A stretch of 32,674 nucleotides of DNA, from NCBI RefSeq assembly GCF_019263595.1, contig NZ_JADQDD010000030.1, positions 1 to 32,674 of the forward strand, read 5' to 3'. Under the pieces are notes generated by a model. The model made no database searches. It was not told the DNA's origin and worked only from the letters and a program-made list of their open reading frames with translations. This DNA comes from Pseudonocardia sp. KRD291 (GTDB lineage Bacteria > Actinomycetota > Actinomycetes > Mycobacteriales > Pseudonocardiaceae). This document shows, in pieces, positions 1 through 32,674 of this stretch (position 1 is the stretch's first letter; each line of letters begins with the position of its first letter). A program made the position numbers and the translations under genes.

Positions 1-61
1 GTTCACGAGTCCCGGCCGGTTCGCCGTGGCCGGGGCCGGGGCCGGGTGCCAGGGTGTCGGG

Positions 62-1123
62 ATGGCGCAAGGGGTGGGTCCGAAGTCGGTGCGTGTGTCG
101 TTGCCGGCGGATCGGCCGCCGTGGTCGCCGACCGGCCTTCGGGTGCGAGCCGGGGACCGGGTGACGTTGCTCGGGTCGGGGTTCGTGCGCTGGTCGCCGC
201 GCCACGACGTCGGAGCGGGGGCGAAGTACCACCTCTGGGGACGGGTCCCCGGCGGGGAGATCTTCGGGTGCACCGCGGACACGACGACGGTGGTCGTCGA
301 CGCGGACGGCGAGCTGGAGCTGTGCGTCTACCTCGGGGCGTGGGCGGACCGGTCGGGGACGCTCGCGACCGGCGACGCGCCCTACGCGCGGGTGTCCGGC
401 GGGCTGGAGGTCACGGTCCTGCGCTGGCCGGCCGGGGTCGACCCGGTCGAGGGCCTGGCGGACCTGCAGCGTTCGGGGTCCGCCGGCTCGGTGGGGGTCG
501 GTGCGACCGACCCAGCGCTCGTCGTCGCGGAGCGGGATCGGCTCGCGCATCCGGTGAGAAAGCCGGAGGGCTGGGAGTACCTGCTCGACTTCGGTCCCGG
601 CGACATCTACCGCGCAGCCGAGCTGGACGGGCGACCGGCGATCGAGGTCGTCTGCGACGACGACGCCGGAATCCTGCGCGCCCCGGTCGACGTCGCGCTC
701 GGCCCGGACACGGTGCTGGAGTGGACGTGGCGGGTGGACGCGCTGCCGTCGACGGTCGCCGAGGACACCACGTTCACCCACGACTACCTCTCGATCGCGG
801 TCGAGTTCGACTCCGGCCGCGACCTCACCTGGTTCTGGAGCGCCGGTTGCGAGCCCGTGACCGGCACGTTCGCCTGCCCGGTCCGCGGCTGGCGCGAACG
901 CGAGACACACATGCCGCTGCGCAGCGGGACCGGGGGCCTCGGCGTCGTGCACCGCGAGCGACGGCACGTGCACGCCGACCACGAGCGGTTCATGGGCCCC
1001 GCGCCGGAGCGGATCGTGCGCGTGTGGCTGATCGCGGTCAGCCACTTCGGTCGCGGGTCGGGCCGGGCCGTGTTCTCCGACATCGTCCTGACCGACGGGG
1101 ACACGCGGGTGCAGGTGCTCTGA
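62..1123 (+). CDS. DUF3047 domain protein with lectin-like N-terminal domain
   Basis: Function unknown. Residues about 1-140 look like a PA-IL/LecA-like beta-sandwich: a run with W-S-P-T-G-L-R-V-R-A-G-D and a later G-E-L-E-L-C-V-Y-L-G strand. Residues about 165-353 match DUF3047, seen in L-E-W-T-W-R-V-D, H-D-Y-L-S-I-A-V-E-F-D and the terminal V-F-S-D-I-V-L-T. No signal peptide is evident from the ATG at 62. That ATG is preceded by an AGGG-type ribosome site, but the frame stays open to the left edge and a GTG at 26 is also in frame, so a longer or 5'-truncated gene cannot be excluded. It lies 84 bp upstream of an acyl-CoA synthetase gene on the same strand; a functional link is only a guess. 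The domain assignment is from memory of the family pattern. Confidence 0.65.
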   Translation: MAQGVGPKSVRVSLPADRPPWSPTGLRVRAGDRVTLLGSGFVRWSPRHDVGAGAKYHLWGRVPGGEIFGCTADTTTVVVDADGELELCVYLGAWADRSGTLATGDAPYARVSGGLEVTVLRWPAGVDPVEGLADLQRSGSAGSVGVGATDPALVVAERDRLAHPVRKPEGWEYLLDFGPGDIYRAAELDGRPAIEVVCDDDAGILRAPVDVALGPDTVLEWTWRVDALPSTVAEDTTFTHDYLSIAVEFDSGRDLTWFWSAGCEPVTGTFACPVRGWRERETHMPLRSGTGGLGVVHRERRHVHADHERFMGPAPERIVRVWLIAVSHFGRGSGRAVFSDIVLTDGDTRVQVL

Positions 1124-1158
1124 CGGAGCAGGCGGATCTGGTGCCGTGCGGCCCGCCC

Positions 1159-1168
1159 ACCGTACGGT
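1159..1168 (+). promoter_or_regulatory. Candidate -10 element inside a perfect 10-bp palindrome
   Basis: ACCGTACGGT is a perfect palindrome and contains TACGGT, a TANNNT-type actinobacterial -10 hexamer, about 40 bp upstream of the acyl-CoA synthetase start. A second palindrome, GTCGACGTCGAC, lies just downstream (about 1182-1193). Either could be an operator. No clear -35 is seen. Confidence 0.25.
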
Positions 1169-1207
1169 CGGTCGGCAGCGTGTCGACGTCGACGAGAGGC
1201 CCGGGCC

Positions 1208-2788
1208 GTGTTCACAGGGATCATCACCCGCAACGTGTTCCAGCAGGCCCGCGGCGACGCCGCGCAGGCCCCGGCGATCTCCCTGGAGACCGACGAGACC
1301 TGGACCTACGCCGAGCTCGCCGAGCAGACCAACCGCTACGCGAACGGGCTGCTGGCCCGTGGCGTCGCGCCCGGCGACCGGGTCGGGATGCTGCTGACCA
1401 ACAGCCTCGAGTACTGGGCGGTCTACCTCGCGGTCACCCGGATCGGCGCGATCGCGGTCCGGCTGAACTGGCGCCTGACCGCCGACGAGCTGCGCTACGC
1501 CCTCACCGACTCCGGCACCACGCTGCTCTGCCTGCACGGCCGGTTCGCCGACACGATCGCGCCGGTGCTGTCGCAGACGCCGGTGCGCGAGTCGGTGCTG
1601 TTCGTGCTCGACGAGCAGGCCGACGCCGCGACCCTGGACGGTGCGCACCCGCAGCAGGTGCTCGCCGGCGGCGACCCGGGCGAGCCGCCGGTCGCCGACC
1701 CGGTCGAGACCGACCCCTGCATGATCATGTACACCTCGGGCACCACCGGCTACCCGAAGGGTGCACTGTGGACGCACGGCCAGACGGTCTGGTTCGGCGC
1801 GATCCAGGCCCTCTACTGGCGCTACGACGAACACTCGACGCACCTGGGCACGACGCCGATGTTCCACGTCTCCGGGTTCGAGGACTGCGTGCTGCCGGTG
1901 CTGCTCTCCGGCGGGCACGTCGTGCACATGCGCTCGACCGGGCTGACCGTCGACCGGATCGTCGAGGTGCTGCGCCACCACCGCTGCACCGACGTGTTCC
2001 TGCTGCCGGCCACGATCTACCAGTGGATGTCCTGGTCCGAGCTCGATCGGATCGACGTGCCGGACCTGCGCCGCGTCGTCACCGGCGGGTCCCCGATCCT
2101 GGGCTGGGCGGTGGACCGGATCCGCGGGCGCTTCCCGCAGGTGCGGATGGAGCAGGTCTACGGCCTCACCGAGGGCGGTGCGATGAGCACCGCGATGGAC
2201 CCGGAGCGGCTCGACGAGCACCGCACCAGCGTCGGGCGACCGCTGCCGCTGACCGAGATCAGGATCGTCGACCCGGCAACGCTGGAGGCGCTGCCCCCGG
2301 AGTCCGACGGCGAGCTGTGGACGCGCAGCCCGTCGGTGTGCGGGGTGTACTGGGAGAAGCCCGAGGCCACCGCGGAGACGTTCGTGGACGGCTGGTGCCG
2401 CACCGGTGACCTCGCCCGGATCACCGCCGACGGGTTCATCTACATCATCGGCCGGACCAAGGACATGATCCTCTCCGGTGGGGAGAACATCTATCCCGCC
2501 GAGATCGAGAACGTGCTCGCCGACCACCCGGACATCCAGGAGTCCGCGGTGATCGGCGTGCCGGACCCGAAGTGGGACGAGACGCCGTGCGCGGCCGTCG
2601 TGCTGAGCCCGGGCGCCACCCTGACCGAGGACGACGTGATCGCCTACTGCCGGGAGCGGATCGCGGGCTACAAGCGGCCCCGCTACGTCGTGTTCGTCGA
2701 CGAGCTCCCGCGCAACGCCAGCGGCAAGATCCTCAAACGCAGCCTGCGCGAGGAGTACGCCCACCTCGGCGTCGCACCCACCGGCTGA
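1208..2788 (+). CDS. Acyl-CoA synthetase (AMP-binding, FadD-like)
   Basis: An adenylate-forming enzyme that activates a carboxylic acid with ATP and joins it to CoA; the acid is not known. The full ANL fold is present at 526 aa. The phosphate loop Y-T-S-G-T-T-G-Y-P-K-G sits near residue 175, the A5 motif Y-G-L-T-E-G-G near 317, the hinge region G-R-T-K-D-M-I-L-S-G-G-E-N-I-Y-P-A-E-I-E near 420, and the C-terminal catalytic lysine in N-A-S-G-K-I-L-K-R near 505. The GTG start has GAGAGG about 9 nt upstream. It follows the DUF3047 gene and is not overlapped with it. Medium- or long-chain acyl or aromatic acids are all possible substrates. Confidence 0.9.
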   Translation: MFTGIITRNVFQQARGDAAQAPAISLETDETWTYAELAEQTNRYANGLLARGVAPGDRVGMLLTNSLEYWAVYLAVTRIGAIAVRLNWRLTADELRYALTDSGTTLLCLHGRFADTIAPVLSQTPVRESVLFVLDEQADAATLDGAHPQQVLAGGDPGEPPVADPVETDPCMIMYTSGTTGYPKGALWTHGQTVWFGAIQALYWRYDEHSTHLGTTPMFHVSGFEDCVLPVLLSGGHVVHMRSTGLTVDRIVEVLRHHRCTDVFLLPATIYQWMSWSELDRIDVPDLRRVVTGGSPILGWAVDRIRGRFPQVRMEQVYGLTEGGAMSTAMDPERLDEHRTSVGRPLPLTEIRIVDPATLEALPPESDGELWTRSPSVCGVYWEKPEATAETFVDGWCRTGDLARITADGFIYIIGRTKDMILSGGENIYPAEIENVLADHPDIQESAVIGVPDPKWDETPCAAVVLSPGATLTEDDVIAYCRERIAGYKRPRYVVFVDELPRNASGKILKRSLREEYAHLGVAPTG

Positions 2789-2789
2789 G

Positions 2790-2813
2790 CAGGACAGGCG
2801 GCAGGACAGGCGG
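2790..2813 (+). repeat. 12-bp tandem duplication
   Basis: CAGGACAGGCGG occurs twice head to tail directly after the synthetase stop codon. It is intergenic; no function is evident. Confidence 0.6.
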
Positions 2814-2851
2814 GGAGATCGCTGCCACACCCGCGTGAGAAGGTGACCGTC

Positions 2852-3757
2852 GTGCGCACACGGACGGGGAAGTTCATCGCGGCCACGGTGATCGTCGGAG
2901 CCCTGGTCGGCGGATGCGGCACCGGTCCCAGCCGGGTGGACGCCGCGGCGGTGATCGGGTCCGACACGCTCACCCTCGCCGAGGTCCAGCCGCGGATCAC
3001 CGCGGCGCTGGGCCGGCCCGAGCTGCTCGACAGTCTCCGGACGCGCGGTTTCAGCGAGGCCGACGTCGGCCGGGCCGTGGTCAGCCAGATGGTCCTGCAC
3101 GACCTGCTGACCCGAGCCGCCGCCGAGCAGGACATCGTCGTGCGGGACGAGGAGGTGGACGCCGCCGTCGCCGCCGCCGGTGGTGAGCAGGTACTCGCCA
3201 GCTCGACCCTCGAGCCCGGTGGCGCCCGCGAGTACGTCCGCGACCAGATCATCGCGACCCGCCTGGCCGAGCGGCAGGTGGACCGGCTCGCGGTCACAGC
3301 CGACGTCGCGATCGCCCCCACCCGCGAGGAGGCCGAGCAGCTCGCCGGCGCACTGGCCGCGGGGGGAGCGCGGGCCGAGCAGGCCCTGGCCGGTGCGAGC
3401 ACCGCGCAGCGCGGGCTGCAGATCCGCCCGTCGAGCACACCGCAGGCCGCGGCCACCCCGCTGATCGGGATCCCGGCAGGCGACACCGCACTGTTCCAGC
3501 TGTCCCCGGAGCAGGGCTGGGTCGTGGTCCGGGTGACCGAGCGACGCACCGACGCCCCGCCCGCCGGGCCGTCCGCGGCCGGCCGGGTGGACCGGCAGAC
3601 CCTCGCCGAGGCCGGCATCCGGCTGCTCGCGCCGACCGCCGAGCGCGCCGGGGTCACGGTGAACCCGCGCTACGGCGTCTGGGACCCGGTGATGCTGACC
3701 GTCGCGCCGGACGCCGCGCAGGTCGGCCGGATCATCCCGGCCGCCTCGGCGGGCTGA
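2852..3757 (+). CDS. SurA N-terminal domain lipoprotein
   Basis: Predicted exported lipoprotein with a SurA-like chaperone N-terminal domain. It has a short basic N-terminus, a hydrophobic stretch and a lipobox ending in V-G-G-C (Cys 22 from this start), followed by V-I-G-S-D-T-L-T-L-A-E-V and a helical region typical of SurA_N. No peptidyl-prolyl isomerase domain is recognisable. GTG at 2843 is also in frame, but the strong site GAGAAGG at 2836-2842 almost abuts it and is correctly spaced for GTG at 2852, so I place the start there. It sits 2 bp before mazG and is probably co-transcribed with it. A SurA-like protein beside mazG and mfd is common in actinobacteria (recalled). The start is moderately sure, the family fairly sure. 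Confidence 0.75.
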   Translation: MRTRTGKFIAATVIVGALVGGCGTGPSRVDAAAVIGSDTLTLAEVQPRITAALGRPELLDSLRTRGFSEADVGRAVVSQMVLHDLLTRAAAEQDIVVRDEEVDAAVAAAGGEQVLASSTLEPGGAREYVRDQIIATRLAERQVDRLAVTADVAIAPTREEAEQLAGALAAGGARAEQALAGASTAQRGLQIRPSSTPQAAATPLIGIPAGDTALFQLSPEQGWVVVRVTERRTDAPPAGPSAAGRVDRQTLAEAGIRLLAPTAERAGVTVNPRYGVWDPVMLTVAPDAAQVGRIIPAASAG

Positions 3758-3759
3758 GC

Positions 3760-4701
3760 GTGCCCGCGACCGTCGTGCACTGCCCGCGGCACGCCGCGGT
3801 GCTACCGGCCGCGGGGCTGCCCGCGTTGCGCGCCGCGCACCGGGTGCTGGCCGGCCCGGACGTGCCGGACGAGCTCGCCCGCGCGGCCGGCGCGCAGCCG
3901 TGGGACGGCACCGACCCCGCGACGCTGCCCGACACCGACGTCCTGCTGACCACCGCGCCGTCCCCCGACGGGACCGGCACCGGGAGGGCGATTCCGGCTC
4001 CGGCCGGGGTGGGCCTGCTCGACGCGGTCGCCGTGATGGACCGGCTGCGCTCGCCCGGTGGCTGCCCGTGGGACGCCGAGCAGACCCACACGTCGTTGCT
4101 GCGCTACCTGGTCGAGGAGTGCTACGAGCTCTACCAGGCGATCGAGGACGGCGACCGCACCGAGATCCGCGAGGAGCTCGGCGACGTGCTGCTCCAGGTG
4201 CTGTTCCACGCCCGGGTCGCCGCGGAGTCGCCCGAGGAGCCGTTCGACGTCGACGACGTCGCGACGGGTCTGGTGGACAAGCTCGTCGGGCGGCACCCGC
4301 ACGTGTTCGCCGAGAGTGGCGAGAGGGTCGAGACCGCGGACGCCCAGGACCTGCGCTGGGACGAGCTCAAGCGCGCCGAGAAGAAGCGCGAGTCCAGCGT
4401 CGACGGTGTCGCGACCGGACAGCCGGCGGTGGCGCTGGCCGCCAAGCTCGCCTCCCGCACCGCCCGCGCCGGGCTCCCGACCGAGCTGCTGCCGACCGGG
4501 GACGGCCCCGGCGCGGAGCTGTTCCGGCTGGCCGCGCACGCCCAGATCGACGGCGGCGACCCGGAGGCCGCCCTGCGCACGGTCGCCCGCCGGTTCGACG
4601 CCGACGTCCGGGCGGCCGAGCGCGCCGCGACCGCGGACGGCCGTGACCCGCACGGGCTCGACGCCGACGACTGGCGGAAGTACTGGCCCGCCGGACGGTG
4701 A
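3760..4701 (+). CDS. mazG: Nucleoside triphosphate pyrophosphohydrolase MazG
   Basis: Hydrolyses (d)NTPs to the monophosphate and pyrophosphate, cleaning damaged nucleotides from the pool. The MazG core starts near residue 88: G-C-P-W-D-A-E-Q-T-H, then the metal-binding pairs E119-E120xxE123 in L-V-E-E-C-Y-E-L and E139xxD142 in E-E-L-G-D-V-L-L-Q. H-P-H-V-F-A and W-D-E-L-K follow. The roughly 85-residue N-terminal part has no clear motif and resembles the N-terminal extension of mycobacterial MazG. GTG start, 2 bp after the stop of the SurA-like gene. The C-terminal region, from about residue 210, shows no second MazG signature, so this is a single-active-domain form. Confidence 0.9.
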   Translation: MPATVVHCPRHAAVLPAAGLPALRAAHRVLAGPDVPDELARAAGAQPWDGTDPATLPDTDVLLTTAPSPDGTGTGRAIPAPAGVGLLDAVAVMDRLRSPGGCPWDAEQTHTSLLRYLVEECYELYQAIEDGDRTEIREELGDVLLQVLFHARVAAESPEEPFDVDDVATGLVDKLVGRHPHVFAESGERVETADAQDLRWDELKRAEKKRESSVDGVATGQPAVALAAKLASRTARAGLPTELLPTGDGPGAELFRLAAHAQIDGGDPEAALRTVARRFDADVRAAERAATADGRDPHGLDADDWRKYWPAGR

Positions 4702-4736
4702 CCTACCCCTCACGCGAATGGGGGGTTACCCGTCGG

Positions 4737-4749
4737 TAGTCTCGCTGCG
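4737..4749 (+). promoter_or_regulatory. Candidate -10 of a leaderless transcript
   Basis: TAGTCT at 4737-4742 lies 6 nt before the GTG at 4749, which puts the expected transcription start on the first base of the start codon. No Shine-Dalgarno sequence is seen before this GTG. No convincing -35. Confidence 0.4.
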
Positions 4750-5501
4750 TGCGGAACCAGACCCTCCTGCTGTGCATCAGCGGGATCGTGCTGCTGATGA
4801 TCGTCGCGGCGATGGCCACCGGAGGCTCCCCGCGGCGGTCGTCCCCACCGCCGACCGGCGGCCTGGGCGTCTCCGGCGACGCGAGCCGGGACACCCCGTT
4901 GCCGAGCGTCGCGCCGCTGCCCGCGGACACCGACGTCATTGCGTGGGCGGAGAACAACGCCGGCCGCGCCGACATCCCCGAGCGCACGCTGCAGGCCTAC
5001 GCCAGGGCCGAGATCGCCCAGCGCCGCAGCACCCCGGACTGCGGGCTGAGCTGGGTGACCCTGGCCGGGATCGGCAGCGTCGAGTCCCACCACGCCACCT
5101 ACCGCGGTGCGGACCTGGACGGCGGCGGGCGGGTCGACCCGCCGATCATCGGCGTCTCCCTGGACGGGTCCGGGGGGACGGCCGCGATCGGCGACAGCGA
5201 CGGGGGCCGTCTCGACGGCGACCCGGACGCCGACCGGGCCGTCGGGCCGATGCAGTTCCTGCCCTCGACGTGGGCGACCTACGGCGGTGACGGCAACGGC
5301 GACGGCGTCCGTGACCCGCAGCAGATCGACGACGCCGCCCTCGGGGCGGCCGACTACCTCTGCGCCGGCGGCCGGGACACCACGAGCGGTTCGGGCTGGT
5401 GGAGCGGGGTGCTCGCCTACAACGCCTCCGAGGACTACGCCCGCGAGGTGTGGACCGCGGCCGACAGCTACGCCACCGCCGGCCGGGCCGTCGCGAGCTG
5501 A
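4749..5501 (+). CDS. Secreted lytic murein transglycosylase
   Basis: Cleaves peptidoglycan glycan strands outside the membrane. Residues 5-24 form a membrane anchor or signal segment, followed by a Pro/Ser-rich linker. The transglycosylase domain begins near residue 75; the catalytic glutamate is E112 in G-I-G-S-V-E-S-H-H. R-A-V-G-P-M-Q-F-L-P-S-T-W and L-A-Y-N-A-S-E-D-Y-A complete the MltB-like pattern. An Asp/Gly-rich insertion lies between about 120 and 160, and D-G-N-G-D-G-V-R-D-P-Q-Q-I-D-D is a calcium-loop-like stretch. It occupies the position of mycobacterial lpqU between mazG and eno, but has no lipobox cysteine. It converges with efeB across a 6-bp gap. Confidence 0.85.
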   Translation: MRNQTLLLCISGIVLLMIVAAMATGGSPRRSSPPPTGGLGVSGDASRDTPLPSVAPLPADTDVIAWAENNAGRADIPERTLQAYARAEIAQRRSTPDCGLSWVTLAGIGSVESHHATYRGADLDGGGRVDPPIIGVSLDGSGGTAAIGDSDGGRLDGDPDADRAVGPMQFLPSTWATYGGDGNGDGVRDPQQIDDAALGAADYLCAGGRDTTSGSGWWSGVLAYNASEDYAREVWTAADSYATAGRAVAS

Positions 5502-5507
5502 CACGGG

Positions 5508-6758
5508 TCAGACGAACAGGGCCTGGCCCCAGTAGCTGCCGGGCGCCGACAGGCCCGGCGGGCAGGCGAACACGGCCGAGCCGCTGTGCTCGATGTACTC
5601 CATCAGCGTGTCCTTGCGCGACAGCGCCCGCTGCATCGGCACGAACTGCCGGCCCGGGTCCCGGACGAAGGCGACGAAGAACAGCCCCGCGTCGAGGTGC
5701 CCGGCGCCGTCGGAGCCGTCCACGAAGTTGTAGCCGCGGCGCAGCATCCGCACACCGCGCAGCGACTCCGCCGATGCCAGCCGGATGTGCGAGTCCTCCG
5801 GGATCACCGGCTCGCCGTCCGGTCCCTGCGCGGCGAGGTCGGCCGTGTCGAACTCGGCCTGCCCGGTCAGCGGCGCGCCCTCACCCTTGGAGCGGCCGAT
5901 CACCTTCTCCTGCTCGTCGAGCGAGGTCCGGTCCCAGACCTCGATGTGCATCCGGATCCGGCGCGCCACCAGGTAGGTGCCCCCGGCCATCCAGTCGCAG
6001 CCGTCGGCGGCCTGCGCCCACACGTGCTCGTCGAGCTGCGCGGGGTCCTCGGCCTTGAGGTTGTTCGTGCCGTCCTTGAAACCGAACAGGTTCCGTGCGG
6101 TGGCCTGCTCGGTCGAGGTCGACGACGTCCGCCCGAACCCGAGCTGCGACCAGCGCACCTCGGTGGTGCCGAAGCCCATCCGGACCAGGTTGCGGATCGC
6201 GTGCACGGCGACCTGCGGGTCGTCGGCGCAGGCCTGGATGCACAGGTCGCCGCCGGAGCGGGCGGGTTCGAGCTGGTCGGCGGTGAACCGGGGCAGGTCG
6301 ATCAGCGCCGGTGGCCGCCTGTCGGTCAGGCCCAGCTTGGCCAGCAGCGACGCGCCGATCCCGAACGTCAGGGTGAGCGACGACGGGGCCAGGCCGAGCG
6401 CCTCGCCGGTGTCGGTCGGCGGGGACTGCGGGTTGAGCCCGACCGCACCGTTCACGGTCACCTCGCCGCCGGAGGTCATCCGCTCCGCGGCGTCGGTCCA
6501 CCGGCGGAACAGGTCCTGCACGGCCGACCGGTCGGCCGTGGACAGGTCGAGCGCGACGAAGTGCAGCCGGTCCTGGGCCGGGGTGACGATCCCGGCCTGG
6601 TGGGTGTCGCGGAACGCGACGACGCCGTCGGCGGGCCCGTCCGAGGCCCGGGCGGCGCCGAACCCGGCCGCCGCGCCCGCCCCGGCCAGCGCCACACCGG
6701 CGCCGGCCAGGCCGAACAGGCGGCGCCGGGAGACGGTCTCCGGATCCTTCCCGTTCAC
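5508..6758 (-). CDS. efeB: Dyp-type peroxidase / deferrochelatase EfeB
   Basis: Heme-dependent peroxidase of the Efe iron-uptake system, exported folded. The N-terminus has a Tat signal, S-R-R-R-L-F-G at residues 10-16, then a hydrophobic segment to about 37. Dyp features are complete: G-F-K-D-G (Asp 229) followed by T-N-N, proximal His 324 in S-H-I-R-L-A, and distal Arg 341 in M-L-R-R-G-Y-N-F. Length 416 aa fits the family. The GTG start overlaps the efeO stop by 4 bp (GTGA), indicating translational coupling. It is the last gene of efeU-efeO-efeB. Whether it oxidises ferrous iron or extracts iron from heme in vivo is debated for the family. Confidence 0.93.
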   Translation of the reverse strand: MNGKDPETVSRRRLFGLAGAGVALAGAGAAAGFGAARASDGPADGVVAFRDTHQAGIVTPAQDRLHFVALDLSTADRSAVQDLFRRWTDAAERMTSGGEVTVNGAVGLNPQSPPTDTGEALGLAPSSLTLTFGIGASLLAKLGLTDRRPPALIDLPRFTADQLEPARSGGDLCIQACADDPQVAVHAIRNLVRMGFGTTEVRWSQLGFGRTSSTSTEQATARNLFGFKDGTNNLKAEDPAQLDEHVWAQAADGCDWMAGGTYLVARRIRMHIEVWDRTSLDEQEKVIGRSKGEGAPLTGQAEFDTADLAAQGPDGEPVIPEDSHIRLASAESLRGVRMLRRGYNFVDGSDGAGHLDAGLFFVAFVRDPGRQFVPMQRALSRKDTLMEYIEHSGSAVFACPPGLSAPGSYWGQALFV

Positions 6759-7894
6759 GCCGTGACGGCTCCTGCGACCTGGCTGACCGGCTCCGCCAGC
6801 GCGTCCACGGCGGCGGTCATCTTCTTCTTGTCGTCGTCGTTGAGCGAGGTGTAGAGCCGGAAGCCGTCACCCTGGCGGTAGTTCTCCAGCAGCTTCTCGA
6901 CGTCGGCGAAGCGCGCGTCCAGCGTCGTGCCGAGCGCCTTGTTCTTCTCGTCGATCACCGGGCGCAGGGCCGAGACGGCGGCCTGCGAGCCCTCCACGTT
7001 GGCCTTGAAGTCGTAGAGGTCGGTGTGCGAGTAGCGGTCCTCCTCACCGGTGATCTTCCCGGTGGCGACCTCGTCGAGCAGCTCCTTGGCGCCGTTGGCC
7101 AGCTGCACCGGGGTGAGCTCGACGGTCTTCGTGCGGTTCGCGAGATCGGCGATGTCGGCCTGCAGGCGGTCGGCGATCGCCGGGGAGTCGGGCTGCAGGC
7201 CCGTGACCCACAGGTCCTTCTCCAGGCGGTGGTAGCCGGTGAACCCGACGCCCGGGTCGCGCTCGTCGTCCTCCCGGCCGTCGATCTTCGGGTCGATGTC
7301 GCCGAACGACTCGGCGACCGGCTCGATCCGTTCCCAGTAGGTGCGCGAGATCGGGAACAGAGCCTTGGCCCGCTCGACGTTCTTCGCCTTGACCGCGTCC
7401 ACGAACTCCTGCGTCTTCGGCACCAGCGCGCCGACCTGCGAGTCGACGTAGCGCTTGTAGCCCGCGGTGGCCTCGGCGAGCTTGGTGTTCTGGTCGACCT
7501 GGCGCTGGGCGTTGCCGGTGACGGTGAACGGCGCGCGGACGCCGTCGCCGACCATCCCGGGCTTGCAGGCGGTGGTGTAGGTGCCCCCGTCGGGGACCTC
7601 GACGATCAGGTTGCGGGACAGGCCGGCGCCGATGTTCTCGACCTCGCCCATGATCCGGTCACCCTCGCCGTAGAGGTAGAACTCGGTGACCTTGCTGCCG
7701 CCGTTGGTGATGTCGAACGAGATCTTGCCGGCCGGCGCGGACGTCGTGGCGACCGCGCAGGCGGTGTCGGTGGCGTTGACCGCGATCGGTCCGCCTCCGC
7801 CGGCGTTGTCGGCGGGGGCGGTGGACGTGCAGCCGGCCAGGACGGCGGCGGCTGCGCCCGTGCCCAACAGGACGGCGGGGATGCGGCGGGACAT
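6755..7894 (-). CDS. efeO: Iron uptake lipoprotein EfeO (cupredoxin + M75 imelysin)
   Basis: Extracytoplasmic iron-handling component that passes iron to EfeU. The signal ends in the lipobox V-L-A-G-C (Cys 22). Residues about 35-128 form the EfeO-type cupredoxin domain, and about 135-375 the peptidase-M75/imelysin-like domain with the metal-binding HxxE motif H222-R-L-E225. The ATG at 7894 has AGGAGA just upstream, which decides the start although the frame stays open for another 984 bases upstream. It is 23 bp downstream of efeU and overlaps efeB by 4 bp. At 379 aa with the cupredoxin domain it is the full-length form. Confidence 0.93.
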   Translation of the reverse strand: MSRRIPAVLLGTGAAAAVLAGCTSTAPADNAGGGGPIAVNATDTACAVATTSAPAGKISFDITNGGSKVTEFYLYGEGDRIMGEVENIGAGLSRNLIVEVPDGGTYTTACKPGMVGDGVRAPFTVTGNAQRQVDQNTKLAEATAGYKRYVDSQVGALVPKTQEFVDAVKAKNVERAKALFPISRTYWERIEPVAESFGDIDPKIDGREDDERDPGVGFTGYHRLEKDLWVTGLQPDSPAIADRLQADIADLANRTKTVELTPVQLANGAKELLDEVATGKITGEEDRYSHTDLYDFKANVEGSQAAVSALRPVIDEKNKALGTTLDARFADVEKLLENYRQGDGFRLYTSLNDDDKKKMTAAVDALAEPVSQVAGAVTA

Positions 7895-7917
7895 GGTTCT
7901 CCTCGGGGATGGTGCGG

Positions 7918-8751
7918 TCACGCCGCGGACGGGGCGTTGCGGGGGGAGGCCGGCCGTCGGGCCGGGCGCAGGAACAGGGTCAGCACGACCGCGACGTAGA
8001 GGACCCACACGACGGCCTCGAGCACGGTGGTCTGCGGGGAGAAGTTGAAGACGCCCTTGAGCAGGGTCCCGTACCAGGAGTCCGGCGGGACCGCGGCGCT
8101 GACGTCGAAGGCCAGGGTGTTGAGCCCGGGCAGGATCGACGCCTCCTGCAGGTCGTGCACGCCGTAGGCGAGGATGCCGGCGGCCACGAAGATCAGCAGG
8201 AAGCCGGTCACGGTGAAGAAGCGGCCCAGGTTGATCCGCAGCGCCCCGCGGTAGATCAGGTAGGCCAGCGCGATCGCGATCGCGATCCCGATCAGGAAGC
8301 CGATCAGCGGCCCGGTCGTCTCGCCCGCGGCCTGCGCGGCGGCGAAGAAGAAGACCGCGGTCTCCAGGCCCTCCCGGCCGACCGCGAGTGCGGCGACCAC
8401 GACCACGGCGAGCGGGCCCATCGCGATCGCGGAGTCCAGCTTGCCCTCGATCTCCTTCGACAGCGTCCGCCCGTGCGCGCGCATCCAGAAGATCATCCAG
8501 GTGACGAAGCCGACCGCGACGATCGACAGCGACCCGCCGAGCGTCTCCTGGGCCTCGAACGTCAGTGCCTGCTGGGCCAGGGTCAGCGCGAGCGTGACGC
8601 CGACGCTGACGGCCACCGCGAGCCCGACGCCGATCCAGACGCGGGGGAGCTCGGAGCGACGGTCGGTCTTGACCAGGAAGGCCACCAGGATCGCCACGAC
8701 GAGCGACGCCTCGAGGCCCTCGCGCAGCCCGATCAGTGCGTTGCCCAGCAC
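7918..8751 (-). CDS. efeU: High-affinity iron permease EfeU (FTR1 family)
   Basis: Membrane permease for iron, related to yeast Ftr1p. It contains both REGLE iron-transport motifs, residues 10-14 (in I-G-L-R-E-G-L-E-A) and 126-130 (in V-G-R-E-G-L-E-T-A), and about seven hydrophobic segments. Length 277 aa is normal and there is no frameshift, unlike the cryptic gene of E. coli K-12. The GTG start has GGAGGAGG at good spacing. It is the first gene of the efeUOB operon; a 146-bp region separates it from the upstream TPR gene and contains a candidate iron-regulator box. Confidence 0.93.
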   Translation of the reverse strand: MLGNALIGLREGLEASLVVAILVAFLVKTDRRSELPRVWIGVGLAVAVSVGVTLALTLAQQALTFEAQETLGGSLSIVAVGFVTWMIFWMRAHGRTLSKEIEGKLDSAIAMGPLAVVVVAALAVGREGLETAVFFFAAAQAAGETTGPLIGFLIGIAIAIALAYLIYRGALRINLGRFFTVTGFLLIFVAAGILAYGVHDLQEASILPGLNTLAFDVSAAVPPDSWYGTLLKGVFNFSPQTTVLEAVVWVLYVAVVLTLFLRPARRPASPRNAPSAA

Positions 8752-8860
8752 GTCGCCTCCTCCACCACCACGACAGCGGCGCCGGCGGGACGGGCCCGGC
8801 GCTGCACGGACGAACGGGTGGCGCCGCCGCGTCGAGCGGTGAGGGTGCGCTTCCCGTCCG

Positions 8861-8879
8861 GGAGGCTAGCCTTGCCACG
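8861..8879. promoter_or_regulatory. Candidate IdeR/DtxR box upstream of efeUOB
   Basis: The region centres on the perfect palindrome AGGCTAGCCT and continues as TTGCC. Aligned by eye to the known consensus TTAGGTTAGSCTAACCTAA it matches 11 of 19 positions, including AGG.TAGCCT..CC. On the minus strand the core contains TAGCCT, a plausible -10 hexamer, so a bound repressor would block the promoter. It lies 110 bp upstream of efeU. Iron repression of efe genes is expected biologically; the site itself is unproven. Confidence 0.4.
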
Positions 8880-8897
8880 GGCCGATCGGAAGAGCCG

Positions 8898-9287
8898 CTA
8901 TTCGGAGAACAGTGCGATCCGCGCGCGGACCTCGCCGAGCGCCTCCTGGTACTCGGGGCGCGGATCCATCGCCGACGCCATCTTCAGCTGGGTGACCGCC
9001 GCCGAGAGCCGGCCCTGTCGCTGCAGTGTCTTCCCGAGCGCGAAGCGCGCGTAGTGGTCCGAGGGGTCCAGCTCGAGGACCTTCTCGAACGACACCTCGG
9101 CCCGCCGCAGCTGGGCGGAGTCGAAGTAGGCGCGCCCGGCCAGCAGGTGCACCGACGCGTCGTTGGGCTGGTTCTCCACGACCGCGCGGAGTGCGTCCAG
9201 GGCGTCCAGGGGGCGGCGGTCGGCGAGCAGCATCTCGGCCCGTCGGAAGGAGGCCACCAGTTCATCGGCCGCAGGTCTGCTGCTCAT
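8898..9287 (-). CDS. Small tetratricopeptide-repeat protein
   Basis: 129 aa, made almost wholly of TPR-type helix pairs: A-E-M-L-L-A-D-R-R-P-L-D-A-L-D-A-L, then L-L-A-G-R-A-Y-F-D-S-A-Q-L-R-R-A and F-A-L-G-K-T-L-Q-R-Q-G-R-L-S-A-A. It has no signal peptide or membrane segment, so it is probably a cytoplasmic protein-binding scaffold. A GTG at 9299 is in frame, but GGGGGTG is correctly spaced for the ATG at 9287. It is divergent from eno and upstream of efeU on the same strand, 146 bp away; no functional link to iron uptake is visible. Confidence 0.7.
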   Translation of the reverse strand: MSSRPAADELVASFRRAEMLLADRRPLDALDALRAVVENQPNDASVHLLAGRAYFDSAQLRRAEVSFEKVLELDPSDHYARFALGKTLQRQGRLSAAVTQLKMASAMDPRPEYQEALGEVRARIALFSE

Positions 9288-9333
9288 GGTCACCCCCACG
9301 TTAGGTGCGATCGAGGCGAATCGCGAGGGTTGA

Positions 9334-10725
<1,392 letters not shown>

Positions 10726-10735
10726 GCTGGCGCCC

Positions 10736-11266
10736 ATGGGGGATCAGCGGACGGCGGTGCGGGACGGTCGAGGCCGTCCCGCCACCGGCGGCACGCGTCC
10801 GCGTGCCGCACGCCCGCAGCATCCCTCCGGGGGGCGGCCGCGGCTGACCCGCGCCCGCTCCCGTGCCGGCGACGTGGTCGCGCGGACCACGGGGCTGCTG
10901 GGACTCTCGTCGACCAAGCGGGCGGCGATCCTGGCCATCGTGGTCTGCGCGCTCGCGCTCACCGTCGCCGTCCCGCTGCACAACTACGTGGCCCAGCGCC
11001 AGGAGCTGGCCCGGGTCACCGCACAACAGGAAATCCTGCAGGACGAGGTGGCGGGCCTGAGCGCCGAGCGCGACAGGCTCTCCGACCCGGCCGAGATCGC
11101 GGCGCAGGCCCGGACCCGTCTGGGCTACGTCGCACCGGGGGAGACGCCCTACGTCGTGCAGCTCCCGACACCGCCCGTGCCGGTCCCGGAGAGCGGGCAG
11201 GCCGAGCCGGGCGTCCCGTGGTTCCGCACGCTGTGGACCGACGTCTCCGGAGGGACGACACCATGA
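10736..11266 (+). CDS. Septum formation initiator (FtsB/DivIC family)
   Basis: Bitopic division protein expected to join the FtsQ-FtsL-FtsB complex at the septum. Residues 1-60 are a basic, Pro/Arg-rich cytoplasmic tail. A single membrane helix spans about 63-80 and is followed by a coiled coil at about 84-115 (Q-R-Q-E-L-A-R-V-T-A-Q-Q-E-I-L). The family hallmark D-P-A-E-I-A-A-Q-A-R-T-R-L-G-Y-V follows at about 117-132. The C-terminus is Pro-rich. It is 10 bp after eno, and its stop overlaps the DUF501 start (ATGA). The same neighbours occur in Mycobacterium. Confidence 0.88.
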   Translation: MGDQRTAVRDGRGRPATGGTRPRAARPQHPSGGRPRLTRARSRAGDVVARTTGLLGLSSTKRAAILAIVVCALALTVAVPLHNYVAQRQELARVTAQQEILQDEVAGLSAERDRLSDPAEIAAQARTRLGYVAPGETPYVVQLPTPPVPVPESGQAEPGVPWFRTLWTDVSGGTTP

Positions 11267-11775
11267 CCGGCACGCCGACGAGCGGGACCTCCGAGGCGCC
11301 CGGGGTCTCCGACGCCGACCGGGACGCGATGGCCGCGCAGCTCGGACGGGTCCCGCGCGGGGCCCGCGAGGTCGCGCACCGGTGCCCGTGCGGGCTGCCC
11401 AGCGTCGTGCAGACGGCGCCGCGGCTGCCGGACGGGACGCCGTTCCCGACGCTGTACTACCTGACCTGCTCGCGCCTGTCGTCGAAGCTGGGCACGGTGG
11501 AGTCGCAGGGCCGGATGGCGGAGATGACCGAGCGTCTCGCCGAGGACCCGGAGCTGGCCGCGCGCTACACCGCCGCGCACGAGTCCTACCTGGCCGAGCG
11601 GAACGCGATCGAGTCGCTGGGCACCGACGTCAGCGCGGGCGGCATGCCGGACCGGGTCAAGTGCCTGCACGTGCACGTCGCGCACTCGCTGGCCGCCGGG
11701 CCCGGCGTGAACCCGTTCGGCGACGAGGCGCTCGACGAGGTCGGCGAGTGGTGGCGTCCCGGCCCCTGCGCCTAG
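11263..11775 (+). CDS. DUF501 family protein
   Basis: Conserved actinobacterial protein of unknown function, 170 aa. Family features visible are H-R-C-P-C-G-L-P-S-V-V-Q-T-A-P near residue 40, P-T-L-Y-Y-L-T-C-S-R, A-H-E-S-Y-L-A-E-R-N and G-M-P-D-R-V-K-C-L-H-V-H-V-A-H. The several Cys and His residues suggest metal binding (inference). An upstream GTG is in frame at 11218, but GGAGGG at 11249-11254 with 8-nt spacing fixes the ATG at 11263, which overlaps the preceding stop by 4 bp. Its own stop overlaps that of the convergent aidB gene within CTAG. Confidence 0.88.
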   Translation: MTGTPTSGTSEAPGVSDADRDAMAAQLGRVPRGAREVAHRCPCGLPSVVQTAPRLPDGTPFPTLYYLTCSRLSSKLGTVESQGRMAEMTERLAEDPELAARYTAAHESYLAERNAIESLGTDVSAGGMPDRVKCLHVHVAHSLAAGPGVNPFGDEALDEVGEWWRPGPCA

Positions 11776-13448
11776 GGGTGCGGCGTCGCCCGGTCGAGCA
11801 CGGTCGCGGCGTGTGGTCCCGGGCGGGTGCCCGCGGTGCGGAACGGGCCGTCGTCGCCGAGACGCGCGGCCAGGAACGTCGCGGTGACCGCGTCCGGGGC
11901 GTGCCGGAGCAGCAGCGAGCCCTGCAGACACAGCGCCGTGAGCTCGGCCAGACGGCGGGCGCGGCGCTCGTCCGGTGCCGCCAGCTCGGCGCGCAGCGCG
12001 GCCACCGCCCGGTCGAACTGCGGATCCGCCCCCGCCGCGGCGTCGACCTCGGCCAGCACCGCGTCGACGGCGTGCGGCTCCCGGGTGACGGCGCGCAGCG
12101 CGTCCAGGGCGGTGACGTTGCCCGAGCCCTCCCAGATCGAGTTCAGCGGCGCCTCCCGGTACAGCCGCGGCAACGGGCCGTCCTCGACGTAGCCGTTGCC
12201 GCCCAGGCACTCCAGGGCCTCGGCGACCAGAACCGATGTGCGTTTGCAGACCAGGTACTTCGCCACCGGCAGCGCCAGCCGCAGCAGTGCCGTCTCGCCT
12301 CGGTCGACCGCGGCCGCCAGGCGCAGCGCGAGCATCGTCGCCGCCTCGGACTCGGCCGCGACGTCGGCGAGCACGGACTGCATCAGCGGTTGGTCGGCGA
12401 GGCGGCACCCGAACGCGGAGCGGTGCGCGACGTGGTGCGCGGCCTCGGTGACGGCGGCGCGGGTCGTCGCGGCGGAGCCGAGCACGCAGTCCAGCCGGGT
12501 CATCGACACCATCTCGATGATCGTCGCGACCCCGCGTCCCTCGTCGCCGACCCGCCACCCGAGCGCACCGTCGTACTCGAGCTCGGAGGAGGCGTTGGAC
12601 CGGTTCCCGAGCTTGTCCTTGAGCCGTTGCAGCCGGATCGCGTTGCGCGTGCCGTCCGGGAGTACCCGCGGCAGCACCAGGCAGGTCAGCCCGCCCGGCG
12701 CCTGGGCCAGGGTCAGGAACAGGTCGTTCATCGGGGCGGAGGTGAACCACTTGTGCCCGGTCAGCCGGTAGCTGCCGTCGGGCTGCGGCGACGCGACGGT
12801 GGTCCCGCTGCGCACGTCCGAGCCGCCCTGCTTCTCGGTCATCGACATCCCGGCCAACAGGCCCGCCTTGCTCTGCGGCTCGCCCAGGCCGGGCGCGTAG
12901 AGCTGCGCGGTCAACCCGGGCTCGTACGCGGCCGCCAGATCGGGCGCGTGCCGCAGCGCCGGCACCGAGGCGTAGGTCATCGAGATCGGGCACAGGTGCC
13001 CCTGCTCGACCTGCGAGGTCAGGTAGAAGCCCGCCGCCCGCGCCAGGTGCGCACCACTGCCCGGCGCCGCCCGCCACGGCGCGGCGGCGAGCCCGTGCTC
13101 GACCGAGGTCCGCATCAGCTCGTGCCACGACGGGTGGAACTCGACCTCGTCGATCCGGTGCCCGTAGCGGTCGTGGCTGCGCAGGACCGGTTCGTGCAGG
13201 TTGGCCAGGCGGGCGTGCTCGCGCCACCGCTCGGTCCCGACGACGGCCGCCAGCCCTTCCAGCGCGTCGGCGTCGCCTCCCTCGCGGGCCACGGCCTCGA
13301 CCAGCGCGGGGTCGGCGGAGAGGAGGTCGCCGTCGGCGCGCGGCGGGACCTGGTTGAGGACCGCGTGGGTTCCCAGCTCGGTGCCCGGTGGGGGGCCGGC
13401 CGGGGTGGCGAGGGAATCCGGCTGCGGGCGCACCGACTGCTCCGTCAT
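11772..13448 (-). CDS. aidB: AidB-type acyl-CoA dehydrogenase
   Basis: Flavoprotein of the acyl-CoA dehydrogenase fold, linked in E. coli to the adaptive response to DNA alkylation. The sequence follows E. coli AidB closely: H-A-V-L-N-Q near 28, L-C-P-I-S-M-T-Y, G-M-S-M-T-E-K-Q-G-G-S-D-V at 200-212, G-H-K-W-F-T-S, R-N-A-I-R-L-Q-R-L-K-D-K-L-G-N-R at 268-283 and L-Y-R-E-A-P-L-N-S-I-W-E-G-S-G-N at 429-444. It has about 20 extra N-terminal residues. The start is the ATG at 13448; there is no Shine-Dalgarno, but a promoter consistent with a leaderless transcript is present. It is divergent from ppx and inserted between DUF501 and ppx, which are neighbours in mycobacteria. Dehydrogenase substrate unknown. 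Confidence 0.92.
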   Translation of the reverse strand: MTEQSVRPQPDSLATPAGPPPGTELGTHAVLNQVPPRADGDLLSADPALVEAVAREGGDADALEGLAAVVGTERWREHARLANLHEPVLRSHDRYGHRIDEVEFHPSWHELMRTSVEHGLAAAPWRAAPGSGAHLARAAGFYLTSQVEQGHLCPISMTYASVPALRHAPDLAAAYEPGLTAQLYAPGLGEPQSKAGLLAGMSMTEKQGGSDVRSGTTVASPQPDGSYRLTGHKWFTSAPMNDLFLTLAQAPGGLTCLVLPRVLPDGTRNAIRLQRLKDKLGNRSNASSELEYDGALGWRVGDEGRGVATIIEMVSMTRLDCVLGSAATTRAAVTEAAHHVAHRSAFGCRLADQPLMQSVLADVAAESEAATMLALRLAAAVDRGETALLRLALPVAKYLVCKRTSVLVAEALECLGGNGYVEDGPLPRLYREAPLNSIWEGSGNVTALDALRAVTREPHAVDAVLAEVDAAAGADPQFDRAVAALRAELAAPDERRARRLAELTALCLQGSLLLRHAPDAVTATFLAARLGDDGPFRTAGTRPGPHAATVLDRATPHP

Positions 13449-13455
13449 GTACCGG

Positions 13456-13483
13456 AGAGTAACTTGTACTGTGATCGCTGCAA
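13456..13483 (-). promoter_or_regulatory. Candidate aidB promoter (TTGCAG-16-TACTCT), leaderless
   Basis: On the minus strand, TTGCAG (13483-13478) is 16 bp from TACTCT (13461-13456), which ends 7 nt before the aidB ATG. The expected transcript starts at or one base before the ATG. The same 65-bp intergenic region must also drive ppx; TACTGT at 13467-13472 is a possible plus-strand -10. Confidence 0.5.
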
Positions 13484-13513
13484 CGCATTCCGCCGAACCC
13501 CAGGAGAGTGCCC

Positions 13514-14467
13514 ATGTCCCGGGTGGCCGCCATCGACTGCGGGACGAACTCGATCCGCCTGCTCGTCGCCGACGTCACGACCTCGTTCGACGGCGCGGTC
13601 GACCTGCGTGACCTGCACCGCGAGATGCGCATCGTGCGGCTCGGCAAGGGCGTCGACAAGAGCGGCCGCCTCGACCCGGAGGCGCTCGAACGCACCCGCG
13701 TCGCGCTCGTCGACTACGCGATGGCCGCGCGACGCAAGGGCGCCGAGCGGATCCGGATGGTCGCCACCTCGGCGACCCGCGACGCGTCGAACCGCGAGGA
13801 CTTCTTCGGCATGGTCCGCGACACCCTCGGCGTCGAGGCAGAGATCATCTCCGGGGACGAGGAGGCGCGGCTGTCGTTCGTCGGCGCGGTCGGCGACCTG
13901 GACCCCGACGACGGCCCGTTCGTGGTCACCGACGTCGGCGGCGGCTCCACCGAGGTCGTGATCGGCACCCTGGACAACGGCACCGCGACCGTCACCGCCG
14001 CCCGCTCCGTCGACGTCGGCAGCGTCCGGCTCACCGAGCGCTGCCTGCCCGACGACCCGCCGTCGCAGGAGCAGGTCGCGCAGGCCCGCGAGGTCGCCTC
14101 GGGCATCCTGGACGAGGCGTTCTCCGCGGTCCCGATCGAGACGGCGCGCACCTGGGTCGGCGTCGCCGGCACGCTCACCACACTGTCCGCGATCGGGCAG
14201 GAGCTGCCGGAGTACGACGCCGAGGCGGTGCACCTGTCGCGCCTGTCGCGCGAGGACCTGCACCGGATCGCCCAGATGCTGATCACCTCGTCGCGCCCGG
14301 AGCGGGAGCGGCACGGGTCGCTGCACCCCGGGCGGGTCGACGTGATCGGCGCCGGCTCGCTGGTCGTCGAGGCACTGGCCGACGAGCTGCACGCCCGGGC
14401 CGGGATCGAGCAGGTCGTCGTCTCCGAGCACGACATCCTCGACGGCATCGCCCGCTCGATCGCGTGA
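13514..14467 (+). CDS. ppx: Ppx/GppA phosphatase (exopolyphosphatase)
   Basis: Sugar-kinase/actin-fold phosphohydrolase acting on polyphosphate or pppGpp. The phosphate-binding motifs D-C-G-T-N-S-I-R-L-L-V-A-D (residues 8-20) and T-D-V-G-G-G-S-T-E-V-V-I-G (near 140) are intact. At 317 aa it is the short two-domain form seen in mycobacterial Ppx1/Ppx2, lacking the C-terminal HD-like domains of the E. coli enzyme. A GTG at 13508 is in frame, but AGGAG at 13502-13506 is well spaced for the ATG at 13514. The stop overlaps the udgB start by 4 bp (GTGA), so the two genes form a coupled pair. Confidence 0.9.
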   Translation: MSRVAAIDCGTNSIRLLVADVTTSFDGAVDLRDLHREMRIVRLGKGVDKSGRLDPEALERTRVALVDYAMAARRKGAERIRMVATSATRDASNREDFFGMVRDTLGVEAEIISGDEEARLSFVGAVGDLDPDDGPFVVTDVGGGSTEVVIGTLDNGTATVTAARSVDVGSVRLTERCLPDDPPSQEQVAQAREVASGILDEAFSAVPIETARTWVGVAGTLTTLSAIGQELPEYDAEAVHLSRLSREDLHRIAQMLITSSRPERERHGSLHPGRVDVIGAGSLVVEALADELHARAGIEQVVVSEHDILDGIARSIA

Positions 14468-15180
14468 GCGGGTCCCCCGGCACCGTCGCCGATCTGGACG
14501 TGCAGGTTGCGGAGTGCCGCGCCTGCCCGCGCCTGGTCGAGTGGCGGGAGAAGGTCGCGGTCGAGAAGCGCGCCGCGTTCCGGGACGAGATCTACTGGGG
14601 ACGTCCGGTGCCCGGCTTCGGCCCGCCGGACGCCCGGATGCTGATCGTCGGCCTGGCCCCGGCCGCGCACGGCGCGAACCGCACCGGGCGGATGTTCACC
14701 GGCGACCGCAGCGGCGACGTCCTCTACGCCGCGATGCACGCCGTCGGCCTGGCCACCCGGCCGACCTCGACGCACATCGGTGACGGGCTGGCTCTGCGCG
14801 GGGTGCGGATCACCTCGCCGGTGCACTGCGCGCCCCCGGCGAACAAGCCCACCACCGAGGAGCGCGACCGCTGCCGGACCTGGCTCGAACACGAGCTCGA
14901 CCTGCTCTCGCCGACCGTGCGGGCGGTGATGGTGCTCGGCGGTTTCGGCTGGCAGGCGCTGCTGCCGGTACTGGCCGGAGCGGGGTGGACGATCCCGCGC
15001 CCGCGGCCGAAGTTCGGGCACGGCGCCCACGTGGAGCTCGCGCCGGCCCGCGGCGACCGCGAGCCGCTGCAGCTGTTCGGCTGCTATCACGTCAGCCAGC
15101 AGAACACGTTCACCGGACGCCTCACCCCGGCGATGCTCGAGCAGGTCCTCACCGACACCGCGCGAGCCGCGGGGTTGTAG
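14464..15180 (+). CDS. udgB: Uracil-DNA glycosylase, family 5 (UdgB type)
   Basis: Removes uracil, and in related enzymes other deaminated bases, from DNA. Four cysteines placed for a 4Fe-4S cluster are C18 and C21 (E-C-R-A-C-P), C122 (V-H-C-A-P-P-A-N-K-P) and C137. The catalytic-pocket motif is G-L-A-P-A-A-H-G-A-N-R-T-G-R at 63-76, with Ala where family 4 enzymes have an acidic residue. The second motif is Y-H-V-S-Q-Q-N-T-F-T-G near 200. The GTG start overlaps the ppx stop. The stop codon abuts that of the convergent sigma-factor gene. Confidence 0.9.
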   Translation: MSGSPGTVADLDVQVAECRACPRLVEWREKVAVEKRAAFRDEIYWGRPVPGFGPPDARMLIVGLAPAAHGANRTGRMFTGDRSGDVLYAAMHAVGLATRPTSTHIGDGLALRGVRITSPVHCAPPANKPTTEERDRCRTWLEHELDLLSPTVRAVMVLGGFGWQALLPVLAGAGWTIPRPRPKFGHGAHVELAPARGDREPLQLFGCYHVSQQNTFTGRLTPAMLEQVLTDTARAAGL

Positions 15181-16418
<1,238 letters not shown>

Positions 16419-16422
<4 letters not shown>

Positions 16423-16784
16423 ATCTCCTCGCCCGCGTCCCCGAGGATCGGCCGGACCTCCATCGGGGTGAAGCGGGTGCTCGGGAACCGTGCCGCGATC
16501 TCGACCGCCCGGTCCTGCGACGCGACGTCGACGACCAGGTAGCCGCCGAAGTGCTCCTTGGCCTCCGCCAACGGCCCGTCGGTGACGACCGGTGCGGCCG
16601 GGTCCGGTGCGCGCACGACCGTGGTGCTCGACGGGTCGGCCAGCGCGTCGCTGCCGACCAGCTCGCCGGACTCCTTCAGCTCGGCGAACAGCGCGTCCAT
16701 CTCCGCCATCAGCCCGGCGCCCTGCTCACCGGCGAACAGCTCCCGGCTGTCGGCGTTGTCGTAGATCATCAGCAGGTACTTCAT
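16419..16784 (-). CDS. DGPF/YCII domain protein
   Basis: Small ferredoxin-like-fold protein, 121 aa, of the YCII-related (DGPF) family. M-K-Y-L-L-M-I-Y-D opens it, and V-T-D-G-P-L-A-E-A-K-E-H-F-G-G-Y near residue 87 is the DGPF motif, here with Leu for Phe. It is the first gene of a two-gene operon with the ECF42 sigma factor and is the typical target and partner of that group. It has a good Shine-Dalgarno (GAGGGAG) and a candidate ECF42 promoter upstream. The biochemical role of these proteins is not established. Confidence 0.9.
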
Positions 16785-16834
16785 CGGTGCTCCCTCACTC
16801 CGCGGGCCGCCGGTCGCGGCCCGTCACCACGGGG

Positions 16835-16860
16835 TCGGAGCGGACCGTGCGTCCTCGACA
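16835..16860 (-). promoter_or_regulatory. Candidate ECF42-dependent promoter (TGTCGA-N17-CGA)
   Basis: Minus-strand TGTCGA (16860-16855) is followed after exactly 17 bp by CGA (16837-16835). As I recall it, the ECF42 target promoter is TGTCGA at -35 with CGA at -10. The element lies about 50 bp upstream of the DGPF start, in the right orientation to drive DGPF-sigma, implying autoregulation. Confidence 0.55.
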
Positions 16861-16868
16861 CCCTCGGC

Positions 16869-16880
16869 GCAGGATCCTGC
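16869..16880. promoter_or_regulatory. Perfect 12-bp palindrome upstream of the ECF42 promoter
   Basis: GCAGGATCCTGC lies 8 bp upstream of the -35 element and 13 bp before the methyltransferase stop codon. It could be an operator or chance; it has no T-tract, so an intrinsic terminator is unlikely. Confidence 0.25.
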
Positions 16881-16893
16881 CGTGTGACGGGGG

Positions 16894-17712
16894 TCAGCGC
16901 CCGAAGCGGTAGCGGTGCAGGCGCATCGAGTCCCGCAACGGCGGCAGCGCGCCGGCGACGAACAGCGCGGGACGCAGCCAGAGCCGGGGCTCGGCGAGCG
17001 CGGCCATGTCGTAGACCGAGACGTCGTCGAGCCGCTGCAGCGCCGGATACCGGGACTCGAACACGCTCCGGTCCCAGGCCGAGTGGAACCGTGCCCCGAC
17101 CGCGCGGAACTCCGGCGTCCACTTCGACGCGGTCACCGTCCACGGCGCGACGGCGTCGAAAGCCAGCACGCCGCGCGGGAGCCGGTCCAGTGCCCGGCCG
17201 AGGAGGGCGTGCACGCCCTCCTCGGTGAGGTACATCAGCAGGCCTTCGGCGACGACGAGCGTCGGCCGGTCGGTCGAGACGCGGTCCCACCACGCCTCGT
17301 CGGTGACCGAGCTCGGGATGCTCTCGACGTGGTCGGGCACGTCGTAGAGCCGCCGTCGCAGCTCGATCACCTCGGGCTGGTCGACGTCGATCCAGCGGCA
17401 CGTCCGCGGCGGACGGACGCGCAGCGGGCGGCTGTCCAGCCCGCACCCCAGGTGCAGCACCTGCCCGGCCGGCTCGGCGACCAGGAACTCCGTCGTCCAC
17501 TCGTCCAGACGCTTGGCCCGCGAGACCACCGCGGAGGTGTCACCGGTGGTACGCCGCAACGCCGCGGCGTCGTAGTCGATCCGGTCGAGCACGTCCTGCG
17601 CGTACGGGTCGCCGAGGATCGGCCGACGCGACCGGGCGTCGAACGCGTGCATGTAGAGCGTCATCAGCAGGGTCGCCGCAGCACCCCGCAGATCTACCTT
17701 CTCCGTGGTCAC
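16894..17712 (-). CDS. SAM-dependent methyltransferase (PPM1/LCMT family)
   Basis: Class I methyltransferase of the leucine carboxyl methyltransferase-like group, common in actinomycetes, where it often acts on secondary metabolites. The SAM-binding motif is V-L-H-L-G-C-G-L-D-S-R at 85-95, followed by the acidic loop W-I-D-V-D-Q-P-E-V at 107-115 and V-V-A-E-G-L-L-M-Y-L near 157. D-P-Y-A-Q-D-V-L near 35 is also typical of the family. At 272 aa it is complete. The GTG start has GGGAGG 6 nt upstream. The substrate is unknown; the gene appears to be a single transcription unit. Confidence 0.85.
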   Translation of the reverse strand: MTTEKVDLRGAAATLLMTLYMHAFDARSRRPILGDPYAQDVLDRIDYDAAALRRTTGDTSAVVSRAKRLDEWTTEFLVAEPAGQVLHLGCGLDSRPLRVRPPRTCRWIDVDQPEVIELRRRLYDVPDHVESIPSSVTDEAWWDRVSTDRPTLVVAEGLLMYLTEEGVHALLGRALDRLPRGVLAFDAVAPWTVTASKWTPEFRAVGARFHSAWDRSVFESRYPALQRLDDVSVYDMAALAEPRLWLRPALFVAGALPPLRDSMRLHRYRFGR

Positions 17713-17786
17713 GCCGACCTCCCGCGAGCAGTCACCACACCCTGTCCGGCATTGTGCGCCGCCCGGTCGTGAGAGGGGAGGGTGGC

Positions 17787-17792
17787 TACGCT
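17787..17792 (+). promoter_or_regulatory. Candidate -10 for the tRNA gene
   Basis: TACGCT ends 8 nt before the tRNA 5' end, predicting a transcript with almost no 5' leader. No good -35 is seen. Confidence 0.3.
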
Positions 17793-17800
17793 GTCGCGAC

Positions 17801-17873
17801 GCCCTCGTAGCCCAACGGCAGAGGCAGGCCCCTTAAAAGGGTCACAGTGTGGGTTCGAGTCCCACCGAGGGCA
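17801..17873 (+). tRNA. tRNA with UAA anticodon (Leu by codon), short variable loop
   Basis: A full cloverleaf can be drawn. The acceptor GCCCTCG pairs perfectly with CGAGGGC, and the discriminator is A73. The anticodon stem GGCCC/GGGTC encloses the loop CTTAAAA with anticodon TAA at 17834-17836. The T arm GTGGG-TTCGAGT-CCCAC is perfect. Numbering matches the canonical 73-nt class I tRNA exactly. The variable loop has only 5 nt (ACAGT), whereas bacterial tRNA-Leu is normally class II with a long arm. The D stem is three base pairs plus a C-A mismatch. CCA is not encoded. The translated antisense strand gives a peptide ending L-L-R-G-L-P-L-P-L-G-Y-E-G, a pattern I recall from mis-annotated actinobacterial proteins, so this tRNA is probably conserved rather than a local oddity. 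Confidence 0.88.
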
Positions 17874-18237
17874 CACCGCTCTCCGCCAGATCCTTCCTGA
17901 CGCCGTGGAACAGCCGTGCCATCGGCGGTGGTCCCGAACGCCGGCTCACAGAGGCCGATCGACGCGAGACCCGAGCCGAGCGAGACGAGATCATCGCCTA
18001 CCTCCGAGACGTAGGCGCGACCCGACATGGTCGAGCGGACCATGATGAGTGCGAGGCGGGAACAGCCCGTCGCGGACGACACGCGGACGCGAACGCGAGG
18101 GCCGCGGCTCCACCGCAGGCCGGACCCCATATGGCAGCTCGCTGTGAATCCGTCGAGAATCGCTCTCGGTAGGTCGAATCCTCCGCCTGCCACCTGGGGA
18201 GAACGGGCCCCGGGCCAGCGGCAACGTTCGAAGGAGG
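17874..18237. other. Gene-free region after the tRNA, no confident gene
   Basis: This 364-bp stretch has no convincing coding sequence. One plus-strand frame at about 17940-18060 reads L-T-E-A-D-R-R-E-T-R-A-E-R-D-E-I-I-A-Y-L, which looks protein-like but begins inside the tRNA and has no start or ribosome site. It may be a decayed gene. The 3' part contains a tRNA-like fragment, listed separately. I found no repeat of the tRNA 3' end and no integrase. Confidence 0.5.
18154..18191 (+). pseudogene. Possible decayed tRNA 3' fragment
   Basis: A perfect hairpin CGAGA-ATCGC-TCTCG resembles a long variable arm. It is followed by GTAGG-TCGAAT-CCTCC, which resembles a T arm with a one-base-short loop and four of five pairs, and then by GCCTGCCA. 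No matching 5' acceptor strand or anticodon arm was found upstream. Chance resemblance is quite possible. Confidence 0.25.
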
Positions 18238-18642
18238 TCATCGTGCGCGCCAGAGCGTGATCACGATGGTGCCGGCCAGGCCGAGGACAGCGATGCCCGC
18301 AGCCGATACGGGCCCGAGCTCGGCTGCATCGGTCCGGAACGTGGCGTGACGCAGGAGCAGCAGATACAGGATCGTGGTGACCGCTGCCGAACCAGCGAGT
18401 ACCAGGACCAGCCTTCTCGCAGCCGCATCCACCGTGTCGATACCGCTGCGCGACAGGCCCAACGAGTAGAACACGACGCCGCACGACAGCACGCACACCC
18501 CGAGAACGCCCAGCGAGTTCAGCGCAACCGTGAGGTCATCCAGGACAACGCCGATGACCGCGGACATCGCGACGCAGCCGCCCAGGACGGTCCCGGCACC
18601 CCGCAGGAGGATGCCCACGTTGGGTGGGAGTGCAGCCGCCAT
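18238..18642 (-). CDS. Small four-helix membrane protein, unknown function
   Basis: 134 aa with four hydrophobic segments at about residues 12-35, 40-60, 72-92 and 108-130, and few charged residues between them. I do not recognise a family. The ATG at 18642 is chosen; GTG at 18648 is also in frame, and neither has a good ribosome site. It lies in the accessory stretch after the tRNA and is divergent from the methylene-THF reductase-like gene. Codon bias is weaker than in the core genes of this window. Confidence 0.55.
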   Translation of the reverse strand: MAAALPPNVGILLRGAGTVLGGCVAMSAVIGVVLDDLTVALNSLGVLGVCVLSCGVVFYSLGLSRSGIDTVDAAARRLVLVLAGSAAVTTILYLLLLRHATFRTDAAELGPVSAAGIAVLGLAGTIVITLWRAR

Positions 18643-18808
18643 CGCCACCGCTCAAGGGAGAGTGATGAAACAGGTGTTGCACGACTGTACTCGACGCGCG
18701 CTTCGTCGCAATCGCCGGAATGGTCGGCTTTCGTCGCAGGCCCGGGCTGCGCATCGCTCTCGCGGCCGTGCCCGGTGCCGACCGGCCCGCACGTGGCGGC
18801 AAGAGCCC

Positions 18809-18821
18809 TATCGTCGGACCA
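18809..18821 (+). promoter_or_regulatory. Candidate -10 of a leaderless transcript
   Basis: TATCGT at 18809-18814 is 6 nt before the ATG at 18821, so transcription would begin at the A of the start codon. No Shine-Dalgarno is present. Confidence 0.4.
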
Positions 18822-19600
18822 TGACCGATGGGTTCCGCATCATCTGCGAGATCGAGCCACCGACGAGGCCCGACCTGAAGCACGCCCGCCACCAGATCGG
18901 TGTCCTGAGCCCGGTGTCGGACTCGTTCCTGATTCCCGACAACCACATCGGTCGCGCCACGGTGTCGAGCATCGCGGTGGCCAACGAGGTCCAGGCCATG
19001 GGCGGGAGCAGCATCGCCTGCGTCAACTCCCGTGATCGCAACCTGCTCGGCTTCCGACGAGATCTTCTGACCGGCGCTGCCTATGGAGTCGATCAGTTCC
19101 TCTTCGTGCAGGGCGACAAGCCGTCGGTCGGTGATCGCACCGGAGAGCTGACCGTGCGGGCCATGATCGAGGAAGCGCGTGCGGCGACCGATCAGGACAC
19201 GTTCGTGGGTTTCGATCCCTTTCGACTCGGGGTGACCGCTGGTCATCGCCGTCGGATGGCGACCTGGAAGCAGACGGCCGACTTCGTCTTCGTCCAGGTC
19301 GGGTACTCCGTCGATGCATTCCTGCGGTGGCGCGAGGCCAACCCGACCGACCTGCCCGTCTACGCCGGCGTCATGGTCCTCGCGAGTGCCGGGATGGCGA
19401 CGAGGCTGCGGGCATCCATCCCCGACATCGAGATCCCGGACGACCTCGTCGACCGCGTCGCGAGCAGTCCGGCCGCGGGTGTCGACGCAGCGTGCGAGCA
19501 GATCCAGGCGCTACGTGAGACAGGAGCGTTCGCCGGGGTGCACCTCGTTCCCGTCAGCCGCTTTCGCGAAGTGGCGGCGCAGCTCGAACAACAGCTCTAG
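18821..19600 (+). CDS. Methylenetetrahydrofolate reductase-like protein
   Basis: 259 aa, resembling a TIM-barrel methylene-THF reductase. I-C-E-I-E-P-P at residues 8-14 corresponds to the F-E-x-x-P-P start of the family, and Y-G-V-D-Q-F-L-F-V-Q-G-D-K-P near 95 to the strand that ends in a G-D-x-P loop. D-T-F-V-G-F-D-P-F-R-L-G-V-T-A-G-H follows near 130. It lacks the Y-G-A-G-G-S-type segment of MetF. It may therefore be a divergent member involved in C1 or demethylation metabolism, not the biosynthetic MetF (inference). The frame is open upstream, and ATG at 18664 has a fair ribosome site, but the added 52 residues are an Arg-rich, non-protein-like stretch. The stop abuts that of the convergent PPOX gene. 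Confidence 0.65.
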   Translation: MTDGFRIICEIEPPTRPDLKHARHQIGVLSPVSDSFLIPDNHIGRATVSSIAVANEVQAMGGSSIACVNSRDRNLLGFRRDLLTGAAYGVDQFLFVQGDKPSVGDRTGELTVRAMIEEARAATDQDTFVGFDPFRLGVTAGHRRRMATWKQTADFVFVQVGYSVDAFLRWREANPTDLPVYAGVMVLASAGMATRLRASIPDIEIPDDLVDRVASSPAAGVDAACEQIQALRETGAFAGVHLVPVSRFREVAAQLEQQL

Positions 19601-20008
19601 CTAGTGGTCTGTGCGCACAACCGGGTACCACTCGTCGCCGACGGCCTCGCCTGCGAGGTTCCAGACCCACGAGGTCACCGGTGTGATCCGCATGTAGGTT
19701 CCGGGGCCGACCATGCCGGTCCGATCGATGGGTTGTTCGGCGTGTCCGTAGATCCTGATTCCTCGAGCGATGAACGGCTCGAACGAGGGGAAGTCGTCGA
19801 AGACGATCGACACCATCGGGTTCCCGGCTGCGACGTTCCGGAACTTCCGCGTCCTGACGACCGATCCGCCGCCACCGACCCAGAAGCAACTACCGTCGAA
19901 CTCGACCGCGACGGGCACCACGTCGGGCTGCCCATCGGCCGAGACCGTCGCGAGTCGTCCCAGCGGCTGCGAACGGATGAAGTCGGCTTCCTGCTCTGTG
20001 AACGACAT
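19601..20008 (-). CDS. PPOX-class (F420/FMN-dependent) oxidoreductase
   Basis: 135-aa split-barrel protein. F-I-R-S-Q-P-L-G-R-L-A-T-V-S-A-D-G-Q-P near residue 10 and V-V-P-V-A-V-E-F-D-G near 30 are typical of the actinobacterial PPOX group that binds F420 or FMN. T-R-K-F-R-N-V and V-S-I-V-F-D-D are also typical. The ATG at 20008 has GGAGG just upstream, which favours it over an upstream in-frame ATG at 20032. The natural substrate is not predictable. The last codons converge with the methylene-THF reductase-like gene, with back-to-back TAG stops. Confidence 0.8.
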   Translation of the reverse strand: MSFTEQEADFIRSQPLGRLATVSADGQPDVVPVAVEFDGSCFWVGGGGSVVRTRKFRNVAAGNPMVSIVFDDFPSFEPFIARGIRIYGHAEQPIDRTGMVGPGTYMRITPVTSWVWNLAGEAVGDEWYPVVRTDH

Positions 20009-20093
20009 TCTTCCTCCATCTCCGGCTGACAAGGTGACGGCCGGCGGTCGGCCGGCTCGACCTACTGCTGCTGTGTGAGGTGAGGAGCCACGA

Positions 20094-20687
20094 ATGCTCG
20101 ATCCGAACTGGGTATTCCTCAGCGCAGCTCTCGGACTGGCCGGCAGCGTCCGTTACGCGGTAGCCACCATGACAGGTGCCGCACAGCCCAACCTCGTGAC
20201 CTGGGTGCTCTGGGCAGCAGCACCTCTGATCGGGTTCCTCGCCCAGCTCGACGCCGGAGTCGGTCTGCCGGCCGTTCTGACCCTCGCGGCCGGTGTCGGT
20301 CCGCTCGTCGTCATCGTCGCTGCGCTCGCGACCAGGCACGGGCGGGCCCGGATCGGATCGTTCGACGTCGCCTGTGCGCTCATCGCCGGACTCGCCCTGG
20401 CCGTGTGGCTCGGCTTCGACGCCGCTCCCGTCGCCGTGATCTTCGCTGTCGGAGCCGATGCGGCAGCGGCACTACCGACGATCCGGAAAGCGTGGCGGGA
20501 CCCCGACTCCGAGAACCTGCTGTTCTACGTCCTGGTCGGTATCGGCGCGACGATCACGCTCCTGACCCTTCGCGCGTGGAGCCCGTCCGACTGGGCCTTC
20601 GCCGTCTACATGCTGACCTTGTGCATGCTGCTCGTCGGCATCGTGACGACGCGGCGAGGCTCGCTCACCGCGCGAGCCGCTCGGTGA
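20094..20687 (+). CDS. Multi-spanning membrane protein with PQ-loop-like repeats
   Basis: 197 aa with about six hydrophobic segments. Two internal regions, A-Q-P-N-L-V-T-W-V-L-W-A near residue 30 and L-P-T-I-R-K-A-W-R-D-P-D-S-E-N near 125, resemble the PQ-loop repeat of small transporters (P-x-x-x-K-x-x-R-x-x-x-S pattern). The ATG has GGAG about 9 nt upstream. Codon choice is noticeably less G/C-biased than in the flanking core genes. Transport function is an inference from the fold resemblance only. Confidence 0.6.
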   Translation: MLDPNWVFLSAALGLAGSVRYAVATMTGAAQPNLVTWVLWAAAPLIGFLAQLDAGVGLPAVLTLAAGVGPLVVIVAALATRHGRARIGSFDVACALIAGLALAVWLGFDAAPVAVIFAVGADAAAALPTIRKAWRDPDSENLLFYVLVGIGATITLLTLRAWSPSDWAFAVYMLTLCMLLVGIVTTRRGSLTARAAR

Positions 20688-20713
20688 GGGGACCTGTGAC
20701 TACGGTGACAAGC

Positions 20714-20851
20714 ATGGCCTCGTCGAAGATGGCCGCGCCGCTGGACGACGCCGAGCACGCCGCGGTGAACATCGAGGTGGCGGTAGCGGGATGGATGCCG
20801 GCGGCGGGCTCTACTCTTTGGCGGGAGAGGAAATGCCGTGTCTGCTGGTGA
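20714..20851 (+). pseudogene. Short open frame, possible truncated gene start
   Basis: A 45-codon frame starts M-A-S-S-K-M-A-A-P-L-D-D-A-E-H and ends inside the start of the cyclase gene. TACGGT at 20701-20706 lies 7 nt before its ATG, a leaderless promoter arrangement. The first 34 codons are strongly G/C-biased at the third position, then the bias stops abruptly. It may be the surviving 5' end of a deleted gene, possibly a regulator of the cyclase, or an expressed small peptide. I do not recognise the family. Confidence 0.3.
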
Positions 20852-21842
20852 TCGGAACCGCGTGACCGGAGGAGCCGATGCCGGCAGGACGGCAGCGCGA
20901 CCGATGCCCACACAGGACGACGTGCTCGGATACTTCGACACGTTGTCGAACTGGGGACGGTGGGGCGACGACGACGAGCGCGGCACCCTGAACCACGTCA
21001 CCGACGACGTCCGGCTGGCGGCGGCGCGGTCCGTGCGCCACGGCAGGAGCGTGTCGTGTGCATGGGAGGTCTCCGTCCCGGACGACATGGAGCGGTCGAC
21101 GACGACGTGCCCGTGCGCCGCCGACATGCCGGGTGCCGAGAACATGCCGGTGCCCGCGTTCCACAACGACCGTCGCTGGGGCTTCTCGTCCGAGCGGCTC
21201 GGCATCACCTTCCACGGCCACACGCTCACCCACGTCGACTCGCCGTGCCACCTGTTCTGGGACGGCTCGATGTACAACGGGCGGTCGCACTCGATGGTCG
21301 ACGCCGCCACGGGATCAGCGTGGGCCGCGGTCACGGCGGCGGCGAACGGGATCCTCACGCGTGGTGTCCTGCTGGACGTCGCGGCGGTCCGCGACGTGCC
21401 GTGGCTGGAGCCGGGGCAGGGTGTGTTCCCCGAGGATCTCGAGAAGGCCGAGCGTCGCCAGGGCGTGCGGGTGCGGTCCGGCGATGCGGTGCTCCTGCGG
21501 ACCGGCTACGGGCGCGCCCGGTACGAGACCGGTGAGGCGAGTGGCTTCACGCAGGCCGGCTGGCACGCGTCCTGCCTGCCGTGGCTGCACGAACGGGAGG
21601 TCGCGCTGATCGGCGCCGACACCCCTCAGGACGTCCAGCCGTCGGGGTACGACGATGTGTTGATGCCGGTCCACGCCGTGGGCCTCGTCGCGATGGGTCT
21701 GTGGCTGCTCGACAACTGCGACCTGGAGCCGTGCGCGACGACGGCCGCCGAGCTCGGCCAGTGGGACTTCCACCTCGCTGTTGCGCCGGTCCGCTTCGCC
21801 GGAACGTCGGGCAGCCCGGTCAACCCGATTGCGACGTTCTGA
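20838..21842 (+). CDS. Cyclase family protein (kynurenine formamidase-like metal hydrolase)
   Basis: 334 aa metal-dependent hydrolase. The family metal-binding motif appears as H-T-L-T-H-V-D-S-P-C-H near residue 128, with Leu where many members have Gly. W-G-D-D-D-E-R-G-T-L-N near 43 is typical of the larger plant/actinobacterial cyclase-like subgroup. L-L-R-T-G-Y-G-R near 222 and H-A-V-G-L-V-A-M-G near 278 are also conserved in it. The GTG start has GGAGAGG 8 nt upstream. TACTCT at 20812-20817 could be its -10. Known relatives hydrolyse formylkynurenine, cyclic amides or small esters; the substrate here is unknown. The first 25 codons have a more relaxed codon use than the rest. Confidence 0.8.
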   Translation: MSAGDRNRVTGGADAGRTAARPMPTQDDVLGYFDTLSNWGRWGDDDERGTLNHVTDDVRLAAARSVRHGRSVSCAWEVSVPDDMERSTTTCPCAADMPGAENMPVPAFHNDRRWGFSSERLGITFHGHTLTHVDSPCHLFWDGSMYNGRSHSMVDAATGSAWAAVTAAANGILTRGVLLDVAAVRDVPWLEPGQGVFPEDLEKAERRQGVRVRSGDAVLLRTGYGRARYETGEASGFTQAGWHASCLPWLHEREVALIGADTPQDVQPSGYDDVLMPVHAVGLVAMGLWLLDNCDLEPCATTAAELGQWDFHLAVAPVRFAGTSGSPVNPIATF

Positions 21843-21885
21843 CCGGCGGGTGGCGGGCGCAGGCGGCGCGCCGGCCGCGTCCGGG

Positions 21886-22509
21886 TCACGACCCGATGCG
21901 CTCGGCGATCGTCGGCTGGCCGGGGCCGGTCAGTTCCTCTGCGATTCCCCGACGTCCGGCGATGACCATGAGCAGGGACTCCGCGGGTCCCTCGACCGCG
22001 GGTCCGCCTCCGGCAGTCCAGTCCAGGTCGGTGGCGACGAGCGTGAGCCCGCGGATCCGTCTCGACGCCCCGATGGGCGGCGCGGTGCGGGCGAAGTCCA
22101 GGACGGCGCGCATCCGATCAGCCGGGATGTTTCGGGGCAGACCGAGTGGGCGACGGATGTCCTGGTGGTGGATGGTGGCGTCGGTCAGGGCGATCCTCCC
22201 TCCGAACCCGGCGGTGAGGCCCCGCGGCTGCTGGTGGCTCCTGGCCAGTGCGAGCAGCTCGTCCGGACCGTGGTCGGCGTGGGCGGCGACCCCCGCGGCG
22301 TTGACCCTGTCCGGCAGGAGCCCGCCCCTGACGAAGCGGCCGACGAGACCGCCCAGGCTCAGGCCGTCGTAGCTGTACATGTGCGCGACGACGTCTCGGA
22401 CCCGCCATCCCGCACACAGCGACGGCGCGTCCCACTGGTCCGCAGTCAGCGATGCGAGCAGGTCGACGACGTCGGCTCGCTCGGCACGGGCCAGGCGCAT
22501 CGTGTCCAT
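21886..22509 (-). CDS. Maleylpyruvate isomerase N-terminal (MDMPI/DinB-like) protein
   Basis: 207 aa with the mycothiol-dependent isomerase fold. [20 protein letters not shown] (about residues 21-40) followed by V-A-H is the actinobacterial MDMPI_N signature, the His being a likely metal ligand. [14 protein letters not shown] near 112 is the second conserved region. Such proteins act in mycothiol-linked transfers, mostly uncharacterised. The ATG at 22509 has no ribosome site; TAGCGT (22523-22518) ends 8 nt before it. It follows the VOC gene by 43 bp and converges with the cyclase gene. Confidence 0.8.
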
Positions 22510-22552
22510 GGGCGGGGACGCTAACGGGGGAACCCGACCCGGGCAACGCGCA

Positions 22553-22933
22553 TCAGAGCGGGTCGAGACGGGCCTTGAGCAGGCAGAACTCGTTGCCTTC
22601 GGGGTCGGCCAGGACATGCCACTGCTCCTGCCCGGTCTGGCCGATGTCGACCGGGCGCGCACCGAGATCCAGAAGGCGGTCGAGTTCGGCGTCCTGGTCG
22701 CGGTCGGTGGCGTTGACGTCGACGTGCAGCCGGGACTTCCCCGGCTCCGGCTCGTCCCTGCGACTGAGGATGATCGTCGGCTGCGGCCCGCCGAACCCCT
22801 CGCGCGGCCCGATCTCGATGGTGCCGTCGTCCTCGCGGTCGAGCACGACGAAGTCCAGGACCTCGCACCAGAACCGCGCCAGCACCTCGGGGTCGCGGCA
22901 GCCGAGCACGACCTCGCTGATGCGACATGCCAT
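22553..22933 (-). CDS. VOC family (glyoxalase-like) protein
   Basis: 126 aa, one vicinal-oxygen-chelate domain made of two beta-alpha-beta-beta-beta modules: [15 protein letters not shown] near residue 8, and [13 protein letters not shown] near 104. The second ends in the typical D-P-E-G-N metal-side motif. L-H-V-D-V-N-A-T-D near 69 is the central strand. Members include dioxygenases and antibiotic-binding proteins; none can be chosen here. It sits 15 bp downstream of the small Cys-rich gene and is probably co-transcribed with it. Confidence 0.8.
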
Positions 22934-22948
22934 GAACGGGACCCGCTC

Positions 22949-23209
22949 TCAGTCCGGGATCGGGGCGCCTGCAGGCCGGCAGGTGGGGCAGAGATCCGCA
23001 CCCTTGCCCAGGGCCGTGGCTTCCGGGAACTCGTGCGGGAACTGCGCGCGCGGAAGGCCGCACAGCGTCTCGGCGGAGTCGGGGCCGTCGGGGCCGTCGA
23101 CGAGGTGGGTCTCGGCATCGGGATGCCTGCCCAGGTCCGGCTTGCCCGCGTAGATCCTCCCGGCACGGAGACCCGGGTAGTCGGCCCAGACGAACCCCGA
23201 AGCCACCAT
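22949..23209 (-). CDS. Small Cys-containing hypothetical protein (possible zinc ribbon)
   Basis: 86 aa. The C-terminal half has T-L-C-G-L-P-R near residue 50 and D-L-C-P-T-C-R-P near 75, giving C-x2-C plus an upstream Cys and several His, as in small zinc-binding actinobacterial proteins. The N-terminus is [12 protein letters not shown]. The frame is open further upstream to 23443, but that part reads as non-protein; the ATG at 23209 begins the plausible segment. TAGGCT about 19 nt upstream could be a -10. Function unknown. Confidence 0.5.
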
Positions 23210-23350
23210 GATGCGCGACACGCCGTCGAGCCTAGGGCTCCGACCGGCCGGGAGGCACCCGCGCGGGGAGATCACCCGAACCCGGCAGTGTGGGGACGCG
23301 TTCACGCTTGCCCTTCGACCTGTTCGCCACCTCCGAGGAAGCCGCCCCAC

Positions 23351-23692
23351 ATGCTGATCGCCCGTTCCATCGCCCTGTTCGTCGTCGCGGCGTTGCTCGA
23401 GATCGGCGGTGCGTGGCTCGTGTGGCAGGGCCTGCGCGAGCACCGCGGCTGGATCTGGATCGGAGCCGGGGTCGTCGCACTCGGCCTCTACGGGTTCGTC
23501 GCCACCCTGCAGCCCGAAGCGAACTTCGGACGCATCCTCGCCGCGTACGGCGGGGTCTTCGTCGCCGGCTCGCTGGCGTGGGCCATGGTGGCCGATGGGT
23601 TCGAGCCCGACCGGTACGACGTCACCGGAGCCCTCATCTGTCTGATCGGCGTCGCGGTGATCATGTACGCCCCGCGGTCCGGAGCACTGTGA
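23351..23692 (+). CDS. UPF0060 (YnfA-like) membrane protein
   Basis: 113-aa four-helix inner-membrane protein of the YnfA family, related in size and topology to small multidrug-resistance transporters. The family features [12 protein letters not shown] near residue 14, Y-G-F-V-A-T-L-Q-P near 46, [10 protein letters not shown] near 58 and D-G-F-E-P-D-R-Y-D near 81 are all present. The ATG at 23351 has GAGGAAG about 11 nt upstream. The frame is open for nearly 1 kb upstream but without coding character. Efflux is inferred from the family and not proven. Confidence 0.9.
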
Positions 23693-23737
23693 GCGGCTCC
23701 GCCCTTCTCTCGGCGCGCGTTCGGGCCTTTCCCCTGA

Positions 23738-24295
23738 TCAGGTCCGATGGCCGAGGGCGTCCATCGCCGCGGTGATGATGTGGGGGAGCAGTTCCCGCTC
23801 GCGCCCCGAGCGGACCGCGGCGTCCGCAGCCGACTGGATGCCCGCGGTCGCGCTCAGGACCCGCACCAGCCGCTCGTCCGAGTAGGACTCCGGCCCCAGT
23901 CCGAATGCGCCGGCCAGCGCCGTCCCCGCCTGCAGCAGCTCGGGTGACGCGGCCTCGGGGGCGCTGGCGACGACGGAGGAGAGGAACGCCGCGGTCCCCG
24001 GCCAGTTCAGCGTCGCGTCCACCAGTGCCTCCACGAGTGCGCGGTCGCGCTCGATCCCGGCCGGCACGCCGGCGACCCGCTCGACGAGCGACGCGGTCCG
24101 CTCCCGAGCGGACCGGACGGCGGCGAGATGGATCGCGTCCTTGCTGGGGAAGCGGTACAGCAGGCCGGCCTTCGAGTAGCCGACCTCGTCGGCGACCTGC
24201 TGCAGGGACGTGTGCCGGAAGCCGTGACGTGCGAACAGCGCGGACGCGCGGTCCACGATCTCCGCGTCGGTCTGGTCCCGGGTTCGGCGAGGCAT
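23738..24295 (-). CDS. TetR-family transcriptional regulator
   Basis: 185 aa. The helix-turn-helix lies at residues 10-55: A-S-A-L-F-A-R-H-G-F-R-H-T-S-L-Q-Q-V-A-D followed by E-V-G-Y-S-K-A-G-L-L-Y-R-F-P-S-K-D. The C-terminal ligand-binding domain has no recognisable specificity. It is divergent from the SpoIIM-like membrane gene, and the intergenic region has a clear inverted-repeat operator, so it likely represses itself and that gene. Its own -10 (TAGTGT at 24307-24302) ends 6 nt before the ATG, which implies a leaderless mRNA. Confidence 0.92.
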   Translation of the reverse strand: MPRRTRDQTDAEIVDRASALFARHGFRHTSLQQVADEVGYSKAGLLYRFPSKDAIHLAAVRSARERTASLVERVAGVPAGIERDRALVEALVDATLNWPGTAAFLSSVVASAPEAASPELLQAGTALAGAFGLGPESYSDERLVRVLSATAGIQSAADAAVRSGRERELLPHIITAAMDALGHRT

Positions 24296-24301
24296 GGGGC
24301 C

Positions 24302-24307
24302 ACACTA
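24302..24307 (-). promoter_or_regulatory. -10 element of the tetR-type gene, leaderless arrangement
   Basis: TAGTGT on the minus strand is separated by 6 nt from the ATG at 24295. Transcription should start at the A of the ATG. One arm of the operator lies between this hexamer and the expected -35. Confidence 0.45.
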
Positions 24308-24315
24308 GCGCTCGT

Positions 24316-24352
24316 CCGACCATTTTGGTAGAACTCTGACCGATATGGTCGG
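24316..24352. promoter_or_regulatory. TetR operator: inverted repeat CCGACCAT-N21-ATGGTCGG
   Basis: The two 8-bp arms (24316-24323 and 24345-24352) are perfect inverted copies. Each arm also belongs to a smaller dyad: ACCATTTTGGT, and GACCGATATGGTC (24338-24350). TATGGT at 24344-24349 is a good -10 for the SpoIIM-like gene, with TTTTGG 15-16 bp upstream, so a bound repressor would cover both divergent promoters. Confidence 0.65.
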
Positions 24353-24386
24353 CAACCGCGGGCCACCGACAGAACGGACACGAGAC

Positions 24387-25010
24387 ATGCGAGCCCTTCG
24401 CAGGCCCTTCCAGGTCATCCGCGCCGACCTCCGCCCCTATCTCGTGATGAACGTCGTCGTCTACGGGCTGGCCCTCCTCGGCATGGCCCTCGGAATGCTG
24501 TTCCCCGACCTGTACGCGGCGCGGAGCGCGCCGGTACAGGCCGAGGACGGTTGGACGTCGTCGCTGGTGATGGCGGTGATCGACAACGTCTGGACGTTCG
24601 CGGGCACCATCCTGCTCGTCAACGTCTTCGCGACGGCGCTGCTGCTCATCGTCCTGCCGTCACTGGTCGTCCCGTTCGCCGGGCTCGTGGTCTTCGGGCT
24701 CAAGACACTCGACCTGGGCATCGTCCTGGCCCCGGTCGACGCGACCGCCACGAAGATCCTTCTCCCACACTCCCTCACCCTGCTCATCGAGTTCCAGGCG
24801 TACGTGCTCGTCATGCTCGGCGCCTACCTGCTGGGCAGGTCCTGGCTCCGCCCGTCGACGGTCGGCGCGTCCACCCGGCGCCAGGGTTACGTGGGCGGAC
24901 TGAGCCGGCTCGGCTGGCTCTGGGTGCCGGCGTTCGTCCTGTTCGTCGTCGGTGCGATCTACGAGGCGTTCGAGGTCCTGTACCTCGTCCCGCCGCTGCT
25001 CGCGCCCTGA
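24387..25010 (+). CDS. SpoIIM/DUF95-like integral membrane protein
   Basis: 207 aa with about five membrane helices. It has an N-terminal basic stretch F-Q-V-I-R-A-D-L-R-P-Y-L and the conserved L-P-H-S-L-T-L-L-I-E-F-Q-A-Y-V near residue 126. That P-H...E pattern before a helix ending G-A-Y-L-L-G is typical of stage II sporulation protein M-type membrane proteins. Such proteins occur in non-sporulating actinobacteria with unknown roles. The ATG at 24387 is preferred over ATG 24345, which lies inside the operator. It is divergent from, and probably repressed by, the TetR regulator, whose inducer may be a membrane-active compound (guess). Confidence 0.6.
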   Translation: MRALRRPFQVIRADLRPYLVMNVVVYGLALLGMALGMLFPDLYAARSAPVQAEDGWTSSLVMAVIDNVWTFAGTILLVNVFATALLLIVLPSLVVPFAGLVVFGLKTLDLGIVLAPVDATATKILLPHSLTLLIEFQAYVLVMLGAYLLGRSWLRPSTVGASTRRQGYVGGLSRLGWLWVPAFVLFVVGAIYEAFEVLYLVPPLLAP

Positions 25011-25032
25011 CCGCGGCCGGGATGCACCGGGG

Positions 25033-25503
25033 TTACCCGTCGACACCGGCGACCGCGGGCCCTGTCGCGTGCGGCGGGCCGGCCGCGCCCTGCGTGGCCA
25101 CGTCGCGTGTCCAGAGTTCCACCACGTGGCCGTCGGGATCGGTCACGTACGCCGAGCGCTGGCCGGCAGCTGTGGGGTCGTCCCCGAAGTAGACCTCGTC
25201 GACGTACTCACCGTGCGACCGGATCCGGGCAACGACGGCGTCGTAGTCGGCCTCCGCGACCGTCATCGCGAAATGCACGTGGACCCCGCCCCGCGAACCG
25301 GCGATGCCGACCTGAGGCCTCCACAACCCGATCCGGGTCCGGTCACCGGACTGCATCCAGACGGCCTCGCGGCCTCGGAAGGCGTCGCCCTCCCAGCGGC
25401 CCACGACCGGGAGGCCGAGTACGTCGCTGTAGAACCGCTCGGACGCGTCCAGGTCGCGGGCCTCGATCACGAGCTCGGTCACACCCATCGTCAGATCCGG
25501 CAC
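25033..25503 (-). CDS. VOC family (glyoxalase/dioxygenase-like) protein
   Basis: 156 aa. A VOC domain opens with M-G-V-T-E-L-V-I-E-A-R-D-L-D-A-S-E-R-F-Y, followed by V-L-G-L-P-V-V-G-R-W, and ends with A-Y-V-T-D-P-D-G-H-V-V-E-L-W, the usual metal-ligand strand. Central G-V-H-V-H-F-A-M near residue 75 supplies another likely ligand. GTG at 25503 is the start: GAGGAG lies 6 nt upstream, whereas the longer frame from 25551 has no ribosome site. A further ATG at codon 6 is possible. The 20-residue Ala/Gly/Pro-rich tail is outside the domain. Substrate unknown. Confidence 0.82.
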   Translation of the reverse strand: MPDLTMGVTELVIEARDLDASERFYSDVLGLPVVGRWEGDAFRGREAVWMQSGDRTRIGLWRPQVGIAGSRGGVHVHFAMTVAEADYDAVVARIRSHGEYVDEVYFGDDPTAAGQRSAYVTDPDGHVVELWTRDVATQGAAGPPHATGPAVAGVDG

Positions 25504-25622
25504 TGCCTGCTCCTCGGCTCGGTGGGCTGTGGGGACAGGGTCCGACCTCACGTGCGGTTCAGGTCAAGCGTCGGTTCGGGGCGGCGGCAGCGGTCCGGAC
25601 CGCGCAGTGCACCGCAGACCGG

Positions 25623-25651
25623 TTGAGGCGACCCCTCGCGGTCGATACGTT
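25623..25651 (+). promoter_or_regulatory. Sigma-70-type promoter for the GrpB gene (TTGAGG-17-TACGTT)
   Basis: TTGAGG at 25623-25628 and TACGTT at 25646-25651 are separated by 17 bp. The predicted start near 25658 leaves a leader of about 23 nt that contains the GAGAGGG ribosome site before GTG 25681. Confidence 0.55.
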
Positions 25652-25680
25652 GGCGTGCTGCCTACCGAGAGGGTCGCGCC

Positions 25681-26241
25681 GTGACCGAGGAACCGCTGAC
25701 CGACGACGTCCTCGCCGATGTGCTCGTCCACGGGCCCCGCCCCGTCTGGGTGGCGCTGTCCGAGCACGACCCGAGCTGGCCCGCCCGTTTCGAGGCGCGT
25801 GCGGCCCAGCTCCGTCAGGTCCTCGGCGACCGGGCCCGGCTGATCGAACACATCGGCTCGACGTCGGTCCCCGGACTCGCCGCCAAGCCGACCATCGACA
25901 TCGTCGTGGGGATCGACGACCCGGACGACGAGCCGGCCTACCTGCCCGACCTCGAAGCGGCCGGCTACGACCTGCGCGCCCGCGAGCCCGGTCATCGCTG
26001 CCTGCGCATCGGGGAGCCGGACGAGCCGGTCAACCTGCACTGCTATCCGCCCGACCACGCGGAGATCCGCAAGTACCGGGTCTTCCGCGACCGTCTCCGG
26101 ACCGACGAGGGGGATCGGCAGCTGTACGAGTCGACGAAGCGGTCCCTCGCCGGCCGGGAATGGTCCGACATGAACTACTACGCAGAGGCGAAACAGCCGG
26201 TCATCGAGGCGATCCTGGCGCGCGCGGGCTGGCGGGGGTAA
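25681..26241 (+). CDS. GrpB family protein (UPF0157)
   Basis: 186-aa member of the GrpB family, which has a nucleotidyltransferase-like fold but no proven activity. The hallmark I-E-H-I-G-S-T-S-V-P-G-L-A-A-K-P-T-I-D-I spans about residues 60-79. N-L-H-C-Y near 118 and L-R-F/F-R-D-R-L-R near 138 are also conserved. The GTG start has GAGAGGG upstream and a good promoter, so it is a monocistronic unit. It converges with the DUF6176 gene. The N-terminal 25 residues are extra relative to the core domain. Confidence 0.88.
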   Translation: MTEEPLTDDVLADVLVHGPRPVWVALSEHDPSWPARFEARAAQLRQVLGDRARLIEHIGSTSVPGLAAKPTIDIVVGIDDPDDEPAYLPDLEAAGYDLRAREPGHRCLRIGEPDEPVNLHCYPPDHAEIRKYRVFRDRLRTDEGDRQLYESTKRSLAGREWSDMNYYAEAKQPVIEAILARAGWRG

Positions 26242-26310
26242 TCGGCCGGACGGGCACGGCCGGGGGCCGATCCAGATGCCGTCGTCGCGGCTCGGCACGA
26301 TCCATTCTCG

Positions 26311-26724
26311 TCAGTCGGCCGCCGTAGGGGTGTCCCGTGGCCGCAGAGCCCAGCGCCGTACGGCGTCATCCACGGGAGCCGGCAGGAGAACGACCTGTGG
26401 CTCGGCCTCGACCCATCCGGGCTCCTTCGTGCGCTTCGCCGCCGCGAGATGATCGCGGTCGATCGGGCGGTCGAGGTCCAGGCCGGCTCCTTCGGAACCG
26501 CACACCGTCAGCCAGTAGAGGTAGTCCTGGCCGTCCTCGCGGAGGCGGAAGACGATCTCGATCGCCATCCGCTCGCGGTCCAGCGTCGCGATGCACTCCT
26601 CGCGACGGTCCCTGAGCATCTGCATCCAGCGATCGGCCTCGTCGCTGCGCCCGTCCAGCACCGTCCCCCGGGACAGTTCCACGACGAGACCGTCGGGGAT
26701 TCCGGCCTTCTCTCCGAACGTCAT
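26311..26724 (-). CDS. DUF6176 family protein
   Basis: 137-aa hypothetical protein. It shows S-R-G-T-V near residue 18, W-M-Q-M-L-R-D-R-R-E-E-C near 33, L-D-R-E-R-M-A-I-E-I-V-F near 48 and Y-L-Y-W-L-T-V near 68, which I recognise as the DUF6176 pattern of small actinobacterial proteins. There are no membrane segments. The ATG at 26724 starts the protein-like part of a longer open frame; it has no clear ribosome site. It is 53 bp downstream of the permease gene on the same strand. Function unknown. Confidence 0.65.
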   Translation of the reverse strand: MTFGEKAGIPDGLVVELSRGTVLDGRSDEADRWMQMLRDRREECIATLDRERMAIEIVFRLREDGQDYLYWLTVCGSEGAGLDLDRPIDRDHLAAAKRTKEPGWVEAEPQVVLLPAPVDDAVRRWALRPRDTPTAAD

Positions 26725-26777
26725 CGTCGGAGCGTGACAGGTGACGCCCGTCCGCCCGAGCGACTTCCGCGCGGACG

Positions 26778-27860
26778 TCACAGCACCATCAGCAGACCGG
26801 CCCCGAGTAGACCGCCGGCGACGGCGAGTGCGCCCGTCGCGGCCGTGGCCCTCCAGCCCAGGGCGCGACCGACCATCACGATCCCGGGCAGGCTCACCAC
26901 CGGCAGTGTGACCAGCAGGGCACCGACCGGTCCGGCGGCGACGCCCGCGATGGCCAGGCCCTGCAGGATCGGGATCTCGCCTGCGGTGGGTATGACCACC
27001 GCGGTTCCGACCACGGCGGCGAGCACCACGATCAGCAGTCCCGAGCCCGAAGCGGCGTCGAGCGGGAACAACCACCCGCGGAACGCCCCGACCAGCAGCA
27101 CGATGATCAGGTACTCGGGAACGATGACCAGCGCCAGACGGGCGAGGGAACGGCCGAAGCGCGCCGGTGCCCGGCGGAGCCAGTCCGGGTCGGCGGTCTC
27201 CCCCCGCGCCTGTGCGGCGACTCCCGGCGGGGCGTGCCGCCCCTCGGTCAGACGCGCGACCAGTGCGGCGCCGCCGACGACGACCACCAGCCCGACGACC
27301 AGCCGGGTCGCCGTCCACTCCCACGGCGCGACGAGGAGCAGGAAGACCAGTACCGCCGGGTTGAGCAGGGGGTTACCCAGCCAGTACGCGATGGCCGCGG
27401 CGCTGGAGACGCCCGAGCGACGCAGCGAGACCACCACCGGGGCCGTACAGCAGGTACACATCATCGACGGCGTACTGCCCAGCCCGCCCGCGACCGCGCT
27501 GGCGATCCGCCCTCGGCGGTTGAGCAGCCGCACCATCCACCCCGGGGGTATCAGCGACTGCAACGCGGCACTGATCAGCAGTGCGGCGACCAGCGCCTTC
27601 CAGACCGCCTGACCGTAGGCGACTAGGAACGACGTGGCCGCCTGCCAGGACGGCGGGTCGCCGGGACGCACGTCCCCGACGCCGAGCACGTTTGACCCGC
27701 TCCACGTGCCGTTGCCGGCCGCGCGCAGAGCCTGACCGGTGTACGGGACCCACTTCGACCACAACAGCACGACGATGAACACCACGGCGGTGATCGTCAC
27801 GCCCGTCACGGCCGCTACCCGGGTCCTCGATGGCTCCGGGGTCGGCGACGTCGTGGACAC
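26778..27860 (-). CDS. Permease of the ArsP/UPF0718 family
   Basis: 360 aa with about 9-10 membrane helices. The N-terminal half carries the cysteine cluster S-M-M-C-T-C-C-T-A-P-V (Cys 135, 137, 138), followed by Y-W-L-G-N-P-L-L-N-P-A-V. The C-terminal half has I-P-T-A-G-E-I-P-I-L-Q-G. These two parts mark the ArsP/DUF318 permeases, some of which export trivalent organoarsenicals through the paired cysteines. There is no arsR or other ars gene nearby, so the substrate is uncertain. The GTG start has no ribosome site but has TAGCCT 7 nt upstream. Confidence 0.8.
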   Translation of the reverse strand: MSTTSPTPEPSRTRVAAVTGVTITAVVFIVVLLWSKWVPYTGQALRAAGNGTWSGSNVLGVGDVRPGDPPSWQAATSFLVAYGQAVWKALVAALLISAALQSLIPPGWMVRLLNRRGRIASAVAGGLGSTPSMMCTCCTAPVVVSLRRSGVSSAAAIAYWLGNPLLNPAVLVFLLLVAPWEWTATRLVVGLVVVVGGAALVARLTEGRHAPPGVAAQARGETADPDWLRRAPARFGRSLARLALVIVPEYLIIVLLVGAFRGWLFPLDAASGSGLLIVVLAAVVGTAVVIPTAGEIPILQGLAIAGVAAGPVGALLVTLPVVSLPGIVMVGRALGWRATAATGALAVAGGLLGAGLLMVL

Positions 27861-27867
27861 GCGATGG

Positions 27868-27873
27868 AGGCTA
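27868..27873 (-). promoter_or_regulatory. Candidate -10 of a leaderless permease transcript
   Basis: Minus-strand TAGCCT ends 7 nt before the GTG at 27860. No Shine-Dalgarno is present between them. Confidence 0.4.
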
Positions 27874-27960
27874 GATCAGAAAGACTCATCCGGCGCACGA
27901 ACACGGGCCGCGCATGTCTGGCTCCGACGGCTCGACGCGGCCGACTGACGATCTCCCGGC

Positions 27961-28974
27961 TCAGCGGGTTCGCGCGTCCCACCAGTCGAGGACCCGCGTT
28001 CCGGACAGGGTCAGCCACTTCGACGGTTCCCCGGCCGCGACGTCGACCTCGAACCACACCCGGCCGGGGTGACGGCGAGCCTGCAGCCAGGTGCCGTCCG
28101 GTTGCCGGGCAGCACGGACGAGCTCGATCGCCTCCGCCAGCCGCGGATCTGGCGCCGTGCCGTCGGCCAGCGCGGCGTCGCGGAAGTACTCGGCCGCGTT
28201 GAGCACGTCGTAGAACCAGCGGAACGGGTACGCGAACCGCCCGACCCACGGTGCCAGCGGTTCACCCGTCGACAGACGGCGGAAGAGCCCTCGCTCCAGC
28301 AGGTACTCCTCGCCGGAGCGCCGCGCGGCGCGGGTCGCCTCGGTGCCTCCGGTCGCGATGTCGTGGGCGAGGATTCCCTTGAGGGAGTTCAGCGTCGAGT
28401 GGACCGACGACCGCGTCGAGCCCTCGACCCACTCGCAGTTCCAGCCGCCGTCGGGCAGACGGTGGTCGAGGAACCAGTCGACGACACCGGTGACGTCCGC
28501 GCCGAGCCACAGACCGTTCGCGACCGTCCAGGCGTTGATGCAGCAGTCGACCTCACCGCCCCAGTACGGCAGGTCCTCGTACTCCCAGCGGCTGTTCTCG
28601 GCGAGGAGCTCGACGGTGCGGCGCCGGCGCAGGACGGCGGGATCGAGGCCCCACTCCCGCAACGAGTTGAGCGTCCAGGTCGTCGCCGTCCACGGCTGCC
28701 CGGCGTCGGGCCCGGGGCTGTCGGGCTCGGTGCCGTCGGATCGCGGGTCGTCGGGAGGGGTGCCGCGGAAGTCCGCGGGGAAGAACGCGCCGCCCGCCCA
28801 CTGCCCGTCCGGGTCCTGCAGCGCGAGGAGCCGTGCGCCGAACCCCTCGGTCGCGATCCTCGCCCGCGTCGCCTCCCACACCTCGGGTGGTTCGCGCAGG
28901 AGGTCGCGCTCCACCTGCCAGCGCAGGGCCGGATCGGAGTCACGGAGCCAGGTGAGGAGCTGCTCGGTCACCAC
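27961..28974 (-). CDS. Half-length squalene-cyclase/prenyltransferase-fold protein
   Basis: 337 aa alpha-barrel-like protein with repeats resembling QW motifs: A-L-Q-D-P-D-G-Q-W-A-G-G near residue 50, H-R-L-P-D-G-G-W-N-C-E-W near 170, and R-Q-P-D-G-T-W near 292. No D-x-D-D catalytic acid motif is seen, and the length is about half that of squalene-hopene cyclase. Terpene cyclisation is therefore unlikely and a binding role is possible. C-C-I-N-A-W near 145 is notable. The GTG at 28974 is 4 bp after the stop of the TPR-like gene (GTG 28971 is an alternative), so it is the last gene of the tight minus-strand run that begins with prcB. Confidence 0.7.
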   Translation of the reverse strand: MVTEQLLTWLRDSDPALRWQVERDLLREPPEVWEATRARIATEGFGARLLALQDPDGQWAGGAFFPADFRGTPPDDPRSDGTEPDSPGPDAGQPWTATTWTLNSLREWGLDPAVLRRRRTVELLAENSRWEYEDLPYWGGEVDCCINAWTVANGLWLGADVTGVVDWFLDHRLPDGGWNCEWVEGSTRSSVHSTLNSLKGILAHDIATGGTEATRAARRSGEEYLLERGLFRRLSTGEPLAPWVGRFAYPFRWFYDVLNAAEYFRDAALADGTAPDPRLAEAIELVRAARQPDGTWLQARRHPGRVWFEVDVAAGEPSKWLTLSGTRVLDWWDARTR

Positions 28975-28978
28975 GGTG

Positions 28979-29446
28979 TCACCCGTCGGTCGTCTCGGCG
29001 AGGCGGGCCGCGCACCGTGTGATGCCGTCGCGGATCATCCGGCCGTAGCCGTCGTCGCCCAGCGTGCCGATCGCCTCCCGCGCCCGGTCCAGATGCTCGC
29101 CGGCGCGGTCCCGGTCACCGAGCCGGCGGTAGACGTCGGCGAGGTTCAGGTGCAGCGAGGGGTAGAACCCGGCCAGGGCGAGCGACGGATGGTGCTCCTC
29201 GGCCCGTCCGGGACCGATCTGGTCGGCGGCCTCCAGCGCGAGCAGGTCCCAGCGGAGCTCGTCGGCGACGTCGGCCTGCACGTCCGCTGCGTGATGGGCC
29301 AGCACACAGCGGTGGAACGGGTCCGCGGCCGGCCCGATCTCCTCCCAGATCGCGGAGAACCGCTCCCTCGCCGTGGCGGTGTGCCCGCCCTGGGAAAGCT
29401 CGATCGCGGCGGCGATCTCGGTCATGACAGCGTCCTGGTCGGTCAT
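28979..29446 (-). CDS. TPR-like helical protein, unknown function
   Basis: 155 aa, all helical in appearance. A-R-E-R-F-S-A-I-W-E-E-I-G near residue 26, H-R-C-V-L-A-H-H-A-A-D-V-Q near 45 and L-H-L-N-L-A-D-V-Y-R-R-L-G-D-R-D-R-A-G near 97 are TPR-like; the last is a clear repeat. Probably a cytoplasmic protein-interaction module. The ATG overlaps the stop of the upstream SUMF1-like gene by 4 bp (ATGA), so it is translationally coupled. I do not know a characterised relative. Confidence 0.65.
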   Translation of the reverse strand: MTDQDAVMTEIAAAIELSQGGHTATARERFSAIWEEIGPAADPFHRCVLAHHAADVQADVADELRWDLLALEAADQIGPGRAEEHHPSLALAGFYPSLHLNLADVYRRLGDRDRAGEHLDRAREAIGTLGDDGYGRMIRDGITRCAARLAETTDG

Positions 29447-30171
29447 CCTCGGCGCTCCTCACCTCGATGGGCGCCGACCGTAGGCCCCGGCACCGACAGT
29501 TCCGAGGGCCCGAGCGCGACGCGGAACCCGACGTCGTCGAGGCGCAGGGTCGGGTGGCTGCGTCGGCGCACCGACGCGCGGCAGCTCCAGTGCTCGTCGA
29601 ACCAGCCACCGCCGCGCAGGACGCGGTAGGTGCCGTAGACCTCCGGGTCGTAGAGGTCCCAGCACCACTCCCAGACGTTGCCCAGGGTGTCGTGCAGCCC
29701 CCAGCTGTTCGGCTGCCGGCCGCCGACGTCGTGGATGCGTTCCCCGGAGTTGGCCCGGTGCCAGGCGATGTCGTCGAGGGGGCCGTAGCGCGGCCCGTCC
29801 GTGCCTGCGCGGCAGGCGTGTTCCCACTCGGCCTCGGTGAGCAGGCGGTATCCGGCGGCGGTGCGGTCCCAGGTGACGTCCTCGCCGTGCACCCGATACA
29901 CCGGGCTCAGGCCGGTCCGCTCGGACAACGCGTTGCAGAACCTGACCGCGTCCCACCACGACACGCTCTCGACGGGCAGCCGTGCACCTCTCGCGATGCC
30001 CGGGTCGTCACCGGTGATCGCGGTGTACAGCTCCCGCGTGACGGGATGGACGGCGACCCGGTGAGCGGCGAGGTCGACGCGCCAGCTGCGGCGGGTCCGC
30101 CGGTCCGAGAGTGTCACCCTGCCGGCCGGGACGGCCACGGTCTCGGGTCCCCGCCGGCCCCCCATGATCAT
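29443..30171 (-). CDS. SUMF1/FGE-fold protein lacking the catalytic cysteine pair
   Basis: 242 aa with the formylglycine-generating-enzyme fold. P-V-E-S-V-S-W-W-D-A-V-R-F-C-N-A-L near residue 66, G-Y-R-L-L-T-E-A-E-W-E-H-A-C near 106, W-G-L-H-D-T-L-G-N-V-W-E-W near 157 and L-R-G-G-G-W near 185 are conserved. In true FGE the region after G-G-S-W has two catalytic cysteines (C-x4-C) for copper and oxygen chemistry. Here it reads W-F-D-E-H-W-S-C-R-A-S-V, with one misplaced Cys, so sulfatase activation is unlikely; no sulfatase gene is nearby. The start overlaps the phosphatase stop (ATGA). ATG 30165 is an alternative start. Confidence 0.82.
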   Translation of the reverse strand: MIMGGRRGPETVAVPAGRVTLSDRRTRRSWRVDLAAHRVAVHPVTRELYTAITGDDPGIARGARLPVESVSWWDAVRFCNALSERTGLSPVYRVHGEDVTWDRTAAGYRLLTEAEWEHACRAGTDGPRYGPLDDIAWHRANSGERIHDVGGRQPNSWGLHDTLGNVWEWCWDLYDPEVYGTYRVLRGGGWFDEHWSCRASVRRRSHPTLRLDDVGFRVALGPSELSVPGPTVGAHRGEERRG

Positions 30172-30656
30172 GCAAGGTCATCGACCCGGCGACGGTGCTC
30201 GGCGAACCACGCGACCCAGCGGCGCTGCCCGCGGGTCTCCACCGCGCGGGAGCGGTAGTTGCGGCGGGTCCAGGCGACGGCGTCGTCGGGCGGGTGCCCG
30301 GCGATCACGGCCATGCACGCGATCACGGTCCCGGTCCGGCCGACACCGCCGCCGCACGCGACCTCGACCCGGTGGCCGGCGCGGGCCAGGTCGTGGGCGC
30401 GCACGATCGCGGCGGCGGCCCGCCGGGGGTCGCGCGGCGTGCGGAAGTCCGGCCAGTCGACCCACTCGGCGGGCCAGTCCGGCAGCCACGGGGTGGTGCG
30501 CCGGAGCAGCGTCCGACGCCCCCGGTCCGGTGGCCTGCCGGGGTAGAGGCCGAACTGCGGTGCCGGCCCCTCGGGCAGCGGGTCCCGACGTCCCCGGCCG
30601 CGCACGAGCGTGCCGTCGGGGAGCCGGATCGCCCCGGCGAGCGGGAGCTCGCTCAT
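30168..30656 (-). CDS. Protein-tyrosine/dual-specificity phosphatase-like protein
   Basis: 162 aa. The active-site P-loop C-G-G-G-V-G-R-T-G-T (Cys 101, Arg 107) matches C-x5-R-T/S. The residue before the Cys is Ala instead of the usual His. A general acid could be D70 in V-D-W-P-D-F. Y-R-S-R-A-V-E-T near 134 resembles the actinobacterial PTP-like group. The ATG at 30656 has GGAGGG close upstream and lies 23 bp after the prcB stop. Its own stop overlaps the SUMF1-like start by 4 bp. The substrate, protein or small phosphate ester, is unknown. Confidence 0.78.
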   Translation of the reverse strand: MSELPLAGAIRLPDGTLVRGRGRRDPLPEGPAPQFGLYPGRPPDRGRRTLLRRTTPWLPDWPAEWVDWPDFRTPRDPRRAAAAIVRAHDLARAGHRVEVACGGGVGRTGTVIACMAVIAGHPPDDAVAWTRRNYRSRAVETRGQRRWVAWFAEHRRRVDDLA

Positions 30657-30679
30657 CGCCCTCCGAATCGGCGGGCCGG

Positions 30680-31483
30680 TCAGCCGCCGGGACGCCGTCG
30701 CCGCTCGGCGAGCATCCGCTCGGTGGCGGCGCGGATCTCGTCGTCCGGGACGGTCTCGGTGCCCGCGGCCGTCACCAGGATGATGTTCGGGAACAGGGCC
30801 CTGGTCAGGTCCGGACCGGCCGTGGCGGAGTCGTCGTCGGCGGCGTCCCACAGCGCGTTGACCGCGGCCGAGACCGCGCCCGCGCGGTCCGCGTCGGGGG
30901 AGTGGCGCTTCTTCAGCGCGCCCTTCGCGAACACCGAGCCGGAGCCGATCGACTCGTAGCCCTGACGGTCGCGCACCGCGTCCCCGCTCGCGTCGAAGGA
31001 CACGATCCGGAACGCCTGGGCCGGGTCCGGCTCCAGCGGGTCGTAGCCGACGAACAGCGGGATCGCGACGAAGCCCTGCATCGCGGCGGGCAGGTTCTCC
31101 CGGACGATCGTCGAGAGCCGCCGGGTCTTGCCGCCCAGGCTGATCGGGGCGCCCTCGATCTTCTCGTACTGCTCGACTTCGGCGGCGAACATCGTCAGCA
31201 TCGACAGCGCGTGCCCGACCGAGCCGGCGAAACCGGCGGCGGAGAAGTCGTCGACGACCAGGATCTTCTCCAGGTCCTTCTGCGCGATCTCGTTGCCCTG
31301 CGTGGCGCGGCGGTCACCGGCGAGCAGGACGCCGTCGGCGAAGTGCAGCGCGACGATCGTGGTGCCGTGCGGGGCGCGCAGGTCCGCGCCCACCCGAAGC
31401 GACGGGTCGCGGGGGAGCGCGCCGGGCAGCATCTGCGGCGCGTGCGCACGCAGGTACTCGACGAACGAGGTGTCACCGATCAT
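30680..31483 (-). CDS. prcB: Proteasome subunit beta
   Basis: Ntn-hydrolase beta subunit of the 20S proteasome. A 40-residue propeptide with [15 protein letters not shown] resembles the mycobacterial PrcB propeptide and ends in P-H-G before the catalytic Thr 41 (T-T-I-V-A-L). The catalytic partners are present: Asp in A-G-D-R-R and Lys in [14 protein letters not shown] and [14 protein letters not shown] match PrcB. At 267 aa it is complete. The ATG has no ribosome site of its own and overlaps the stop of an 8-codon frame. prcA, which normally follows, is absent; a phosphatase-like gene follows after 23 bp. Confidence 0.93.
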
Positions 31484-31506
31484 GCGGCGGGCGGGGTCGT
31501 GCGCAT
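31480..31506 (-). CDS. Eight-codon leader frame overlapping the prcB start
   Basis: ATG at 31506 begins M-R-T-T-P-P-A-A followed by TGA, and this TGA overlaps the prcB ATG as ATGA. AAGGAAG stands about 8 nt before the leader ATG, while the prcB ATG is preceded only by a C/G-rich stretch. The arrangement suggests translational coupling of prcB to this leader, though it could be chance. Confidence 0.35.
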
Positions 31507-31626
31507 CGCGGGCACTTCCTTCGGGTCGGGGAGTCGCCACCCGATCCTGCCCGCACACCCCTCCGGGGTCCAGCCACGGACCGTCCCCGGTGCGGACGGG
31601 GTCGCGGACCTTGCACACTCGTGGGC

Positions 31627-32674
31627 GTGACGCAGTCGAGTGGGCCCCGCCGACGGGCCGAGGAATTCTGTACGCGGTTCGGGTTGCGGGTACCGGTGGT
31701 GTCCTCGCCGATGGCCGGTGCCTGCCCGCCGGAGCTGGCGGTCGCCGTCGCCGAGGCAGGCGGGATGGGTGCGGCCGGGGTACTGCAGGACTCGCCCGAG
31801 CGGATCACCGACTGGATGCGCCGCTTCCGTGCGGGCTCCTCCGGTGCGGTGCAGCTCAACCTCTGGATCCCCGACCCGCCGGACGACGACCCGTCCCGGA
31901 TCGAGGCCGCCTCCCGGTTCCTGGACGGCCTGGGCACCGCGGGCGAGGCCGGCGGCGCGGCACCGGACTTCGACGAGCAGTGCGCCGCGATGCTCGCCGC
32001 CCGCCCCACCGCCGTCTCCTCGATCATGGGCCTCTACGAGCCCGGCTACGTCCGCGCGCTGCACGAGGCCGGCATCGCCTGGTTCGCCTGCGCCACGACC
32101 CTCGACGACGCGCTCGCCGCCCAGGATGCCGGCGCGGACGCCGTCGTCGCGCAGGGGATGGAGGCCGGCGGGCACCGCGGCAGCGTGCACCCGGCCGCCG
32201 CCGAGTCCACAGAGGTCGGACTGTTCGCACTGCTCCCGCGCCTGGCCGACCACCTGCGGGTACCGATCGTCGCCGCCGGCGGGATCGCCGACGGGCGCGG
32301 GGTCGCCGCCGCGCTCACCCTCGGCGCCAGCGCGGTCCAGGTCGGGACGGCGTTGCTGCGCGCCCCCGAGACCGGCATCGCGAAGGACTGGTCCGCGGCG
32401 CTGGACGGCCTCGCCCCGGAGGCGACGGTGACCACCCGCGCCTACTCCGGACGCCTCGGGCGCGCCGCGCCGTCGGAGTACGTCCTGGCCTGGCGTGAGC
32501 CCGGCGCCCCCGTCCCCGCGCCGTACCCGCACCAGCGCCGCCTCGTCGCCCGCTACCGGGCGGGGGAGCCGGGTCGGGTGGACCGGGTCAACCGGTGGGC
32601 CGGGCAGAGCGCGGCCCTGGCCGTCGAGGAGCCGGCGGGCGAGATCGTCGCCCGGATGTGGCGGGAGGCCTCGG
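31627..32674 (+). CDS. Nitronate monooxygenase (2-nitropropane dioxygenase-like), 3' end cut by window
   Basis: FMN-dependent TIM-barrel enzyme that oxidises alkyl nitronates such as propionate 3-nitronate. S-S-P-M-A-G-A near residue 26 is the FMN-side motif. [10 protein letters not shown] holds the catalytic His 183. [12 protein letters not shown] followed by [12 protein letters not shown] (about 218-243) is the phosphate-binding region. The frame is open to the window edge with 349 codons seen, close to the usual length. GTG at 31621 is also in frame, and neither start has a clear ribosome site. It is divergent from the prcB operon across about 120-145 bp. Confidence 0.9.

Follow-up and report, generated by a model that had tools for sequence, protein, structure and literature searches.

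The locus examined here raises the question of what role is played by a proteasome beta subunit gene (prcB2) that has no adjoining prcA and is followed closely by four genes of other types. The gene lies in a stretch of 32,674 nucleotides (32.7 kb) from Pseudonocardia sp. KRD291, which was analysed whole and is referred to below as the window. An initial annotation had offered two readings, either an additional proteasome beta gene whose alpha partner is encoded at a distant site, or an assembly built of beta subunits only, with dedicated partners, and had suggested that the five genes form a possibly undescribed module. All five open reading frames were found on the minus strand where that annotation had placed them, with a gap of 23 bp between prcB2 and the phosphatase gene (PTP), overlaps of 4 bp between PTP and the FGE/SUMF1-like gene (FGE) and between FGE and the TPR-like gene, and a gap of 4 bp before the last gene (Table 1). 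Genes named from translations are by-eye calls unless a family search is given.

Table 1. Features of the prcB2 locus (window positions; residues in mature numbering).
Feature	Position	Strand	Description
prcB2	30680..31483	-	orphan 20S proteasome beta subunit, 267 aa; TIGR03690, PF00227
DSP/PTP-type phosphatase	30168..30656	-	CGGGVGR (CX5R) loop; PTP-SAK 32.9 bits, cut-off 27
FGE/SUMF1-like protein	29443..30171	-	PF03781, 128 bits
TPR-like protein	28979..29446	-	TPR matches, all sub-threshold (Pfam)
Last gene, repeated PDGxW motifs	27961..28974	-	without any family match
Nitronate monooxygenase-family gene	31621..32673	+	PF03060, E 5.5e-53; divergent from prcB2; continues past window end
Promoter-like pair TGGACC-17 bp-CAGGAT	31544..31572	-	upstream of prcB2; aligned across 13 loci
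Val49 codon of prcB2	31217..31219	-	canonical PrcB has Ala
Phe45 codon of prcB2	31229..31231	-	most canonical PrcB have Ile
Leu31 codon of prcB2	31271..31273	-	most canonical PrcB have Ile/Met

The prcB2 product proved to be, as initially annotated, a complete PrcB with a propeptide and the catalytic Thr, Asp and Lys. It passed the NCBIfam equivalog model for bacterial 20S beta subunits (TIGR03690, 20S_bact_beta; 288.2 bits, cut-off 191.9) and scored 109 bits against Pfam PF00227. The propeptide comprises residues 1-40 and the mature chain starts at Thr41 (Thr1), at the autocleavage site HG/TTIVAL (slash marking the cut), with Asp17 and Lys33 present. A 15-residue central box, through which one beta subunit is described as contacting two alpha subunits (PMC7210456), is retained in the propeptide. 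Thr1, Asp17 and Lys33 were found in all 15 extra copies from the genus (13 prcB2 genes and two relatives), and dN/dS for prcB2 was 0.24 against G036, 0.23 against G203 and 0.44 against G001. The two HumB2 relatives (G015 and G192) lack the alpha-binding box, which counts against the explanation favoured below.

No prcA adjoins prcB2 in the window. When the whole KRD291 assembly, which is 96.5% complete, was searched with PF00227, three genes were returned, two beta and one alpha; the canonical prcB and prcA lie on contig C257, with pup in front. Since an ordinary pup-prcB-prcA locus is present elsewhere in the genome, PrcB2 is a second, orphan beta subunit, and the reading of a second beta gene with a distant alpha is supported at the level of gene content, with one alpha gene found. 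The search returned no second alpha gene of the Rhodococcus type in this assembly, the one genome for which PrcA copy number was determined by family search.

Within the genus, prcB2 was detected in 13 of 62 genomes and a relative elsewhere in two more, giving an extra beta gene in 15 of the 62, where single-copy genomes were viewed solely through the loci that the searches returned. At all 13 prcB2 loci a nitronate monooxygenase-type gene is divergent from prcB2, and the upstream regions, otherwise unlike in length and sequence, align at TGGACC and AGGATC in every case; this conserved pair is promoter-like and may be a promoter. Neither prcA nor pup was matched in any of the 13 stretches (7-33 kb).

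The family assignments of the four follower genes fared unevenly. For the PTP-like phosphatase, PTP-SAK and Y_phosphatase both scored above their Pfam cut-offs, as did PF03781 for the SUMF1-fold protein, while the TPR-like protein did give TPR matches in Pfam, though at sub-threshold scores only. The squalene-cyclase fold assigned to the last gene was not supported, since its product, which carries repeated PDG-x-W motifs, had no match in Pfam or NCBIfam, a best PDB profile match of E 0.53, and a poor AlphaFold model (one model, mean pLDDT 47). Of 39 loci read from relatives, some of which are truncated by contig ends, five have a PTP gene convergent to the ARC/Mpa ATPase gene, and of the five species concerned three group together in the PrcB tree; we set aside PTP as a proteasome-locus gene, as a weak lead.

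Tight packing in KRD291 is what would be expected if PrcB2, PTP, FGE, the TPR-like protein and the last gene made up one co-expressed system, and traces of the set were seen in two other genomes: in G036, a sister species, PTP and TPR remain and the other two genes are decayed, a 19-aa C-terminal match being all that is left of FGE, and in G001 TPR alone lies 1.2 kb from prcB2. However, all four followers are complete beside prcB2 at 1 of the 13 loci, that of KRD291 itself, PTP adjoins prcB2 in KRD291 and G036 only, and none of the four was found at the other 10 loci (stretches of 7-21 kb). Their homologues are instead dispersed in the genus, TPR homologues occurring in 42 of 62 genomes, near prcB2 at 3 of the 13 loci, and matches to the last gene in 19 of 62. 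An anti-phage defence module was also considered and rejected, as none of the five proteins had a PADLOC match at E 0.01. The synteny largely refutes a five-gene module as initially suggested, unconserved neighbours being a condition that the initial annotation had itself named as refuting it; one co-expressed system is highly unlikely, and we infer that in KRD291 the genes behind prcB2 are local additions or passengers rather than components that it requires. The other early suggestion, a beta-only assembly, here considered as an HslV- or Anbu-like particle independent of alpha subunits, appears very unlikely. Although no alpha gene adjoins prcB2, its product matches the 20S bacterial beta model at 288 bits, whereas its scores against the HslV models tested (44.7 and 38.7 bits) are far below the cut-offs of 137 and 157.75; moreover, the alpha-binding propeptide box is kept, an alpha gene is present in the genome, and the supposed dedicated partners are absent from 10 of 13 loci.

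The feature that sets prcB2 apart lies in its S1 pocket. A gene was counted as orphan when at least 1.4 kb of DNA was available downstream of it and no same-strand prcA match scoring above 90 bits lay within 1.5 kb. Across 183 distinct prcB loci (20 duplicates dropped; the loci are not independent, many coming from the same genera), Ala occupies residue 49 in 133 of the 134 genes that adjoin prcA, and Val does so in 48 of the 49 orphan genes; one of these 48 is L115 from Streptomyces, whose match is split into two parts. Residue 45 was Phe at 44 of the 49 loci without prcA, and at the 134 prcA-adjacent loci Ile predominated (120), with Phe at 11. Leu at residue 31 was universal in two orphan clades (15/15 and 31/31) and was found in 4 of 134 canonical genes. 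Of 227 alignment columns scanned, only 31, 45 and 49 carry residues that the two orphan clades share and canonical genes seldom have, and all three are S1-pocket positions. The canonical genes with Phe45, and L170, which is adjacent to prcA yet has Val49, are exceptions that weigh against this pattern. A paper on a beta5 structure locates Val31, Met35, Met45 and the 46-49 loop at the S1 pocket or next to it (PMC11452676), and in human beta5 Ala49Val, Ala49Thr and Met45 changes are reported to accompany bortezomib or marizomib resistance (PMC9000344). Pocket positions 45 and 49 are altered in those PSMB5 mutants as in PrcB2 (PMC9000344), but the mutants are point changes in the single beta5 gene, whereas PrcB2 is encoded by a separate gene.

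PrcB2 forms its own clade, the outcome that the initial annotation had proposed to look for, with SH-aLRT or bootstrap support of 99-100. The other orphan genes were set off by a single branch in the careful tree (91/93), but not in a quick tree to which SalI and ten canonical rows were added; one tree was a careful one and the remainder were quick searches. Placing the Pseudonocardia genes and the other orphans in one clade was rejected by the AU test both with four long-branch rows (L170, L178, L181 and L187) omitted (p 0.0074) and with the pocket columns removed (64 rows, p 0.0024), results to be read knowing that the test presumes groups named before the tree is seen and that these were named after. 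A single origin of all orphan prcB genes is rejected on this test, and the S1 signature would then have arisen at least twice. One clade of SalI and the other orphans was not rejected (AU p 0.09). Common descent of PrcB2 and SalI was neither established nor rejected (AU p 0.725; 0.389 without the S1 columns), and the careful tree did not resolve it. Extra beta genes were also found in several other actinomycete genera.

The closest characterised counterpart is SalI, the salinosporamide-resistance beta subunit of Salinispora tropica, likewise a second beta gene (two matches in genome G886). As read from G886, SalI has F45 and V49 with Thr1, Asp17 and Lys33, as does PrcB2, in agreement with a review stating that it differs at 45 and 49 (PMC6449301); at residue 31, SalI has Val and PrcB2 has Leu. 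PrcB2 thus shows the SalI-type features of an extra beta gene in a genome with housekeeping prcB/prcA, and of F45 and V49. SalI is reported to give 30-fold resistance (PMC6804068), whereas one review words its effect as greater drug-binding affinity (PMC6449301), so that the two reviews differ. SalI adjoins PKS/NRPS-like genes (by eye), in contrast to PrcB2, which lies in a conserved ordinary locus beside the nitronate monooxygenase gene. No inhibitor biosynthetic cluster was recognisable in the window, by eye no PKS/NRPS-like gene was present, and the largest called gene encodes 558 aa; SalI-like self-resistance is therefore not indicated. The second orphan clade, found in the present analysis in Streptomyces, other Pseudonocardiaceae genera and family f19, resembles PrcB2 in lacking a nearby prcA (none within 1.5 kb, and none within 10 kb at the named Streptomyces loci apart from L110, which is on a 6.8 kb contig) and in having L31, F45 (Met and Leu once each) and V49, but it is a separate clade and its neighbours differ in the seven Streptomyces loci listed. 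Two beta subunits per cell are also a property of the Rhodococcus-type second proteasome operon, but there two alpha genes are described as well (PMC7210456, PMC12915292, PMC13022661), compared with one found in KRD291.

Judged from sequence, PrcB2 is probably an alternative catalytic 20S beta subunit of the SalI type, which with the sole PrcA would form an inhibitor-tolerant core with a narrowed S1 pocket; we infer both the assembly with PrcA and the tolerance. In some or all rings PrcB2 would take the place of PrcB1 alongside the one PrcA, and the bulkier side chains at 45 and 49 would narrow its S1 pocket, so that natural proteasome inhibitors of the peptidic or beta-lactone kind would bind less well and cleavage preference would shift. 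Pup-proteasome activity might thereby be kept when competitors' inhibitors are present. In yeast, Ala49Val is reported to reduce chymotrypsin-like activity (PMC9000344), so the main role of PrcB2 may lie in a changed specificity, with tolerance a side effect: it could be an immunoproteasome-like beta subunit whose narrowed pocket changes which bonds are cut under some condition. The changes at 31, 45 and 49 also fit this, as do the lack of a recognisable biosynthetic cluster around prcB2 and the conserved locus beside the monooxygenase gene (13/13), but the convergent residues, V49 above all, are the known drug-resistance ones and SalI is the characterised case, and we regard such a specificity switch as rather unlikely. 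That prcB2 is a neutral duplicate heading for loss is very unlikely; an extra copy does occur in just 15 of 62 genomes and a degraded orphan copy is known in Streptomyces (L116), but PrcB2 forms a separate clade, the catalytic residues are kept in 15 of 15 copies, the upstream site is conserved, and dN/dS is 0.23-0.24 against near relatives.

Returning to PrcB2 as an inhibitor-tolerant subunit, a spare beta gene with a pocket change of the drug-resistant type suggests that the bacterium has an inhibitor-tolerant form of the proteasome built in. More tentatively, actinomycetes may repeatedly have evolved a stand-alone, S1-modified beta subunit (Val49 with a bulky residue 45) that is swapped into the single PrcA and tolerates inhibitors, outside biosynthetic clusters, as a general, immunity-like answer to proteasome inhibitors found in nature. 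Residue 49 alone, known from drug-resistant proteasomes, separates two kinds of prcB, and this split would allow a direct test of whether bacteria hold an inhibitor-tolerant proteasome in reserve, and may provide a marker for natural proteasome inhibitors or for organisms exposed to them.

Translation of the window confirmed the five minus-strand open reading frames proposed in the initial annotation, with the spacing described there, and prcB2, which heads them, encodes a bacterial 20S proteasome beta subunit that is full-length, scores 288 bits with TIGR03690 (cut-off 192) and has a propeptide, an HG|TT cleavage site, Thr1, Asp17 and Lys33 (mature-protein numbering), in agreement with its description as a complete PrcB. 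The phosphatase and FGE/SUMF1-like identities proposed for its followers were upheld and the TPR-like one weakly so, and the squalene-cyclase fold of the last gene was not established. Three PF00227 genes were found in the whole assembly (G000): prcB2, and one beta and one alpha gene of contig C257, which has pup, prcB and prcA in their usual order, so that both the prcA and the second prcB for which a genome search had been proposed are present in a canonical locus. The best count is two beta genes and one alpha gene, given an assembly completeness of 96.5%.

Genes behind prcB2 in the window and loci of the second orphan group
Feature	Identity or loci	Coordinates	Strand
Second gene of row (PTP)	DSP/PTP-type phosphatase		minus
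Third gene of row (FGE)	FGE/SUMF1-like protein		minus
Fourth gene of row (TPR)	weakly TPR-like protein		minus
Last gene of row		27961-28974	minus
Downstream gene	ArsP_1-type permease, 100-151 bp from last gene by start chosen	26778-27860	minus
Second orphan group, Streptomyces	L096, L099-L101, L103-L105, L107, L108, L110, L111
Second orphan group, other Pseudonocardiaceae genera	L177, L179-L189
Second orphan group, further loci	L199, L211, L213

The five genes had been viewed as a possible module. However, when 13 prcB2 loci were compared (three of them read in records with identical PrcB2), all four followers occurred together in G000 alone. At the G036 locus, where PrcB2 is 91% identical to that of G000, PTP and TPR are kept, all that is left of FGE is a match of 19 aa, and of the last gene a short ORF fusing its two ends; at the G001 locus TPR is the only follower, 1.2 kb off, and no match to any of the four was seen in the remaining 10 stretches (7.2 to 20.8 kb). 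Among 62 Pseudonocardia genomes, matches were found for TPR in 42, FGE in 55 (13 strong, the others weak family matches), PTP in 45 and the last gene in 19. Because the followers are complete in one of 13 loci and scattered genus-wide, the tight packing behind prcB2 is local. The conserved unit is prcB2 with its divergent neighbor, a nitronate monooxygenase-family gene (PF03060) present in 13/13 loci, with projected starts 55-189 bp apart and a TGGACC-17-[C/A]AGGAT pair kept upstream of prcB2 and oriented towards it. At G194:C1:6947196 and G186:C80:234517, an FGE homologue is found 11-13 kb away from prcB2, and the FGE gene may be part of a wider prcB2 neighborhood. In five species, a PTP homologue (L255 12621-13076, L256, L257, L280, L282) and the gene for the proteasomal ATPase (ARC/Mpa) converge at a distance of 50-100 bp, a weak hint of a proteasome link for this phosphatase.

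The 13 of 62 Pseudonocardia genomes with a prcB2-clade gene were G000, G203, G036, G001, G187, G027, G037, G199, G120, G014, G002, G194 and G186. A relative with 62-65% identity was found in a different context in G015 and G192 (L040, L260); it starts nearly at the stop of the upstream gene and is without the alpha-binding propeptide box, yet keeps Val49, with Tyr at residue 45. Two matches in G007 reflected a second pup-prcB-prcA locus on a 3.7-kb contig (L042) rather than an orphan, those in G030 were one split match, and G028 (94% complete) was the sole genome of the 62 with no prcB match. At class level, 11/394 genomes, counted by eye and including G000, had two matches; nine of the other ten have an intact orphan and G327 a degraded one. 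Among 11 multi-copy genomes read from other Pseudonocardiaceae genera, ten carry one or two orphans, and G068 has a tandem prcB pair around one prcA (L170, L178), the pup-linked copy with Ile45/Val49 and the other divergent with Ala49. A second widespread orphan group has Leu31, a bulky residue 45 and Val49, with prcA not nearby; at its named Streptomyces loci neither prcA nor pup was found within the stretch examined. In seven Streptomyces orphan loci compared, prcB lies mostly behind a membrane-protein-like gene in similar neighborhoods. Two Streptomyces orphan copies look defective: the match is broken into two pieces at L115, and Asp17 and Lys33 are lost at L116 (L214 has the same gene). 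Orphan prcB seems dispensable in some Streptomyces strains.

After removal of 20 duplicates, 183 distinct prcB loci were compared, of which 134 adjoin prcA and 49 do not. Residue 49 was Ala in 133/134 of the former, the exception being L170 of the tandem pair, and Val in 48/49 of the latter, the exception being the degenerate L116. All 48 Val49 orphans have a bulky residue 45 (Phe 44, Tyr 2, Met 1, Leu 1), which alone is not diagnostic because Phe45 also occurs in 11/134 canonical genes. When 227 columns were scanned for the same commonest residue in both orphan clades (>80% in each; 15 and 31 rows, leaving out L115, L116 and SalI) at <35% in the 134 canonical rows, 31, 45 and 49 passed and no others. 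A structural study of beta5 locates Val31, Met35, Met45 and the 46-49 loop at the S1 pocket or next to it (PMC11452676).

The same F45/V49 combination as in PrcB2 is seen in the second prcB of G886, a genome taken to be that of S. tropica, and we take this gene to be SalI. Two prcB matches were counted by eye in 3/354 genomes of its family, and Ala49 was present in 30/30 loci listed from that family, all beside pup and prcA. SalI adjoins PKS/NRPS-like genes, whereas no biosynthetic cluster is recognisable by eye around prcB2 in the window. According to published accounts, SalI, a beta subunit from the salinosporamide cluster of S. tropica, confers 30-fold resistance (PMC6804068); it departs from the housekeeping subunit at residues 45 and 49, and its effect is described in the same review as greater binding affinity (PMC6449301).

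In a PrcB tree, as the initial annotation had suggested building, prcB2 falls in its own Pseudonocardia orphan clade; together with the G015/G192 relatives, these orphans form one clade on the Pseudonocardiaceae side. Orphans from outside the genus form the second group elsewhere, on one side of a branch with support of 93 in one tree and 91/93 in the careful tree, and not so in a quick tree with SalI added. A single clade of all orphans was rejected (p = 0.0074, AU test, 109 rows), also without pocket columns 20, 31, 35, 45, 49 and 53 (p = 0.0024, 64 rows), arguing that the S1-pocket changes were not simply inherited once. The tests rejected neither a clade of SalI with PrcB2 (p = 0.725; 0.39 in the set without pocket columns) nor one of SalI with the other orphans (p = 0.09).

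With dN/dS of 0.24 against G036, 0.23 against G203 and 0.44 against G001, PrcB2 is under constraint. The central box of actinobacterial beta propeptides is reported to bind a pair of alpha subunits, and the cores of R. erythropolis to be built from a single type each of alpha and beta (PMC7210456). Because this box is kept in PrcB2, the simplest assembly would be with the single PrcA. We infer that PrcB2 is expressed and assembles into such an alternative core, which would have a tighter S1 pocket and, through it, tolerance of natural inhibitors, in line with human beta5, where resistance to bortezomib, carfilzomib and marizomib goes with changes at Ala49 and Met45 (PMC9000344). The main rival, an altered cleavage preference of PrcB2, is compatible with inhibitor tolerance.

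A 2026 review gives one alpha and one beta per species as the rule for the bacterial orders concerned, with R. erythropolis apparently the only exception (PMC13022661). In the open-access literature, to which our search was mostly confined, we found no survey covering orphan prcB genes or second copies. As a kind, the resistance-type beta subunit is already known from SalI; what is new is an orphan beta outside a biosynthetic cluster, with a fixed place through a clade, that evolved more than once.
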